A DNA stretch of 64,000 bases from NCBI GenBank assembly GCA_947495975.1, contig CANMBE010000008.1, positions 1 to 64,000 of the forward strand, written 5' to 3'. The notes beneath the pieces are model-generated. The model was not told where the DNA came from. It searched no databases and saw only the letters and a program-made list of their open reading frames with translations. Below are positions 1 to 64,000 of the stretch, piece after piece (position 1 is the first letter of the stretch; each line of letters begins with the position of its first letter). This stretch comes from Ignavibacteria bacterium. GTDB taxonomy: Bacteria > Bacteroidota > Ignavibacteria > Kapaibacteriales > Kapaibacteriaceae. The position numbers and the translations under genes are program-made.

Positions 1-485
1 AGATCTGCCATATCGCACGATTCGTAGCGGAATCGTTTTGCTTTGCAAAGACGCACGCCATCGATAATAGACGCGTGATTGAGCGAATCCGAGACGATAG
101 CGTCAACGTCAGCAAGTAACGGTTCAAAAACGCCGCCGTTAGCATCAAAACAGGCAGCATAGAGGATGGTGGCATCCGTGCCACAAAACGTCGCAATCTT
201 TTGCTCTAGCTCTACATGGATGTCCTGCGTGCCACAGATAAAACGCACGCTCGACATACCAAAGCCATGTGAATCCAAGTAACGTTTTGCAGCATTGATT
301 ACTTCTGGATGAGAAGACAGTCCAAGGTAGTTATTCGCGCAAAAGTTGAGTACCGGATCGGAGCTGCCTGAAACTGTGATTTCTGGACCTTGGTGAGATG
401 TAATGATGCGCTCGCGTTTATACAACCCAGCTTCGTTGATCGACGCTAATTCAGTCCGTAATCTTTCTAGAAATGCCGAGTCCAT
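1..485 (-). CDS. kbl: Glycine C-acetyltransferase (2-amino-3-ketobutyrate CoA ligase), N-terminal part
   Basis: Reading the minus strand from 485 to the left edge gives about 161 residues that follow the family closely: [10 protein letters not shown], then [49 protein letters not shown] and [15 protein letters not shown]. This is the N-terminal half of a PLP-dependent alpha-oxoamine synthase that cleaves or forms 2-amino-3-oxobutyrate in threonine breakdown. The C-terminal half, with the PLP lysine, is beyond the window. An in-frame ATG lies 12 bases further upstream (497), but GGAG six bases before the ATG at 485 supports the chosen start. The gene diverges from the secreted protein at 630. 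No threonine dehydrogenase partner is visible. 8-Amino-7-oxononanoate synthase is a relative, but the FCANNYLGL and SSVRFICGT blocks favour Kbl. Confidence 0.9.
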
Positions 486-629
486 GTTTTGCTCCATATG
501 CGTAAGGTTATGGCAAATATCGGTCGTAAATTTACATTCTCTGTTGTCCGTGGCCGGAAACAAAGCGGATGTTGTGGTGTCAAGCTCGTGGACGTGAACT
601 CATTTCGTCAAATTTTCGTTCTTGGAAGC

Positions 630-3600
630 ATGAAAAGAACTATCCTCGCCGTAATCCTTCTCATTTCTTCAATCACTCTTTTGCAGGGGGCTGACAGCAC
701 CGTGTATGAGCGTACACGTGCTCGGCTGCAACAGGTGCTTGAGCAGCCCGATGCCTACGGGGCAGTCAAGGTAAGTACGCAACTACGCCGGTGGGAGTGG
801 TTTTGGCAAGGTAGGCTTATGGAAGATGGATCTTTCCCTAGCCCACGTCTCTACCAACAAGAACATAGCCGAGTTCAGAGCCAGAAGTCGTCAGATAATG
901 TGCAGGCGCTGAAGGTGTGGAAAGAACTCGGACCCACAGCGCCGAATAGTCAACCTGGATCCTCAGGGTGGGGCGGCATTGGTCGCGTAAACATTGTTGA
1001 GTTCTCACGTCAAAATGCAAATCTTATGTACTGTGGTACTGCTGCAGGTGGCATGTGGAAGAGCACTAATGGAGGCACGAGTTGGACGTATGTGGATATC
1101 ACCATCATCCCTGTGATTGGTATAAGTGACATCGCTGTTTCGCCCCTTGATGACAAGATTATCTACGTTGCTACCGGCGATGTTGATGGCGCTCAGCCGG
1201 GCGACTTTACGGTATACCCATCGTTTTCATACGGCGTTGTAAAGAGTACAGATGGTGGCGTAACGTGGGCGATGACAGGCCTTGTGTTTGATCCAACGCA
1301 GAACACGTTGGTGAGTCGTCTTCGCATTGACCCTCGTAATTCGAATATCGTTCTTGCCGCCACATATTCTGGAATCATGCGCACCACAGATGGAGGGGCC
1401 ACGTGGAAAAAAAATGCAGTTGGACTTTTCCGTGATCTCATTGGAAATCCTACCAATCTTGACGTGATCTATGCTTCTACGTATGCTGAGCAAGGAGGCG
1501 CAAAGATCTACCGCTCTACAGATGGCGGAGTTGTATGGGAAGAGCGATATTCATTGCCCAATGCTAATCGTATTCGTCTTGCTGTAACAAAAGCCAATCC
1601 AAATGTTGTTGGCGCTGTTGCTTCTGTGGCATTCGACCAAGGTCTAGAAGGTGTGTATAAATCAAGCGACGCTGCTGCCACGTTTGCAAATCTCCCAACA
1701 GAATTGAATCTGTTGAATTGGAATACAGATGGATCGCGCACAGGAAGCACCGGCAACAAAGGTCAAGGTTTCTACGATCTTGCGATGGAGTTCTCGCCCA
1801 CAAATGCAAATCACTTTTTTGTAGGGGGCATTAGTATTTGGCGCACAACAACAAACGGCCAATCGTGGATACCGTCAGCGAATTGGCATGGAGAAGGTTC
1901 GCCGTACGTCCATTCAGACCATCACAGTTTTAAATTTCATCCAACGCAGAATCGACTTTTTAGTGCTCATGACGGCGGCATCGCTCGATCAACCGATCAA
2001 GGTGTTTCATGGTTAGACATCAGTAGTGGACTTCGCATTCAACAGTACTATGGATTATCAACGTCAAACATTAATCCAAGTGTGACCCTCATGGGCTCTC
2101 AGGATAACGGCACTGCGATTACAAAGAATAATGGATCTACGTTTGCACAGGTTCTTGGGAGTGATGGTATGCTATCTGCCATTGATGCCCTCGATCCTCA
2201 AACGATGTATGCTAGCCAGTACTATGGCCAGTTCTACCGCTCGAGCAACCAAGGGAATAACTGGATATTCTCAACGAATGCTGGCAATAGATCAGAGAGC
2301 TTAGCGGCCTGGGCTGCGCCCATTGTGGCTGATCCTCTGAATCAGAACGTAGCATATTGTGGCTACGGTCAAGTGTATAAGAGCACAACCTCTGGCGCAA
2401 CATGGAATCGCATCTCTCAGATATCAACCAGTGTTCCATTGCGGTTGATTGCAGTAGCCCCTTCCAATCCTGCCTATATCTACGTTGCCTATAACACCAC
2501 ACTTTGGTTTACAAGCAATGGCGGAACTACATGGCAGCAACAGACCGGACTCTCTGGTGTGATTATGTCCATTGAGGTTAACCCTCTGGATCCTAAAAAA
2601 TACTATGTGTCTTTAGGGGGCTATTCATCTGGTCAAAAAGTGCTTCACGTAAGCAATGGAGTTGTGACGAACATTACGGGTAAGGGGCTTCCTAATGTGC
2701 CATGCAATTCATTGGCGTTTCAGAATGGAACCACCAAGAGGATCTTTGCTGGAACAGATCTTGGAGTATTCTTTAATGATGAAGGCACAGACTTCTGGCT
2801 TCAGTATGGTAGTGGCCTGCCGCCGGTGGCAGTGAGCGGAATGCGCGTGGTGAAAACATCAAATCTCTTGCGTGTCTCAACGTATGGCCGTGGAATATGG
2901 GAGATCGATATTCAGCAGTGTACTGCTTCTCAACCTTCAGTAAAGGCCTTAACGCCAACAACAAAATGCGCTGGCGATTCAGTGATACTGGAGGCATCTA
3001 CCGGATTCTCATCGTATCGTTGGTCTAATGGCGACACGACACGCCGCATCGTACTAAAGTCAATTGCCCAGACGGGCACATACACAGTAAGCGTTGAAGA
3101 CAATAACGGCTGCCGCGCGTTATCAACTGCAACAGTTGTTACGCTATTGCAAGCACCTTCAAGGCCTAGTATTTCATTGCGAGGCTCTGATACATTGCGG
3201 TCAACTGCCTTCGGTGGTATAACGGTTTTTCAGTGGTTGCAAAATGGTTCAGAGATACCAGGTGCCACAAGTAGAGACTTTTTCACACGAACGAGTGGAC
3301 AATACTCCGTGCGTGTTGAGAATGCAATGCAGTGCAGATCAACTTCGAATGAATTCACATTCGTGTATAATCCAACCAGTGTAGAAGAAGACGTGGCTGC
3401 TGGCAGAGTTGTGGGCATCCATCCGAACCCTACGAGTGATCTTGCTGTTGTATCCATGCCTTCGATTACGGGGCGTACACTTGAAGTAATGAGTATGACT
3501 GGACAAATCATTTTTGCATCTACCGTTGAAGATGATGCGGAAGAATACCAGCTCCGTCTTTCAGGTTATGCGGTTGGCGTTTACATTGTGCGCATCAAGA

Positions 3601-3641
3601 GCGGTGCAAGTGTATGGATGGTGAGACTCGTGAGAGAGTAA
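630..3641 (+). CDS. Secreted Asp-box (sortilin/VPS10-like) protein with T9SS type A sorting domain
   Basis: A 1,003-residue protein. The start at 630 is chosen because it gives a clear signal peptide (MKRTILAVILLISSI, ending near QGA); upstream in-frame starts only add an unlikely leader. Residues from about 130 to 750 hold at least ten Asp-box repeats of the form S-T-D-G-G-x-T-W (for example KSTNGGTSWTYVD, KSTDGGVTWAM, RTTDGGATWKK, RSTDQGVSWLD), the mark of a sortilin/BNR beta-propeller. One or two Ig-like segments follow (YRWSNGDTTRR, FQWLQNGSEIPGA). The last ~80 residues (IHPNPTSD, MTGQIIF, GVYIVRI) form a type A T9SS sorting domain, so the protein is probably exported through the outer membrane and anchored or released. 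The ligand or substrate is not evident; related proteins include glycosidase-like propellers, but no catalytic residues can be assigned here. Confidence 0.85.
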   Translation: MKRTILAVILLISSITLLQGADSTVYERTRARLQQVLEQPDAYGAVKVSTQLRRWEWFWQGRLMEDGSFPSPRLYQQEHSRVQSQKSSDNVQALKVWKELGPTAPNSQPGSSGWGGIGRVNIVEFSRQNANLMYCGTAAGGMWKSTNGGTSWTYVDITIIPVIGISDIAVSPLDDKIIYVATGDVDGAQPGDFTVYPSFSYGVVKSTDGGVTWAMTGLVFDPTQNTLVSRLRIDPRNSNIVLAATYSGIMRTTDGGATWKKNAVGLFRDLIGNPTNLDVIYASTYAEQGGAKIYRSTDGGVVWEERYSLPNANRIRLAVTKANPNVVGAVASVAFDQGLEGVYKSSDAAATFANLPTELNLLNWNTDGSRTGSTGNKGQGFYDLAMEFSPTNANHFFVGGISIWRTTTNGQSWIPSANWHGEGSPYVHSDHHSFKFHPTQNRLFSAHDGGIARSTDQGVSWLDISSGLRIQQYYGLSTSNINPSVTLMGSQDNGTAITKNNGSTFAQVLGSDGMLSAIDALDPQTMYASQYYGQFYRSSNQGNNWIFSTNAGNRSESLAAWAAPIVADPLNQNVAYCGYGQVYKSTTSGATWNRISQISTSVPLRLIAVAPSNPAYIYVAYNTTLWFTSNGGTTWQQQTGLSGVIMSIEVNPLDPKKYYVSLGGYSSGQKVLHVSNGVVTNITGKGLPNVPCNSLAFQNGTTKRIFAGTDLGVFFNDEGTDFWLQYGSGLPPVAVSGMRVVKTSNLLRVSTYGRGIWEIDIQQCTASQPSVKALTPTTKCAGDSVILEASTGFSSYRWSNGDTTRRIVLKSIAQTGTYTVSVEDNNGCRALSTATVVTLLQAPSRPSISLRGSDTLRSTAFGGITVFQWLQNGSEIPGATSRDFFTRTSGQYSVRVENAMQCRSTSNEFTFVYNPTSVEEDVAAGRVVGIHPNPTSDLAVVSMPSITGRTLEVMSMTGQIIFASTVEDDAEEYQLRLSGYAVGVYIVRIKSGASVWMVRLVRE

Positions 3642-3657
3642 CAACGTTTTGCGTTGT
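3641..3657. terminator. Weak hairpin between convergent genes
   Basis: ACAACG at 3641-3646 and CGTTGT at 3652-3657 can pair across a five-base loop, between the stop of the secreted Asp-box protein and the end of the converging acyltransferase. No T-tract follows on either strand, so termination by this element is uncertain. Confidence 0.3.
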
Positions 3658-3687
3658 CATCGAAAATGAGTGAACAAATTCGTGATG

Positions 3688-4392
3688 CTAGATGAATGAA
3701 CGATATGATGCATCGTTTTCATTGATTGCATCATTGCGGACGTTTGTAGAGAGTATGGTGAGTGCGTGTGAAACTTTTCCGGTAACCTGCGCAATGGTTG
3801 ATGCGGGAGTCCAATCAATAAGAAGGGGCTCCCCAAATGCAGCCCAACACGTGGGCTTTTTGTTTCTTAACACCTCATATCGGAGAGCAAGCGGTACAAT
3901 GCGCACTGTTCCTAACATCTTTGCGAGAATTGCAATCCCAGCTTCACATTCAATAATTGCTGTTTCTTGGCTAATAAGTGTTCCTTGTGGAAACATCCAC
4001 AGTATTCGATCAGATCCGCGCAGCAGTGACGCTGCGTATTGAAGCGAAGACAAGGCACTTCGAGCATTTTCTCGTATGACGCTGAACATACCAATGCGAG
4101 AAAAGAATCGATACTTTGCCAGCTGGCGATGTTCCATAAGTCCATATGCATCAAGATTATACGTGCGCAGGCTCATCACAATTGTAACCGCGGCGTCCCA
4201 CCACGACCCATGTGTGCACACTATGATCGTAGGGTAGGGGGCTGATGAGTCCCTTACAAGAGTGGGCTGCAGATGTTCTTCACCCGTAACGAGGCAGCGC
4301 TGAAAGTGACGCTTTACGGAGCGCTCAAAGTAACAACCCCAGAAGACTTTACTGAGCCTATCGGGATTGGCAGGGATGAACAGTTTTGGCAT
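3688..4392 (-). CDS. PlsC-like 1-acyl-glycerophosphate acyltransferase family protein
   Basis: A 234-residue protein with the two core blocks of the glycerolipid acyltransferase family: HGSWWD at residues 61-66 (the H-x4-D catalytic motif) and FPQGT at 134-138 (acceptor phosphate binding, usually FPEGT; Glu is Gln here). It probably transfers an acyl group to a lysophospholipid or another hydroxyl acceptor at the inner membrane. No strong transmembrane segment is obvious, so it may be peripheral. The substrate cannot be told from sequence. The ATG at 4392 is only 33 bases from the start of divergent mnmA, so the two promoters must overlap. A TAGGGGGC motif lies inside the gene on the non-coding strand (4235-4242). 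Confidence 0.82.
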   Translation of the reverse strand: MPKLFIPANPDRLSKVFWGCYFERSVKRHFQRCLVTGEEHLQPTLVRDSSAPYPTIIVCTHGSWWDAAVTIVMSLRTYNLDAYGLMEHRQLAKYRFFSRIGMFSVIRENARSALSSLQYAASLLRGSDRILWMFPQGTLISQETAIIECEAGIAILAKMLGTVRIVPLALRYEVLRNKKPTCWAAFGEPLLIDWTPASTIAQVTGKVSHALTILSTNVRNDAINENDASYRSFI

Positions 4393-4395
4393 TGT

Positions 4396-4403
4396 TAGTT
4401 TTG
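4396..4403 (+). promoter_or_regulatory. Putative -7 promoter box (TAGTTTTG) for mnmA
   Basis: TAGTTTTG matches the Bacteroidota -7 consensus TAnnTTTG exactly. It lies 22 bases before the GTG start of mnmA, leaving room for a short leader that contains GGAAAG at 4412-4417 as a ribosome binding site. No clear -33 TTG was found at the expected distance. Confidence 0.5.
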
Positions 4404-4425
4404 TGCTTTCTGGAAAGCTACCACA

Positions 4426-5520
4426 GTGGAACGAAATTTAAATCGTGTGATTGTTGGCATGTCGGGCGGCGTTGATAGCAGCGTAGCCACAGGTCTGCTT
4501 GTAGAGCAGGGTTACGACGTGATTGGCATCACCATTAAGACATATAAATACGAAGACGTGGGCGGTAACGTTGGAAATGATTCCACCTGTTGTTCTCTCG
4601 ATGGAATCAATGATGCCAGACGAATTGCGCTAAAGTTGGGCGTGCCGCATTATACTGTTGACTTCACGGAAGTATTTAAGAAAAATATCATCGACTATTT
4701 TGTTGAAGACTACATCGCGGGAAACACGCCTAATCCATGTGTTCGATGTAACCGACAAATTAAATGGGGCGAGATGTTGCGCAAGGCAGATGCCTTGGGT
4801 GCAGAGTTCATTGCTACCGGACATTATGCAAGTATCATGCACGATGAATCATCAGGCAGACGATGGATACGCCGTAGCCCAGATCCCAACAAAGATCAGT
4901 CGTACATGTTATGGAGCGTCCGCCAAGAACATCTTGCGCGTACAATATTTCCGCTGGCAGGTTTTACGAAGCCCGAATCTCGCAGTGAAGGAGATAGACT
5001 AAACCTGGGCATTGCAAGCAAGCCAGAGTCGTATGAAATCTGCTTCATACCTGACAACGACTATCGCCGCTTCTTGCGTGATGCCGTGCCCAACCTTGAC
5101 GAGCAAATCGGGAAGGGCAACATCATGCTCGATGGTGAAGTCATTGGTGAGCACGAAGGCTATCCATACTATACCGTAGGTCAACGCAAAGGGCTCGGCA
5201 TTAGCCACCCAGAGCCCCTTTTTGTTCTCAATGTATTGCCGTCAGAAAACATCGTTGAGCTTGGCACTGCCGACAAACTCGACGCTACCACACTAACCGC
5301 AGATAACGTAAACCTGCAGAAGTATGCAGACCTACGAGACCCCCGACCATTCACTGTCAAAATTCGATACAAGGACGAGGGCGCTCAAGCTATGTGCCAC
5401 ACAGACGCAGAGGGTATCCTGCACGTAGACTTTGATGAACCGCGCAGAGCAATAGCACGAGGGCAGTCCGTTGTGCTGTACGAAAATGATGAGGTAGTGG
5501 GGGGCGGGATCATACGCTAG
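4426..5520 (+). CDS. mnmA: tRNA-specific 2-thiouridylase MnmA
   Basis: A 364-residue protein that thiolates U34 of tRNA for Lys, Glu and Gln, using ATP and persulfide sulfur. The N-terminal PP-loop ATP motif is intact (GMSGGVDSSV, residues 11-20). Both catalytic cysteines are present: C105 in TPNPCVRCN and C206 in SYEICFIPD. The downstream YYTVGQRKGLGI block is also typical. The start is GTG at 4426, eight bases after GGAAAG; it gives the normal N-terminus just before the PP-loop. Length is normal. It is the single gene of its transcript as far as can be seen and diverges from the acyltransferase at 3688-4392. Confidence 0.96.
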   Translation: MERNLNRVIVGMSGGVDSSVATGLLVEQGYDVIGITIKTYKYEDVGGNVGNDSTCCSLDGINDARRIALKLGVPHYTVDFTEVFKKNIIDYFVEDYIAGNTPNPCVRCNRQIKWGEMLRKADALGAEFIATGHYASIMHDESSGRRWIRRSPDPNKDQSYMLWSVRQEHLARTIFPLAGFTKPESRSEGDRLNLGIASKPESYEICFIPDNDYRRFLRDAVPNLDEQIGKGNIMLDGEVIGEHEGYPYYTVGQRKGLGISHPEPLFVLNVLPSENIVELGTADKLDATTLTADNVNLQKYADLRDPRPFTVKIRYKDEGAQAMCHTDAEGILHVDFDEPRRAIARGQSVVLYENDEVVGGGIIR

Positions 5521-5655
5521 TGGGTTTACGAGAGCTGGGCCTCGGTCCCGTATCTCGCTTTGTTAAAGACAAGCCCGCCTACGGCACTCGGGATGACGTG
5601 GCTTACGTTCCTGCATTTGGTGGTAGAAAGGGAAACACGACTCTGACTTGAAAAG

Positions 5656-5679
5656 GCGCTCAACGAGGTGCTCAACGAG
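5656..5679. repeat. Two tandem 12-base repeats upstream of tgt
   Basis: GCGCTCAACGAG (5656-5667) is followed directly by GTGCTCAACGAG (5668-5679) and then a decayed third start (GCACTT). The pair lies 17 bases before the TAGCTTTG box of tgt, where a regulator could bind, but there is no direct evidence for that. The rest of the 191-base mnmA-tgt spacer shows nothing else clear. Confidence 0.55.
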
Positions 5680-5695
5680 GCACTTAAAAAGTCCC

Positions 5696-5703
5696 TAGCT
5701 TTG
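5696..5703 (+). promoter_or_regulatory. Putative -7 promoter box (TAGCTTTG) for tgt
   Basis: An exact TAnnTTTG match ending eight bases before the tgt ATG. If transcription starts three or four bases past the box, as in Bacteroidota, the tgt mRNA would have a leader of about five bases. No Shine-Dalgarno sequence lies between box and start. Confidence 0.5.
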
Positions 5704-5711
5704 CACCCACA

Positions 5712-6857
5712 ATGACTGACACAAATTCGTTTTTCAGCTTGCACGCAACCGACCCTGCGGGCATGGCGCGCGCTGGTGTGATACACACAGAGCATGGAGA
5801 TATTCCAACCCCGGTCTTCATGCCTGTTGGTACTCAAGGGGCGGTAAAGGCCATGGACCACCGGTCATTGCGCGAACTGAATACGCCGATCATTTTGGGC
5901 AATACCTACCATCTGTACCTGCGGCCGGGTGTAGAGACGCTTTCGGCAATGGGTGGACTTCACAAATTCAGTGACTGGGACCGCCCCATCCTTACAGATA
6001 GCGGTGGCTTTCAAGTGTTCTCACTTCGTGAACTTCGTAAAATGAGTGAAGCGGGCGTAGAATTCCGCTCGCACCTCGATGGTTCAAAGCATCTTTTTAC
6101 GGCAGAGAATGTTGTCGAATTTCAGAGGGCTATAGGTAGCGACATCTTTATGGTCTTGGACGAGTGCACGGCGCATCCGGCAACGTATACGGAAGCCCGT
6201 ACCTCTATGGAGCTCACAACGCGCTGGGCCAAGAGATCGCGTGATCACCATCTGCAGAGCCCCTTCCTCTATGGACACAAACAGTTTCAGTTTGCCATCG
6301 GTCAGGGCAGCACGTATGCAGACCTCAGAACAAGCTGCATGCAAGAGCTGGTTGGGATGGACTTTGATGGCTATGCCATTGGAGGTTTGAGTGTGGGTGA
6401 GCAGGCAGAGGATATGTATGCCATGACGGAGGCCTCAACCCAGGTGATGCCCATGCACAAGCCTCGATATCTCATGGGAGTGGGTACTCCGGAGAATATT
6501 TTGCGGGCGATAGACCTGGGCGTGGACATGTTTGACTGTGTTATGCCCACAAGAAATGCACGTAATGGCACCCTTTTTACCACTACTGGGCGGGTGAATA
6601 TCAAAAATGCGCGGTGGAAACAGGGTGATGAGCCAATTGACATGCTTTGCGGCGCAGAAAGCAGTCAAAACTACAGCATGGCGTATCTTCGCCATCTGTT
6701 CCATGCTAACGAGATCCTTGGACTCATGTTAGCCACAATACAGAACGTAGCTCTCTATCTCTGGCTTGTGCGAACCGCCCGCGAGAAAATTCTTGACGGT
6801 ACATTTCGTCCTTGGGCCGCAGAGACAATTGAAAAACTAAACGCACCACGTCCATAA
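5712..6857 (+). CDS. tgt: tRNA-guanine transglycosylase with a largely lost zinc site
   Basis: A 381-residue enzyme that exchanges G34 for a queuosine precursor in tRNA with GUN anticodons. Family blocks are strong: TDSGGFQVFSL (D96), DGSKHLFTAE, YAIGGLSVGE, and GVDMFDCVMPTRNARNG with the nucleophile Asp near 275. The C-terminal zinc motif is not: the usual C-x-C-x2-C...H reads C313, A315, S318 and Q344, with the spacing kept (31 residues from first Cys to the His position). Only one of four ligands survives. I recall that some Bacteroidota Tgt proteins also lack this site, so it may be a clade trait, not decay. It is followed by yajC, the usual neighbour. Confidence 0.95.
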   Translation: MTDTNSFFSLHATDPAGMARAGVIHTEHGDIPTPVFMPVGTQGAVKAMDHRSLRELNTPIILGNTYHLYLRPGVETLSAMGGLHKFSDWDRPILTDSGGFQVFSLRELRKMSEAGVEFRSHLDGSKHLFTAENVVEFQRAIGSDIFMVLDECTAHPATYTEARTSMELTTRWAKRSRDHHLQSPFLYGHKQFQFAIGQGSTYADLRTSCMQELVGMDFDGYAIGGLSVGEQAEDMYAMTEASTQVMPMHKPRYLMGVGTPENILRAIDLGVDMFDCVMPTRNARNGTLFTTTGRVNIKNARWKQGDEPIDMLCGAESSQNYSMAYLRHLFHANEILGLMLATIQNVALYLWLVRTAREKILDGTFRPWAAETIEKLNAPRP

Positions 6858-6878
6858 GTCCTTTTTAACGGAGAATCA

Positions 6879-7199
6879 ATGCTCGCTTTATTCCTCATGT
6901 CGCCTGCTCCATCTGGCGGCGGCGCCCCAGACTCAACTTCACAGCTCATCCAAACTGTAGTGATGTTCGGTGCCGTTATTGCCATTTTTTACTTCATGAT
7001 GATCCGCCCTCAACAAAAGCGCGCAAAAGAGCACCAGAAACTTCTCTCGGGTGTTAAAAGGGGCGATAAAGTTGTAACGGCTAGCGGCATACACGGTACT
7101 GTGTCTGATGTTGATGATGCTACTGTAACAGTTACGATTGCCAGCAACACCAACGTAAAATTCGACAAAAGCGCCATCGGCTCTGTTTCGGCTTCATAA
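6879..7199 (+). CDS. yajC: Preprotein translocase subunit YajC
   Basis: A 106-residue accessory subunit of the Sec translocon. It has a short N-terminal periplasmic piece (SPAPSGGGAPDS), one transmembrane helix around residues 22-42 ending in the family signature FYFMMIRPQQKR, and a small cytosolic domain (GDKVVTASGIHGTV). GGAG lies about seven bases before the ATG at 6879. It begins 21 bases after tgt, a widely conserved order, and is followed 35 bases later by ribBA. SecD/SecF do not follow here, unlike in many proteobacteria. Confidence 0.95.
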   Translation: MLALFLMSPAPSGGGAPDSTSQLIQTVVMFGAVIAIFYFMMIRPQQKRAKEHQKLLSGVKRGDKVVTASGIHGTVSDVDDATVTVTIASNTNVKFDKSAIGSVSAS

Positions 7200-7234
7200 G
7201 CCGTCCGCCACGCGCTCTCTAAGACATTCGCACT

Positions 7235-8434
7235 ATGCTCCACTCCATCGAATCAGCCGTTGAAGAACTCAAGGCTGGGAAATGTATCATCGTTGTTGAC
7301 GATGAAGACCGTGAAAATGAAGGTGATTTGATTTGCGCTGCAGAACTCTGCACGGAGCAGAACATCAACTTTATGGCAACGGAAGGTAGGGGGCTTATCT
7401 GCGTAAGTCTCACGGAAGATCGCGCGCGCGCATTAGACTTGCCCCTTATGGTATCGGAGAACACTGCGCTTCACGGTACACGATTTACGGTAAGCATTGA
7501 TTACGTGCACGGCACATCGAGTGGAATTTCTGTAAGTGATCGGAATGCAACAGTGCGGGCAATGGCTGCCGATGACGTGCGCCCAGAAGATTTTGCACGG
7601 CCGGGTCACATCTTTCCTCTGATTGCTGTGGATGGGGGAGTGCTACGAAGAGCGGGGCATACGGAAGCTGTAGCTGATCTTATGATTCTTGCTGGACTCA
7701 AACCTGTAGGCGCGTTGTGTGAGATTCTGAAGTCGGACGGATCAATGGCGCGTGTGCCGGACCTTTTGGAGATGGCACAGCAGCATCAGTTGAAAATGAT
7801 TTCTGTACAGGATCTCATTGCATATCGCAGGAAGCATGAAACACTTGTGCGCATGTTGGCCGAAGCAAAGCTGCCAAGTGAGTATGGCGATTTTATTCTT
7901 CGTATCTACGAAAATAATCTTGATGGTAAGGAACATGTTGCCATCATAAAGGGCGACATTACAACCGCGGAGCCCGTGCTTGTGCGTGTGCATAGTGAGT
8001 GTCTCACTGGCGACATTTTTGGTTCACGCCGATGCGATTGCGGTTCGCAGCTTCATGTAGCTCTTGATCAAATCGAAAAAGAAGGTCGCGGAGTTGTCCT
8101 CTATATGCGTCAAGAGGGAAGGGGCATTGGCCTCGTGAATAAGATCAAGGCATACGCTCTTCAAGAGCAAGGCATGGACACCGTTGAAGCAAATACGCAT
8201 CTGGGTTTTCCTGCAGACCCTCGTGATTACGGCATTGGAGCTCAGATCCTACATCACCTTGGTGTACGCAAGATGAGGCTGATGACGAACAACCCTAAAA
8301 AACGAGTGGGCCTGCAATCTCATGGACTCGAGGTTGTTGATCTCGTATCACTTGAAGTACCGGCTACAACTGACAATCAAGGCTACCTCGAAACGAAACG
8401 CGACAAAATGGGTCATCTGTTGCGTCATCTGTAA
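7235..8434 (+). CDS. ribBA: Bifunctional 3,4-dihydroxy-2-butanone 4-phosphate synthase / GTP cyclohydrolase II
   Basis: A 399-residue fusion catalysing both entry steps of riboflavin synthesis. The N-terminal half (about 1-205) has the RibB motifs [11 protein letters not shown] and RRAGHTEA. The C-terminal half has the RibA zinc and GTP site: C-x10-C-x-C in [19 protein letters not shown], then [11 protein letters not shown] and [10 protein letters not shown]. Both halves look catalytically complete. No Shine-Dalgarno sequence precedes the ATG at 7235. It is probably cotranscribed with tgt-yajC. No FMN riboswitch is seen upstream, and no other riboflavin gene is nearby. Confidence 0.96.
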
Positions 8435-8484
8435 GAGCCTATTTAATTACACGTCAAAAATCGATCTTCCCTTGGAGTTATGTT

Positions 8485-8964
8485 ATGGCTGGCGAATCAG
8501 TATATGTCACAAAAGAATTCTTGAATGAACTACAGGTTGAAGTCAACGAACTCAAGACCGTAGGTCGCCGAGACATTGCACAAAAGATTGCCGATGCACG
8601 TGCACATGGCGACCTTTCAGAAAACGCAGACTATGATGCTGCAAAGAACGCTCAAGAGATGCTCGAGATCCGTATTGCACGCATTCAGACCATCTTGGGT
8701 AAGGCCCAGGTTATCAGTGCCAGTGACTTTCCAGACGACAAAGTCTATATCCTTAGTCGCGTTACCCTGATGAACAAGAAGACCAACAAAGAAATCGAAT
8801 ACCTTCTCGTGTCACCAGAAGAGGCAGACTTCGAAAGAAGTAAGCTAGCCGTTACAAGCCCCCTCGGCAAAGCACTCCTCGGCACCGTTGTTGGTAGCGT
8901 TATTGAGACGAAGGTCCCTGCCGGTGTGATCAAGTATGAGGTGCTGAAGGTATCGAAGGGGTAG
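8485..8964 (+). CDS. greA: Transcription elongation factor GreA
   Basis: A 159-residue protein. The N-terminal coiled-coil hairpin carries the acidic tip DLSENADYDAAKN (around residues 42-54), which enters the RNA polymerase secondary channel and triggers cleavage of backtracked RNA. The C-terminal FKBP-like domain ends with the usual SPLGKALLG and VIKYEVLKV blocks. GGAG at 8473-8476 lies eight bases before the ATG at 8485. Length is normal. A hairpin terminator follows at 8982-9016. Confidence 0.95.
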   Translation: MAGESVYVTKEFLNELQVEVNELKTVGRRDIAQKIADARAHGDLSENADYDAAKNAQEMLEIRIARIQTILGKAQVISASDFPDDKVYILSRVTLMNKKTNKEIEYLLVSPEEADFERSKLAVTSPLGKALLGTVVGSVIETKVPAGVIKYEVLKVSKG

Positions 8965-8981
8965 AAGCACGCACGCAATGA

Positions 8982-9016
8982 ATGATGAATTGGCGTGCAT
9001 TCATCATCTCATTTTT
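8982..9016 (+). terminator. Hairpin terminator after greA
   Basis: ATGATGAAT (8982-8990) pairs perfectly with ATTCATCAT (8999-9007) across an eight-base loop, followed by CTCATTTTT. It lies 18 bases after the greA stop and just before the next gene. The stem is AT-rich, so efficiency may be moderate. Confidence 0.6.
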
Positions 9017-9030
9017 GCTACTTTAGGCGG

Positions 9031-11298
9031 ATGAAAATACTCGCCCTTTGTATCCTCGCTTTATCCTGTGCCGCATTGCAAGCCCAGGTTCCACAATCAG
9101 GGCTAAAGCTTTGGCTACGTGCAGATTCTCTGGTGCAGAAGAATGCGCAGAGTGAGCTTGTGACGTGGAAGAACATTGTTGATTTGCGCAGCGCAATTGT
9201 GCCTGTGCCATCAACGCCGGTCTTAACGTCAACCATAAACGGACGAAGCGCATTTGTGCTCGATGGCGCAGGGTACATTGAAGCCCCCTCCATGATGCCT
9301 GTTGGAGCCGACTATACACTTGTTGTTGTAGCGAAAGTGAACAACACTGTAGGTGCAAATAATATTGTCTCGGGAAACAACAGAGCGTTTTGGTTGAACA
9401 ATTCGCTAAACCCGCGGATGCTGCACAACGGAAACTTTGGACAACAAGCCGTAAGCACGGTTGCAATGAACGAGCTTTCAATCCTGCGTGTGCGCTACAA
9501 CAATGCAACGGGGATTGCGCGTCTTGCCGTCAACAATCTCCAGGGTGCTGCAGATCCAATACCTGCGAACACAGACAGTGTTGTGTTTATTGGCTCCTAT
9601 GCGCGCGGCAACTTTTTTACGGGTGCGATTTCGGAAGTGCTTATTTATGAAAGAGAATTGGAAGGGGCTGACCTTATAGCACTCGATATGTATCTGCATG
9701 CACGATATGCTGTGCCGCGAGTACCCGATCCGCTTCCACCACTCGTTGTGTTTGATGTATTGCCGCAGAGTCTGCTTGTTGCAAAATGTAATGACTCCCT
9801 TTTTATCAAGGGCAGAGTGAATTCGACACGAGTGAGAAGTGTTAACATCATTGTTGATTCGAATGGTGTTGTGGTTTCGTCAAAAAATATTACTGGTGTT
9901 ATTGTTGGCTCTTCTTTTAACGCAGGCTTTTTTGTTCAACAAGGTCAGCATCTCTATAATGTTGTTGTGACGCTCGACACCGGCGGAGTAGTTCGCGATA
10001 CAGCCTTGAATAGCCGCAACATTACCTGTGGAGAGGTGATTGCAATCACTGGACAATCCAATTCAATTTGGGGCGCGCCGGGCACTGTTGCCTCGCCGTG
10101 GGCGCGTACCTATGGAAGCAACTCTTCGGCGCAGCGCGCTGATACTGCTTACAAGCCAAGCTCTGCAGACGGCTTCGGTGGTGGACCAGATGTAGGTGCG
10201 TTTGGATTGTATCTGCAAAACCGTATCGCTGAGACGATGAAGGTTCCCACTCTTGTCATTAACGGTGGAGTAGGGGGCACTCGTATCGAGCAGCATTTGC
10301 CTGATCCAGATAACCGCCTCAACCTTAGCACCATCTATGGCAGTTGGCTCTACCGCGTTATCACCAGCGGAAGCAGCGAACGCATCCGATGGCTGTTTTG
10401 GTATCAAGGGGAATCCAACGGCGACAACGATGACTACCTCGCATTGTTCGATCAACTCTATTCAGCTTGGAAGATTGATCTGCCAAACTTGCAATACGTA
10501 GTAGTGATTCAGATCCGTCCGGGGTGTGGTCCAAATGGGCACGAAAAAATTCGCGATGCACAGCGCAAGCTAGAATACCGGCATACAGATGTGATTGTCC
10601 ATGCAGCATCCGGCCTGCCCTTTCATGATGGCTGTCACTATGGTAGTGACGGATATTTTGCTCTTGGTGAACAGCTCTTTAACATCTATCGTATTAACGA
10701 ACTGTCATTGCAGCCCGGAAGATTTGTATCTGCCCCAACAATTTCTGCTGCAACGTGCACAAACCAACCATGCAACAACATACGTCTGCAGTTCAGACGT
10801 GCCGATCAACTGCGAATGACTCCTGATGTATCAGTAGGGGGCTCCATGCGCACCGCACGCGATGCCTTTTATGCCAATGGCGACCCAACAATGCTTCCTC
10901 TGTCAGTGAGCGTAACCTCCGATGCGGTTGAGCTTCAGTTCGCCAGCCCCGTAACAAGAGTGTCGTACATTCCTGATAAAAATTACGTCAACACCGCCGT
11001 TGTATATGAAGGCCCTTGGCTTGTAACATCAACGGGTGTTGGAGCAATCACATTCAACAATATTGATGTGCAGCCAACATCAGTTGCAGGTGAGCGATAT
11101 GCAGATGCATCTTCTCAGCAATCCTTTGTTGTTGAGCGTGGACAACCATTGCGCTTGGGCGCTCATAAGCCATGCAGCATCCTTGATCTACGGGGGCGCA
11201 TTGTTGCAACATCGCCCGAGGATGTAGCCGGCTTGCCAGAAGGCATCTATGTTGCACATCTTGGCTATGTGAACGTACGAGTAATCGTGGTGCCGTAA
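9031..11298 (+). CDS. Secreted SGNH (sialate O-acetylesterase-like) esterase with LamG-like domain
   Basis: A 755-residue protein. The ATG at 9031 gives a clean signal peptide (MKILALCILALSCAALQAQ). Residues ~25-230 resemble a LamG/concanavalin-like lectin domain (GLKLWLRADSLV, AISEVLIYERELEGAD). A middle beta-sandwich leads to an SGNH hydrolase of the SASA type at about 340-560: AITGQSNS (nucleophile Ser), FWYQGESN (block III) and FHDGCHYG (Asp-x-x-His). The C-terminus (LDLRGRIVA, GLPEGIYVAHL) looks like a short T9SS type A sorting domain. It probably removes acetyl groups from an external polysaccharide; the substrate is unknown. TACTTTAG at 9019-9026, a near-match to the -7 box, ends only four bases before the ATG. 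Confidence 0.8.
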   Translation: MKILALCILALSCAALQAQVPQSGLKLWLRADSLVQKNAQSELVTWKNIVDLRSAIVPVPSTPVLTSTINGRSAFVLDGAGYIEAPSMMPVGADYTLVVVAKVNNTVGANNIVSGNNRAFWLNNSLNPRMLHNGNFGQQAVSTVAMNELSILRVRYNNATGIARLAVNNLQGAADPIPANTDSVVFIGSYARGNFFTGAISEVLIYERELEGADLIALDMYLHARYAVPRVPDPLPPLVVFDVLPQSLLVAKCNDSLFIKGRVNSTRVRSVNIIVDSNGVVVSSKNITGVIVGSSFNAGFFVQQGQHLYNVVVTLDTGGVVRDTALNSRNITCGEVIAITGQSNSIWGAPGTVASPWARTYGSNSSAQRADTAYKPSSADGFGGGPDVGAFGLYLQNRIAETMKVPTLVINGGVGGTRIEQHLPDPDNRLNLSTIYGSWLYRVITSGSSERIRWLFWYQGESNGDNDDYLALFDQLYSAWKIDLPNLQYVVVIQIRPGCGPNGHEKIRDAQRKLEYRHTDVIVHAASGLPFHDGCHYGSDGYFALGEQLFNIYRINELSLQPGRFVSAPTISAATCTNQPCNNIRLQFRRADQLRMTPDVSVGGSMRTARDAFYANGDPTMLPLSVSVTSDAVELQFASPVTRVSYIPDKNYVNTAVVYEGPWLVTSTGVGAITFNNIDVQPTSVAGERYADASSQQSFVVERGQPLRLGAHKPCSILDLRGRIVATSPEDVAGLPEGIYVAHLGYVNVRVIVVP

Positions 11299-11410
11299 GC
11301 AATAGTTGTCGTGTAGTGCCGAATGCCCAGGCAACCTTGTTAATCCTCCTGGTTAAGAAGTTTCCCGACACGATCAAGCGCCTAAAGATGCTCTAGGCCT
11401 CGCGATTCGT

Positions 11411-11418
11411 TACTTTTG
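11411..11418 (+). promoter_or_regulatory. Putative -7 promoter box (TACTTTTG) for accD
   Basis: An exact TAnnTTTG match that ends three bases before the accD ATG. With the usual start point, transcription would begin at or beside the A of the ATG, giving a leaderless mRNA. No -33 TTG is evident at 17-23 bases upstream. The 123-base spacer before accD shows no clear terminator. Confidence 0.45.
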
Positions 11419-11421
11419 TAC

Positions 11422-12273
11422 ATGGCATGGTTCCTTAGAAAAAACAGAAACATCACCACGGAGCAACAGCTTCGGGAGATGCCGGACGGACTGTGGACGA
11501 AGTGTCCAGAGTGCGCAACAATTATCTACCGCAAAGAGCTCGAAGAAAACGCGTATACGTGTCCAAAATGCGACAGTCACTTTCGCATTGGCAGCAGTAA
11601 GTATGTAGACGTGCTCATCGATCATGGAACGTGGGTAGAGACAGACCGACAGGTCCGCTCAGCAGATCCATTGGAGTTCATAGATACACGTCCATACAAA
11701 GCGCGACTCAAAGAAGCATACTCGCGGACTGATTTGCCCGACGCAGTAACAACCGGCACTGGTGCCGTTCATGGAGTGCCAATTGCATTCGGCTGCATGA
11801 ACTTCGGCTTCATCGGTGGTTCTATGGGCTCCGTTGTAGGCGAGAAATTCGTTAGAGCGGGTCGCCGAGCACTCGATCAAAAGATGCCCTTTGTTTTCAT
11901 TTCCGCATCTGGCGGTGCGCGTATGCAAGAGGCGGCACTGTCGCTCATGCAAATGGCAAAAACCAGCGCCTTTCTCTCTGAACTCGGAGAGGCCGGTCTA
12001 CCGTATATCTCAATTCTCACCGACCCTACTACAGGTGGCGTATCAGCTTCCTATGCAATGTTGGGCGATGTTATCATCGCAGAACCAAAAGCCCTCATCG
12101 GCTTTGCAGGCCCGCGCGTTATTGAACAAACCATTCGCCGCAAACTGCCCGAAGGTTTTCAACGATCAGAGTTCTTACTCGAACACGGCTTCGTTGATCT
12201 TGTAACACATAGAAAAGAACTCAAGAAACAGATTGCTACCCTGCTTACGCATTTGATGAGCGGGAAGAGCTAG
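11422..12273 (+). CDS. accD: Acetyl-CoA carboxylase carboxyltransferase subunit beta
   Basis: A 283-residue subunit that, with AccA, transfers CO2 from biotin to acetyl-CoA, the first committed step of fatty acid synthesis. The N-terminal zinc ribbon is complete (TKCPECATIIY ... YTCPKCDSHF). The crotonase-fold core has FISASGGARMQEA, DPTTGGVSASYAMLGD and IGFAGPRVIEQT. The ATG at 11422 is preferred to a TTG two codons earlier. accA is not in the window. The downstream spacer (12274-12407) leads to arginase. Confidence 0.96.
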   Translation: MAWFLRKNRNITTEQQLREMPDGLWTKCPECATIIYRKELEENAYTCPKCDSHFRIGSSKYVDVLIDHGTWVETDRQVRSADPLEFIDTRPYKARLKEAYSRTDLPDAVTTGTGAVHGVPIAFGCMNFGFIGGSMGSVVGEKFVRAGRRALDQKMPFVFISASGGARMQEAALSLMQMAKTSAFLSELGEAGLPYISILTDPTTGGVSASYAMLGDVIIAEPKALIGFAGPRVIEQTIRRKLPEGFQRSEFLLEHGFVDLVTHRKELKKQIATLLTHLMSGKS

Positions 12274-12360
12274 ATACGCAGATGTGTGCTTTAGCCCGGG
12301 GATTAATGGAGCAATTCTCATGAGATAAAAGGATAATTGGCCAATGAGGTAATTTGCTGT

Positions 12361-12400
12361 CTCGGTATCTCAATATCTCCGTATCTCCGTATCTCTCCTC
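12361..12400. repeat. Octamer tandem repeat upstream of arginase
   Basis: Four units with a period of eight bases: GGTATCTC, AATATCTC, CGTATCTC, CGTATCTC, then a degenerate CT-rich tail up to the ATG at 12408. It belongs to the same family as the repeats before hprK, patatin, gltD-like and hpnD (core TAWCTC). The 134-base accD-arginase spacer also holds two 10-base palindromes (TCTCATGAGA and ATTGGCCAAT). Confidence 0.75.
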
Positions 12401-12407
12401 TCCCCTT

Positions 12408-13325
12408 ATGCGTAAATCAACTACCATCCGTGTTCTTGGATTTCCCATCGATCTTGGCGCCGATAGGCGAGGAGTAGATATGGGTCCGTCGGCTCTTCGA
12501 ATTGCCGACGTTGATCTAAAACTGGAAGCGCTTGGCTATACGGTGATTGATGAGGGCGATATTCCAATCCTCAACATCGAGGTGCAAGAACTGCACGATG
12601 CAAAACTCAAATACCTGCCAGAAGTAGCAGCTATGAGTGAGGTTCTGGCTGGGCGTGTAAAGGGAATCCTTGATGAAGGACATTTCCCACTCCTGCTCGG
12701 TGGCGATCACTCGATGTCCGTTGGTTCTGTAGCAGGCATCGGAGCACACTGCAAGGAAAAAGGGAAGACGCTTGGTGTTATCTGGATTGACGCTCATGCA
12801 GATATGAACACGGCGGAAACAACTCCAAGCGGAAACATCCATGGAATGCCCCTTGCCGTTGCCTTAGGATATGGACATCCTTCACTCGTCAATATCGGCG
12901 GCGCCTTCCCCAAGCTCGACCCGCGGAATTTGGCCATCATTGGCTTGCGTAGCATCGACGAAGGTGAGCGCGCTCTCATCAAGGATCTTGGCGTGGCTGC
13001 GTTTACCATGTTTGATGTTGACCGCCTGGGCATGTATGAGATTGCCTCGCGCGTGTTGGAAAACATGGGTCGCAGTGTTGATCACCTGCACATTTCATTT
13101 GACGTGGATGGCGTAGATCCCTCTGTTGCACCCGGCGTAGGTACTCCTGTGGTAGGGGGCTTAACCATGCGTGAATCTCATGTGTTTATGGAAATGATCT
13201 CTCAGATTGATGCATACGCCTCGCTAGAAGTAGCAGAAGTAAATCCAATCCTCGATGACCGCAATAAAACTGCAGAGTTTGCTGCAGAAATCATTGCCTC
13301 GTCACTGGGTAAACGCATATTGTGA
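12408..13325 (+). CDS. rocF: Arginase
   Basis: A 305-residue ureohydrolase that splits arginine into ornithine and urea. The three manganese motifs are present: GGDHSMS, DAHADMNTAETTPSGNIHG (with the arginase-type substrate residues) and SFDVDGVDPSVAPGVGTP. The start at 12408 (MRKSTTIRVLGFPIDLG) begins directly at the conserved first strand; a longer in-frame leader from 12354 would be translated from the octamer repeat and is rejected. Agmatinase is a relative, but the HADMNT and GNIHGMPL context fits arginase. It is followed five bases later by the outer-membrane barrel gene, with no other arginine gene nearby. Confidence 0.93.
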   Translation: MRKSTTIRVLGFPIDLGADRRGVDMGPSALRIADVDLKLEALGYTVIDEGDIPILNIEVQELHDAKLKYLPEVAAMSEVLAGRVKGILDEGHFPLLLGGDHSMSVGSVAGIGAHCKEKGKTLGVIWIDAHADMNTAETTPSGNIHGMPLAVALGYGHPSLVNIGGAFPKLDPRNLAIIGLRSIDEGERALIKDLGVAAFTMFDVDRLGMYEIASRVLENMGRSVDHLHISFDVDGVDPSVAPGVGTPVVGGLTMRESHVFMEMISQIDAYASLEVAEVNPILDDRNKTAEFAAEIIASSLGKRIL

Positions 13326-13329
13326 CCTT

Positions 13330-14136
13330 GTGAAACTCTCGTCCGCCATTTTCGTGTGCGCAGTCCTCTGCGTTGATCATTTCAGCTCTCATGCGCAAAC
13401 AAAAGTGCAAGGTGTTAAGCCCGTTCGTACAGAGTTTTCTGCGAGCTGGACGTTAGGTATTGACGCCGATGCATTCTTCAAAGACTATCAAGTAGTTCTC
13501 GGCGGCAAAGCCAGTGGCTTTGATGCTCCAACTGGCTTTGGAATTTCACTCTCATCATACCAACTCGGTAAGGCAAGCATCGGTGTGTCGGCCGGCTATT
13601 ACCGCGCCATCGTACGTGAGAATTATGACTACAAACCACTCTTGGCCGATACGTCGTTTGGTCCGCCACAAAACATCACACAGAACATTGCCCTCACATG
13701 TATTCCGGCACTGCTGACCATTGACTATTATCCATTTGACCGACAATTCACGGGCTATGTTGGAGCGGGTATAGGCCTGGGCGCAGCAACGATTGAGTGG
13801 ACAGAACAAATTGCTACGTCTCAAATCATCGGCGCACGCACCGGCGGCGAACGCTACAATGACACACACCTTGCGCCTGCATGTATGGTGCGCAGCGGAA
13901 TCTCGCTTGGCCTAGACAATGAAGTATTGAGCAACGTCCGTGCAGCCATAATTTTGGAAGGGTCGTATCTCTATATGCCCCTTTCCGCACCGCTTTTTGC
14001 AAAAACTGCCGATTCATTCGTGGCATCAACACCATCGCGTCTTCAACAGGACTACAAAATTCAGGCCGGGGGGTGGCAACTTCGTATAGGATTTGTGATC
14101 TTCATACGTCCACCGTCAAAGACCCAAGGAAAATGA
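13330..14136 (+). CDS. Predicted outer-membrane beta-barrel protein
   Basis: About 268 residues. I place the start at GTG 13330, because it gives a signal peptide (VKLSSAIFVCAVLCVDHFS, cut near SHA-Q). The mature part is rich in alternating aromatic and small residues typical of barrel strands (FSASWTLGIDADAFF, ISLSSYQLGKASIGVSAGYY, GYVGAGIGLGAATIEW) and ends WQLRIGFVIFIRP, close to the terminal aromatic pattern used by BAM. It resembles the PorT/OmpA-barrel class of Bacteroidota outer-membrane proteins. No specific function can be given. The gene begins four bases after the arginase stop, so it is probably cotranscribed with it. Confidence 0.7.
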   Translation: MKLSSAIFVCAVLCVDHFSSHAQTKVQGVKPVRTEFSASWTLGIDADAFFKDYQVVLGGKASGFDAPTGFGISLSSYQLGKASIGVSAGYYRAIVRENYDYKPLLADTSFGPPQNITQNIALTCIPALLTIDYYPFDRQFTGYVGAGIGLGAATIEWTEQIATSQIIGARTGGERYNDTHLAPACMVRSGISLGLDNEVLSNVRAAIILEGSYLYMPLSAPLFAKTADSFVASTPSRLQQDYKIQAGGWQLRIGFVIFIRPPSKTQGK

Positions 14137-14193
14137 CTACTTTTCCGTGTGTTCTGTAAACACGTTCAGCTCATTGCCATGAAGGAGACCTCT

Positions 14194-14481
14194 GTGGATA
14201 TCCATATCACCACTCGCCATTGCACCCTTTCTGACATCGAACACCAAGCTGCAATTGGTGCAGCAATGCATTTTGAAAAATATAATTCTAGCATCATCCG
14301 CGTCGATGCAATTGTAGAGGAAGGCCCCCTCACAAAAAGCTGTGAGTACACTGTTAAAATTCAAGGTCATCTCATCGTGGCAAAAGAATCTGCACCTGAC
14401 TTCGCAAAAGCAATTCATGATGCATCACATAAAATTCAACGTCAGCTAACAAAAATTCACGATAAGCAGACGAGTCATTGA
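14194..14481 (+). CDS. hpf: Ribosome hibernation promoting factor (short HPF/YfiA family)
   Basis: About 95 residues of the S30AE fold: VDIHITTRHCTLSD at the N-terminus, then AAMHFEKY and CEYTVKIQGHLIVAKE, and an amphipathic C-terminal helix (DFAKAIHDASHKIQRQLTKI). Such proteins sit in the 30S decoding centre and hold ribosomes inactive in stationary phase. AAGGAG at 14182-14187 lies exactly six bases before the GTG at 14194, which therefore beats an in-frame ATG at 14179. There is no C-terminal extension, so this is the short type. It precedes hprK; hpf near hprK or ptsN is a known arrangement. Confidence 0.85.
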   Translation: MDIHITTRHCTLSDIEHQAAIGAAMHFEKYNSSIIRVDAIVEEGPLTKSCEYTVKIQGHLIVAKESAPDFAKAIHDASHKIQRQLTKIHDKQTSH

Positions 14482-14496
14482 GCTCTTTGAGCGACT
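14473..14496 (+). other. Hairpin spanning the hpf stop codon
   Basis: GCTC (14482-14485) pairs with GAGC (14489-14492) over TTT; AGTC (14473-14476) pairs with GACT (14493-14496) outside a five-base bulge holding the TGA stop. It is imperfect and has no T-tract. It matters because octamer repeats follow it, as at other spacers in this window. Confidence 0.4.
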
Positions 14497-14524
14497 TTGC
14501 AAGCGCCTTTTTAGGTGACTATAA

Positions 14525-14556
14525 TTAACTCATTACCTCAGTAACTCATTACCTCA
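14525..14556. repeat. Four octamer repeats abutting the hprK start
   Basis: TTAACTCA, TTACCTCA, GTAACTCA, TTACCTCA in perfect eight-base register, the last unit ending at the base before the GTG start of hprK. Same repeat family as at 12361, 20825, 25597 and 27052. There is no Shine-Dalgarno sequence between the repeats and the start codon. Confidence 0.85.
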
Positions 14557-15573
14557 GTGCCTTCCCTCCGCGCTTCCCCTCCCGTCTTCAAAGAATCCAT
14601 CACGGTTCGTGAGTTACTCACGGGCCCTGTGCATGTGCGCGCACTGACAGGGGAGGTGGGTCTCGATAATTCAATTACAGACAAGAGTCTGCACCGTCCT
14701 CAGTTGGCGTTGGCGGGGTACACGGAGTTCTTTACGTATTACCGAGTGCAGCTCTTTGGTAACACGGAGTTCTTTTATTTAAAGTCGCTCTCGCCGGAGC
14801 GTAGGGCCGAAGCATTTGCTCGGATATGCTCTTTCAATGTGCCGGTGATTGTGTGTGCCAATGATCATGTGTTGGAGCCGGACCTTCTGCAGCTCGCTGA
14901 AGAAAAAGGAATTGCTGTTCTTGCAACCCCGTTCGACACTACAAAGACGATCTATCTACTCAGTGAATATCTCGACGATCAGTTTACCGCGCAAATATCA
15001 GTGCACGGTTCGTTTGTAGACGTCTATGGCGTAGGCATGCTCTTTACAGGAAGTAGTGGTATTGGCAAGAGTGAGATTGCACTGGATCTTGTGGAGCGCG
15101 GACATCGCCTTGTTGCAGATGACATTGTGGTGCTCACAAAAAAGCGCGAGAGTATTCTCATGGGCACTGGCACGTCGCTCGTAAAACACTTTATGGAAAT
15201 CCGTGGCCTCGGCGTTATTGATGTGCGAGAAATGTTCGGCATCCGCTCCATACGTTTTCAGAAACGCTGCGAACTGATTGTTGAACTCGAAGTGTATGAT
15301 GAAAAGCGCGAGTATAATCGCACCGGCCTCGATGAGTCAACGATGGACCTTATGGGCGTGGAAATTCCTTCCGTAAAACTCCCAATCTTTCCCGGTAAAA
15401 ACGTTACCGTTATCTCAGAAACAATTGCTCTCAACTATCTGCTGCGCACCTATGGCTACAACGCCTCCAAGGTCTTCTCGGACCGACTTCAAGAAGAAAT
15501 CCAACGCCGACGAAACACCAAGGGCAGCGTTGATCAACGAACGGTTACGTATTTCCAATCGGATGATGAATAG
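14557..15573 (+). CDS. hprK: HPr kinase/phosphorylase
   Basis: A 338-residue protein. The N-terminal domain starts ITVRELL; the catalytic domain has HGSFVDVYGVG (His near 150), the Walker A loop GSSGIGKSE at 165-173, ERGHRLVADDIV and the C-terminal signature MEIRGLGVIDV. In Firmicutes it phosphorylates Ser46 of HPr for carbon control; in many Gram-negatives without a sugar PTS its role is unsettled. No ptsH, ptsI or ptsN is in this window. The start GTG at 14557 follows the octamer repeats directly. The stop (15571-15573) lies inside a TAGGGGGCT motif and overlaps the start of the next gene. Confidence 0.94.
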   Translation: MPSLRASPPVFKESITVRELLTGPVHVRALTGEVGLDNSITDKSLHRPQLALAGYTEFFTYYRVQLFGNTEFFYLKSLSPERRAEAFARICSFNVPVIVCANDHVLEPDLLQLAEEKGIAVLATPFDTTKTIYLLSEYLDDQFTAQISVHGSFVDVYGVGMLFTGSSGIGKSEIALDLVERGHRLVADDIVVLTKKRESILMGTGTSLVKHFMEIRGLGVIDVREMFGIRSIRFQKRCELIVELEVYDEKREYNRTGLDESTMDLMGVEIPSVKLPIFPGKNVTVISETIALNYLLRTYGYNASKVFSDRLQEEIQRRRNTKGSVDQRTVTYFQSDDE

Positions 15574-17335
15574 GGGGCTCCTCGGAACCATTGTTGGTTT
15601 TGTAGCAGTGCTTGTTCTTGTGGTTGGGTGTGGTGACACTGATGGCGCCGCTGCTGGTGCTGCCGGTGAAGCCGTAAAAGGTGAGTGGATGATTGTCCAC
15701 GAACTCTCTGACCCCGAGGGCCTCAACCCTCTCATCACAAATGATGCATCGGCAAGCGCAATCTTTAACCGAGTGTTTGACCGACTCTTAGAACAAGACT
15801 TTGAGACAACAGAGTTGTTTCCTGTGCTGGCCGAAGCACGCCCAACGATTAGCGATGATCACCTGACATACACTTTTAAACTGCGCGATGGCGTGCGCTT
15901 TAGCGATGGTAAGCCCCTCAGCGCTAAAGATGTGATCTTCAGTTATAAGGTGGTAAAAAATCCGCTCATCACGGATGCAGCTGCGCTCAGAAATTATTAT
16001 GAGTCGGTGAAGGACGTTACGTCTCCTGATGACAAGACTGTGATCATCACCATGTCTCAGCCATATTTCCTTGCAGAGTATTTCCTTGGTGGACTGTGGA
16101 TTGTGCCCAAGCACATTTTTGATCCTAAGGGGCTCACCGATAAATACACGTTTGACGATGCCAACAGCATTGCAAAGGCACAGACCAATGCAGCACTCAA
16201 AGAGTTTGCTACGTGGTATAACACTGCCGATGTAAAGCGCGATACAAGGCTTAATGTTGGGTCGGGCCCATACATGTTTGACGAATGGAAAACAGGGGAG
16301 TCCGTTTCCCTGCGCCGCAACCCATCCTATTGGAACGCCGCAAACGATAAGTGGAACCCATCCTACGCCGATAAGCTCATCTTTAAGGTTGTGAATGACC
16401 GTAGCGCTGCTGTGGTGTCCCTCAAGAATGGCGAGATGGACTTCATGGAATACGTGCCGGCGGCCAAATACACAGAGGAAGTGGACACCGTAGCCATGCC
16501 GTTTTTGCGCAAGCATGCATTTCCTACCCAGTCGTATCTCTACCTCGGTTTTAACATGGACCGCACCGTGTTGGCAGACGCCAAGGTGCGCAAGGCCGTT
16601 GCGTATTGTCTCGACCGCGATGCCCTCATCAAGCAAATCCTCAGGGGGCTTGCCCAAACCGTCAACTCTCCCATCTATCAGCAGCGTCCGGAATACGACA
16701 AGAGCATCCCCAACATTCCTTTCAATCCAGCCAAAGCAAAACAACTCCTAGCCGAAGCAGGTTGGGCTGATACCGACGGCGATGGCGTGTTAGACAAAGT
16801 CCTTGGTGGACGTCGCAGGCCGCTCCAGTTTGGATTGTTGATCAACGCCGGTAACGAGGCCCGAGAGGCAGTAGCCATCACCCTAGCCGATGACCTGCGC
16901 AAGATCGGTGTCAAGATGGACATCCGTAAGCTAGAGTGGAGCGTATTTCTAGAGAACCTGCGCTCGCGAGACTTTGATATGTACATCGGCGCGTGGGTAA
17001 ACGATCCCATTCCAAGTGATCCGTACCAGATCTGGCACTCCTCCCAGGTGGGGAACAAGGGCAGCAACTACGTGGGCTTTAAGAACGCCCGCGCCGATGA
17101 GTTGCTCGATCTCAACCGCATTGAGTTTGATGAGCAAAAACGCATTGCCTACATGAAGGAATTCCAGCAAATTGTTGCAAATGAACAACCATACGTGTTC
17201 TTGTGGAGTCCGCTTTACCCAAGTGTCTACAACACCCGCCTCCAGAACGTGAAATATTCAGACGTACGTCCAGGGTATAGTCCAACGCAGTGGTGGGTAC
17301 CAAAGAGCCAATGGAAATACGCACCTGTCCCATAA
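15563..17335 (+). CDS. Peptide/nickel-type ABC substrate-binding lipoprotein
   Basis: About 590 residues, family SBP_bac_5 (DppA/OppA-like). The start overlaps the hprK stop by 11 bases (MMNRGLLG; a second ATG at 15566 is equally possible). It has a lipoprotein signal ending in the lipobox VVGC-G. Typical blocks are GLNPLITNDASASAIFNRVF, LTYTFKLRDGVRFSDGKPLS, GSGPYMFDEW, VRKAVAYCLDRDALI and LAEAGWADTDGDGVLD. It should bind peptides or a small ligand in the periplasm. No permease or ATPase genes follow, so it is an orphan binding protein, which raises the chance of a sensory role with hprK. Its start inside hprK suggests translational coupling. Confidence 0.88.
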   Translation: MMNRGLLGTIVGFVAVLVLVVGCGDTDGAAAGAAGEAVKGEWMIVHELSDPEGLNPLITNDASASAIFNRVFDRLLEQDFETTELFPVLAEARPTISDDHLTYTFKLRDGVRFSDGKPLSAKDVIFSYKVVKNPLITDAAALRNYYESVKDVTSPDDKTVIITMSQPYFLAEYFLGGLWIVPKHIFDPKGLTDKYTFDDANSIAKAQTNAALKEFATWYNTADVKRDTRLNVGSGPYMFDEWKTGESVSLRRNPSYWNAANDKWNPSYADKLIFKVVNDRSAAVVSLKNGEMDFMEYVPAAKYTEEVDTVAMPFLRKHAFPTQSYLYLGFNMDRTVLADAKVRKAVAYCLDRDALIKQILRGLAQTVNSPIYQQRPEYDKSIPNIPFNPAKAKQLLAEAGWADTDGDGVLDKVLGGRRRPLQFGLLINAGNEAREAVAITLADDLRKIGVKMDIRKLEWSVFLENLRSRDFDMYIGAWVNDPIPSDPYQIWHSSQVGNKGSNYVGFKNARADELLDLNRIEFDEQKRIAYMKEFQQIVANEQPYVFLWSPLYPSVYNTRLQNVKYSDVRPGYSPTQWWVPKSQWKYAPVP

Positions 17336-17339
17336 TCCT

Positions 17340-17987
17340 ATGCATCGCAAAGACCTGCGAGACATCATCAATAGCGGTGAGTCATCTACCGTGGAGTTCA
17401 AGCGCAAGTTCACTACCACAGAGAAGATTGCGCGGGAGATCATCGCCTTTGCCAACACGGTAGGGGGCTATCTGCTTATTGGGGTGGACGATGACGGCAG
17501 TATTGTGGGTGTACAGTCGGAGAAAGAGCAGATAGGTCAAGTAGAGGTGGCCACCCACGCCATCATCCCTGCCCTTGTTGTAGAGATAGAGATTGTAGAG
17601 ATAGACTATCGCGACGTAGTTGTTATCCGCGTGCCAAATAGCGAGTACAAGCCACATAGGTTTATCTCCGACGACCCCAACGAGCGTCCACACGAGCGTA
17701 AGGCATATATTCGTCAAGGAGAAAGCTCCGTTGCCGCAAGTAAAGAGATGACTCGCATTTTAGCCGGCCAGAACGCTTCTGCCAAACCAATCACCATAAG
17801 CATAGGCGAAAGAGAACGCAGGCTCTTTACATACCTAGAGAGTCACGGCCGCGCCAGCATTGCCGACTTTGCCCGCCTCACAAACATCTCCAAACGCCGA
17901 GCCAGCCAGATCATGGTCAAACTCGTCCGCGCCGGCGTGGTCCACATAAACACCAACGGCGACAGCGATTATTATACGCTGGTGTAG
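17340..17987 (+). CDS. AlbA_2/Schlafen-like DNA-binding domain protein with C-terminal winged helix
   Basis: A 215-residue protein. Residues 1-140 match the AlbA_2 (divergent AAA_4, Schlafen-related) domain: ESSTVEFKRKFTTTEKIAREI, AFANTVGGYLLIGVDDDG, VVVIRVPNS, KPHRFIS and AYIRQGESSVAAS. Residues ~155-215 look like a winged helix (FARLTNISKRRASQIMVKLVRAGVV). A transcription-factor or nucleic-acid role is likely; the target is unknown. It starts four bases after the lipoprotein stop and should be the last gene of the hprK transcript. The next gene converges 15 bases downstream. A TAGGGGGCT motif encodes part of the GGY turn (17461-17469). Confidence 0.75.
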   Translation: MHRKDLRDIINSGESSTVEFKRKFTTTEKIAREIIAFANTVGGYLLIGVDDDGSIVGVQSEKEQIGQVEVATHAIIPALVVEIEIVEIDYRDVVVIRVPNSEYKPHRFISDDPNERPHERKAYIRQGESSVAASKEMTRILAGQNASAKPITISIGERERRLFTYLESHGRASIADFARLTNISKRRASQIMVKLVRAGVVHINTNGDSDYYTLV

Positions 17988-18002
17988 GGTGTGGGTGGGT
18001 CC

Positions 18003-19532
18003 TCATGCAACAACTGAAATGTGGCTCTTTTCTTCAACTGTCCTTAAGTACGCTTCCATGAGGACATCGTATGGGATGAGCTCATTTATTTCTGCTGGCA
18101 TAGGAATTGAGAATGCCTCTTTTATTCGAGACAGAACAGGAGTCCAGGCTCTTCTTAATCCTGCGGCATTACCTCGATTTCTAGGAATAGCTTGCGTTGC
18201 TTTAACAAACAGCCATAATCTCGAATTGCTAATCTCTTTGAGGTACCTCGTGCAATAGACATTCAAATATTCAATCCTCTTCTCAGCTTCATCATATCGA
18301 TTATTAAGGAGCAAATAAAAAGCATGAAAAATGACGATGAGTGAATTTGAATCCTGCTTAGATCGCGTTTCCATAATCATAGAGTTTAGAAAGGTCGTAA
18401 GTCGAAAATTTGACACGGATGATTGCTCTGGACTGTGCAATTTTAATAGCTCAGCAAGTTTGATGTAAGCGCCGTGAAGATTCCATCTTTCAATGGTGAG
18501 TTGATCCATTCGTTTGAAATTTGAATGAGATATTACATCACAATAGATATTGTTTGCGTTCTCTAATTCCATGTTCTGAAAGCTCGATGCAAAGAGTAGG
18601 CTTTGTGCTGCGAACCAATTTGGTCCACCATGAACAAGCATAGATAGGCACTCCTTGCCAAGTGTGCTATCTATACGCTTGCGTGTATAAATATCCGCAG
18701 CTATCCCTCTTAACAAGAATTCACCGTGACGTGCACGCTGAGAGAGATGATTATTGGCCGCCAAGTACGCGATAGCAAAATCACATTGTCTTTTTACCTG
18801 CTGGAAATCTTCAATGGTTTCCAAATAAGCAATTTCAGCGCGGTACAGATTTAGTGTCAGAATGTGTGAAGGTGACTTCAAAGACATTGACCGGATTAAC
18901 TCCAGCACGCGCTTGTGTTTTGACACATAGTATGAACGTTCGAGTCTAATGCTGTTTTGTTCAAGTCTAAGGCTGTCTAGTAAGCATTCAGATTCCTGCT
19001 CTGATACTAATGCAAATTCATACAGTCTTACCTTCGTACAATAAACTTCAAATTGAGAATGAAGGCTCCACAGGGCAGACGATTCGCGCAACAAAACCGC
19101 TAGTGGCAAACAGATATCTGTAAACTCGTATTTCTGCGCAACAGTTAGGGTTTTGCAAGCGATTGCATATCCAGCTCTACGAGAAGCACAACGCATGAGC
19201 AGTTGCGCTGCCACAAGCCCACTCATGCATTTGTAGTAATAGTGTAGATATTCTGAATGCTCTGGCTGATCCACTTTGATAAATAGCACCGAGCGTATCA
19301 GACGTTCATACGTCCGCGACTTCAGCGTGCGAAACCTTTGGTCTCCGGCATCAGTGCCGTAGAGATCTTTGGCAGCATCTTCATCGTTGGCATAGGTTTC
19401 GTTTGCCATGCCATTGAGGAATCTCCCTGCCAACGAGGTAGACGCTATATCGTCTTCAATGAGTTCGGGGAAAACCTTGGCTTTATCTGACTTTGATGTA
19501 ACAAAACTCAGTATTTCCTTAAGAATTTCCAT
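18003..19532 (-). CDS. Uncharacterised all-helical (TPR-like) protein
   Basis: A 509-residue protein I do not recognise. There is no signal peptide or membrane segment. The N-terminal ~90 residues (DEDAAKDLYGTDAGDQRFRT then LKSRTYERLIRSVLF) look like a small helical domain; the rest is a long run of helices with Leu, Ala and Tyr spacing as in TPR-like superhelices (RAEIAYLETIEDFQQVKRQC, FYLLLNNRYDEAEKRIEYLN). I have seen similar layouts in uncharacterised FCB-group proteins. Codon use is more AT-rich than in the flanking genes, so it may be acquired. It stands alone, converging on the AlbA_2 gene. A scaffold or signalling role is possible but unproved. Confidence 0.6.
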   Translation of the reverse strand: MEILKEILSFVTSKSDKAKVFPELIEDDIASTSLAGRFLNGMANETYANDEDAAKDLYGTDAGDQRFRTLKSRTYERLIRSVLFIKVDQPEHSEYLHYYYKCMSGLVAAQLLMRCASRRAGYAIACKTLTVAQKYEFTDICLPLAVLLRESSALWSLHSQFEVYCTKVRLYEFALVSEQESECLLDSLRLEQNSIRLERSYYVSKHKRVLELIRSMSLKSPSHILTLNLYRAEIAYLETIEDFQQVKRQCDFAIAYLAANNHLSQRARHGEFLLRGIAADIYTRKRIDSTLGKECLSMLVHGGPNWFAAQSLLFASSFQNMELENANNIYCDVISHSNFKRMDQLTIERWNLHGAYIKLAELLKLHSPEQSSVSNFRLTTFLNSMIMETRSKQDSNSLIVIFHAFYLLLNNRYDEAEKRIEYLNVYCTRYLKEISNSRLWLFVKATQAIPRNRGNAAGLRRAWTPVLSRIKEAFSIPMPAEINELIPYDVLMEAYLRTVEEKSHISVVA

Positions 19533-19753
19533 AAAAAATTCGATAAATGCTTTATTGTTGAGGCTATCCCTGTGTCTACAATATACAATATCACGTCAAT
19601 AAGACTGTAACAAATAAGCTATATCAGTAACGGGTATCGCACTTCGGATTTTCGAAGTTCGCATCATATGCATGAGGCCAATCACCGGTTAACGCTGTGC
19701 TTGGCTCATACAGGTATCGTAATGCGTGCAGATAATGCACGTTTGGGCTTAAT

Positions 19754-19762
19754 TAGGGGGCT
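19754..19762 (+). other. Intergenic copy of the TAGGGGGCT motif
   Basis: One of about ten plus-strand copies of this nonamer, and the only one clearly outside any coding sequence. It lies in the 281-base spacer 19533-19813, which otherwise shows only a short inverted repeat at 19641-19658 without a T-tract. Confidence 0.7.
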
Positions 19763-19813
19763 GCCATCTTCATTACACAGCTTATGAGATTTGATGGATC
19801 GTAAGATTGCTAT

Positions 19814-20824
19814 CTACACAATCGGTGGGGCGCCCTGGAAAGCCCCTTTCGCATGATCGTAGCCAGATTGCAGCATGCGTGACACGTCGTTTGACGTAAA
19901 ACTAACGATGCTGTTCGTGAGGTATTCCGTTGGGTTCTGAAATACTTTCAACTTACTTCCAAGCTTTGCGATCTCTGTGTCTAACATGTAGAGATCGGCT
20001 TCAACAACGCTGTGCGTCATCATAGAGAATGCGCGGTCTATCACATCAAGCAGGGCTGGACGTTTCACATGCGATCCAATGCGATCGGTGCCGATGATCC
20101 ACTCTGGCAATGTTACTGGACTACATACATACGTATGCACGCGCAGGTCAGAGGCGGGTGTGCCGGACGCAATAATTGTTCGTGCGTGGTCTACAACCTC
20201 TGTAGATGGTACAACATGGCGAAGACCACCATCGGAAAGACGCGCGCAATCGCCCCCTGATTTTTGCAAACGAATGTAGTCCATGATAAGCGGCGTTACT
20301 GCGCTTGCGAACACAAGATTCTCTACACCCTGATCATTCGTTGCATCGGTGCGCAGATCTTTGTTGGAATACCGACCCGTTACGTAATCTGTATAACCAA
20401 CCCGAACAGGGAAGCCAGATTTTGCAATGTTCGCATGTTTAACAACCGTCTTGTATAGCTGAAGAAGGGGCGCATGGTCCGCCATACCCTTCCACCCGGT
20501 GAATGACCCACCTTGTGCAACAATGCTTTGAGCAAGCTCGCCGGCACCACGCGGGTTCACCAGTGACCGAGGTCCCGTAACCTTTGTCTGCCAAAACACT
20601 TTCAATGATGTACATGCAACACGCAAATCTGCAATGGTTGTTGGCACACCTGAAACATACGTTGTGTTGCTAGAGAGATAGGCAGCATTGAGTGCACCAA
20701 CACTCACTCCAAACATTCCAACAACTGTATCGGCCTGCGGCAATCGCTCAAGTGTTGCAAGCAACGCTCCGGTTTGCCATGCACCACGAATGGAGCCACC
20801 AGAAAAGACGAATATGTGTTTCAT
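19814..20824 (-). CDS. Patatin-like phospholipase family protein
   Basis: A 336-residue protein with the patatin layout: the oxyanion loop GGSIRG (residues 9-14), the nucleophile elbow GVSVG (Ser41) and a later SDGG supplying the dyad Asp. It starts directly at the core fold (MKHIFVFSGG) with no signal peptide, so it is probably a cytosolic or membrane-associated lipid acyl hydrolase. Its ATG lies right after three octamer repeats (20825-20846). It is the last gene of the minus-strand run that includes korA and korB, but a metabolic link is not evident. Confidence 0.85.
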   Translation of the reverse strand: MKHIFVFSGGSIRGAWQTGALLATLERLPQADTVVGMFGVSVGALNAAYLSSNTTYVSGVPTTIADLRVACTSLKVFWQTKVTGPRSLVNPRGAGELAQSIVAQGGSFTGWKGMADHAPLLQLYKTVVKHANIAKSGFPVRVGYTDYVTGRYSNKDLRTDATNDQGVENLVFASAVTPLIMDYIRLQKSGGDCARLSDGGLRHVVPSTEVVDHARTIIASGTPASDLRVHTYVCSPVTLPEWIIGTDRIGSHVKRPALLDVIDRAFSMMTHSVVEADLYMLDTEIAKLGSKLKVFQNPTEYLTNSIVSFTSNDVSRMLQSGYDHAKGAFQGAPPIV

Positions 20825-20846
20825 GGTTACGGAGTTACAGAGTTAC
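20825..20846. repeat. Octamer repeats abutting the patatin start
   Basis: Read on the minus strand: GTAACTCT (20846-20839), GTAACTCC (20838-20831) and GTAACC (20830-20825), then the ATG. Same family as at 14525, 25597 and 27052. The preceding spacer contains a hairpin over the korB stop (20864-20889). Confidence 0.8.
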
Positions 20847-20863
20847 GAGGATGCTGCGAGAGG

Positions 20864-20889
20864 TAGCGTGAGAGCATACTCTTGCGCTA
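20864..20889 (-). other. Hairpin spanning the korB stop codon
   Basis: TAGCG/CGCTA (20864-20868 with 20885-20889) and AGAG/CTCT (20871-20874 with 20879-20882) form a stem with a symmetric two-base internal loop and a four-base top loop. The korB TAG stop (20887-20889) is inside the stem. No T-tract follows; octamer repeats do. Confidence 0.5.
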
Positions 20890-21939
20890 TCTCAGCTCTG
20901 CGTTCATTCCAGACAATTTCGCTGCACCCGGACACAACTCTTGTTGTGAAAGTGTATTGAGTGGACGCACACTAGAGTTAAGTACATCATGGAGTTCGTG
21001 ACCTTCAGGGCTGTAATAGATAAGCCCTGTGAGAACTTTTGATTCCATTCGTGCGTGTTGCAGCGCTTGTATTGCTGACAACCGATCTCCGGGCTCCCAG
21101 CCTTCAGCAAGTTTCTGCAGGTGCACAAGCGATCCGTCATGCATTGGAATTGATGTGGTAGTTCCTTCTGCATACGTTGCGGTGATCTCTGTTGAGAGGG
21201 GCACAAAGTCCATCGTTGCGGTGGCCTCCATGTGCTCGCGCACGAAGTCGTACGACTTTGTAGAACCTACGTTGTTGTTAAAGGTCACACACGGACTCAG
21301 CACATTCAAGAACGCAAATCCTTTGTGGTTGATCGCGGCCTTGATGAGGGGAATGAGCTGATCTTTGTCTCCGCTAAAACTCTGGCCCACAAAGGATGCT
21401 CCAAGTTCGAGCGCCAAGCCACAAAGATCAATCGATTCAAAAGGATTTACAGAGCCGGCCTTGCTCTTGGATCCCATGTCGGCTGTGGCAGAGTCTTGAC
21501 CTTTGGTGAGACCATAACAGCCGTTGTTCATTACGATATAGACCATGTTGAGATTGCGTCTCACTGCGTGCACAAACTGTCCCATGCCAATCGATGCTGT
21601 GTCTCCATCACCAGAAACGCCCAGATAAATGAGGTCGCGGTTCGCAAGGTTCGCACCTGTTGCAACCGATGGCATTCTACCATGCACTGTGTTGAAGCCG
21701 TGTGAGTTACCGAGGAAATAAGCAGGTGTCTTTGATGAGCAACCAATGCCCGACAGTTTAGCTACCATATGGGGCTCAATGTTTATTTCAAAACATGCCT
21801 GCACAATGGCTGCACTTATGCTGTCATGTCCACACCCCGCACACAACGTAGAGAGCGATCCCTCATAATCTGTGGTTGTATAGCCATGATCATTTGTAGG
21901 GAGCAGTGGGTGACGAAACTTGGGACGGAGATAACTCAT
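20887..21939 (-). CDS. korB: 2-Oxoglutarate:ferredoxin oxidoreductase subunit beta
   Basis: A 350-residue TPP- and iron-sulfur-binding beta subunit. It has LCAGCGHDSI and GIGCSSK (cluster cysteines), the TPP motif GDGDTASIGMGQ followed by MNNGCYGLTKGQ, and SPCVTFNN with a further cluster cysteine. With KorA it interconverts 2-oxoglutarate and succinyl-CoA plus CO2 using ferredoxin, in the oxidative or reductive TCA cycle. 2-Oxoacid specificity is inferred from overall resemblance to KorB. The ATG overlaps the korA stop by four bases, so the two are translationally coupled. Confidence 0.9.
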   Translation of the reverse strand: MSYLRPKFRHPLLPTNDHGYTTTDYEGSLSTLCAGCGHDSISAAIVQACFEINIEPHMVAKLSGIGCSSKTPAYFLGNSHGFNTVHGRMPSVATGANLANRDLIYLGVSGDGDTASIGMGQFVHAVRRNLNMVYIVMNNGCYGLTKGQDSATADMGSKSKAGSVNPFESIDLCGLALELGASFVGQSFSGDKDQLIPLIKAAINHKGFAFLNVLSPCVTFNNNVGSTKSYDFVREHMEATATMDFVPLSTEITATYAEGTTTSIPMHDGSLVHLQKLAEGWEPGDRLSAIQALQHARMESKVLTGLIYYSPEGHELHDVLNSSVRPLNTLSQQELCPGAAKLSGMNAELR

Positions 21940-23738
21940 GACGGTGGGTTCAGGTTATTGAGAATCTGCGTTGTGATGGTATCTGCAGTAATTGGCATAC
22001 CATCATAATTCAAGACAGCAATGAGTTTTGCGGGATCAACGTTGAGTTCGGTGATAAGCAATGAGCGCATTTGGGCATCACGATTTTGTTCAATCACGTA
22101 GATGCGCTGGTGAGTATTGATAAACTCCAAAACGCTTTCATGAAAGGGGAACGAGCGAAGCCGTAGAGCATCGAGCGCGTGTCCTTGCCCCCGTAAAATA
22201 TCGAGTGCTTCTTGAGCGCTATCTGTGGTGGTGCCAAAGTATATCGTACCATGTATTTGCGCGCCCTCATCGCGAGGACCTCGCACAGGTGTGTAGAGCA
22301 AGGTCTTTGCCGTGTTCCACTTCTTTGCAAGCCTCTCCATGTTGCGCACGTATGCAGCGGAATCTTCGGTGTAGACAGCAAACTCATCGCGCGAACTACC
22401 GCGCACCACGTACGAGCCCTTTGTTGGGTGTACAGCAGGGATTGTGCGGTACGGAATGCCGTCACCATCAACGTCTTCATACCGACCATAACGCTTGATG
22501 AGTTCGAGTTCTTCTGCGCCGTAGACCTTGCCTCTATCATAAACACGTTCATCATCCCACGTAAAGGGGGCACACATGTGGTCATTCATACCTAGGTCTA
22601 GGTCAGACATAACCATGATTGGTGTTTGCAAGCGCTCTGCAAAATCAAACGCATCGGCCGTCATGTTAAAACATTCCGTGGGTGTTGCCGGAAACAACAT
22701 TACATGTTTCGTATCGCCATGAGATGCGTAGGCAACTGACGTAAGATCCGATTGTTGCGTACGCGTTGGCATACCCGTACTTGGCCCCGTTCGCTGTACA
22801 TCTACCAACACCACTGGTATCTCAGCAAAATATGCGAGTCCCAGAAATTCATTCATGAGAGATATGCCGGGCCCACTCGTTGCTGTAAAAGACCGAGAGC
22901 CATTCCACGATGCACCGATAACCATGCCGATTGCAGCCAGTTCATCTTCTGCTTGCACGATGGCAAAATTTGCTCGACCATCGCTATCAATGCGGTACTC
23001 ACTTGCATATTCGTGAAATGCCTCAGCTACGGATGTAGATGGTGTGATGGGATACCACGCAACAACGGTAGCTCCACCATAGACTGCACCAAGGCCCGAC
23101 GCTGAATTCCCTGTGACAAGGATGCTTTCGCCAACAAGATCGCGTCGCTCACAGCGCATCGGTAGGGGATACGTAAGGTTTTGTTGGACAAAATCAATAC
23201 CAAGCTTCAAAGCTTTAACGTTTGGTGCAATCAGTTTTTCTTTACCAGCAAACTGTTCGCCCAATATCTCTTCGAGCACAGTGAGTTCAATTTCTAATAG
23301 CGCAGAGAGTGCACCAACGTACATCACGTTTTTAAAGAGTTGGCGCTGCCGAGGATCTGTGTATTCACGATTACACGTAGCCATGAGCGGTATGCCCAAA
23401 TACGTAATGTCGTCTCGAACAAATTCATCCGCAAGGGGCTTTGTGTTGTCGTACATGAAATAGCCACCGGGCTTTACGCTTGCCACGTCTTGCTTCATGC
23501 TTTGCGGGTTTACACTCACACATACATCTACTCCTTCTCTGCGTCCAAGGTAGCCCATTTCACTAACGCGAACTTCATACCACGTTGGCAGACCTTGAAT
23601 GTTAGAAGGGAAGATGTTTTTGGGCGAGACCGGAATTCCCATCCGGAATATGCTCTTGGCAAAAAGGTAGTTAGCGCTGGCAGAACCCGTTCCGTTAACG
23701 TTGGCAAAACGGACGACAAAGTCATTAATCATAGACAT
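21936..23738 (-). CDS. korA: 2-Oxoglutarate:ferredoxin oxidoreductase subunit alpha (gamma-alpha fusion)
   Basis: A 600-residue protein in which the gamma domain (about 1-190; FANVNGTGSASANYLFAKS, GYFMYDN) is fused in front of the alpha domain (from ESILVTGNSASGLGAVYGG; YPITPSTSVAEAFHEYA, TATSGPGISLMNEFLGLAYF, VDVQRTGPSTGMPTRTQQSD). This is the typical KorA arrangement. It supplies the CoA- and substrate-binding part of the enzyme. It is six bases downstream of the GltD-like flavoprotein, which strongly suggests an operon and a shared electron path. Confidence 0.9.
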   Translation of the reverse strand: MSMINDFVVRFANVNGTGSASANYLFAKSIFRMGIPVSPKNIFPSNIQGLPTWYEVRVSEMGYLGRREGVDVCVSVNPQSMKQDVASVKPGGYFMYDNTKPLADEFVRDDITYLGIPLMATCNREYTDPRQRQLFKNVMYVGALSALLEIELTVLEEILGEQFAGKEKLIAPNVKALKLGIDFVQQNLTYPLPMRCERRDLVGESILVTGNSASGLGAVYGGATVVAWYPITPSTSVAEAFHEYASEYRIDSDGRANFAIVQAEDELAAIGMVIGASWNGSRSFTATSGPGISLMNEFLGLAYFAEIPVVLVDVQRTGPSTGMPTRTQQSDLTSVAYASHGDTKHVMLFPATPTECFNMTADAFDFAERLQTPIMVMSDLDLGMNDHMCAPFTWDDERVYDRGKVYGAEELELIKRYGRYEDVDGDGIPYRTIPAVHPTKGSYVVRGSSRDEFAVYTEDSAAYVRNMERLAKKWNTAKTLLYTPVRGPRDEGAQIHGTIYFGTTTDSAQEALDILRGQGHALDALRLRSFPFHESVLEFINTHQRIYVIEQNRDAQMRSLLITELNVDPAKLIAVLNYDGMPITADTITTQILNNLNPPS

Positions 23739-23744
23739 GTTTCG

Positions 23745-25517
23745 TTACGCTCCTGCTTTTGCGGTGTTGTAAGAGAAGAGCTGCATGTCCCAGGCTGCTG
23801 TTGGACATCGCTCTGCGCAGAGTCCGCAGTGAAGACACACGTCTTCGTCCTTTACCATTATTCGCTTCGTTGGCAACAGATCAGATACTAGTAAGTCCTG
23901 CGTTAGATTCTGCGCAGGTGCTTTCAAACGCGATCGTAATTCAGCGTCAGTACCATTTGCTGTAAATGTGATACACGCTGTTGGACAAATGTCAACACAG
24001 GCGTCGCACTCAATGCAGAGTGGCTCGCGAAACACAGTTTGTATATCACAATTCAAACAACGTTCTGCTTCTTTCCATGCTGTTGCAACATCAAAGCCTA
24101 ACTCTACTTCCATCTTTCGATTGCACAGTGTGAGCTTTTTATCTGCCAGAGGAACGATGAAGCGTTGATCGATGGTCACCATGCTATCATAGCTCCACTC
24201 ATGGATACCCATCTTCTGACTCACAAGATTCACCATCGGATGAGGTCGGTCCGTGAGTGCTGTTCCCTTGCAATAGAGATCAATGGAGATTGCTGCTTGA
24301 TGCGCTTGCGCTACCGCGGTGATGATATTCTTTGGACCAAATGCAGCGTCTCCACCAAAGAACACCTTTGGAATGGTTGACTGATACGTCTTTTCATCAA
24401 CGACCGGCATGTCCCATTTGTCGAACTCCATACCAAGATCACGTTCAATCCACGGGAATGAATTTTCTTGACCAATAGCAATGAGTACGTCATCGGCAGG
24501 AATAAAGACGTGGGGTTCACCTGTTGGCACTAACGACCGTTTTCCATTATCGTCATACACAGCATGTACAATCTCGAACATCATACCTGTGAGTCTACCA
24601 TTCTCATGCACAAACGAAACCGGTACATGATTATCGAGAATTGGAATATCCTCGTGCATCGCATCTTCTTTCTCCCACGGCGATGCCTTCATTTCTTTGA
24701 AGGGGCTCCGTACGAGTACCTTTACATGTTCGCCCCCTAAGCGCCTAGCAGTGCGGCAACAATCCATTGCCGTATTACCACCACCTAGGACAATCACGTT
24801 TTTGCCGATTGACGATGTATGCTCATACGCTACACTCTGGAGCCAATCAATACCGATGTGGATGTGGGCTGCAGCTTCGTCTCGTCCAGGTATAGAGAGA
24901 TTCCTTCCACGCGGCGCACCGGTACCAACAAACACAACATCGTAATCTTTATCGATGACGCTTTTTAAGCTATCCACATATGTCAAAAACTGCGTGTGGA
25001 TTCCCATGTTGAGGATAAAGCCAACTTCTTCCTCGAGCACCGCAATGGGGAGTCGGAAAGAAGGGATCTGTGTGCGCATCATTCCACCGCCGGCTGGTTG
25101 TTCATCAAACAGATGAAGTTCATAACCAAGTGGCGCAAGATCTCGAGCAACAGTGAGCGATGCTGGACCGCCCCCTATCAATGCAATCTTTTTTCCATTC
25201 GAAGGGAAGGGGCCTTGTGGGATATACTCCGAAAGGTCGCCCTTGTTATCTGCAGCCACGCGTTTGAGTCGGCATATCGCTACAGGCTCTTCTTCTACGC
25301 GGACCCGTCTGCAGGCCGGCTCGCATGGTCTATCACATGTGCGTCCAAGGACACCCGGGAATACATTTGATTCCCAATTGACCATATATGCTTCGGTGTA
25401 TTTTTCTGCCGCAATGAGGCGGATATACTCTGGGACAGGTGTGTGGGCGGGGCAGGCGTACTGACAATCGACTACCTTGTGATAATATTCAGGATCCTTC
25501 GTGTTCGTAGGCTGCAT
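23745..25517 (-). CDS. GltD-like FAD/NAD(P) oxidoreductase with C-terminal ferredoxin domain
   Basis: About 590 residues. The start is taken as ATG 25517 (MQPTNTKDPEY); a TTG five codons earlier is possible. N-terminal GltD-type cluster cysteines are seen (CQYACPAHTPVPEY, RTCDRPCEPACRR), then an FAD site (IALIGGGPASLTVA) and an NAD(P) site (VIVLGGGNTAMDCCRTARRL). The C-terminus carries two [4Fe-4S] motifs (CIECDACVDICPTAC and CLHCGLCAERCPTAA). No GltB is present, so this is not glutamate synthase. Beside korAB and a NuoE-like gene it most likely moves electrons between NAD(P)H and ferredoxin or the Kor enzyme. That role is inference. Confidence 0.82.
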   Translation of the reverse strand: MQPTNTKDPEYYHKVVDCQYACPAHTPVPEYIRLIAAEKYTEAYMVNWESNVFPGVLGRTCDRPCEPACRRVRVEEEPVAICRLKRVAADNKGDLSEYIPQGPFPSNGKKIALIGGGPASLTVARDLAPLGYELHLFDEQPAGGGMMRTQIPSFRLPIAVLEEEVGFILNMGIHTQFLTYVDSLKSVIDKDYDVVFVGTGAPRGRNLSIPGRDEAAAHIHIGIDWLQSVAYEHTSSIGKNVIVLGGGNTAMDCCRTARRLGGEHVKVLVRSPFKEMKASPWEKEDAMHEDIPILDNHVPVSFVHENGRLTGMMFEIVHAVYDDNGKRSLVPTGEPHVFIPADDVLIAIGQENSFPWIERDLGMEFDKWDMPVVDEKTYQSTIPKVFFGGDAAFGPKNIITAVAQAHQAAISIDLYCKGTALTDRPHPMVNLVSQKMGIHEWSYDSMVTIDQRFIVPLADKKLTLCNRKMEVELGFDVATAWKEAERCLNCDIQTVFREPLCIECDACVDICPTACITFTANGTDAELRSRLKAPAQNLTQDLLVSDLLPTKRIMVKDEDVCLHCGLCAERCPTAAWDMQLFSYNTAKAGA

Positions 25518-25596
25518 TTTTCCGAAACCCAAGGTTGTGTTCGAAACGTCGTGCCGTAAAATCCGTAAAATTCACATAGGAAGCAATGGAGGGTAA

Positions 25597-25628
25597 GAAG
25601 TTACGGGGTTACATGGTTACGGGCTTAC
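25597..25628. repeat. Four octamer repeats in the nuoE-like to gltD-like spacer
   Basis: Minus strand: GTAAGCCC, GTAACCAT, GTAACCCC, GTAACTTC (25628 down to 25597), then TTACCCTCC. Upstream, after seven bases, is a perfect hairpin (25636-25655). The layout matches the hpnC-hpnD spacer at 27052-27110, where the repeats also end with GTAACTT and CCCTC. Confidence 0.85.
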
Positions 25629-25635
25629 GCAGCTA

Positions 25636-25655
25636 GGCAGGGCATGCGCCCTGCC
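25636..25655 (-). other. Perfect hairpin after the NuoE-like gene
   Basis: GGCAGGGC (25636-25643) and GCCCTGCC (25648-25655) form an eight-base-pair GC-rich stem with a four-base loop, six bases past the NuoE-like stop codon. No T-tract follows on the minus strand, so it is not a standard intrinsic terminator; it could protect the 3' end of the upstream message or attenuate transcription. Confidence 0.6.
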
Positions 25656-25661
25656 CTCCAT

Positions 25662-26135
25662 CTACGTGCATGCATCCAACAACGCGTCCATCTGCTCTTT
25701 GCTAGCATTCTCGTGGAACGTTTCGTTGATGGCAATCATTGGTGCACCGCCACACGCGCCCATACATTCAACTTCTTCGAGGGAGAATCTGCTATCATCA
25801 GTCTTTTGGTTGTGGCCTATACCGAGACGATCCTTAGCATGTGCATAGAGTGCTTCGCCCCCTCGCAACATGCAACTGATGTTGGTGCATACTTGCACAT
25901 GGTGCCGGCCCATGGGTTTTTTGAAGTACATGGTGTAGAAGGAAGCCACACCTAGGACGTGCACGTAGGGGAGTTCCATGGCGCGCGCCACTTCTTGCAT
26001 GACGTCTTCTGAGAGCCAGCCCCATTTTTTCTGAGCCATCCACATGACGGGCATGATGGCCGCTTTGGGGTCAGGATATTTTGCTTTGAGAGCTTCAATG
26101 CTCTGCAGTTCATCTGTACTGAATGTGGTGCTCAT
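25662..26135 (-). CDS. NuoE-like thioredoxin-fold [2Fe-2S] protein
   Basis: A 157-residue protein of the NADH dehydrogenase 24-kDa family. The helical N-terminus (LKAKYPDPKAAIMPVMWMAQ) is followed by HVLGVASFYTMYF and the [2Fe-2S] ligands C-x4-C (VCTNISCML) and C-x3-C (VECMGACGGAP). In complex I and in bifurcating hydrogenases this subunit pairs with the flavoprotein NuoF, which is not adjacent here. Its neighbours are the GltD-like flavoprotein and korAB, so it may be an electron-transfer subunit of that system. It may still serve a complex I encoded elsewhere; nuoE as a symbol would be acceptable. Confidence 0.85.
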   Translation of the reverse strand: MSTTFSTDELQSIEALKAKYPDPKAAIMPVMWMAQKKWGWLSEDVMQEVARAMELPYVHVLGVASFYTMYFKKPMGRHHVQVCTNISCMLRGGEALYAHAKDRLGIGHNQKTDDSRFSLEEVECMGACGGAPMIAINETFHENASKEQMDALLDACT

Positions 26136-26152
26136 AGGCTACAAAATACGAT

Positions 26153-27046
26153 TTATCGAAGTCGCTTCACAAACAGCTTGGAACCAAGCCATATTCGAAG
26201 CGCTGTGACGATCTTGTGAACGGCATTTACGCGGATCCGATGTGTAAAAACACGGTAATCCTTTAACTCTATCTTTTCGAGCAAGCGGTAATAGATGGCA
26301 TCCATGATCTCGGCGGCTACCATGGTCATGCGCTCGTCTGGACGCAATAACGCACGCGCCTGATGGTAGCAGTCTCTGGCCCTCTGCGCCTGAAACTGCA
26401 TGAGGTCTACAAACCGCTCATCATAAATCTCGGCCTTCAGATCTTCTTCGGTATACTTAAACCGATCGAGATCTTCTTTTGGAATGTAGATGTAGCCACG
26501 ATCTTTGTCTTGCTTTACATCACGAAGAATGTTCGTGAGCTGCAAGGCATATCCAAGATTGATTGCGTATTGCCGTGTCTCTTCGTGACGGTATCCAAAA
26601 ATTTCAATGCTTATCAAGCCAACAACCGACGCTACACTGTAGCAATATTCCTTAAGCTCTGCAAAGGTCTCGTATCTGCGTTGCACAAGGTCGCGCTCAC
26701 ACCCATCAATAATTGCCAACAAATATTGCTTCGGAATTGCGAATCGTCTCACCACAACACCTAACGCCTCTATCGATGTCTTGCGCGGAACGTTTGAGGG
26801 GGCATACATCGCTTCAATCTCTGCACGCCACCATTGCAGCCGCTGACGTTTCTTGAGGATCACCTCGGGGTCAAGGGAAGGATCCTCATCTACGATGTCA
26901 TCTATTCGACGTGCAAATGCATACACCGTCCTGATTGCAACACGCTCTTCCTTGGGCAAAAACCCAAAAGAGTAGTGGAAGGACGTGCTACCCTTTGTGG
27001 TAAGCACCAATCCATCCTCAGCATCTGTATAGAGGTGCGTAGACAT
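26153..27046 (-). CDS. hpnD: Squalene/phytoene synthase family protein, HpnD-like
   Basis: A 297-residue trans-isoprenyl diphosphate synthase of the head-to-head type. Both Asp-rich motifs are present (RRIDDIVDEDPSLD and LTNILRDVKQDKDRGYIYIP). Together with the adjacent HpnC-like gene it fits the bacterial route farnesyl-PP to presqualene-PP (HpnD) to hydroxysqualene (HpnC) to squalene (HpnE). HpnE is not in the window. Phytoene synthase is the main alternative for this gene alone; the hpnC neighbour argues against it. The ATG at 27046 is five bases after octamer repeats. Confidence 0.82.
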   Translation of the reverse strand: MSTHLYTDAEDGLVLTTKGSTSFHYSFGFLPKEERVAIRTVYAFARRIDDIVDEDPSLDPEVILKKRQRLQWWRAEIEAMYAPSNVPRKTSIEALGVVVRRFAIPKQYLLAIIDGCERDLVQRRYETFAELKEYCYSVASVVGLISIEIFGYRHEETRQYAINLGYALQLTNILRDVKQDKDRGYIYIPKEDLDRFKYTEEDLKAEIYDERFVDLMQFQAQRARDCYHQARALLRPDERMTMVAAEIMDAIYYRLLEKIELKDYRVFTHRIRVNAVHKIVTALRIWLGSKLFVKRLR

Positions 27047-27051
27047 GAGGG

Positions 27052-27083
27052 CAAGTTACGGAGATACGGGGTTGCAGGGTTAC
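27052..27083. repeat. Four octamer repeats between hpnC and hpnD
   Basis: Minus strand: GTAACCCT, GCAACCCC, GTATCTCC, GTAACTTG (27083 down to 27052), then CCCTC and the hpnD ATG. They follow a perfect ten-base-pair inverted repeat (27089-27110) after five bases. Closely similar in order and ending to the element at 25597-25655. Confidence 0.85.
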
Positions 27084-27088
27084 AAGTC

Positions 27089-27110
27089 GCGCGATAGCGT
27101 GCTATCGCGC
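27089..27110. other. Perfect 10-bp inverted repeat over the hpnC stop codon
   Basis: GCGCGATAGC (27089-27098) and GCTATCGCGC (27101-27110) are separated by two bases. The hpnC TAG stop (27102-27104) lies inside the right arm. With a two-base spacer it could act as DNA (a protein site) or open a few pairs to make an RNA hairpin. No T-tract follows. Confidence 0.7.
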
Positions 27111-27845
27111 CGGAATGATAGGTCTGCTCAATCTATCCTTCCTTCTTTCACACTTCCACAGCATTATCCGTCCACCGGCAATGATGGCGCGCAGTTCCAG
27201 GCGTATGCGCCAGGAGCGGGCGTAGCCGACAACACTAGCCCCCTGATCGAAGAGTGCGCGTGTGCGACGTATAACTTCTGCATCATCCAATGGAAGGTAG
27301 GCTCTGCCTCGCGCGAGATCTATGCCGAGGTCTTGCAAGAAGTTTGTTATCTGAAGCGCGGTACAGATGGCATTGCTTGCTTCAATTGCTTCTGCCGGGG
27401 GCTCATCGCCAGCGTAGTCTAGGCGCAAAAAAAGTTCACCTACGGGGTTTGCTGAGTTACTGCAATACGCTAGCAGGTGCTCCCACGTTGTTGGCGCTAC
27501 AAAATTCACGTCGCTACGAAATGCAGCGAGTAGACGGAGGAAGAGATCAAGAGGCAACCGTGCCGTTGCAATAGTATCATGCAAGGCGATGAAGACCTGG
27601 TCTTCGGATACGTTAACAACACCCTGCAACTTCAGCTCTAGGAGATTGAGTGCATCAAGACGCGCTTGGTCGTTTGTTGTCCATGGCTCATCTGCAATAT
27701 CATCTGCTAGACGCGAGAATGCATAGATAGCAAAAAGGTGCTTGCGCATCTTATGAGGCACAAGCACCGATGCTACGGGAAAATTTTCGTAATGGCTCTT
27801 GGCCACCTTTTCGCAATGAGCATAGGCCTCATCAACGGAAATCAT
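27102..27845 (-). CDS. hpnC: Squalene/phytoene synthase family protein, HpnC-like
   Basis: A 247-residue paralogue of the next gene. It has AFSRLADDIADEPW (first Asp motif), the HpnC-typical YCSNSANPVGELFLRL, and TNFLQDLGIDLARGRAYLPL (second motif). HpnC converts presqualene diphosphate to hydroxysqualene. It is somewhat shorter than usual, but the C-terminal ...DRLSRPIIPAR still lines up with the family end, so I do not call it truncated. It starts one base after the PpiD-like stop and ends inside an inverted repeat. The products, squalene or hopanoids, would modify membranes. Confidence 0.84.
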   Translation of the reverse strand: MISVDEAYAHCEKVAKSHYENFPVASVLVPHKMRKHLFAIYAFSRLADDIADEPWTTNDQARLDALNLLELKLQGVVNVSEDQVFIALHDTIATARLPLDLFLRLLAAFRSDVNFVAPTTWEHLLAYCSNSANPVGELFLRLDYAGDEPPAEAIEASNAICTALQITNFLQDLGIDLARGRAYLPLDDAEVIRRTRALFDQGASVVGYARSWRIRLELRAIIAGGRIMLWKCERRKDRLSRPIIPAR

Positions 27846-27846
27846 A

Positions 27847-29985
27847 TTAGTCGTTGCGTTTGTTACGCAGGTCCTCGATTTCGGAATTGTCCTTGATCTT
27901 TTGGAACCATGCAGAGAAAGCTTGGTTGCGAACCTTGTTCGATTGGCTCTGCATGACTGCCTTGCGGTCTGCGATGAACTGCTTCATATCGGCATCAACA
28001 CGATTGAGCACCTTGATGATAAACCACGCACGTTCGCCACGCACAGCACCGGTTGTTGAACCTGGCTGAGTAGAAAATACTTTTGCAGTTGCAAGATACT
28101 CACCGCCAAAACCTGTGAGCGATCCGTTGTTCTTTACGCCACTTTGGTTAACAATTGTTACGGAGGAATCAGTACCAAAGTTTGCTGCAACTTGTTCTGC
28201 ACGTGTCTTGAGATAGTCCAGCTTCTTGCGCTGCAGAAGTATGCTCTTGATCTTGTCCTTCATATCATCAAAAGGCTTGATGCCTACGTCGCGCGCGTCA
28301 GAAACTTGCGCTACAACTGTGCCGTAGTATTTTACATCCTTGCGCACAACATCGCCCTTGTCGCTTTCAAAAGCCCATGATGTAAGCTCACGCGAGGAGA
28401 GAACAGGGGAGTCACTTGTGAAAAGGGGTGATTCTTGCACAGGAATTTTATAGGTCTTGGCAACAGAATCAAGGACGCTTCCGTTTGCAATATCATCTGC
28501 AATCTTTTGCGCCCTTGCCATTGTCTGTTGCTTTGTTGCAGCAGAAATAACCGGCTTAAGCACGATCTGAGAAAACTTCAGTTCGGTTGTCTGTCTGTCC
28601 GTTACCTTTATGATGTGGTAACCAAACTGTGTTTCAACTGGACCAAGCACATCGCCCGTACCAACACCAGCAGCAAAGACAGCATTCTCAAACTCGGGAA
28701 CCATACGCCCCTTAGCAAAGAAGTTGAGATCTCCACCTTGCTTTGCTGATCCTGGATCTTGTGAGTATGTGCTTGCAAGCACAGCAAAATCTTCGCCCTT
28801 CTTTGCACGAGCATAAATCTTGTTGGCTTCTGCTTTAGCAGAATCTTTATTTGATCCAAATTGCAAGAGGACGTGCGATGCGCGCACGACGGGAGTGATG
28901 CCTTCTTGACGTCCATCGAGGCGGAAGTAGATAATGCCAGCAGCGGTGTTGAGTGGTCCGAACACATCGCCAATATTCATGGAACTAAGCACAGTGGCCG
29001 TCATCGGCTCGATTTGGCTCAGTGGCGTGAAGGATGTTGTTACACCGTTGTACGTGGACATTTCAATGGTGAACGCGCTATCTCTCTGTGTAGGTGTAGC
29101 AAGCGCAGCAAAGGATTCTGCCAACCGCTGTGAGCGTTTCGCCGCGGTCAGTGTGTCTTTGAGAGACGGAAGTTGTGGGAAGACTACGTACTTGATAGCG
29201 CGTGACTTCTTTTGAAGGTAGAACTCTTTGTTCTTCTCGTAATACGCCTTCATCTCTTCGTCCGAAACCTTTACCGCGTTATCAGGCGCGCCATCAATTG
29301 AGAGGGCAACAAACTGTAGATCTGCTGTGCCGTTATCATTCTTGTATTGCACTTCGGCAGCGGCGTATGATGGCACGCTGGCTGCAGCACCCACGGCTGA
29401 TGCCAAGGTTTGCTGCATCATCTGTGAACGCAGACCATCTTCGATGTCAAAGAGTGTCTTCTTCCACTGTGCTACCTGACGGTCTACGTCTTCTTGTGGC
29501 ACTTTTTGTGCTGCTAACATCTCACCCATACGGTCGGGGTTTGTTACAAGCTCCTGATACAGCCTCTTATCGAACTGTCCTGTTGAGTCTTTAAAGAACT
29601 GGAGCTGCTCAGGTGGGTTAATCACCATCACGTCTATGATCTGCTGCGGCGTTACAACAACACCAAGCTTTGCAGCCTGCTGCTTACGAAGAAGCTCGTT
29701 CACCATTTCGTCATAGACCTGTTGGCGCACTGTCTCGTCATCAATCTCCTGCGTAGGATTCTGCTGGCGTTGCGACTCCACGACGTCGCGAACGCGACGC
29801 TCGTAATCGGCCAACGTGATGCGGTCCCCATTCACCGTGGCTATTTCCACGTTTTCAGGCGATTTGCGAGAGTTCTTAATGGTATCGCAGCTCGAATCTT
29901 GGATTACCATGAAGGCAACAAAGAGCACGGCTACGGAGCCGAGGAAATACGGGCTGACTTGACGAATCTTGGAAATGGCACCCAT
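27847..29985 (-). CDS. PpiD/SurA-like periplasmic peptidyl-prolyl isomerase
   Basis: A 712-residue protein with an N-terminal membrane anchor (SPYFLGSVAVLFVAFMVIQ), a SurA-N-like chaperone region (VNGDRITLADYERRV, VYDEMVNELLRKQQA), and a clear parvulin domain (VRASHVLLQFG, YARAKKGEDFAVLASTYSQD, GGDLNFFAKGRMVPEFE, TQFGYHIIKVTDR). A second, degenerate parvulin-like region may follow. It should sit on the periplasmic face of the inner membrane and assist folding of exported proteins, which suits the T9SS cargo in this window. It is the first gene of the minus-strand run leading to hpnC and hpnD. ppiD is the closest symbol. Confidence 0.88.
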   Translation of the reverse strand: MGAISKIRQVSPYFLGSVAVLFVAFMVIQDSSCDTIKNSRKSPENVEIATVNGDRITLADYERRVRDVVESQRQQNPTQEIDDETVRQQVYDEMVNELLRKQQAAKLGVVVTPQQIIDVMVINPPEQLQFFKDSTGQFDKRLYQELVTNPDRMGEMLAAQKVPQEDVDRQVAQWKKTLFDIEDGLRSQMMQQTLASAVGAAASVPSYAAAEVQYKNDNGTADLQFVALSIDGAPDNAVKVSDEEMKAYYEKNKEFYLQKKSRAIKYVVFPQLPSLKDTLTAAKRSQRLAESFAALATPTQRDSAFTIEMSTYNGVTTSFTPLSQIEPMTATVLSSMNIGDVFGPLNTAAGIIYFRLDGRQEGITPVVRASHVLLQFGSNKDSAKAEANKIYARAKKGEDFAVLASTYSQDPGSAKQGGDLNFFAKGRMVPEFENAVFAAGVGTGDVLGPVETQFGYHIIKVTDRQTTELKFSQIVLKPVISAATKQQTMARAQKIADDIANGSVLDSVAKTYKIPVQESPLFTSDSPVLSSRELTSWAFESDKGDVVRKDVKYYGTVVAQVSDARDVGIKPFDDMKDKIKSILLQRKKLDYLKTRAEQVAANFGTDSSVTIVNQSGVKNNGSLTGFGGEYLATAKVFSTQPGSTTGAVRGERAWFIIKVLNRVDADMKQFIADRKAVMQSQSNKVRNQAFSAWFQKIKDNSEIEDLRNKRND

Positions 29986-30047
29986 TGTGGGTAGTCCTCT
30001 AGTCTATTAACGATCGATAAATTGGTTCTTGTCTTTGAGGCAAGCTC

Positions 30048-30055
30048 CAAATATA
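30048..30055 (-). promoter_or_regulatory. Putative promoter for the PpiD-like gene and hpn run
   Basis: TATATTTG (minus strand) is an exact TAnnTTTG box, with TTG (30074-30072) 16 bases upstream as a possible -33 element. It lies 62 bases before the ATG at 29985. This is one of the few boxes here with both elements. Confidence 0.5.
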
Positions 30056-30098
30056 CGGTGTAGGGCGTTCTCAATGTGTCTCGTTGGTAACTTGTGCC

Positions 30099-30971
30099 AT
30101 GGCTATTCAAAGACTCGAGCCACATGAGCTCAGTCTCCGCTTTGTCCCAGCCAAGGACGTAGCACTGCATGAGGAGACAGATTCGGCGCGCGTACACCGC
30201 ATTCGTGCGGCGCTCGATAACGATGGCGTCCTGCGTAACCCTCCAATTGTAGGTAAGGGGCTTACCGACACGCCCCATGTGGTACTCGATGGTGCAACGC
30301 GAACCACTGCATTAAAACTCATGGGGGCTCGAGACATCCTCATTCAAGAAGTACCGTATGGTGGAGAAGATGGAGTGCAGGTGCAGGCGTGGTATCACGT
30401 TTTGCCAGCGATAGCAGCCCAAAGAGTTGTCAATTCCATCGAAAATGGCCTCCACCCAGTAAGCTTTGTAGAGCGCACCACACTTGAGCACGCTACAGAA
30501 GCACTTCAAAATTTTGAACTACATGCTCCCGGTAGAGCCTGTGCGGCCATCGTTCGTGGTGAGGATGATGTGCTGTTGTTGTATCCCGCGGGACCAGACA
30601 TTTCTACACCGCAGGTGCTTAGAGAGCTTGTGGCTCTCTACGGCGGGAGTGGTGAGATCTATCGTATCGTTCACGAAGATCTTATCTCTACAGTTCGCGG
30701 TGCATCGGAATGTCCAGCCATTGTGATGTTTCCATCTTTCACAGCCGAAAACATTGTCTACTCCGCAAAACACAGTGACTTCCTACCGGCGGGCATCACA
30801 CGTCACATCATTCCCGGTAGAGCTTTGAATCTCAATATTTCGTTGCATCTCTTGATGGCAACCACATCCATTGAAGAGAAAAATCAATGGTTGCAAGACG
30901 TCATCACGTCCAAGATCCTTGCTCGAAAAGTCCGATATTATCACGAGCCCGTTTTTGTATTCGATGACTAG
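30099..30971 (+). CDS. ParB/SbnI/SerK-like domain protein
   Basis: A 290-residue protein. The first ~110 residues have the ParB/sulfiredoxin-like fold as seen in SbnI and the archaeal serine kinase SerK: RVHRIRAALDNDGVLRNPP, then VVLDGATRTTALKLMGARDI. The rest (FVERTTLEHATEALQNFE, LYPAGPDISTPQVLREL, GITRHIIPGRALNLNIS) fits the long form of that group. SbnI and SerK make O-phosphoserine from free serine, so a small-molecule kinase is as likely as DNA binding. The start at 30099 (MAIQRLEPHEL) is preferred over one five codons upstream. It is seven bases before the MBL hydrolase, in a three-gene unit. Confidence 0.65.
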   Translation: MAIQRLEPHELSLRFVPAKDVALHEETDSARVHRIRAALDNDGVLRNPPIVGKGLTDTPHVVLDGATRTTALKLMGARDILIQEVPYGGEDGVQVQAWYHVLPAIAAQRVVNSIENGLHPVSFVERTTLEHATEALQNFELHAPGRACAAIVRGEDDVLLLYPAGPDISTPQVLRELVALYGGSGEIYRIVHEDLISTVRGASECPAIVMFPSFTAENIVYSAKHSDFLPAGITRHIIPGRALNLNISLHLLMATTSIEEKNQWLQDVITSKILARKVRYYHEPVFVFDD

Positions 30972-30977
30972 AGAACC

Positions 30978-31823
30978 ATGATTACAATTGGACCATATTC
31001 GATTTCGCTTTTGGAAACATGCCGTTTTGGCCTCGATGGAGGTGCCATGTTTGGCGTCGTCCCAAAGACGTTATGGGAGCGAGCATATGCACCGGCAGAT
31101 ACAAAGAACCGTATTCCTATGGCAGCAAAAGTGATGCTCCTGAGGTCTGCAGATAGAAATATCCTTGTCGATACAGGCAACAGCCCGTTTATGTCCAGCA
31201 AGCTCCAAGACATCTACGGCATCACATTCGCAGACTACACCATTGATGCTTCGCTTGCCACACATGGTCTCTCGCCAAATGATATCACTGATGTTATCCT
31301 CACGCACTTGCACTTCGATCATGTAGGGGGCGCGGTTCTTGAGGACGGATCGCCACGGTTTCCCAATGCACGGTATTCTGTGCAACGCGAGCATTATGCA
31401 TGGGCATGTGCGCCTACGGAAAAAGATCGCGCGTCGTTTATCCCTGAAATGTATCAACCGCTTTTTGAGCGCGAACTCATTGACCTACTTGATGGGCCTG
31501 GAGAGTTATTCCCCGGCATTCATGTTGAGCCTCATTATGGCCACACGCAAGCAATGCAATCAGTACGTGTGAGCGACGGAAGCACATCGCTCTTGTATCC
31601 AGCAGATCTTATGCCTACGAGCGCACACGTGCCAGTGCCGTATGTGATGGGGTACGATAACCATCCACTGATTACAATTGCTGAAAAGAAAAAACTACTT
31701 CCTCGCGTTATCGAAGAAGAGTGGATCGTGGTTTTTGAACACGATGCATTACGTGACGCCTCACGAGTTATCATGGGTGATAAGGGGCCAATGTTATCCG
31801 CACCGATTGTCCTGACTACATGA
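30978..31823 (+). CDS. MBL-fold metallo-hydrolase
   Basis: A 281-residue metallo-beta-lactamase-fold protein with the two-metal site intact: THLHFDHVGG (H110, H112, D114, H115), a later GHTQAM, YPADLMP and FEHDA. It resembles the lactonase/quorum-quenching-like and glyoxalase-II-like hydrolases of the group; substrate unknown. There is no signal peptide, so it is cytosolic. It overlaps the Rieske gene by four bases and follows the SbnI-like gene by six, implying a shared pathway. A TAGGGGGC motif lies directly in the metal-site codons (31324-31331). Confidence 0.85.
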   Translation: MITIGPYSISLLETCRFGLDGGAMFGVVPKTLWERAYAPADTKNRIPMAAKVMLLRSADRNILVDTGNSPFMSSKLQDIYGITFADYTIDASLATHGLSPNDITDVILTHLHFDHVGGAVLEDGSPRFPNARYSVQREHYAWACAPTEKDRASFIPEMYQPLFERELIDLLDGPGELFPGIHVEPHYGHTQAMQSVRVSDGSTSLLYPADLMPTSAHVPVPYVMGYDNHPLITIAEKKKLLPRVIEEEWIVVFEHDALRDASRVIMGDKGPMLSAPIVLTT

Positions 31824-32161
31824 TGCATGACCGTGTCATAAGAATCATTGACGGCATAGAATGGCTTCGCTTATGTAGGTCAATCGATGTGCAGGCGCGC
31901 AGAGGATTTCATGTTGAGGTAGACATTGAACTCGACCTTGCTCTCTTCCGCGTTGATGGCATTGTACGGTGTGTTACAAATGTGTGCCCACATAAACGCA
32001 TCGCTTTGATCTATGACGGCTTCGTAGAAAATGGCACAATCACATGCCCAATGCACGCATGGCAATTTGACATTTGCACAGGCCTCAACACCGCCGGCGG
32101 TGGAGGACTCAAGACGTATGAAGTGCGGGAGCGTGATGAATACGTCTGGTTAGTGGGATAG
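31820..32161 (+). CDS. Small Rieske [2Fe-2S] protein
   Basis: A 113-residue Rieske ferredoxin. Cluster ligands are C56-x-H58 (NVCPHKRIAL) and C76-x2-H79 (TCPMHAWQFD), with the usual hydrophobic strands around them and YEVRERDEYVWLV at the end. It has no membrane anchor and no oxygenase domain, so it is either a soluble electron carrier or a NirD-like subunit. The ATG overlaps the stop of the MBL hydrolase, which suggests the two work together. No oxygenase partner is seen. Confidence 0.88.
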   Translation: MMHDRVIRIIDGIEWLRLCRSIDVQARRGFHVEVDIELDLALFRVDGIVRCVTNVCPHKRIALIYDGFVENGTITCPMHAWQFDICTGLNTAGGGGLKTYEVRERDEYVWLVG

Positions 32162-32163
32162 TG

Positions 32164-32194
32164 GCAACGAACTAGCCAACTAACGAGTTACCCC
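32164..32194. repeat. Octamer-like repeat at the convergent Rieske/PASTA gene ends
   Basis: Minus strand reads GTAACTCG, TTAGTTGG, CTAGTTCG, TTGCCAC with an eight-base period. The region overlaps the end of the PASTA gene. GTTAGT...ACTAAC and TGGC...GCCA in the same stretch can pair, so it may also act as a shared 3' hairpin. Confidence 0.5.
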
Positions 32195-32902
32195 AATATC
32201 AACCAGAGATCCCAATGCCACCGCGCTATCGGCAGGCGGGGTTTGAGAGAGAATGATACCGGGATCAAACGCACTGGATTCTTTTTCAGTGATCGAACCA
32301 AGAGAAAGTCCGGCGCTGAGGAGAACGTTCCGTGCTTCATCAAGTGAGAGACCAACGAGTGAAGGAATGCGGACGCTGTTATTGCCGCGAGAGACAACAA
32401 CATTAATAATGCCATCAGCGGGAATCTCTGCTCCGGAAGGGATACCTTGCGCTGCTATGCGATCGATTGAAACTTCATTATGAGGTTCATAGGTTACATC
32501 ACCCAGCACTAGACCAACGCGCAAGAGCACGAGACGAGCATCGCGAACCGACATACCATAAAGCGATGGCACACGAATGGTGCGCATGCCCTTACTCACC
32601 GTCAGGTAGATGCGCCGGCCTTTTTTTACAGTTGCGTCTGCATACGGTAGTTGCGACATCACGGCGCCTCTTGCCGCAGTGGCGCTGTTCTGCTCGCGCG
32701 GCTCCATGACGGCAAGCCCGGCATCTTGCAGCATACGGGTTGCTGTGGCAACATTTTTTCCTACAACGCTTGGAACAGTAATCGTATCAGTGAACGATAC
32801 AGTCCATGGTAAAAGCATTTGGTCTACAATCAGGCCAATGAGGAGCAAAGCTGCTAATGCAACTCCTCCAATGACTCCAATTTTACGCCATGTCCAATTC
32901 AT
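32180..32902 (-). CDS. Membrane-anchored PASTA-repeat protein
   Basis: A 240-residue protein: a short cytosolic N-terminus, one transmembrane helix (GVIGGVALAALLLIGLIV), then three PASTA domains (VPSVVGKNVATATRMLQDAG, VPSLYGMSVRDARLVLLRVG, IPSLVGLSLDEARNVLLSAG). PASTA domains bind peptidoglycan stem peptides or lipid II, usually on Ser/Thr kinases or PBPs; here neither is attached. It probably reads or organises cell wall in the periplasm. The ATG at 32902 directly precedes the membrane helix. TATCTTCG (32914-32907), one mismatch from the -7 box, ends four bases before it. Confidence 0.88.
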   Translation of the reverse strand: MNWTWRKIGVIGGVALAALLLIGLIVDQMLLPWTVSFTDTITVPSVVGKNVATATRMLQDAGLAVMEPREQNSATAARGAVMSQLPYADATVKKGRRIYLTVSKGMRTIRVPSLYGMSVRDARLVLLRVGLVLGDVTYEPHNEVSIDRIAAQGIPSGAEIPADGIINVVVSRGNNSVRIPSLVGLSLDEARNVLLSAGLSLGSITEKESSAFDPGIILSQTPPADSAVALGSLVDIGVTR

Positions 32903-33039
32903 GGTACGAAGATAGGGCAAGTTCGCTTTGAGCCACACGGTGAGTGAGTGCTCTCAGCATGCTCAACGTGGTTGGTGTCTTCAATATTTATGAATGTGAA
33001 GAAATCGCATAGGAAGGTTATCCCGTCATATCTTGCGGC

Positions 33040-34017
33040 ATGTCTGTCCCTGAAAACATCCTCGTCTCGATGAACGCTTCCCGAAACGCAGTCATTACGG
33101 CGCACATCAATCCTGATGGTGATGCCGTGGGCTCAACGCTGGGGCTATGGCATCTTTTGCGCACTATGGGATGCAATGCAACAGTTGTATTGCCCAATGC
33201 AGCCCCTTCCAATCTCATGTGGATGGAAGGGTCTTCAGAGATAGTGGTGTTTGGTGATGACGCGAAAAGGATCATGGCTGATGCCGACACAATTTTTGTG
33301 CTTGATCTTAACGCCATCTCGCGACTTGGCGAGATAGGCGTTGCCATTCAGTCTTCGGCTGCCACGATTGTAAACATAGATCATCATACCTTTCCAGAGG
33401 ACTTTGCCTCTGCTGCGTGGGTAGATGTGGATGCATGTTCAACGGGAATAATGATTGCAATGTGCGCTGATGCTTTGAATGCATTTACGCCTGCAATGGC
33501 CATGTGTCTCTACACGGGCATTATGACAGATACGGGATCGTTCCGTTTTCCGCGCACAACATCGCACGTCCATCGCATGGTAGCCAAACTCATTGATGAG
33601 GGGGCTGACCCTGTCCGCTCATTTGATGAAGTAATGAACCGCGGATCCATAGCGAGGACTCGACTTCTCGGAATAGCACTCAGCACTATGAGTATCTATG
33701 CAGATGGCGCGCTGTGTACAATGGTTGTGCGAGGGGCGGATATGCTTGCTCATGAATGCGCCACGGAAGATGTAGAGGGATTTGTTTCACAGACCCTTGC
33801 ACTTCACGGTGTAAAGATTGGCATTCTCTTTGTTGAATTAGAAAACGAAACGAAGTGTTCCTTCCGCTCAAAGGGCACTACCTACGTCCGCGATCTGGCG
33901 GCACAGTATGGCGGTGGTGGGCATGTCTATGCCGCAGGAGCGCGTGTAAAGGGTCGCCACTTCGATGAGGTTGTAGAAGAGATAACGGCCAAGGCAATAG
34001 ACGCACTAACGAAATGA
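33040..34017 (+). CDS. nrnA: DHH/DHHA1 phosphoesterase (NrnA-like nanoRNase / pAp phosphatase)
   Basis: A 325-residue protein of the RecJ-like DHH family. N-terminal metal motifs are THINPDGDAVGS-like (AHINPDGDAVGS), a central VLDLN, NIDHH at the DHH position and TGIMTDTGSF; the C-terminal DHHA1 domain has AAQYGGGGHVYAAGA. NrnA degrades two- to five-nucleotide RNAs and dephosphorylates 3'-phosphoadenosine 5'-phosphate. Length matches NrnA. TATCTTGC (33029-33036), an imperfect -7 box, ends three bases before the ATG, as at several other genes here. Confidence 0.9.
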   Translation: MSVPENILVSMNASRNAVITAHINPDGDAVGSTLGLWHLLRTMGCNATVVLPNAAPSNLMWMEGSSEIVVFGDDAKRIMADADTIFVLDLNAISRLGEIGVAIQSSAATIVNIDHHTFPEDFASAAWVDVDACSTGIMIAMCADALNAFTPAMAMCLYTGIMTDTGSFRFPRTTSHVHRMVAKLIDEGADPVRSFDEVMNRGSIARTRLLGIALSTMSIYADGALCTMVVRGADMLAHECATEDVEGFVSQTLALHGVKIGILFVELENETKCSFRSKGTTYVRDLAAQYGGGGHVYAAGARVKGRHFDEVVEEITAKAIDALTK

Positions 34018-34090
34018 TGCCTGACCAGCAGCCCCTCAAGCGCAGCGCGTGATCACGGGCAGGAGGGTGAGGTCAACTACCACATCACCG

Positions 34091-35437
34091 TCAACCAGCG
34101 ATCGATTTCTCAATGAGCCCCATACCGATGTCGACTTCTTCTTTGCTAAGATTAAGTGGCGGACGAAATCGGATAGATCTGTCCCCACTTCCAACAAGCA
34201 GAAGTTGATTCTCATACGCACGTGTGAGAAAAGCGTTTCGTTCTTCTTTTGATGGCAGATCAAATGCACAGAAGAGACCAGCCCCCCGGACGTTCGTGAT
34301 ATGATGATCGCTATGTGTGGTAGCTAACTCGCGAAGCTGATCCCTCAGATATGCGCCAACGGTTGCTGCATTCTGCACCAGGTTCTCTTCGTCGATGATC
34401 TCCAGATATTTTGTTGCGCGCACCATGTCAACGAGTGAGCCGCCCCAGGTTGAATTGATTCTGCTTGACGTATGAAAGACGTTGTCTGGAATTTCATCAA
34501 CTCGTGGACCTACGAGAATTCCACAGACCTGCATTTTTTTTCCGAACGACATAATATCGGGGATAACACCAATACCTTCATGCGCCCACCATGTACCCGT
34601 AATGCCAACGCCGGTCTGTACTTCGTCAAAGATGAGCAGCGCCTCATGTTCATCACAAATTGTGCGAAGTTTTTGAAGGAACTCTGGACGGAAATGATTG
34701 TCGCCCCCTTCACCTTGAATCGGCTCAATGATAATCGCTGCAATGTCATCTACATTTTCTGAGAACGCACGCTTGATTTCTTGAATTGCAATTTCTTCGT
34801 GCTTCATCACGAGTTCAATTACTTGCTCATTGGCCGGGAACGTCATGAATGGGGGACTGATACGGGGCCAATGGAAATGTGGCCAGAGTAAGGTCTTTGT
34901 TGGGTCGGTATTGGTCAGAGACATGCAATAACCCGACCTGCCATGGAAGGCAAGCTCAAAGTGCATGATCTGCTGACCTTTTTCTACCGTATGTCCTTTG
35001 GCAAAGTTTTTGCGAACCTTCCAATCGATTGCAGTCTTAAGAGCGTTTTCTACTGCCAGCGTGCCGCCCTCAATAAAGAATGCGTAGCGAAAGTGTTTTG
35101 GAACAGCCAGATTGAAGAATGTTTTTACGAAGGTGGCCATCTCCGTCGTGTAGATGTCGGAATTGGATGGCTTGTTGAGTGCAACCCTACCAAGGTATTC
35201 CACAAAGGCGGGATCGGTCATCTTGGGATGGTTCATGCCAATGGGCATCGACGCAATACACGTAAAAAAGTCGAGATACTCCTTGCCAGTGCGTGCCTCA
35301 ACCAGCCACGTTCCGTGAGAACGTTCAAGATCTATGATGTGATCAAACCCGTCAATGAGCATGTGCTCCCTGAGGGAAGAAAACGTATCATGAGCCGTTA
35401 CGGCAAATCGAGGTGTGTATACGGTCTGGATGTTCAT
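34091..35437 (-). CDS. lat: L-lysine 6-transaminase
   Basis: A 448-residue class III aminotransferase. It has FFIEGGTLAVENALKTA (PLP phosphate site), FELAFHGRSGY, LLIFDEVQTGVG (PLP Asp) and MSFGKKMQVCGIL with the Schiff-base lysine, near residue 300. The GKKMQVCG block is characteristic of lysine epsilon-aminotransferases, which convert lysine to 2-aminoadipate 6-semialdehyde. It stands alone; no semialdehyde dehydrogenase is adjacent. A perfect -7 box ends four bases before the ATG. Confidence 0.9.
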   Translation of the reverse strand: MNIQTVYTPRFAVTAHDTFSSLREHMLIDGFDHIIDLERSHGTWLVEARTGKEYLDFFTCIASMPIGMNHPKMTDPAFVEYLGRVALNKPSNSDIYTTEMATFVKTFFNLAVPKHFRYAFFIEGGTLAVENALKTAIDWKVRKNFAKGHTVEKGQQIMHFELAFHGRSGYCMSLTNTDPTKTLLWPHFHWPRISPPFMTFPANEQVIELVMKHEEIAIQEIKRAFSENVDDIAAIIIEPIQGEGGDNHFRPEFLQKLRTICDEHEALLIFDEVQTGVGITGTWWAHEGIGVIPDIMSFGKKMQVCGILVGPRVDEIPDNVFHTSSRINSTWGGSLVDMVRATKYLEIIDEENLVQNAATVGAYLRDQLRELATTHSDHHITNVRGAGLFCAFDLPSKEERNAFLTRAYENQLLLVGSGDRSIRFRPPLNLSKEEVDIGMGLIEKSIAG

Positions 35438-35441
35438 AGCA

Positions 35442-35449
35442 CAAAGTTA
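35442..35449 (-). promoter_or_regulatory. Putative -7 promoter box (TAACTTTG) for lat
   Basis: An exact TAnnTTTG match on the minus strand; four bases separate it from the ATG at 35437. Transcription would start at or within a base of the start codon. No -33 TTG at the normal distance. Confidence 0.5.
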
Positions 35450-35599
35450 CCAATTGATGATTGTCCTTTGGCACTTCATGGGGGTAACGTGCGGTGTGTC
35501 ACAAGGGCGAGGGTTTTGGGAACATTCGTATATTAAGCTTAGTCGTTCATTCGGCTTCAAACAGCTAAAGCATTTTTCCTCAATGGGATGGGAGACGCA

Positions 35600-36955
35600 A
35601 TGTCAGCAAACGGACACGAAACAGTACCAAAAGCAGGGCTTCAACACCTTCTCCTCTTAGTGGCGCTTATTGCGGTCTTCTCCTTTGGGATCTACCAGTT
35701 TGTGATGCCTAGGGTAGTACAAAGTGCTGTTATTTCGCTGTTTAAGCCCCATGATGAGAAAGACTACGCAGCTTTCAAGCAGGTACAGCCGATGTTGTAT
35801 GCTGTTGTCACTGATAAGTACACAGGCAGTGACGTCCCTAGCGGCACCCCGTTAAAGTCGTACATCAGAACCGACTATATCTTCGACTTTTCGGGCGCAG
35901 TCCGCTCTGAGAAGATTGATGGCTATTCAAAGGGTGGCTCTGAATGGATCGTAAAGGCTAATGGTGAAGGGGGCTTGGGAGAGTCTGCTATCATTATTGA
36001 ACCAGTTATTGGTTTTACCATTCTTGCTCTGGTCTTCGGTATTGGCCTTGGCATCTTTGTTACGTTCTTCATGCCAAGTACCATCGGTTTTATGGCTCAA
36101 AAGGTAGATCGCGAAATTCATCATACAAAAGCTAGGATTCGTCTGCAGACAGGCTTTTCTGATGAGATCGTTGACCTTTTAACAATGCCAGATGGTGACC
36201 TGTCTGTACTCGAGCCACACCAAGTTCGCAGTGCATTTAAGTTTGTTTGGGATCGTACCGCACAAGAAGATGAAGACACTGCTCGTCTAAACGGCAGACG
36301 CCTTGTACGCTACGAAGAAGTATTTACCAATGATATCAACCTTGTAGAATTCCGCATGGAAGTGCTCTATATCCGTATTCAGGAGTTCTTTTCAGACTTC
36401 GTGGTGAAGGAAATGGAAGACACCACAAAGGGAATGCTCTGGTCGAAGAACCGATTTAAGTTGTTAAATGGTCTTCGCCTCTACATGGCCCATCACTTCA
36501 CAGAGAAGTATTCTAACACCGTAACAGGAATGGCCTACTTTGGTGCCGCTATTCTTATCGTAATCATCGGTATCCGTGGTCTGAAATTTATTCCAGCTAC
36601 GAAGCCATCGATGATCCTTGCCGCTATCTCTCTTGAAGGTTCACTTCTAGCACTTCTTGCCTTTGGTTTGGTGTATACAGAAGAAGAAGAGCGGATGGAT
36701 AAAATGATGAAGAAGATGGAAGACGCTAACAAGAACCAACTTGAGACGATGAAGGATGTAGCCGAGGACATGCATGCAATGTCGGGCGCCCTTATAGGCG
36801 AAACTTCTGAAATCATCAAGCGCAAGGTTGAAGCGGCGATTGCCGAAGCACTTTCGAGTGACGACAACGTAAAACGTGTTGTTTCTGACAAAGTAGCCGA
36901 GAAAATCATCATCGCAATGCAAAACGCCTTCCCGAACCCTAACCAGGGCAAGTAA
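35600..36955 (+). CDS. Uncharacterised multi-pass membrane protein
   Basis: A 451-residue protein I do not recognise. GGGAG five bases before ATG 35600 decides the start over an ATG at 35588. There is a hydrophobic helix near residues 15-37 (LLLLVALIAVFSFGIYQFV), an extracytoplasmic or loop segment, a second helix pair-like stretch around 140-165 (IGFTILALVFGIGLGIFVTFF), a charged middle region, two more helices around 310-355, and a charged C-terminal coiled coil (EEERMDKMMKKMEDANKNQ, then an amphipathic tail). The gene has its own strong terminator and precedes the C25 peptidase. No function is proposed. Confidence 0.7.
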   Translation: MSANGHETVPKAGLQHLLLLVALIAVFSFGIYQFVMPRVVQSAVISLFKPHDEKDYAAFKQVQPMLYAVVTDKYTGSDVPSGTPLKSYIRTDYIFDFSGAVRSEKIDGYSKGGSEWIVKANGEGGLGESAIIIEPVIGFTILALVFGIGLGIFVTFFMPSTIGFMAQKVDREIHHTKARIRLQTGFSDEIVDLLTMPDGDLSVLEPHQVRSAFKFVWDRTAQEDEDTARLNGRRLVRYEEVFTNDINLVEFRMEVLYIRIQEFFSDFVVKEMEDTTKGMLWSKNRFKLLNGLRLYMAHHFTEKYSNTVTGMAYFGAAILIVIIGIRGLKFIPATKPSMILAAISLEGSLLALLAFGLVYTEEEERMDKMMKKMEDANKNQLETMKDVAEDMHAMSGALIGETSEIIKRKVEAAIAEALSSDDNVKRVVSDKVAEKIIIAMQNAFPNPNQGK

Positions 36956-36979
36956 CCTCCGTACACGAACTGTGTCTCT

Positions 36980-37020
36980 GCGCCGTGGTACCTTATTGGT
37001 AGCACGGCGCTCTATTTTTT
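36980..37020 (+). terminator. Intrinsic terminator after the membrane protein gene
   Basis: GCGCCGTG (36980-36987) pairs perfectly with CACGGCGC (37003-37010), followed by TCTATTTTTT. It ends only ten bases before the ATG of the C25 peptidase gene, so that gene needs read-through or a promoter embedded in the terminator (TATTTTTTG is close to TAnnTTTG). Confidence 0.85.
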
Positions 37021-37030
37021 GGGCACTTTC

Positions 37031-40000
37031 ATGATCCTTCGTACTCTGTTCGTTCTCTTGATCGCTTCTGTTGCAACGTTTGCTCAGCAAATGCTTGGAC
37101 CTACCAGTGCGTCATTTGGCCTTGCAAAGCAGGGTGATAAGAAGAGTTTTGCCCTCTATGTGCCGCGCACGGGCGCGTTGGAACTTGTTGTACGGCCTGC
37201 CAGGCTCCAAGGCATGGTTTCGGTGACACGCTCGGGCAGCTATGGCGGACAGGCGATGGCGGTGATAAACGTTAAACCACATGCAGATTCACTTTTTATT
37301 ACCGTCAGTTGGAAGGAGCCCCTTGTTCGCGGTTCTCGCTTCGTACCTCCAGTTTCTGCCCCACTCCTCAACGCCGAATGGCGCGAGTCAAACAGAAGCC
37401 ACCAAACAGAGAAAATGGAACAGGCGCAGGGTGGAGTCGATCCATCGCTCTGGTACGATCCCACACAGCCCCATACACGCATTGAAACCGCGTTTGACGG
37501 AGTAGCAACCATCCTTGCTGACGACGTGCTCGTGACAACTCCTGAGCTAGCTAATGCCGATACATCAAAGCTTGCACTTATGTGGCGCGGCACCGAACAA
37601 CATCTGTTTATCGTTGATGCCGATGGCAGCAATACGTTTACGTCTGGCGATTCGATTGTCTTTATGGGCCGGCATCCTCAAGGCGATACATCGTGGTTAG
37701 ATGTGCAGGATACTACGGCAGTGTTCTTTCTGACAACACGAACGGTTGGGACACGCCTGAGAATGGCAACATTGAATGTACCGGGCGTCACAACACAAAA
37801 AGTTCGCTCTCTCTTTGTGAATGAGCGTATTGAACTCGATACTGGATATTATCATCCAGGAAGCGACAATAACGAGGACTATTCAACCTACGCTACGCCC
37901 TTAACTCGTTTTGAGGGATTCTATTGGGAAGCCCTCAATGGCCGTGCAAAACAATTTGCAACACATACCCTGCGCTTTACGCCAAGTGGTGAAGGCGATG
38001 TTTCAGTGACTGCCGATGTTGTTGCATCAACAAATCCGTCTACGTATAACCCCGACCATGGAATAGACGTGTCAGTCAATGGTGCGCCCTCTGTTGGCGT
38101 TGTTGGCGATGGTTTTGTACGTTACGATATCACGTCAACAACATCTGGAAGTGTAATGCCCTCAGGGCTGCAATCTGTTCGTCTCTATGCAACAGGAATT
38201 CCTGGACTAGATGCAACGCCAGACTGGTTTAGCGAAGTGTTACTCGATGCATTTACTTTGAAGGGGCTGGCCGCTCCCGTTTTGGAAAATGGTCGGTTAC
38301 GCGGACGCGTCACAACGATCGCTGATGCAGAGCTCATGATTGAGAATACGTTACGTGGCGCCGCATATGTGATTGATACAACACTGTGGCGTGTTGCGCA
38401 GCTCTCTACATCCGATAGAGGGATTACCGTTCGCGCAGGCATTTCACCCGTGGCGCTTTCATGGCCAGGTGAGCCCACGCTAACAGGTCAGTATGACGCA
38501 ACCTATTGTTTTGATAACGATCATCGGGTTGTGGGAAACATACACGGATACGTGATCGCATCAAGATCTGCAACATCAAATGTGATCCGCCAGGTTGTTG
38601 CTCTGAATGCTGCTGAGTGTGCAGCAGCTATAAATGCACTTTCAACCGATGAGATTGCAACTGTTCTCATTTGTGGTGGCCCAATAACGTCGCCGTTGAT
38701 TTCTGCTCTTCAAGACAAGGGTGTTTCAATATCAACTGAGGACACCCTGTGCATTGTTGCGATCTCTGCTTCAGCGTCCCAGAGAACAGGTGCCACCACA
38801 GAACCAACGCGAGGCCTCAGAATGTTCGCCTCGTCATCAAGGGCGCTGGGCGGAATTGTTCGCACTACATTACCAGGAAATTTGAACAGTGTGTTATGTA
38901 TTGGAGCAGGTAGTGGCGTAGAAAGAGCAAGAGTTCGCGCTGCGTCATTGAAGAATCTTCGTGGTTCTGCAACAAAAGTTGATGTACTTGTTGTTGCGCA
39001 TCCTTCGTTGCGAGCACAGGCAGAACGCTGGGCCGATTACCGTTCAAAGAAAAATAATATTGTTACCCGAGTAGTAAGTGTTGTAGACATTTTTGACGAG
39101 TTCGATGCTGGACGGCATTCACCCGAGGCCGTTCGTTTGTTTCTAAAAGATGCATGGGAAAAAGCCCCTTTACCAAAGCCGACACATTGTGTTCTTTTTG
39201 GTACGGCAACGTGGGACGTACGAGTTGTTGTGAAGGGTGGTAATGCACGGTCCGTGCGTCCGGATCTCGTGCCAACATATGGGCGGCCCAGCAGTGACTA
39301 TTGGTTTGGCCTGCTCGATGATCCCAATGACGTTTCGACTCCAGAACTCATCGTCTCGCGTTTTCCAGTGCTCAATGATGCTGAAGCACGGTTTATGATT
39401 GATAAGATTATTGTTGCTGATTCCTTAGCGTATTCTCCGTGGCAACGCAAGTTTCTTTATGCCGGTGGTGGGGAAACAGTAGACGAAGGACTTTGCCAGA
39501 TATATCAAGACATGTTGGGTGATGTTTTTGAAACCGGTATTAATTACACGAAGCCAACCCTTTGCATAGACACCGTTACAATTTGTAAATCCACAAGTGA
39601 TAATCCCGGATTTGAAATACGTCAGAACGTGAATGCCGGTGTTGCGCTCATGAACTACATTGGGCATGGGGGCACAGAAATATTTGACATCAAAGGGTGG
39701 GACCCAGAAGATCTATCGAACGAAGGTAAATACCCAGTGTTGGCGACGTTCTCCTGTTTGACTGGCGCCTTTTCAAATTCAAGTGTGATGTGTCGCAACG
39801 GTCAATATTTGCTGCAGCCACAGGCCGGATTTGTTGCTGCCATTGGAGCAACGGGCTGGCAATACAAGATTGTTGTTACGCAACTCTTGACTGAAGTGCA
39901 TGAGGTGATGCGTACCACAACTATTCGTGACCTCGGGTTGTTGACATATGAAGCAAAGCGTGGGATGTCAGAATCAACACAGCAGTTTGCGATAAATTCA

Positions 40001-42643
40001 TCGATGCAATTCGCAATTCTTGGCGACCCATTTACACGAGTGAACATCGACACTACACCACAGGTATCAATTGCAAGCGATCGCGTCCTCGTAACGTCTT
40101 CAATAGGGGGCTCCCAAATCCGCGAAGACGATGACTCTGCATTTGTTGACGTTACAATCTGGAGTGAAGGTATCGGAACAGATCTCCCGTATCAAGTCAC
40201 ACTGAGACATCGTTACCAGAATGTTCTTGATAGCTCATCGATTGTTGTGCCAGGCGGACTGTGCCGTGAGGAAACTGTGCGATTTGTTGTAAACGTTGAT
40301 GGTAGAGTTGGTACGCATTCGTTAGACATCGAAGTAGATCCACAAGGTAGCTTTGGAGATCGGCGAGCTGACAACCGCGTGCAAGCTACATTTGATGTCT
40401 TTGCTCGTTCGCTGCTCATCTTGCAGCCAGACCCATATGGAATCATCGATATTGGATCTGTTCGAGCAAGAGTGATTGATATACTGTCAACGCCATCGAA
40501 TACCTACAAAGTAGAAATGGTGCTCTCAGCATCTCAAGACACATCCACAATAATGCTGAGATCACTCTCTGAAGAGATTACGCGTGATGGTAGTCTTGTA
40601 GACTGGAATACGTTGCGAGCGGGAATTGGATTTGCATTTGAAGCTGATGCGTGGCTTGGCGTATGGGCCATTGATACAACCACTCAACGCCGCACTGCCA
40701 TTGCCTGGATGCCCGTGAAGTATGCTCAGCGTCCACGTAATGAACCGATGCTCCATGAAGTTGGGGCAGTGCATGCAATACGTGAACATCCGTTGATTCA
40801 AACGGAGCCCCTTATCTACGATTCTTTATCACGCACAATAAAGATTGGCTCGTACAACAAAAATATCTTTGTGCGATCAAGTGGGGTAATGACGGCAGAT
40901 CCTGATCGAGATCCAATTTTGAATGTTACGATTGGACAAGCAACAATCTTTCAAAGTGCGTTTCGCTCCGGTCTAAACATTGTCGTACTCGGTCAACGAG
41001 ACTCTATACCGCGAATCATTCGTCGGTATGATACTTCGCCAAACCCACAGCCAATTGAGGCAGGTCACAATGGTTTTGCGAGAGAGTGTATTAACTTCTT
41101 GCGCGACTCGGTTGCAAATACCGATCGTGTTGTCATTGCAGCATGCAACGAATCATTTACGCGTTTTGTAAATGATGATCTGCTAGACTCACTCAAGCTT
41201 GAGTTACGTCGGTTTGGTTCTCGTCTCTGCGACTCGCTCAACGTTGCTTCCTCTTTTGCCTTCATTGGTTCCCGTATATCTATCTCAGGCAAGGCACAAG
41301 AATCATGGAAAGGGGCTCCTGCGTTCATGGTCACTATTGATTCTTCTTTGAGCTTTCACTATCCGAGTGGAAAAGCCTTTAGCGCATCCATTGGTAGAGC
41401 GCGCAGATGGGAGTCGGTTTCATTTGGCTCTACAGGGTTGGTACGATCAGTGCTCTATGGAATGCAACCAAGCAATGGTGAAGCGATTGTGCTCGATACT
41501 ACTGGCACGTGGACGCCATCCGCTGGCTCTGCAGCCGTTACACATGTGAGCTATGTGTGGGAGCTGTTTGGCACGGAAGAAACGCCTGATGCATCGATTG
41601 GCGATATCACTGCGAAGTACGAGCCCCTTCCCCAATGGATTGTTGAACCAGATGCGTTAACGATTCAGCCAGACACAATTCTCCGAGGTGATACAGCCCG
41701 CGTGAGCGTGCGCATTCGCAATGCTCGAACAGGATTCAATACCCCTACTTCGAAGGTCATGCTGCATGTGCATGATGCATTGACGAATGATATTGTTGGA
41801 CAACAAAGCACTGAATTTTCTGCGATTGCTGCGAACGGCGTGTTCAATGTCACATTGAACGTACCAAGCAATGTTCTGCCGACACGCTCGCGACTTCTTT
41901 CGGTACTCGATATAGATCCAACAGAGCCCGAGCTATTTATTGTGCGCGATCGTGCCGAGCGCCTACTGACGATTTCAGAAGACAACACAAAGCCAACCAT
42001 TGAACCATATGTGGATGGTAGGTACCTTTCTGAAGGGGGCTGGGTGTACCGCGAACCTCGTTTCGAGATTCGTGTGCGCGATGATTCGCCCCTTAGCATC
42101 AGTGATCCCGAGCGTATGATCGTCTTTGTTAATGGACAACGCATTCGACAGACTTCTGCCGATGGCTACCAGTTTTTGACCACTCAGGAAGCGCAAATTG
42201 AGTGGCCAAATAGCGACGTGCGAGCGGCTATGAGGTTTAGATTTCCGCTTGAACTAGGGCAGAATCTCTTAATCGTCCGAGCCACCGACGCGTCGAACAA
42301 CTCCGATACCCTAGAAATACCTTTGTACACATCAACTGAAACCCGGCTGGATGGAGTGACTATTGCTCCAAACCCAACAAGCGGTTCTGTGAGCTTCATC
42401 GTTGCGTTGGTTTCAGATGTGTTGGTTTCCCAAGCCTCGATGGGTATTTACGACGTCCAGGGCAGGTTAGTCCGCGTCCTTACTGGCAATGTGCAGATGG
42501 GAGAGGGGCGTGTAGAGTGGGATGGCCGAGGAGACGCCGGCGAGGTGCTTGCCCCGGGCGTATATGCGTGGAATCTCATGGTTCTCGACGCCTCCGGAGG
42601 TACAAAAACAACTACTTCGGGCACACTCGTAATAGTGCGGTAA
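37031..42643 (+). CDS. C25-family (gingipain/PorU-like) cysteine peptidase with T9SS sorting domain
   Basis: A 1,870-residue secreted protein with a signal peptide (MILRTLFVLLIASVATFA). The C25 peptidase core lies around residues 660-1020: VLFGTATWDVRVV, VSRFPVLNDAEARF, then the catalytic pair His879 (NYIGHGGTEIF) and Cys909 (LATFSCLTGAFSN). A gingipain-like Ig region and long beta-rich domains follow. The last ~95 residues (VTIAPNPTSGSVSF, YDVQGRLVRVL, LAPGVYAWNLMV) form a FlgD-like type A sorting domain. PorU is the T9SS sortase that cleaves such domains; this protein could be PorU or another C25 enzyme. porV, its usual neighbour, is not in the window. The start at 37031 fits the signal peptide. 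Confidence 0.85.
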   Translation: MILRTLFVLLIASVATFAQQMLGPTSASFGLAKQGDKKSFALYVPRTGALELVVRPARLQGMVSVTRSGSYGGQAMAVINVKPHADSLFITVSWKEPLVRGSRFVPPVSAPLLNAEWRESNRSHQTEKMEQAQGGVDPSLWYDPTQPHTRIETAFDGVATILADDVLVTTPELANADTSKLALMWRGTEQHLFIVDADGSNTFTSGDSIVFMGRHPQGDTSWLDVQDTTAVFFLTTRTVGTRLRMATLNVPGVTTQKVRSLFVNERIELDTGYYHPGSDNNEDYSTYATPLTRFEGFYWEALNGRAKQFATHTLRFTPSGEGDVSVTADVVASTNPSTYNPDHGIDVSVNGAPSVGVVGDGFVRYDITSTTSGSVMPSGLQSVRLYATGIPGLDATPDWFSEVLLDAFTLKGLAAPVLENGRLRGRVTTIADAELMIENTLRGAAYVIDTTLWRVAQLSTSDRGITVRAGISPVALSWPGEPTLTGQYDATYCFDNDHRVVGNIHGYVIASRSATSNVIRQVVALNAAECAAAINALSTDEIATVLICGGPITSPLISALQDKGVSISTEDTLCIVAISASASQRTGATTEPTRGLRMFASSSRALGGIVRTTLPGNLNSVLCIGAGSGVERARVRAASLKNLRGSATKVDVLVVAHPSLRAQAERWADYRSKKNNIVTRVVSVVDIFDEFDAGRHSPEAVRLFLKDAWEKAPLPKPTHCVLFGTATWDVRVVVKGGNARSVRPDLVPTYGRPSSDYWFGLLDDPNDVSTPELIVSRFPVLNDAEARFMIDKIIVADSLAYSPWQRKFLYAGGGETVDEGLCQIYQDMLGDVFETGINYTKPTLCIDTVTICKSTSDNPGFEIRQNVNAGVALMNYIGHGGTEIFDIKGWDPEDLSNEGKYPVLATFSCLTGAFSNSSVMCRNGQYLLQPQAGFVAAIGATGWQYKIVVTQLLTEVHEVMRTTTIRDLGLLTYEAKRGMSESTQQFAINSSMQFAILGDPFTRVNIDTTPQVSIASDRVLVTSSIGGSQIREDDDSAFVDVTIWSEGIGTDLPYQVTLRHRYQNVLDSSSIVVPGGLCREETVRFVVNVDGRVGTHSLDIEVDPQGSFGDRRADNRVQATFDVFARSLLILQPDPYGIIDIGSVRARVIDILSTPSNTYKVEMVLSASQDTSTIMLRSLSEEITRDGSLVDWNTLRAGIGFAFEADAWLGVWAIDTTTQRRTAIAWMPVKYAQRPRNEPMLHEVGAVHAIREHPLIQTEPLIYDSLSRTIKIGSYNKNIFVRSSGVMTADPDRDPILNVTIGQATIFQSAFRSGLNIVVLGQRDSIPRIIRRYDTSPNPQPIEAGHNGFARECINFLRDSVANTDRVVIAACNESFTRFVNDDLLDSLKLELRRFGSRLCDSLNVASSFAFIGSRISISGKAQESWKGAPAFMVTIDSSLSFHYPSGKAFSASIGRARRWESVSFGSTGLVRSVLYGMQPSNGEAIVLDTTGTWTPSAGSAAVTHVSYVWELFGTEETPDASIGDITAKYEPLPQWIVEPDALTIQPDTILRGDTARVSVRIRNARTGFNTPTSKVMLHVHDALTNDIVGQQSTEFSAIAANGVFNVTLNVPSNVLPTRSRLLSVLDIDPTEPELFIVRDRAERLLTISEDNTKPTIEPYVDGRYLSEGGWVYREPRFEIRVRDDSPLSISDPERMIVFVNGQRIRQTSADGYQFLTTQEAQIEWPNSDVRAAMRFRFPLELGQNLLIVRATDASNNSDTLEIPLYTSTETRLDGVTIAPNPTSGSVSFIVALVSDVLVSQASMGIYDVQGRLVRVLTGNVQMGEGRVEWDGRGDAGEVLAPGVYAWNLMVLDASGGTKTTTSGTLVIVR

Positions 42644-42718
42644 AAGCCACACAAAACAACGTACGATTTCGTAAATTGTGGTTCTAATTTTATGGAACCC
42701 AACTGAATTCAAGGGGTT

Positions 42719-45217
42719 ATGGCTCTCTTTAATGAAAAAATTCTGCCCGTCCTAATGGAGGACGAGATGCGGAATTCATATCTCGATTATTCCATGTCGG
42801 TTATCGTCTCCCGCGCCCTTCCGGATGTGCGAGATGGATTGAAACCAGTTCACCGTAGGATCTTGTTTGCGATGTACGAGTTGGGAATGACTCCCAACCG
42901 ACCGTACAAGAAAAGCGCACGTATCGTGGGTGAAGTGTTGGGTAAATATCACCCACACGGAGACTCAGCAGTGTATGACGCCATGGTGCGCCTTGCACAA
43001 ACATGGTCGATGCGCTACACGCTTATTGATGGACAAGGAAACTTTGGTTCGGTAGACGGAGACTCTCCGGCAGCTATGCGATACACGGAAGCTCGTATGG
43101 CCGGAATGGCTATGGAAGTCCTGCGTGATATCGACAAGAACACGGTCAACTTCCGTTCGAACTTCGATGATTCGTTGCAAGAGCCAACGGTCCTGCCGGC
43201 AGTTGTACCTACGCTTCTGATTAACGGGGCTAATGGAATAGCTGTTGGTATGGCAACAAACATTCCGCCGCACAATCTGCGCGAAGTGATCGCTGGTATC
43301 AAAGCCATTATTGCTGACCCTAATGTTACAAATGAAGAACTTCTGAAGTACGTTACTGCACCGGACTTTCCAACGGGTGGTATCATCTATGGTTATGAAG
43401 GTGTGCGTCTTGCGTATACAACAGGGCGTGGCAAGATTCTTGTGCGTGCAAAGGCAAGCATAGAGACCAACAAGCAAGGCCGCGAAGCAATCATCATTAA
43501 CGAGCTTCCTTACCAAGTGGGTAAGGCTGGTCTCATTGAAAAGATTGCCGACCTGGTTAAGGCCAAGTCACTCGAAGACATCTCGGATATCCGTGATGAG
43601 TCTGACCGTGATGGAATGCGCATTGTCATTGAACTCAAGCGTGATGGTGTACCAATGGTTGTGCTGAACAACCTCTACAAGCACACACAAATGCAGGTAA
43701 CGTTCGGCGTTATTATGTTGGCGCTCGTGAATGGTAGGCCACGCATCCTTACGCTCAAAGAACTCATGGAAGAGTTCCTGAAGCACCGTAATGATGTTAT
43801 CGTACGGAGAACAAAGTTTGAGCTAGATGCAGCTGAGAAGCGCGCTCATATCTTGGAAGGATTTGTTATTGCGCTCGATAACATTGACGCAGTAATCAAG
43901 ACTATTCGCGAATCGAAAGATGGACACGAAGCATCGGACAAACTTCAAGCACGCTTTGCACTTTCTGAGATACAAGCCAAAGCAATCCTTGACATGCGCT
44001 TGCAGCGTCTGACCGGTCTAGAGCGTGAGAAAATTCAAGTTGAATATGCCGAGGTCATTCAAACGATCGAGCGTCTGCGCACGATCCTTGCAAGCAAGGA
44101 TATGCAGATGCAAATGATCTCTGAAGAACTCACAGAACTTGAATCGAAGTATGGCGATGAGAGGCGCACACAGGTTGTCTATGATGCCAAGGACTTTACA
44201 CTTGAAGACATGATAGCCAATGAGGAAGTGATCGTCTCGATCTCACACAATGGATACATTAAACGCACCCCGGTAACAACCTATCGCAGGCAACATCGTG
44301 GCGGCCGTGGTGTCTCTGGTGCAGGAACGTATGAAGATGATTGGGTAGAGCACTTGTTCCAGGCCTCTACGCACCATTACATGTTGTTCTTCACGGATCG
44401 TGGCCGCGTCTATCGTCAGAAAGTATATGACATCCCTGAAGGCTCTAGAAATGCCAAGGGCAGATCGCTTGCAAATGTTATTCAAAAGCAGCAGGATGAA
44501 AAGGTAACTGCCTATTTGTCTGTGACAGACTTTGATAGAACAGATATGTACATCTTTATGGCAACCAAATTTGGTACCGTAAAGAAGACGCCCCTCAAAG
44601 ACTTTGCAAACGTAAGAGCAAACGGAATCATCGCTGTTAATCTTGATGATGACGATCGTCTCATCGGTGCTAGACTTACCGATGGTGCCATGGAGATTCT
44701 TATCGGTGCTTCAAACGGACTTGCAGTTCGCTTCCCAGAGTCAGACGTACGTCCAATGGGACGCGCCGCGGCAGGCGTTAAGGGAATCTCGCTCTTGGCT
44801 GAGAATTACGTGATCTCATTAACTGCAGTACGGCGCGCAGACGCACAGATCATCGTTGTTGGTACTCGTGGAATGGGCAAGCGCACGATGGTTGAAGAAT
44901 TCCGCATGACAAAGCGCGGAGCCAAGGGTGTGATTGCTATGAACATCACAGAGAAGACTGGTCCTATCTGCGCAATTCTTGAAGTGCATGACACGCAAGA
45001 TCTCGTTGTGATCACCACGAATGGTATTCTCATCCGTCAGCAGGTGAAGGATGTCCGCCAGCTCGGGCGTAATACACAAGGTGTGCGTCTCATTCGCTTG
45101 GAAGAAGGCGATCAGATTGCGGATATCACGATGGTGACGCGAGACGAAGATGTGGAAGAAGGAGCCGAGGGTCTAGAGGACGCCAACGGCGGTGATACAC
45201 CAACAACAGAAGCATAA
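42719..45217 (+). CDS. gyrA: DNA gyrase subunit A
   Basis: An 832-residue subunit that cuts and rejoins DNA; with GyrB it introduces negative supercoils. Catalytic Tyr122 is in AAMRYTEAR. The quinolone region reads [10 protein letters not shown] with Ser83 and Asp87, the susceptible-type residues at E. coli numbering. The C-terminal pinwheel carries a GyrA box ([12 protein letters not shown]), which separates it from ParC. The acidic tail ([12 protein letters not shown]) is common. gyrB is not in the window. A strong terminator hairpin follows the stop and runs into the next gene. Confidence 0.97.
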
Positions 45218-45220
45218 AAT

Positions 45221-45262
45221 CCGCCGAGTGAGATTCGTACTCACTCGGTGGTTTATTTTTTG
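45221..45262 (+). terminator. Strong hairpin terminator of gyrA overlapping the next coding start
   Basis: CCGCCGAGTGAG (45221-45232) pairs with CTCACTCGGTGG (45240-45251), twelve pairs with one G-T wobble, then TTTATTTTTTG. It begins four bases after the gyrA stop. The GTG start proposed for the TonB-receptor-like protein (45228) lies in the left arm, so the hairpin both ends gyrA transcripts and hides that start in any read-through RNA. Confidence 0.85.
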
Positions 45263-47183
45263 CGTGGGCGCATTTGTGCCCTCGCTTTCGGCGGCGCAGC
45301 AGCAAGCCCCCTCGCCAGTTCCTCCCGCAAGAGATACTGCATTCACCCAGCGAACGGTGATTACGTCAGATTCATTGCCAATACCATTGTACACAATGGG
45401 TAGGTTGTCTGCGCACGATAGTGAGGCAAACGCGCACATTACAAAGCTGCAGATGCGTTTGCTTCAATATGGACAACTCGCAGAGGCGCTACATAAAGGC
45501 ACGTCGTGGACGCCGCTATCACATGGCGGCTTTGGTCAAAACGATGGGCTTTCCGTCATGGGAGGCATGAATGTTGACCTAGGAGTGAGTATCAACGGCC
45601 GCCCCCTTTCAGAGCCGTGGTCTGGAGCCTACCAATTGGTGCAGGCACAGCCGGCAGGGTTAGAGCGCGTGGAACTATTGACCGGCACCGATGCCGTGGG
45701 ACTTGCTCCCAGCATGACGCTTACAGCGCTGAATATGCAATCGATGATTCATAACAGTGCAACACCATATACTTCTCTTTGGTATCATCAGGCAGGCGGC
45801 GATATTGTTGCAATGGATGGCACGTTTTCCCAGAACGTTGCTGAAAATTTTAATGTGACCTTGGGCGTGCGTCGTAGCGGTGCAAACGGACGATATCTGA
45901 ATACGGACTTTGATATTTGGAATATCAGGGCAGCTATTCGATGGACAATGAGTGCGCGCTCTCATCTTCATGTACATTATGAATTGGCATCTCTCAATTC
46001 AAGTTTGTGGGGTGGCATTCGCACAGCTGGACTATCACCTCAGTTTACGGAAAGCACTGCGCCTCCAGTTCATAGCAATCTGCGAGACGAAACCAGAAGG
46101 CATGATCTCAGCGCAACGCTCACTCAGATTCTTTCCGATGATACATCGAGCGTACTTTCTGCGTCTGTCTATGGCTCGTATAATGCTCTGCGCCGACTAC
46201 GTGACTCAACAACGTGGACATCTGTAACCGACACCTTGGGTGCGCTCACGTTACGAGGTGGATCTGTGGGTGGAATCCTGCGGTATGATCAACGAATTGG
46301 TCCACTCAGACTGCGCATTGGTGGCGGCGCCGATGTCATTCGCAATGATGCTTCGGTCTACGCAGATGAATCATATGGAGTAGTGCCTCAGGCTTTTGGG
46401 CATATCATGATTCCACTATCTGCTGGGTTGCAGTTTAGAGGAGCGGGACGAGTGGCCCTACAGTTTGACCGCGTTTTGATTGGAGCTGGTGCTGGTCTTA
46501 GCGTGCAGACAGGCAATGCTGTGTATCGCGCAGATGTTGCTACATCGCAGCGCGCCCCTACGCTTTCAGAAGGCACATCATTACTTCCGGAACGGCATCT
46601 CTTGCTGTCTGTGAGTGGAACTTGGTTATCCCCAAACTTTGAGACGTCAGTAACTGCATATGGTCGGCTCATTACTGACCCCATCGTGTCAACCGGAAGC
46701 CGTACGAACGAAGTAATGGCACTCACAAATTCTTTCAACGCTACATCGCGAAGAATCATTGGAGCAGTTGCGAACTCAATGTTGCGTATCGGCAATATTG
46801 AGTTGCGACCACGTGTGAGAATTACCATCTCAAATACTAACGATGTGGCAGACGATAGATTTCCTCTGGCCATGGCCGATCTCAGCGTTGCCTACGTGTA
46901 CGAAGTTGGAAGAAATTCCGTTCGGTTAGGAGTATGCGGAACGGTAATGAGTGCTGCACGACTTCCGCAATACGTAGCCCCTTCGTGGACGTATGTAGAT
47001 CCGTTAACCAGCAATGGCGGACAGTACGATGGCCTGAACGTTTTTTTGTCTGCAATCGTTGGTAATGCAACAGTCAGAGCATCGTTTGAAAATATTCTTG
47101 GACAGCGCTGGTACACAACGTCGCTAGCTCCTGAAATTGTGCGCTCCATTCGGCTTAGCGTTGATTGGTCGTTCTTTGATTGA
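45228..47183 (+). CDS. TonB-dependent-receptor-like outer-membrane protein
   Basis: About 651 residues. GTG 45228 gives a signal peptide (RFVLTRWFIFCVGAFVPS, cut after SLSA-A); GTG 45192, overlapping gyrA, is the alternative. A plug-like domain follows (NVDLGVSINGRPLSEPWSGA, LERVELLTGTDAVGL), then many amphipathic strands (LRLRIGGGADVIRNDASVY, RAGYE-like repeats) and a closing WSFFD with C-terminal aromatic. It lacks a carboxypeptidase-like N-domain. The substrate is unknown. Because it precedes the acyl-CoA ligase by 30 bases, it may be transcribed with the polyketide operon. Confidence 0.72.
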   Translation: MRFVLTRWFIFCVGAFVPSLSAAQQQAPSPVPPARDTAFTQRTVITSDSLPIPLYTMGRLSAHDSEANAHITKLQMRLLQYGQLAEALHKGTSWTPLSHGGFGQNDGLSVMGGMNVDLGVSINGRPLSEPWSGAYQLVQAQPAGLERVELLTGTDAVGLAPSMTLTALNMQSMIHNSATPYTSLWYHQAGGDIVAMDGTFSQNVAENFNVTLGVRRSGANGRYLNTDFDIWNIRAAIRWTMSARSHLHVHYELASLNSSLWGGIRTAGLSPQFTESTAPPVHSNLRDETRRHDLSATLTQILSDDTSSVLSASVYGSYNALRRLRDSTTWTSVTDTLGALTLRGGSVGGILRYDQRIGPLRLRIGGGADVIRNDASVYADESYGVVPQAFGHIMIPLSAGLQFRGAGRVALQFDRVLIGAGAGLSVQTGNAVYRADVATSQRAPTLSEGTSLLPERHLLLSVSGTWLSPNFETSVTAYGRLITDPIVSTGSRTNEVMALTNSFNATSRRIIGAVANSMLRIGNIELRPRVRITISNTNDVADDRFPLAMADLSVAYVYEVGRNSVRLGVCGTVMSAARLPQYVAPSWTYVDPLTSNGGQYDGLNVFLSAIVGNATVRASFENILGQRWYTTSLAPEIVRSIRLSVDWSFFD

Positions 47184-47212
47184 TGCGTCTGATATTGCAC
47201 AAGGAGGTTCAG

Positions 47213-49000
47213 ATGACCGCACAAACAATACCCGAAATGTTTCTCGAAGTCTGCTCGCGATTTGCTGGGAATGCTGCGAAGGTAGCATACGCAAGCAGGG
47301 CGAATGGGTCATGGCAAGAGCTAACGCATGATGATCTGCGAGACAACGTAGAACTCTTTGCTGATGGCTTGTTGCGTTACGGTATTGCACCAGGTGAGCG
47401 TGTAGGTCTCGTGAGCGAGAATAGAACCGAGTGGGCTGTCGTGGACTTTGCCATGACTGGCATTGGCATCATTGATGTGCCGATCTTTCCTACGCTTACG
47501 GCACACAGCATGCAGTATATCTTTACTAACTGCGATGCCACTGCCGTCATAGTTTCTAACCTAACCCAGCTCAATAAAATTCTAGAGGTTTGGGATGAGA
47601 TGCCAACGGTTCGTCTCATAATCACAATGAATGAACATGTCTCTAATCATAATCGTATTGTGAGTATGCGTGATATCATGGAACGAAGTCGGCGCGAGTG
47701 TACACCGCAAGAACGTCGAACAAAATACGAAACACTTGCTCGAAGAGTTCGAAAGGATGATCTTCTTACGCTTATCTACACCAGTGGCACAACGGGCAAT
47801 CCTAAGGGCGTGATGCTTACGCACGGCAATCTGATTGCAAACATCACGGCTGCATTGCAGATTGTTTCTGTCACCGATCAAGACACGTTCCTGTCATACT
47901 TGCCGATGAGTCACAGTTACGAGCGTATGACGGGCATCTACCTGGCATATGCCGCTGGTTCTACTGTCTACATCGCAGAGTCAATTGAGTTGGTAGCCGA
48001 ACTCATGAAGGACGTACGTCCTACGATTATGACCTCTGTGCCCCGACTGTTTGAACGCATCCGTGCGCGTGTACTTGGTGCTGTTGAGAGAGACTCCAAA
48101 GTAAAGCAGTCGATATTCCGATGGGCGATGGCCGTAGGCAAGCGATGGGAAAGCGGCGAACGCGGGCGGTTACTGTCTGCTCAACGAGCAATAGCAGAAT
48201 CTTTCGTCTTCTCTAAGATTCGGGCCCGTACTGGAGGTCGCTTGCGCTTCTTTGTGTCAGGGGGCGCAGCACTCAATGTTGACGTGGGGCACTTCTTTAA
48301 CATCATTGGTCTCAAGATCATCGAAGGGTATGGGCTCACAGAATCATCGCCCGTGATTGCGGTTCATCGCGTAGAAGATATTGAGATTGGCACAGTTGGT
48401 CCACCAATGCCGAATGTAGAAGTCCGTATTGCTATCGATGGAGAAATTCTAGCTCGTGGCCCGAGCATCATGAAGGGGTATTGGAAAGATCAAGCTGCAA
48501 CAGAGCAGAGTATTGATGTTGAGGGCTTCCTACACACGGGTGATATAGGAGTTATCAATGAAAGGGGACACCTTGTTATTACTGACCGAAAGAAACACAT
48601 TCTTGTATCAAGTGGTGGGAAGAACATTGCTCCACAACCCATTGAAGCCGTGATACTGCAGAGTCCACTTATTGATCAGCTGATGTTGATAGGGGACGGA
48701 AGGGAGTATTGTACTGCTCTCATTGTGCCGGATATAGAGGCCGTAAAGGCGTGGGCAAAAAGGAATAATATTGAACATGGAACGCTTGAAGCACTAGTTG
48801 CGTTGCAAGAGCTGCATAGCGCAATTGAAAAAGATATTAATCGTTTACAACACGATCTTGCCAAATACGAACGTGTGCGCAGGTTTGCTGTGATTGCTAC
48901 ACCATTTACGGTTGAGAACGGAATGCTCACGCCAACGCTAAAGATTAAACGCAAGGTTGTGCTCTCTGCCTATGCTCAACTCATTGATACACTCTACTGA
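47213..49000 (+). CDS. fadD: Long-chain fatty acid--CoA ligase (AMP-forming)
   Basis: A 595-residue adenylate-forming enzyme of the FadD15/bubblegum-like type. It has the P-loop-like YTSGTTGNPKGVMLTHGN, LSYLPMSHSYERM, GYGLTESSPV, HTGDIGVINERGHLVITDRKKH and the C-terminal catalytic Lys near TPTLKIKRKV. It activates fatty acids to acyl-CoA. AAGGAGG at 47201-47207, five bases before ATG 47213, is the best ribosome binding site in the window and decides the start. It is followed by nitroreductase, type III PKS and ICMT genes with tiny gaps, so its acyl-CoA may feed the PKS as starter. Confidence 0.92.
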   Translation: MTAQTIPEMFLEVCSRFAGNAAKVAYASRANGSWQELTHDDLRDNVELFADGLLRYGIAPGERVGLVSENRTEWAVVDFAMTGIGIIDVPIFPTLTAHSMQYIFTNCDATAVIVSNLTQLNKILEVWDEMPTVRLIITMNEHVSNHNRIVSMRDIMERSRRECTPQERRTKYETLARRVRKDDLLTLIYTSGTTGNPKGVMLTHGNLIANITAALQIVSVTDQDTFLSYLPMSHSYERMTGIYLAYAAGSTVYIAESIELVAELMKDVRPTIMTSVPRLFERIRARVLGAVERDSKVKQSIFRWAMAVGKRWESGERGRLLSAQRAIAESFVFSKIRARTGGRLRFFVSGGAALNVDVGHFFNIIGLKIIEGYGLTESSPVIAVHRVEDIEIGTVGPPMPNVEVRIAIDGEILARGPSIMKGYWKDQAATEQSIDVEGFLHTGDIGVINERGHLVITDRKKHILVSSGGKNIAPQPIEAVILQSPLIDQLMLIGDGREYCTALIVPDIEAVKAWAKRNNIEHGTLEALVALQELHSAIEKDINRLQHDLAKYERVRRFAVIATPFTVENGMLTPTLKIKRKVVLSAYAQLIDTLY

Positions 49001-49009
49001 AGATTCTGA

Positions 49010-49807
49010 ATGACACTTCGGGAAGCAATCAAGACTCGCAAAACTTCCAATGGGCACTTTGAGCCACGTCCAGTCTCAATCGAGCACCAACGCATGTTAA
49101 TCGAAGCGGCAGAGCGCGCCCCGAGCCATTTCAACTCGCAGCCGTGGAGGTTTGTCCTGATCGATGATCCCTTAGTACGATCAAAGGTTGCTACCATCGG
49201 CGGACGTACGATGACGCAGCTCATCGAAGGCGGAACGTTCTTTACACGATATCGCAAGTACTTCCGCTTTTCGGAAGAAGAAATGAATGAACGCCGGGAC
49301 GGAATCTTCATTGATCAAATGCCGTTGGCACTTCGCCCCTTTATCAAGCAAGTATTTTCCGACAACGTGATGAATGTATTGTCGAAGCTTGGTGTTGCAA
49401 GACTATTAGGCGAAGACAACCGAAAACTCATCGAAGGGAGCCCCTTACTCCTGGCTGTCTTACTCACAAAGGAAGAGTATAAGCCGGGCGAACTTTCTGG
49501 ATACTATTGCACGTTATCTGCAGGTATGGCAATTGAACACATCTGGCTCATGACGGGGGATTTAGGAATGGGAATTCAGTTCATTTCAACACCGATGGAA
49601 ATTCCTGAAGCATGGCAAGAATTGAAACGCGTGCTTGAAGTACCCGATGATTTGGAGCTTATGGCTGTCTACCGTCTTGGTTATTTGCCTGCCGAAAAAC
49701 AGCGACCTCGTATTGATTGGCGAAGTGATCATCGAAAGAAGCTTTCTCAGATCGCGTTTCGCAATACGTGCGCTACACCTGAGGCTGACGCGCCTTCAAC
49801 ACTATGA
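49010..49807 (+). CDS. Nitroreductase-family flavoprotein
   Basis: A 265-residue FMN-dependent oxidoreductase: [14 protein letters not shown] at the N-terminus (FMN phosphate-binding arginines), [15 protein letters not shown], and [21 protein letters not shown]. An insert between residues ~85 and 140 is longer than in small nitroreductases. It starts nine bases after the ligase and overlaps the PKS start by four bases. The family reduces nitro groups, quinones or enones, or oxidises/dehalogenates; in this setting it could tailor a polyketide, which is inference. Confidence 0.87.
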
Positions 49808-50853
49808 TTGATGTTTGCATCGTTGGTGTAGGAACAGCAGTGCCAAAGAACATTGTTGATCAGGCATCAATACGAACGATCATTCAAAATGTGTTTCATA
49901 ATTCCGTTGAAGACCTGGCTCGACTGCTGAATGTGTTTGATCACGAACACATTCATACTCGGCATTTTGTGCAACCTGTTGAATGGTATACTACGCCACA
50001 TGGATTTGCAGAATCAAATGCCGTTTATAGCCAAGCTGCTGTTCAACTGGCCACGGAAGCAGCGCGTAAGGCAATACAAGGAAGAGAGGCCGAGGTTGCG
50101 GCGATTGTTGTGGTTTCCACCACAGGGATCATGACTCCGTCGCTTGACGCAGCATTGATCCAAACGCTTGGACTTTCACCTAATGTTGTGCGCATTCCAA
50201 TCTTTGGTCTCGGTTGCGCCGCTGGTGTAGCAGGCCTAGCGCGTGCCGCAGAACTTAGCCGTGTACTTCATGGTAAACTCGTTGTGTTTGTTGCTGTTGA
50301 GATTTGCAGCGTTACGTTTCAACATTCTGACACGTCGCGTTCTAACATCATTGGAAGTTCAATATTTGGTGATGGAGCGGCAGCCGTCTGTGTAGGTGCT
50401 GGGCTGACCGGACCTATAATCATGGGCGGTTATAGCACGCTGTTTCCAAACACAGAAGACATCATGGGGTGGGATGTTTCTGATACGGGGCTTCGGGTTC
50501 GCTTCTCTCGAGATATTCCAACCTTTGTTCGGTCGCACCTGCCGCAAGTGCTTGTTGACGCATGTGCGTCATGGGGAATTGATGTTGAAGATATCGGCTC
50601 GTTCATAGCACATCCCGGCGGAGCAAAAGTTCTTGAGGCCTATGCAGACGCTACCGGTAAGCCCCTTGAAAGCTTTCATCACGCCTTTGATGTGCTCAGA
50701 GAGAATGGCAATATGTCGAGCGTCTCTGTTCTCTTTGTTCTAGAACGGTGGCTCAATGACACGCTACCTCGATCACGCTATGCTGTGATGTCGGCACTAG
50801 GTCCAGGCTTTAGCGCAGAACAAGTGCTTCTCAAGAATGAATTTGATGCTTGA
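49804..50853 (+). CDS. Type III polyketide synthase (chalcone/stilbene synthase family)
   Basis: A 349-residue thiolase-fold enzyme. The catalytic triad is intact: Cys138 ([11 protein letters not shown]), His270 ([11 protein letters not shown]) and Asn303 ([11 protein letters not shown]). Bacterial members extend fatty acyl-CoA starters with malonyl-CoA and cyclise the chain to alkylpyrones or alkylresorcinols. It overlaps the nitroreductase upstream and the ICMT gene downstream. The PKS plus ICMT pair matches the Bacillus BpsA-BpsB arrangement, where BpsB O-methylates the alkylpyrone. The exact product here cannot be told. Confidence 0.9.
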
Positions 50854-51361
50854 GCTCATTTCTATCACGCTCATCCTACAGCGACTATCTGAGCTCGTGC
50901 TTGCGCGAAGAAACGAGAAACGCGCATTTGCACGTGGAGGTATAGAGTTTGGGGCGAAGCACTACCTCGCTATTGTTCTCTTGCACGTGTTGTGGTTCAT
51001 TGGGTTCATCACAGAGAGTGTGATTGTAAAGGGTGCTGGGTATGAAAGTGTGGGGGCTATCTGGCCTTTGTGGGCTGGGATGTTTGTCTCTGCCCAGGTC
51101 CTGCGATATTGGGCTATTGCATCACTTGGCGATGCATGGAACACACGAATCATCATTGTGCCTGGACGATCATTCGTCCGCACAGGGCCGTATAGGTTTG
51201 TATCACACCCGAATTATGTGGCGGTGATCATGGAATTTATTGCCGTACCTATGTTGGTAGGGTCACCCATCACTGCTATCGTTGGTACCGCTCTGAATCT
51301 CGCTCTGCTTCTTCTTGTTCGTATCCCCTCAGAGAATAAGGCACTTAGCAGATTGAGTTAA
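50837..51361 (+). CDS. Isoprenylcysteine carboxyl methyltransferase (ICMT)-family membrane methyltransferase
   Basis: A 174-residue integral membrane protein with about four helices. The C-terminal family block is clear: LRYWAIASLGDAWNTRIIIV, RTGPYRFVSHPNYVAVIMEF (SAM and substrate site), and LVRIPSENKAL. The ATG at 50837 overlaps the PKS by 17 bases; ATG 50846 is equally possible. It is the BpsB-like partner expected to methylate the PKS product. Its stop lies in an octamer-like repeat before the tRNA gene. Confidence 0.87.
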   Translation: MNLMLELISITLILQRLSELVLARRNEKRAFARGGIEFGAKHYLAIVLLHVLWFIGFITESVIVKGAGYESVGAIWPLWAGMFVSAQVLRYWAIASLGDAWNTRIIIVPGRSFVRTGPYRFVSHPNYVAVIMEFIAVPMLVGSPITAIVGTALNLALLLLVRIPSENKALSRLS

Positions 51362-51388
51362 CTAACGAACTCACTAACTAATTGAATA
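51357..51388. repeat. Octamer-like repeat between the ICMT gene and tRNA-Met
   Basis: AGTTAACT, AACGAACT, CACTAACT, AATTGAAT in eight-base register, starting at the ICMT stop. It shares AACGAACT and AACTAACGA with the repeat at 32164-32194, so the two 3'-end copies are related. Confidence 0.6.
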
Positions 51389-51390
51389 GG

Positions 51391-51464
51391 TACCGGAGGA
51401 GGGACTTGAACCCCCGACACACGGATTATGATTCCGTTGCTCTAACCACCTGAGCTACTCCGGC
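51391..51464 (-). tRNA. tRNA-Met (anticodon CAT)
   Basis: A 74-base cloverleaf on the minus strand: acceptor GCCGGAG (G1-U72 wobble at the tip), D-arm with AGCTCAGGTGGTTAGAGC, anticodon stem ACGGA/TCCGT with loop ATCATAA, T-arm GGGGGTTCAAGTCCC. The CCA end is not encoded in full. Loop and acceptor fit an elongator Met or a tRNA-Ile with lysidine; initiator features (three GC pairs under the anticodon loop) are absent. Confidence 0.93.
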
Positions 51465-51475
51465 AAATTGGATTG

Positions 51476-51483
51476 CAAAGATA
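51476..51483 (-). promoter_or_regulatory. -7 promoter box (TATCTTTG) for the tRNA gene
   Basis: An exact TATCTTTG on the minus strand ending 11 bases before the mature tRNA 5' end. A stable RNA directly downstream makes this the most convincing promoter in the window and supports a Bacteroidota-type housekeeping sigma factor. Confidence 0.7.
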
Positions 51484-51508
51484 AGAATCTCAGCGACAGT
51501 TGACGTGT

Positions 51509-52138
51509 TTAGGCATCTCCTGTGAGCCTGCGCAGCTCATCACGAACCCGCACTGCTGCCTCGTAATCCTCCACTTTGATTGCTTGATCAAGCTCTTGTT
51601 CTAAACGCTGTCTAAGTGTAAGGGGCTCTGAAGGGGAATCTTGATTTACACTTTTCTGTTGCAGTCGCTTAAGCTCTTCATCCTCTTCGTCATCTTCTGG
51701 CGTATCAGATGGACCATCTTCAATTTCTGTTATGTCATCGGCCTGCATTGCAATCTCATCCATGATTGCATCCGAGACATACATTGGTGCTCCACATCGC
51801 ACAGCGATGGCGATTGCGTCGCTTGGACGAGCATCAACTTCTAGTTCGGAGTAGTCAAAAATGATTGTTGCGTAGAAGGTGCCTTCCTTAATTGCATTGA
51901 TGACAATTTCGCGGACAGTTCCTCCGAGCGTTTCGATGATGTTCTTAAGTAAATCGTGCGTCATCGGACGCTGAGGACGCACGCCCTCTAGCTCATTAGC
52001 AATTGCCTGAGCTTCCGGTTCGCCAATAACAATTGGCAACCGACGTGTACCATCAACTTCTTTTAGCAGCAAGGCATAGGCCCTCTGCGAATTTGGGTTA
52101 ATAGAAAGCCCGAGAATATCAACTTGGATCTTATTCAT
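51509..52138 (-). CDS. Bifunctional nuclease family (DUF151) protein with C-terminal UVR motif
   Basis: A 209-residue protein. Residues 1-135 are the DUF151/BFN domain (VDILGLSINPNSQRAYALLL, LPIVIGEPEAQAIANELEG, RPMTHDLLKNIIETLG, RPSDAIAIAVRCGAPMYVS). An acidic linker (EDDEEDEELKR) leads to a UvrB/UvrC interaction motif (LEQELDQAIKVEDYEAAVRVRDELRRL). Plant members have nuclease activity; the bacterial role is unsettled. The UVR motif hints at a link to nucleotide excision repair, and uvrA is two genes upstream on the same strand. It starts 12 bases after etfA. Confidence 0.88.
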   Translation of the reverse strand: MNKIQVDILGLSINPNSQRAYALLLKEVDGTRRLPIVIGEPEAQAIANELEGVRPQRPMTHDLLKNIIETLGGTVREIVINAIKEGTFYATIIFDYSELEVDARPSDAIAIAVRCGAPMYVSDAIMDEIAMQADDITEIEDGPSDTPEDDEEDEELKRLQQKSVNQDSPSEPLTLRQRLEQELDQAIKVEDYEAAVRVRDELRRLTGDA

Positions 52139-52150
52139 CTGCTTTCCCGA

Positions 52151-53119
52151 TCAACTACGTCCGGTGACGGAAGAGATCTTTTGAGTGAGTCGTGGAAGCA
52201 CTTCTATCACATCACCAATAATTCCATAGTCGGCAACTTTGAAGATCGGTGCTTCTTTGTCCTTGTTGATGGCTACGATGATCTTGCTGGTAGACATACC
52301 AGCAAGATGCTGCACTGCTCCACTAATGCCACACGCAATGTACATCGTTGGGCTAACAGTTTTACCTGTTTGACCTACTTGTTCGTTGTGCGGACGCCAT
52401 CCGGCATCAACCACGGCACGTGAGGCCCCAACGGCTGCTCCTAGACTACGTGCAAGAGATTCAACAAGGTGGAAATTCTCTGGTCCCTTGAGTCCGCGTC
52501 CGCCTGAAACAATGATGTCGGCTTCGGACACATCAAGTGTGCCTTCGTTCTTATTGATACCCGTAACTGTTGCTGAACGAAGTGACGAATCAGTTGCAGG
52601 GGAAAACGACGTTACGGACGTATTCGCTGCTGCATCCTCACGTGCCGTAAAAACATTAGGCCGCAACGTTGCAACCGTAACAGTTGTATGTGTTTTGACG
52701 CGAATCGAGGCTTTGCCTGCATACACAGGACGAACTGCTTCCAAGGCCGTAGACGTGCCATGAAGTTCCACGCAATCGGGCAGCAATCCTGCCTGTAGGC
52801 GAATTGCTACACGAGGCGCTATGTCTTTGCCTGTGCTTGTAGCAGAGATTAAGACGGTGGTGGCATTCAACGCAGCTGCGGCTTCGGAAACCGCTGCAGC
52901 TACCGCAGAATTCTGGAATGATTGCCATTCTGGACCATTGACGTTCTGACATGATGCAAGTCCGTAGGCTCCAGCGGTTACTATTTGAGCTTCCGTTGCA
53001 TTAAAAATTATTCCAGCTATTGGGGCACCGCCAGAAATTGAGCGTGCTGCAGTAATCGCTTCATACGAAGATCGTTTGAGTCCTTCTCCGGACGGCTCGA
53101 GATAGATAAGGATACTCAT
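52151..53119 (-). CDS. etfA: Electron transfer flavoprotein subunit alpha
   Basis: A 322-residue subunit. The C-terminal FAD domain is complete: [65 protein letters not shown]. The N-terminal half has the alpha-subunit strand order ([20 protein letters not shown]). It passes electrons from acyl-CoA dehydrogenases to a quinone reductase; no dehydrogenase or ETF-QO is in the window. It starts directly after the etfB stop with no gap. Confidence 0.94.
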
Positions 53120-53866
53120 TTAAATTACTTTCGCTTCTTCGTGGAGGAGTCTTACTAATTGATCGATATCCGCATCACTATCGGTCATAATATTATTGAG
53201 TCGCTTTGAAACAGGCAGCGTCATACTCAGCGTCACTACTCGTGGCTCAACAACAGTTGCAACACGATCGGCAATTGGTTTTGATTTTGCTTTCATGATA
53301 TCCGGGAGTTTTGGATACCGAGGATCATTGAGTCCCTTTTGAGCGCTTATTACACATGGTAATGTTGCGCTCACCGATTCTTTGCCGCCTTCAATGTCTC
53401 TCTCTGCAGAAACCTGTGTGCCTTCAATTGTAAGTGAAGACACCATCGAGATGTTTGGCCAACCGAGGAGTTCACCTACCATCGATGGAAGCGCGAATGA
53501 ATCAAAGTCAATTGACTGACGCCCAAACAGAATCACATCCGGAGTGATCTCTTTGGCTAGGTCAGCTATGGACGATGCCACGACAAATGAGTCGGACCGC
53601 GACTCATCCTTTACAAACACGGCAGTATCCGAACCCATTGCAAGGGCGGTACGCAAAACTTCCTTCGATGTGTCTGGACCTACCGTTACTGTTGTAACGG
53701 TACCGCCACTTTTCTCTCGCAGTCTTAGGCCTTCTTCAATTGCAAATTCGTCGTACGGATTAAGAATGAACTTCACACCAGCAGGATTAATGCTGCTTCC
53801 GTCAGTACCCACTGCAACTCGTGTTGTTGTATCCGGCACCTGGCTGATGCAGACAAGGATATTCAT
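53120..53866 (-). CDS. etfB: Electron transfer flavoprotein subunit beta
   Basis: A 248-residue AMP-binding subunit: MNILVCISQVPDTTTRVAV, NPYDEFAIEEGLRLRE, TVTVGPDTSKEVLRTALAMG, DVILFGRQSIDFDS and PSMVGELLGWP. No extra NADH/bifurcation signature can be judged with certainty. The start at 53866 is chosen for the family N-terminus; 11 codons further upstream give an untypical leader. An exact -7 box lies 32 bases upstream. It forms the heterodimer with EtfA. Confidence 0.94.
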   Translation of the reverse strand: MNILVCISQVPDTTTRVAVGTDGSSINPAGVKFILNPYDEFAIEEGLRLREKSGGTVTTVTVGPDTSKEVLRTALAMGSDTAVFVKDESRSDSFVVASSIADLAKEITPDVILFGRQSIDFDSFALPSMVGELLGWPNISMVSSLTIEGTQVSAERDIEGGKESVSATLPCVISAQKGLNDPRYPKLPDIMKAKSKPIADRVATVVEPRVVTLSMTLPVSKRLNNIMTDSDADIDQLVRLLHEEAKVI

Positions 53867-53898
53867 GTTTCTCTCGATTAATTGACTGGATAAGACCA

Positions 53899-53906
53899 CA
53901 AAGATA
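53899..53906 (-). promoter_or_regulatory. -7 promoter box (TATCTTTG) for etfBA
   Basis: Exact TATCTTTG on the minus strand, identical to the tRNA and uvrA boxes, 32 bases before the etfB ATG. The wider spacer (53867-54018) also holds a perfect GTAGCCC/GGGCTAC hairpin at 53926-53945 without a T-tract, of unknown role. Confidence 0.6.
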
Positions 53907-54018
53907 CGGGAATCAAATGGTTCCGGTAGCCCAGCGTAGGGCTACTCGTGCGAGGGCCAGTCTGCGCGTGCTGACAGTAAGTGCCACTCTTGGTGAATGT
54001 TGTTCTTCTTCATACTTG

Positions 54019-56919
54019 TTATAAGGAGTTGGCGGCTAGTTCAGTACGAATGTATGTTCCCGTAATGCTCTCTGAGTTCAACGCTACCTGCTCGGGTGTG
54101 CCGGCGGCTACAATGCGACCCCCATCTCGACCTCCACCTGGACCAAGGTCAATAATGTGATCCGCAAATGTTATGACATCAAGATTGTGCTCAATAACTA
54201 TAACTGTATTGCCCTTTACAACGAGCTTCTCAAGGAGTCGAAGCAAGACTCTTGTATCCTCAAAGTGTAAACCCGTTGTTGGTTCATCAAGCAAATACAG
54301 AGTCTTACCGGTGCTTGTTTTCGACAATTCAGTTGCAAGCTTTACACGCTGTGCCTCGCCCCCTGAAAGAGTGGGCGCCTGCTGTCCGAGCTTGATATAG
54401 GTGAGCCCCACATCCATAAGTGTTGCAAGCTTTGTTTTGATTCGTGGAATGTCAACAAAAAGCTCAGACGCTTCTTCAACTGTCATATTGAGCACGTCTG
54501 CAATCGACTTGCCCTTATACCGCACCGTGAGTGTCTCTGCGTTGTATCGTTTGCCTCCACACGTATCACACGGAACATAGACGTCTGGCAAAAAACTCAT
54601 TTCGATCTTACGAATTCCAACACCTTCGCATTCTTCACATCTACCGCTTGCAACGTTGAAGCTGAATCTGCCAGCGAGGTAGCCGCGAATCTTTGATTCA
54701 GGAAGCAACGTGTAGAAATCACGAATCTGCGTAAAGAGTCCGGTGTACGTGGCAGGATTAGATCTCGGCGTCCGTCCAATAGGAGTCTGATCGATTTCGA
54801 TCACTTTATCGATGTTTTCAATTCCTTCAATTCGCTCATACGGAAGAGGCACGGACTCTGCACTATAAAAGTGCCGCGATAGAATAGGGTAGAGCGTATC
54901 GTTGATCAACGTACTCTTGCCAGATCCGCTCATGCCTGTAATGCATGTAAAAGTGCCAAGGGGCAATTCTAACGTCACATTATGCAGGTTATTGCCTGAT
55001 GCACCTACAAGGCGCAACACTTTTCCGTTACCTTCTCGACGTGCCAAACGGTGATCCATTTGACGGGAACCAGTTAAATACTGTAGTGTAAGTGATTGCT
55101 CAAAGTGCTTGTTACTCTTAAGGGTTACGTTGCCTCTGGCTGCACCCTTTACGAAGAATTCAGCGATAATTTCACCGCCATGCACCCCTGCACCTGGTCC
55201 AATGTCAATCACGTGATCTGCCTCTTCAATCATTTCGCGATCATGCTCAACAACAAGCACAGTGTTCCCGAGATCGCGCAACGCTTTCAATGACGAGATA
55301 AGTTTCCTGTTGTCATGCTGGTGCAACCCAATACTTGGTTCGTCCAAAACATAGGTAACACCAACGAGTTGCGAGCCAATCTGTGAAGCAAGCCTTATGC
55401 GTTGCGATTCGCCCCCAGAAAGAGAACGTGCATTTCGGTCAAGCGTAAGGTATGACAGTCCTACCTCATGCAAGAAGCCAAGCCTACTTATAATCTCTTT
55501 GAGAATGAGCGTGGCAATGATCAACTGACGGTCTGTGAGTTTCGCTTCGAGATTGCCAAACCACTTGTGAGCAGAAATCACATCTAATTGTGTGACGTCA
55601 AAGATATTTCGATCAGCGATGCGCACATGGAGGTGTGCCTTTTTGAGCCTGGCGCCACCACATTCCCTGCATGGGATGGTTGCAAAAAAGCGCTCAATGG
55701 ATCTGCGAACTGTTGATGTACTCGTTTGCTCATATTGATGGCGCAACGATGGCAACACTCCCAAATACGAATGTTTTACTGTAGTGCCACTGTATGACAC
55801 ATCAATGGATGCGCCACCAACGCCATAGAGTATACTGCTGAGCTGTTCTTCTGTTAGTTCGCCAACGGGTGTAGTTAAAGAAATCTTGTTGTGATCGCAC
55901 CACGATAGAACTTGTTTCCAAAGCCATGTTTCGCGTTTTTTTCCAAGGGGCGCAATGCCTCCGTTGATGATTGCAATGGAAGGATCTGGAACAACAAGGC
56001 GAGGATCAAAATCCATCATCTTGCCAAGGCCTTCACAGGTGCCACATGCACCAAATGGCGAGTTAAACGAAAACATGTTTGGTGCAGGCGTTTCGTATGA
56101 CGTGCCGCACTGCGGGCAAGCGTAGAGCGTACTAAAGAATCGGTCTTGCCACTCTTCAGGTGCTACCTCCCAAAGAATTGTTAAGCCCCCTTCGCCAAGA
56201 TTGAGAGCAGTTTCTACACTTTCGGTGAGGCGACGAGGATTCTCGGGGTCAACTGGGAGACGGTCAATGACGAGCTCAATAGTATGCACCTTGTAACGAG
56301 CAAGCTGCATGCCTTCGGTGATTTCTTTTAGCTCGCCATCAATACGTACGCGTGTAAAACCCTGTCTGCGAAACTGATCGAACTGCTCGCGGTAGTGTCC
56401 CTTGCGACCCTTAATGACTGGACTCAAGATTTGAATTCTTGTGCCCACGGGGAGCGCCAAGAGCGTGTCAACGATCTGTTCAATTGTCTGCTGCTGAACG
56501 GGAATATCGCAGTTCACACAATACTGTGTGCCCACTTTTGCATAGAGTAGCCGCAGGTAATCATAGATCTCTGTAACGGTACCCACCGTTGAGCGCGGAC
56601 TCATTCCAATACTTTTTTGTTCAATCGAAATGGCAGGGGAGAGGCCTTCAATAAAATCGACATCGGGCTTCTTCATTACGCCAAGGAATTGGCGTGCATA
56701 CGAGGACATGCACTCCACGTACCTGCGCTGCCCTTCAGCATAGATAGTGTCAAAAGCGAGTGATGACTTTCCGGATCCGCTTAGCCCCGTTATCACTGTC
56801 AATTGATCGCGCGGAATTTCGAGATTGATGTTCTTGAGATTATGCTCGCGCGCGCCCAGCACCCGTATCGTGGTGTGTTCGTTGTCTTCTTCTTCAGGGG
56901 GCGGTGTAACCCGTGTCAT
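54019..56919 (-). CDS. uvrA: Excinuclease ABC subunit UvrA
   Basis: A 966-residue DNA damage sensor with two ABC ATPase modules. Module one: TGLSGSGKSSLAFDTIYAEG near the N-terminus, LSGGESQRIRLASQIGS and YVLDEPSIGLHQHD. Module two: TGMSGSGKSTLINDTLYP, LSGGEAQRVKLATELS and YLLDEPTTGLHFED. Zinc fingers are seen (CPQCGTSYETP...CGTCEG; CEECEGVGIRK...CDTCGGKRYN). Length is normal, so it is not a UvrA2 or DrrC form. The start MTRVTPPPEEED at 56919 is preferred to one ten codons upstream, which would start inside the promoter box. Confidence 0.97.
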   Translation of the reverse strand: MTRVTPPPEEEDNEHTTIRVLGAREHNLKNINLEIPRDQLTVITGLSGSGKSSLAFDTIYAEGQRRYVECMSSYARQFLGVMKKPDVDFIEGLSPAISIEQKSIGMSPRSTVGTVTEIYDYLRLLYAKVGTQYCVNCDIPVQQQTIEQIVDTLLALPVGTRIQILSPVIKGRKGHYREQFDQFRRQGFTRVRIDGELKEITEGMQLARYKVHTIELVIDRLPVDPENPRRLTESVETALNLGEGGLTILWEVAPEEWQDRFFSTLYACPQCGTSYETPAPNMFSFNSPFGACGTCEGLGKMMDFDPRLVVPDPSIAIINGGIAPLGKKRETWLWKQVLSWCDHNKISLTTPVGELTEEQLSSILYGVGGASIDVSYSGTTVKHSYLGVLPSLRHQYEQTSTSTVRRSIERFFATIPCRECGGARLKKAHLHVRIADRNIFDVTQLDVISAHKWFGNLEAKLTDRQLIIATLILKEIISRLGFLHEVGLSYLTLDRNARSLSGGESQRIRLASQIGSQLVGVTYVLDEPSIGLHQHDNRKLISSLKALRDLGNTVLVVEHDREMIEEADHVIDIGPGAGVHGGEIIAEFFVKGAARGNVTLKSNKHFEQSLTLQYLTGSRQMDHRLARREGNGKVLRLVGASGNNLHNVTLELPLGTFTCITGMSGSGKSTLINDTLYPILSRHFYSAESVPLPYERIEGIENIDKVIEIDQTPIGRTPRSNPATYTGLFTQIRDFYTLLPESKIRGYLAGRFSFNVASGRCEECEGVGIRKIEMSFLPDVYVPCDTCGGKRYNAETLTVRYKGKSIADVLNMTVEEASELFVDIPRIKTKLATLMDVGLTYIKLGQQAPTLSGGEAQRVKLATELSKTSTGKTLYLLDEPTTGLHFEDTRVLLRLLEKLVVKGNTVIVIEHNLDVITFADHIIDLGPGGGRDGGRIVAAGTPEQVALNSESITGTYIRTELAANSL

Positions 56920-56946
56920 ATAGCGTGTTGCAATGAAACAAACCGA

Positions 56947-56954
56947 CAAAGATA
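56947..56954 (-). promoter_or_regulatory. -7 promoter box (TATCTTTG) for uvrA
   Basis: Exact TATCTTTG on the minus strand, 27 bases before the uvrA ATG at 56919, in the 72-base spacer after ftsK. No LexA-like palindrome is evident next to it. Confidence 0.6.
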
Positions 56955-56991
56955 CGATGCAACCGCGCCGTATATCGGTGGAGTTTCACAC

Positions 56992-59754
56992 CTACAGATA
57001 TGCTTCTAGCTCAGATTCACTTTGTAAAAGCACGGGGCGTCCACGCGAACCATCCGGCGGACCTACAATACCGGCCATTTCGAGTTCATCAACAATTCGT
57101 GCAGCTCTGGCATAACCAACCTTGAGTCGGCGTTGAAGCGTTGATGTGCTGGCTTGCTGTAATTGAATGAATATGCGAGCAGCATCTTCGAACAGTACAT
57201 CTTGATCGCCAGAGCCGGCACCGTAAACACCAGAGCGTTTGTTGACTGTTGGGAGCATGTATGGCGTTGAATACCCATTCTGACTACCAATCCATTCGCA
57301 CAAGGCTTCAACTTCTTCTGTTGAAATAAATGCGTTCTGCATACGAATTGGAATTGGCGTGTTACCAGGAGCAAAAAGCATGTCTCCGTTACCGATGAGG
57401 TGTTCGGCACCTGTGCCATCCAAGATCGTTCTGGAGTCAATGCGCGATGAACATTGATAAGCAATTCGAGCAGGGAAGTTTGCCTTGATAAGCCCCGTAA
57501 CAACGTCAACACTTGGACGCTGCGTTGCTACGATACAGTGAATGCCAACAGCACGCGCTAACTGTGCGAGTCTACATATCGGCTCTTCCACTTCTTTTGA
57601 CGCAGTCATCATTAAGTCTGCTAGCTCATCAATAATGACAACGATGAATGGCATTGGGCAATGTTTAATTCCGCTTTTGTCCTTGATCTTGCCATCTCTG
57701 ACCTTCTGATTATAGTCGCTGATGTTGCGTTGTCCGGCCGCAGCAAGAATGCTAAAGCGTTGTTGCATTTCTTCAACGAGTGCTTTGAGAACTATGACTG
57801 CATTCTGTGGCGACGTTACAATGGACTCATCGAAGTCTGGCGAGATTGCAAGAAAGTGATTTCGCAATGCCGCATAGAGGTTCATTTCAACGCGTTTAGG
57901 ATCGATGATGACAAACTTGAGATCTCTAGGGTGCATGCGATAAATCAGCGATGCAATGATCGTGTTTATACCAACGGACTTACCCTTGCCGGTTGCACCT
58001 GCAATAAGAAGGTGTGGCATTTTTGTAAGGTCGGCACAATACACCTCACCGGTTACTGTTTTGCCCATGGCAAGAGGCAGCTTGATATCCGGATTGTGAT
58101 ACTTTGGGCTCTTGATGATTGAGCTAAATCGCACAATCGATGGGTGTTGATTTGGTATCTCAATTCCAACAGTTCCTCTACCAGGTATAGGCGCAATAAT
58201 CCGCACGCCTTGCGCTTTTAGTGCCAACGCAATATCATCTGCTAATGCTTCAATCTGCGATACCTTGATGCCTGATGCAGGAACGAACTCATATTGAGTC
58301 ACTACCGGACCAGGTGTAACCGTAAGATTCTCAATTCGCACGCGAAATGTCTCGAGCTTTTCTTGCAACGTGCGAGCGTTGGCTTCGAGCTCTTTGTCGT
58401 CAACCGCAGTTTCATCCTTCACATCTACAAGTAATGCTGCGGTAGGGGGCTTGTACGCTATTTCTTCGTCATACAGTGTTGTGTTTGAAAGCTGCATTTC
58501 GGGTTCAACCGGAAAGAGCGTGTCTTGCACTGTTACGGTGAGTGGACGCGTAACTAAGGGTGCCACAGGTGCTAGGGGTTTGTGTACTCGTACTACGTCT
58601 GTTTCTGCCTGTTCAGGTTCATCTGTTAATTCAAAAAGTGTGATATCCTTTTTTGGATGCAATTCTTGCAAGCGCTTTTGTAGGTCCGTGAGGTCAACAC
58701 CCGAAGTCTGGTCCTCCGAAACGTTCGCAGGAGCAGGCTGATCTTCAAGTTCTTGCTTCGTTGTATCTGACCGCATTGGCCGAAGAATTTTTACTGAGCT
58801 AGAAAGTTGTTTCCCTTCGGCTGGAATCGAGGATTCTGGACGTGGCCGAGGAAGAATAGTCGCAGGTTCTTCATCAATGTCTGTAACATCAAGGACTGGA
58901 CGCTGGATGCGACCAGAAAATGCTCCTACAGGCTGAACAAGAGGAATTTCTTCATCTTCAACATCTTCATCAACCTCATTATCAAGCACATCCTCAACGC
59001 CGGCTGAACGCTCGGTGACCTTTCTACTTCCAATCCAGTCAAGATTCCACGGAATAGATGCAAGGAGCCCCTTGGTTTTAAGACCGATTGCTGACAAGTC
59101 GAGTTCAAAACCAAATACCGCAACAGAGCCAAGGGCGGCAAACCAGATGAGAGAACTGCCTGCCCGTCCGATAAATTGAGTGGTAACGCCGGCAAGAAAC
59201 TGTCCAATTGCTCCGCACGACTCTCGAGGAAGCCACGAAGTGACTTCTACAAGTTGAAGTGTTCCTAAAAATGCGGCGAGCGTCACAATCACGCCCAAGG
59301 TTGCAATGGATCGTCTCGTGAGAAGGGGCGTTATGCGCTGAAAACGGAAAAGATCATATGCCCAGAGCAGCATAAGAACGGGAGCGGCTATGGACCACAT
59401 ACCCACCGTGGATGTATACATCCATTGTGCAACAACGGCCCCGAGCAGGCCAAGCCAATTGTATGTTGTGTCAAACCGCACACGCAGAGCATCATCGCCA
59501 CGGATAACACCAATGAGGTCTCGCATTGTTAGCTGCGCGTTAGCCTCATCACGTTGGGTGTACGAGATAAGCGCGATCAACATAAGAATGGCGAGCAGCA
59601 CAAGAAGAACTGCAACTATTTTGAACCGGCGGATACGGTCGTGTTCATCCTGCAACGATCTTTGTTGCGGACGTGGGGATTCGTCGGACGTTGTAGTGCC
59701 CGTGTCTGCAGCGCTACGCCGACGCAGGGGGATATTGTCAGGTCTTGTTGCCAT
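56992..59754 (-). CDS. ftsK: FtsK/SpoIIIE DNA translocase
   Basis: A 920-residue protein. About four or five N-terminal transmembrane helices occupy residues 45-230, then an acidic/proline-rich linker to about 400. The motor has Walker A AGATGKGKSVGINT and Walker B PFIVVIIDELADLMM, with SVDVVTGLIKANFPARI after it. The C-terminal winged-helix gamma domain, which reads polar DNA motifs, is LQRRLKVGYARAARIVDEL. The position that is Asn in E. coli (GYNRAAR) is Ala here. It pumps DNA at the septum and activates XerCD at dif. Divergent from kdsA with a 45-base spacer; AAAGAGG precedes its ATG. Confidence 0.95.
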   Translation of the reverse strand: MATRPDNIPLRRRSAADTGTTTSDESPRPQQRSLQDEHDRIRRFKIVAVLLVLLAILMLIALISYTQRDEANAQLTMRDLIGVIRGDDALRVRFDTTYNWLGLLGAVVAQWMYTSTVGMWSIAAPVLMLLWAYDLFRFQRITPLLTRRSIATLGVIVTLAAFLGTLQLVEVTSWLPRESCGAIGQFLAGVTTQFIGRAGSSLIWFAALGSVAVFGFELDLSAIGLKTKGLLASIPWNLDWIGSRKVTERSAGVEDVLDNEVDEDVEDEEIPLVQPVGAFSGRIQRPVLDVTDIDEEPATILPRPRPESSIPAEGKQLSSSVKILRPMRSDTTKQELEDQPAPANVSEDQTSGVDLTDLQKRLQELHPKKDITLFELTDEPEQAETDVVRVHKPLAPVAPLVTRPLTVTVQDTLFPVEPEMQLSNTTLYDEEIAYKPPTAALLVDVKDETAVDDKELEANARTLQEKLETFRVRIENLTVTPGPVVTQYEFVPASGIKVSQIEALADDIALALKAQGVRIIAPIPGRGTVGIEIPNQHPSIVRFSSIIKSPKYHNPDIKLPLAMGKTVTGEVYCADLTKMPHLLIAGATGKGKSVGINTIIASLIYRMHPRDLKFVIIDPKRVEMNLYAALRNHFLAISPDFDESIVTSPQNAVIVLKALVEEMQQRFSILAAAGQRNISDYNQKVRDGKIKDKSGIKHCPMPFIVVIIDELADLMMTASKEVEEPICRLAQLARAVGIHCIVATQRPSVDVVTGLIKANFPARIAYQCSSRIDSRTILDGTGAEHLIGNGDMLFAPGNTPIPIRMQNAFISTEEVEALCEWIGSQNGYSTPYMLPTVNKRSGVYGAGSGDQDVLFEDAARIFIQLQQASTSTLQRRLKVGYARAARIVDELEMAGIVGPPDGSRGRPVLLQSESELEAYL

Positions 59755-59799
59755 TGCCTCTTTGCTGCTTAGCCCAATTTAATAGATAATTTCGACGCT

Positions 59800-60579
59800 A
59801 TGCAGAAACCATCCTCTCGCCCCATCATCATTGCCGGTCCGTGCCTCGTGGAATCTCGTGAGCTTGTGATGCAAGTTGCCGATCATCTCGCCACCATTTG
59901 CCGCGACTTTCCCGTTGATCTTGTACTGAAAGGCTCGTACCGAAAAGCCAATCGGACGAGTGCTGGCACGTTTCAAGGAATCGGTGACGTAGAAGCTCTT
60001 ACATACCTGCGAGACGCTGGTGCAGCAATTGGTGTGCCTGTGCTAACGGATGTCCATTCTGATGACGAGGCAACAATGGCCGCTGAGTTTGCAGACGTCT
60101 TGCAGATTCCCGCGTTTTTATGCCGACAAACGTCGCTCCTAGAAGCCGCTGCACGAACGGGACGCATCGTGAATATTAAAAAGGGGCAGTTCATGGCGCC
60201 CGAAGACATGGCAAAGGCAGCAGCAAAAGTCACGAGCGTTGGTAACAATAAAGTTTGGCTAACGGAACGAGGAACCACCTTTGGGTATCATGACCTTGTG
60301 GTGGACTACCGATCCCTTGTCATTATGAAGAAGTCTGGCTTTCCTGTAATCTTTGATGCCACACATAGTGTACAGAAACCATCACTTGGGCTTGAGTCCG
60401 GAGGTCAACGAGAATTCATCCCTGCCCTTGCGCGTGCCGCTGCTGCTGTTGGCATTGACGGACTTTTCTTCGAAACACATCCAGACCCTTCGCAAGCAAA
60501 AAGTGATTCTGCCACACAGTTGCCACTCAAAGACGTTCAAGAATTCTTATCCATGGTTCTTGGTCATTGGCACCAATGA
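59800..60579 (+). CDS. kdsA: 3-Deoxy-8-phosphooctulonate synthase (KDO-8-P synthase)
   Basis: A 259-residue DAHP-synthase-fold enzyme that condenses arabinose 5-phosphate and PEP to KDO 8-phosphate for lipopolysaccharide core. Diagnostic blocks are IIIAGPCLVES, LVLKGSYRKANRTS, VLTDVHSDDEA, PAFLCRQTSLLEAAA, NIKKGQFMAPEDM, ERGTTFGYHDLVVDYRS and FFETHPDPSQAKSD. The NIKKGQF context (Asn, not Cys) suggests the metal-independent class, although I cannot confirm the other class-defining residues. It opens a five-gene run with overlapping ends. TAATTTCG (59787-59794), one mismatch from the -7 box, ends five bases before the ATG. Confidence 0.95.
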   Translation: MQKPSSRPIIIAGPCLVESRELVMQVADHLATICRDFPVDLVLKGSYRKANRTSAGTFQGIGDVEALTYLRDAGAAIGVPVLTDVHSDDEATMAAEFADVLQIPAFLCRQTSLLEAAARTGRIVNIKKGQFMAPEDMAKAAAKVTSVGNNKVWLTERGTTFGYHDLVVDYRSLVIMKKSGFPVIFDATHSVQKPSLGLESGGQREFIPALARAAAAVGIDGLFFETHPDPSQAKSDSATQLPLKDVQEFLSMVLGHWHQ

Positions 60580-61112
60580 ACTCACGTACGGTAGCCGCGC
60601 TCACAGTCTTGTTCACACTATGTGCATGCACGGAACGACACGCCTCATCGCGGGTAAAGGATGATCCGTTCCTGACAGCCCCAGCGCATCTTTCATACAA
60701 CGTAAAGGTGCTCTTTACAGATTCATCCTACACGAAGGCAATTTTGTATGCAGGCGAGGCACGATTGTTTGAAGACAGGCAGATGACAACGCTTGGAAAA
60801 AGTGTAAAAGTTGACTTTTATTCTCGGACTGGTGAACAGAGGGCAGCTCAGCTTACTTCTGACTCCGCCATTGTTGACGATAGAACGCGCAACATGACTG
60901 CCATAGGAAACGTTCGTGTACATTCTGATTCGAGCAGATCCACTCTTACAACACAGCGACTCATATGGACGAATGCTACGCAGCGTATCCGGTCTGATGA
61001 CCCAGTTCGAATTGTAACACCAACTGAAGTCATTGAAGGTGTCGGTTTTGAATCTGACCAATTTCTAACCTCGTATCGAATCTTTAAAGTCAAAGGGGTC
61101 CACCGACCATGA
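60576..61112 (+). CDS. lptC: LPS export protein LptC
   Basis: A 178-residue protein with a lipoprotein-like N-terminus (MNSRTVAALTVLFTLCAC, lipobox CAC) and the OstA/LptC beta-jellyroll (LYAGEARLFEDRQMTTLGKS, VDFYSRTGEQRAAQLTSDSA, RTRNMTAIGNVRVHSDS). LptC normally has a membrane anchor; a lipid anchor is seen in Bacteroidota-type versions. It receives LPS from LptBFG and hands it to LptA. The ATG overlaps the kdsA stop (ATGA) and its own stop overlaps tpiA, so all three are coupled. Confidence 0.85.
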   Translation: MNSRTVAALTVLFTLCACTERHASSRVKDDPFLTAPAHLSYNVKVLFTDSSYTKAILYAGEARLFEDRQMTTLGKSVKVDFYSRTGEQRAAQLTSDSAIVDDRTRNMTAIGNVRVHSDSSRSTLTTQRLIWTNATQRIRSDDPVRIVTPTEVIEGVGFESDQFLTSYRIFKVKGVHRP

Positions 61113-61876
61113 GAACATTTTTCATCGCAGGCAATTGGAAGATGAACACCCTGCCCGGTGAAGCCGCACAGCTTGTAGATGCGATTGTTTCATCAAAGAG
61201 CGTTCAAGAAGCCCCTTCATCAGTGATAGTCGCGATGTTCCCGCCGCACCTCTCACTTACTTCGGCCATTGAAGCAGCAGGGAAGTTTCGTGTTTCAATT
61301 GGTGGGCAGAATTGTCATCATAAAGAACATGGGGCGTACACTGGTGAGATAAGTGCATCTGTTCTGGCACATATTGGATGTTCGCACGTGATTGTTGGAC
61401 ATTCCGAGCGTAGACGCGATCACGGTGAGACTAATGAATTGATTGGCCAGAAGGCCACGCGGGCTATTACAAGTGGCTTGATACCCATCATCTGCGTTGG
61501 AGAAACGCTGGCTGAACATGAAGCCGGCCGCACGAAAGAAGTGGTTGGTGCTCAACTTTCAGAAATATTGAACGCTGCGGGTAAAGAGATCGTTGCTGGT
61601 AGCATCATTGCCTACGAACCCGTGTGGGCTATCGGCACAGGCCGGGCAGCTACGCCCCAGCAAGCGCAGGACGTACACCAATTCATACGTCATTGGCTTG
61701 ATGAGCATCAAACACCGAATCTTCCAATCTTATATGGCGGAAGTGTAACGCCCGAAAATGCATCGGCGCTATTCGCATGCGAGGACATTGATGGTGCGCT
61801 TGTAGGTGGTGCCTCGTTAAAACATGAATCCTTCTGCGCGATTATTGATGCGGCAGCAAAGGCATCAACTCAATGA
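61109..61876 (+). CDS. tpiA: Triosephosphate isomerase
   Basis: A 255-residue TIM barrel for glycolysis and gluconeogenesis. Key residues: AGNWKMN (Asn and Lys), IVGHSERRRDHGE (catalytic His), AYEPVWAIGTGRAATP (catalytic Glu plus loop 6) and LYGGSVTPENA (phosphate site). Length is normal. It overlaps lptC and pgsA by four bases each. Its place between LPS and phospholipid genes is unusual in E. coli terms, but simply shows a mixed housekeeping operon. Confidence 0.97.
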   Translation: MRTFFIAGNWKMNTLPGEAAQLVDAIVSSKSVQEAPSSVIVAMFPPHLSLTSAIEAAGKFRVSIGGQNCHHKEHGAYTGEISASVLAHIGCSHVIVGHSERRRDHGETNELIGQKATRAITSGLIPIICVGETLAEHEAGRTKEVVGAQLSEILNAAGKEIVAGSIIAYEPVWAIGTGRAATPQQAQDVHQFIRHWLDEHQTPNLPILYGGSVTPENASALFACEDIDGALVGGASLKHESFCAIIDAAAKASTQ

Positions 61877-62460
61877 AGTTTACACTTGCAAACATCGTTA
61901 CCCTATCCAGGCTTTTTATAGCCCCGATTTTTCTTGTCTGTATCCTCTCCGAGTCAATATCAAATATTTCAGCCGCTTTGATACTCTTTGCGGTGGGTGC
62001 CGGCACTGATTGGTTAGATGGCTTTTTGGCACGTCGGTATGGCGAGGTAACAGACCACGGCGTGTTTCTTGATCCACTGGCAGACAAGGTGTTAACAACT
62101 ACCGCATTTGTAGCATTGTTTTTGCTGGACATCATGCCGCTATGGATGCTCATCATTATTGTGATTCGAGACTTCGGCACAACGGCTCTGCGAAGCATTG
62201 CTGATGATCGTGGCACTGTTATGGTGACGTCGCGCACAGCGAAGGTCAAAACATTCCTTCAAATGTTTTTTATCTGCTACGCGCTCTTGTTGTACTGGCT
62301 TACGAAGATGGGGTCTGATGAAGTGTTGCACAAGTGGGCCTACTCAACACTCTATTCGCTGCACACATACATTGCCATCTTTTGCATTACGATGTTAACG
62401 ATCTTTACCGCTGTTATGTATACGTTCACAAACCGACACCTCTTCGCCCGTGGCAGCTGA
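61873..62460 (+). CDS. pgsA: CDP-diacylglycerol--glycerol-3-phosphate 3-phosphatidyltransferase
   Basis: A 195-residue integral membrane CDP-alcohol phosphotransferase. The signature D-G-x2-A-R-x8-G-x3-D-x3-D is complete in DWLDGFLARRYGEVTDHG then FLDPLADK. It makes phosphatidylglycerophosphate. It has about five helices. The start overlaps tpiA; its end overlaps pgpA, which encodes the next enzyme of the same pathway, so the specificity call is well supported by context. Confidence 0.92.
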   Translation: MKFTLANIVTLSRLFIAPIFLVCILSESISNISAALILFAVGAGTDWLDGFLARRYGEVTDHGVFLDPLADKVLTTTAFVALFLLDIMPLWMLIIIVIRDFGTTALRSIADDRGTVMVTSRTAKVKTFLQMFFICYALLLYWLTKMGSDEVLHKWAYSTLYSLHTYIAIFCITMLTIFTAVMYTFTNRHLFARGS

Positions 62461-62980
62461 AACTATCGCTCGACCAAAACTCTCTGGAGTAGCCGATTAC
62501 ATCGCAACCGTTGCGGGCATTGGTCTGTTACCAATTATGCCAGGGACATGGTGCAGCATTTTTGTTGCCCTCCCCGCACTTTTTTTAGCGGTTACCATTG
62601 ACACCATTCAGATAGGATATGGAATTGCATCATTGGTGTTTCTCATTACTGGATTATGGAGCGTTCCTCGCATTCAGCAAAAGTGGGGGAAGGATCCTAG
62701 CGTAGTTGTCATTGATGAAGCGCTCGGTATGAGCATTGTTTTTCTTTTTCCTGCAGCAAGTACGGGTTGGGCGATGTGGGCGTGCTCACTCTTTCTCTTT
62801 CGACTGTTCGACGTAATGAAACCATGGCCGATTGATGCAATTGATAAGCGCTCTGAACCATGGGCTGTACTCGGAGATGACTTACTGGCAGGGCTTCTAG
62901 CCGGAATCTGTGTGCAGCTCGTTGCAGCTGCGTTGATGGCGCTTGGTATTGTGAACGCCCATTTTGCCCTCGGTTCCTAG
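62450..62980 (+). CDS. pgpA: Phosphatidylglycerophosphatase A
   Basis: A 176-residue membrane phosphatase that turns phosphatidylglycerophosphate into phosphatidylglycerol. Family blocks are GIGLLPIMPGTWCSI, VVIDEALGMSI (catalytic acidic pair), FRLFDVMKPWPIDAIDK and AVLGDDLLAGLLAGI. The start is GTG at 62450, inside pgsA by 11 bases. Three or four helices. It ends the kdsA-lptC-tpiA-pgsA-pgpA run. Confidence 0.93.
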   Translation: MAAETIARPKLSGVADYIATVAGIGLLPIMPGTWCSIFVALPALFLAVTIDTIQIGYGIASLVFLITGLWSVPRIQQKWGKDPSVVVIDEALGMSIVFLFPAASTGWAMWACSLFLFRLFDVMKPWPIDAIDKRSEPWAVLGDDLLAGLLAGICVQLVAAALMALGIVNAHFALGS

Positions 62981-63065
62981 CCTCGAAATGCCTTTGAAAT
63001 GGGGACTTCTGCGTGTTACTATTGCCGAAACCCCTATGGAATAGGTCGTTGTGGATAATTCGTGC

Positions 63066-63097
63066 TTGAAAACCCTTGTGGATAGCTGATATCTTAG
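63066..63097 (+). promoter_or_regulatory. Promoter of hup (TTG ... TATCTTAG)
   Basis: TTG at 63066-63068 and TATCTTAG at 63090-63097 (one mismatch from TAnnTTTG) are 21 bases apart, close to the Bacteroidota -33/-7 spacing. It lies in the 158-base spacer before hup and leaves a leader of about 38 bases. The remainder of the spacer shows nothing else clear. Confidence 0.55.
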
Positions 63098-63138
63098 CAC
63101 TACAATTGGTGTTTACATACATTTTTTACGGGGATCTC

Positions 63139-63492
63139 ATGAACAAAGCAGAACTGATTGAAGCTATCGCCAATGGCGCTGGCCTCAGCAAGTCGCAGTC
63201 CGACAGCGCATTGAACGCGACAATCAACGCGATCAAGACAGAGCTAGGTAAGGGCGGCGGAGTTTCTCTCATCGGTTTCGGCTCATTCAGCGTTGGCAAG
63301 CGCGCAGCGCGTACGGGTCGTAATCCATTTACTGGTGCCGCACTCAAGATTGCCGCCCGTAAGGTTGCGAAGTTCTCAGCCGGTGCTGATCTCAAAGCCG
63401 TTGTGAACGGTGAGAAGAAGGTTGGCGGAGCGAAGAAGGCAGCCCCAAAGAAGGCAGCTCCTAAGAAGGCAGCAGCGAAGAAAAAGAAGTAA
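63139..63492 (+). CDS. hup: HU-family DNA-binding protein with lysine/alanine-rich tail
   Basis: A 117-residue nucleoid protein. Residues 1-90 are the HU core (MNKAELIEAIANGAGLSKSQ, LIGFGSFSVGKRAARTGRNP, and the arm tip FTGAALKIAARKVAKF). The last ~25 residues are a basic tail of AAPKK-type repeats ending AAAKKKK, like the C-terminus of histone H1. Such tails are known in a few bacterial HU proteins and add non-specific DNA binding and compaction. ATG 63139 is chosen for the canonical N-terminus. It has its own promoter and a perfect terminator. Confidence 0.95.
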   Translation: MNKAELIEAIANGAGLSKSQSDSALNATINAIKTELGKGGGVSLIGFGSFSVGKRAARTGRNPFTGAALKIAARKVAKFSAGADLKAVVNGEKKVGGAKKAAPKKAAPKKAAAKKKK

Positions 63493-63508
63493 CTGTAAAC
63501 AGTTTCAG

Positions 63509-63536
63509 AGCCCGCCAAATTGGCGGGCTTTTTTTT
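63509..63536 (+). terminator. Intrinsic terminator of hup
   Basis: GCCCGCCA (63510-63517) and TGGCGGGC (63521-63528) form a perfect GC-rich stem with a short loop, followed by eight T. It ends 18 bases before the pyrB start. Confidence 0.93.
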
Positions 63537-63553
63537 GCGCATTTTTGCATGTG

Positions 63554-64000
63554 ATGGTGGTACCTCATCTTTTGTCGACTAGTGATCTCTCCGTCGAAGA
63601 CATAAACAATCTTCTTGACGACGCAGCCACCGTTCTAACACCCGATGGTCTGCAGCCGAAGCATTCCACTGAGTTGAGCGGAAAAAGACTCGTTCTGGCT
63701 TTCTTCGAGCCATCAACTCGAACACGTCTGTCGTTTGAAACAGCAGCAGACCGTTTGGGCGCTTCATCGATCTTCTTTCAGACCACGGGCAGTAGCGTGG
63801 AGAAGGGCGAGACAATGCGCGAAACAATACATACAATCCAGGCTATGGGATTTGATGCCATTGTCATCCGTCACGCAACAAATGGTATACACGGTGAAAT
63901 TGCATCCTACACATCGATGTCTGTCATCAACGCTGGTGAAGGCTCTGCTCAACACCCAACGCAAGCTCTACTAGACGCCTCAACAATTCGTGAACGCCTT
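63554..64000 (+). CDS. pyrB: Aspartate carbamoyltransferase catalytic subunit, N-terminal part
   Basis: The last 447 bases encode 149 residues without a stop: MVVPHLLSTSDLSVEDINNL, then the carbamoyl-phosphate loop FFEPSTRTRLSFETAADRLG, SSVEKGETMRETIHTIQAMG, VIRHATNG and INAGEGSAQHPTQALLD. This is the carbamoyl-phosphate domain; the aspartate domain lies beyond the window. It catalyses the first committed step of pyrimidine synthesis. The ATG at 63554 gives the usual short N-terminus. No Shine-Dalgarno sequence is seen. Any attenuation signal would have to lie in the short gap after the hup terminator, and none is evident. Confidence 0.95.
   Translation, partial: MVVPHLLSTSDLSVEDINNLLDDAATVLTPDGLQPKHSTELSGKRLVLAFFEPSTRTRLSFETAADRLGASSIFFQTTGSSVEKGETMRETIHTIQAMGFDAIVIRHATNGIHGEIASYTSMSVINAGEGSAQHPTQALLDASTIRERL

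Follow-up and report, generated by a model that had tools for sequence, protein, structure and literature searches.

Tandem octamer arrays ending in a candidate -7 promoter box before gene starts of a Kapabacteria-type genome

Results

Two spacers with a palindrome and four octamers

The window, that is, the whole stretch of 64,000 nt that was analysed, contains two minus-strand spacers in which a palindrome is followed by four octamer units. Spacer 1 is the gap between a nuoE-like and a gltD-like gene, and spacer 2 the gap between hpnC and hpnD, both of the squalene/phytoene synthase family according to Pfam. The names hpnC, hpnD, nuoE and gltD were taken from a first-pass annotation and agree with Pfam; the letters and coordinates it had given for the octamers and palindromes of both spacers were correct on re-reading. 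The main features are the following.

23745..25517, minus strand: gltD-like pyridine nucleotide-disulphide oxidoreductase with 4Fe-4S domains (Pfam Pyr_redox_2, Fer4_20)
25597..25628, minus strand: octamer array of four units upstream of the gltD-like gene, GTAAGCCC GTAACCAT GTAACCCC GTAACTTC
25636..25655, minus strand: palindrome 1, stem GGCAGGGC/GCCCTGCC, loop GCAT
26153..27046, minus strand: hpnD-like gene, squalene/phytoene synthase family (Pfam SQS_PSY)
27052..27083, minus strand: octamer array of four units before hpnD, GTAACCCT GCAACCCC GTATCTCC GTAACTTG
27089..27110, minus strand: palindrome 2, stem GCGCGATAGC/GCTATCGCGC, loop AC, member of a dispersed REP-like family

The hpnC stop codon lies inside palindrome 2, the hpnC ORF ending at 27102. 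No start codon is found within 14 nt downstream of the spacer 1 array, the gltD-like ATG being at 25517. Both spacers had been assigned to one operon, which is doubtful, as a search of the relatives' loci turned up no gltD-like gene next to nuoE; among the hpnD loci compared it was present in the own locus only, and spacer 1 had no ortholog there. The bases after nuoE differed in the 10 relatives' loci compared, with L050 and L261 identical in letters. Because of the missing neighbourhood of gltD and nuoE and the differing bases after nuoE, spacer 1 seems to mark the border between groups of genes. A terminal CCCTC, previously counted as part of a common layout, did not hold up either, since the bases after the last unit differ between arrays. 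An Rfam search of the whole window returned nothing but one tRNA.

Octamer arrays in the genome and the genus

A pattern of three octamers with up to 3 mismatches gave 13 overlapping matches in the 64,000-nt window, compared to 0.71 expected. In the own genome, the exact three-unit pattern was matched 12 times, with overlaps, at 9 places, and the reversed control not at all; window expectation and reversed control together exclude a chance origin of the octamer runs. Besides the two spacers, the window holds three more arrays.

12365..12396, plus strand: fourth array, GTATCTCA ATATCTCC GTATCTCC GTATCTCT, with an ATG 11 nt on
14524..14558, plus strand: period-8 array of TTAACTCATTACCTCAG type that continues into the GTG start codon of an ORF at 14557
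20823..20854, minus strand: third array, whose terminal GTAACCATG lies where a patatin-like gene begins

With looser patterns, about 28 arrays were catalogued in the own genome, each made up of 2-8 units. Further copies are present genome-wide; most are intergenic, and many point toward the gene downstream. This bears out the first-pass description of a repeated element. Among the matches listed, exact three-unit octamers occurred in 6 of 20 genomes, namely the own one and those of 5 of the 10 congeners, and in none of the 9 from other genera. The octamers of this Kapabacteria-type genome are a repeat at genus level. For comparison we assembled 45 relatives' arrays from 40 loci among the matches listed, leaving out contig-end places and some others.

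At L140 (own genome, C5, near 138749) and at L206 (G004, C102), a divergent gene pair carries arrays both ways; by recognition of the sequence we take the pair to be a HAD-type hydrolase and a YqeY-like gene. The own genome also contains another repeat, ATCCCGAGC..GCGAGGGACC(TTCTTC), at L141, L143, L161 and L122, directly ahead of three arrays and close to one palindrome.

Arrays end close to start codons

A sense start codon 0-14 nt downstream was found for 17 of the 28 own arrays and 24 of the 45 relatives' arrays, a position expected for 3.8% of random intergenic points. Gene starts were simple ORF calls in this count; the L115 array fell outside its centre filter, though an ATG lies 3 nt downstream, and L131, with an ATG 15 nt downstream, was scored as an array without a start. 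No start codon within 14 nt was seen for 11/28 own and 21/45 relatives' arrays, and the arrays L142 and L114 are antisense or at gene ends.

The last unit resembles a -7 promoter box

In Flavobacterium johnsoniae, a TAHHTTTG box is located 4-5 nt from the RNA start, according to the available part of PMC6847099. The unit nearest the start codon departs from the other units in this direction: TT at unit positions 6-7 was present in 21/41 terminal compared to 2/173 internal units, and 157 of the 173 internal ones carry a C at position 7. The difference was seen in the own genome (11/17 terminal vs 2/51 internal) and in the relatives (10/24 vs 0/122). Two of the 41 starts are doubtful GTG calls (L191 on the minus strand; L197 on the plus strand, before tRNA-Glu); when only ATG starts were counted and the hpnD array was omitted, TT remained in 20/38 terminal vs 2/163 internal units, and all subsets of the comparison point the same way. 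The p-value for the full comparison (9e-16) is indicative and too small, because units and orthologous arrays are non-independent. The remaining 20 of the 41 terminal units are without TT, e.g., GTAACCCCATG.

The two spacer arrays match the TAACTT part of TAHHTTTG, neither with the full TTTG, and matches to its ends (5' TA, 3' TTTG) occur in some terminal units and at some array-free starts. Upstream of 25 boxes a -33 TTG element gave no clear peak, with 4/25 at offset 19. The first-pass interpretation stands in part: the copies exist and the hairpin arms differ, but a single element is not supported, and the resemblance of the last octamer to the -7 box of the downstream gene, the main point, had been missed. 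The putative boxes of the two spacers are:

27051..27058, minus strand: putative -7 promoter box TAACTTGC, with the ATG of hpnD (27046) 4 nt downstream
25596..25603, minus strand: putative weak -7 box TAACTTCT, placed by analogy with other arrays

The box occurs at array-free starts and before tRNA genes

In 344 kb of sequence, TA[ACT][CT]TT ended 4-7 nt before 20 of 256 sampled starts, where 0.85 were expected, and at 16 of 249 array-free starts; same-sized bins at 60-63 nt and 100-103 nt held 3 and 0, respectively. The strict TAHHTTTG was found at the leaderless position of 7/256 starts (0.11 expected) and therefore marks one promoter class, not a rule for all genes, so the majority of genes here use another or a poorer box. 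In the window alone, the box pattern TAHYTTTGNNNNATG was matched once compared to 0.29 expected, which is uninformative.

In the 30 nt before the own tRNA genes, TA[ACT][ACT]TT was present at 6/7 (0.03 expected per gene) and the strict TAHHTTTG at 4/7; one gene has no box there. A -7 box before untranslated RNA genes, as would mark a promoter, is thus found at the own tRNA genes. Arrays, too, stand before tRNA genes in relatives. Both G004 and G010 have one directly ahead of tRNA-Arg, that of G010 with GTAATTCT as its end and lacking TT at unit positions 6-7, and in G004 another adjoins the TATATTTG box of tRNA-Glu. As tRNA genes are untranslated, boxes and arrays in front of them favour transcription over translation.

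This bears on a reading available from the literature. Direct repeats of the TAACTGA type are known from Beggiatoaceae, Cyanobacteria and some Bacteroidetes, and a post-transcriptional regulator has been proposed for them (MacGregor, 2015; available part of PMC4679880). By analogy with this published proposal, the octamers would be mRNA binding sites of a translational regulator, which would suit array ends that are often near start codons. Three relatives' arrays and 6/7 own tRNA boxes nevertheless precede tRNA genes, and the terminal units depart from the internal ones toward a -7 box; we consider a translational regulator highly improbable.

The box appears older than the arrays

We compared 42 orthologous starts of four genes (HAD-type hydrolase, recO, thrS and hpnD) from up to 11 congeneric genomes; the names thrS, recO and HAD are our assignments from recognition of the sequences. 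A box was located 3-6 nt before the start in 41/42 cases, the exception being recO of G007, and for hpnD all 11 genomes of the genus (11/11) have a TAACTT box at this distance from the start codon. Octamers stacked upstream of the box at these four genes were seen only in the own genome (G000), G002 and G004, which also have the most similar proteins; in G002 the HAD gene is without octamers, and recO has a single one, adjoining the box. The other congeners have a single box at the four genes, with arrays elsewhere in G006, G009 and G010. Because relatives keep the single box at the four genes, the box is probably older there, the arrays having developed upstream of it. When DNA was compared, an orthologue was found for 7/28 own arrays in the relatives' sample of 45, and the unit number varies between orthologous arrays (2 and 17 at recO, 4 and 5 at thrS).

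Upstream of thrS in G001 and G010 (L255, L256), a palindromic repeat, GGATCCCCGCTTTCGCGGGGATGACG, lies just before the single box, with no array. Relatives of hpnD were also encountered in records titled Melioribacter, Bradyrhizobiaceae, Armatimonadetes or Gallionella (L039, L047, L083 and L090); the title of L039 is probably wrong, as its hpnD is 77% identical to that of the window.

Probable near-leaderless promoters with tandem copies of the box

Judged from sequence comparison, each start-proximal array is quite likely a near-leaderless promoter, in which the last unit provides the -7 box and inactive tandem copies lie upstream of it. The last octamer, G-TA(A/T)C-TT.., would serve as a -7 box of the TAHHTTTG type, and transcription would start at the start codon or a few bases before it, giving a near-leaderless mRNA. 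The upstream octamers may be tandem copies of an 8-bp stretch, gained and lost probably by replication slippage. The inner units are presumably inactive as boxes, carrying C where T would be needed and providing no extra starts. The gltD-like gene would have a weak box, with about 75 nt of leader predicted ahead of its ATG. In the hpnC-hpnD spacer, the palindrome at the end of hpnC would be followed by a promoter of hpnD's own, and the palindromes in general may be independent REP-type repeats that settle beside or inside arrays.

The upstream units could have a function of their own. As incomplete -7 boxes, in which TA and G are kept and TTT is lost, they might form a tunable landing strip that holds RNA polymerase close to the single working box, with a unit number set by slippage setting expression in turn. 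We regard this extension as unlikely; if it were true, the TAAC-type repeats of Beggiatoaceae and Cyanobacteria would also be promoter devices.

Palindromes and arrays meet as separate repeats

The palindrome 2 family (GCGATAGCNNGCTATCGC) occupies 14 own-genome sites at up to 2 mismatches, and none in the reversed control. Palindrome 1 was rejected as a repeat family: the genome holds no close second copy of it, and one further site, with 2 mismatches, is followed by a terminator-like T tract. At 8/14 own sites of the palindrome 2 family, two octamer units lie within 60 nt, compared to 85 of 4500 random non-coding points; L124 and L128 precede a single box, and L117, L119 and L122 have neither array nor box.

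The same layout of palindrome and octamers in two spacers had suggested one element of fixed layout, for which we found no support. A perfect palindrome with arms of at least 8 bp within 70 nt upstream was present at 5/28 own arrays compared to 5/103 array-free intergenic starts (p = 0.04), and at 3/26 when the two given spacers were removed (p = 0.20); among the sampled relatives it was 8/45 arrays. By eye, perfect or imperfect palindromes stand at about ten own arrays. A scan of 344 kb for the full layout found 3/12 arrays of at least 3 units after a perfect palindrome of at least 7 bp (reversed control 0/3), which shows rarity and not enrichment, because two of the three are the given spacers and the third comes from a stretch picked knowing the site.

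The observation that the hairpin letters differ and the layout is kept extends to orthologous spacers: between hpnC and hpnD, three congeners have three palindromes, GCGCGATAGC.. in the own genome, GGTCACGCC.. in G004 (letters of record L042) and GGGCGAGGC.. in G002 (L050), each followed by octamers and a box. These arm changes are swaps of unrelated sequences and not compensatory covariation.

The G004 palindrome gave 46 pattern matches, with both strands of near-symmetric sites counted. Among 28 distinct sites (30 loci of the 46 matches), an octamer unit begins no more than 12 nt past the CTAC end in sense at 23 and in antisense at one; on the other side the numbers are 23 sense and 5 antisense. 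In an earlier count, 6.5% of random positions at these loci were near an octamer unit. The G004 palindrome therefore lies inside arrays in one orientation, and at L290 a 39-bp block of palindrome plus octamer is itself tandemly repeated. Such flanking by sense units, the L290 block and the 8/14 own family sites with an array within 60 nt are what one would expect if palindrome and octamers were one composite mobile element moving as a unit. The majority of own arrays, however, have no perfect palindrome, orthologous arrays carry different palindromes or none depending on the species, and in relatives the box occurs without array or palindrome, so that we judge a composite element to be quite improbable. 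In our view the palindromes are repeats distinct from the arrays, and the two often come together, in G004 in one orientation.

Next to the G004 palindromes at L202, L206, L282 and L290, the tag-strand palindrome often comes straight after TTAC (TTAC|GTAG), a tetramer that the array units supply. TTAC before GTAG is possibly an insertion target.

The palindromes might also act in RNA, terminating transcription of the gene before them or stabilising its 3' end, which would be compatible with a promoter function of the arrays. The two window palindromes are predicted to fold into hairpins at the end of the upstream gene with -23.4 and -17.4 kcal/mol, at modest z-scores of -1.4 and -2.0. No T tract follows either of them, however, and a terminator scan called neither; in the palindrome 2 family, L117 sits after a separate T-tract terminator and L113 between divergent genes. 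A role in RNA is thus conceivable, if on the unlikely side, for palindromes next to arrays that we read as near-leaderless promoters.

Discussion

The arrays belong with start-proximal tandem repeats, here with a promoter reading. Like the TAACTGA repeats described in the available part of PMC4679880, they consist of short TAAC tandem units, mainly intergenic and sense, which end a few nt before starts, follow no evident pattern of gene function and are sporadically distributed. Unlike the TAACTGA repeats, which have a period of 7, the octamers have a period of 8 (GTAACYYY), their last unit shifts toward a -7 box, and arrays also stand before tRNA genes. Repeats of the TAAC type before starts had a proposed function; relatives with and without arrays, together with the tRNA genes, point to a transcriptional origin.

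Compared to the Bacteroidota -7 element, as far as it is covered by the available part of PMC6847099, many terminal octamers and the relatives' box match wholly or partly and lie 3-6 nt from the start codon. Tandem copies upstream distinguish the arrays from this element; a -33 element was not seen here and is weak in F. johnsoniae, too. In the part of the open literature searched, with subscription papers mostly outside it, we found no report of -7 box arrays. Among the matches listed, literature on Kapabacteria with promoters, transcription start sites or repeats yielded nothing useful, and the octamer letters gave chance-like matches.

The palindromes resemble GTAG-tagged REPs, which are associated with RAYT transposases (available parts of PMC3733652 and PMC8266576). 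Both window copies are extragenic palindromes of 20-22 bp, within the 20-40 bp of such REPs. The tag GTAG (CTAC on the array strand) was found at own L126 and L127 and the G002 copies examined, and CTAC at 24/28 G004 palindromes; unlike these, both window palindromes are without GTAG. Y1_Tnp genes, putative RAYTs, are present in 10/10 congeners, and a search for Y1_Tnp in the own genome gave 0 matches. Palindrome 2 has only 14 sites, and palindrome 1 no close second copy. Palindromes in one orientation inside promoter-like repeats bear on how palindromes choose their sites.

Finally, heptamers similar to TACTAGT/TAACTAG were seen after nuoE at L261 and L050 and at L213/L035 (G002). At L213 they are mixed with octamers, and they resemble the TAACTGA type of the literature.
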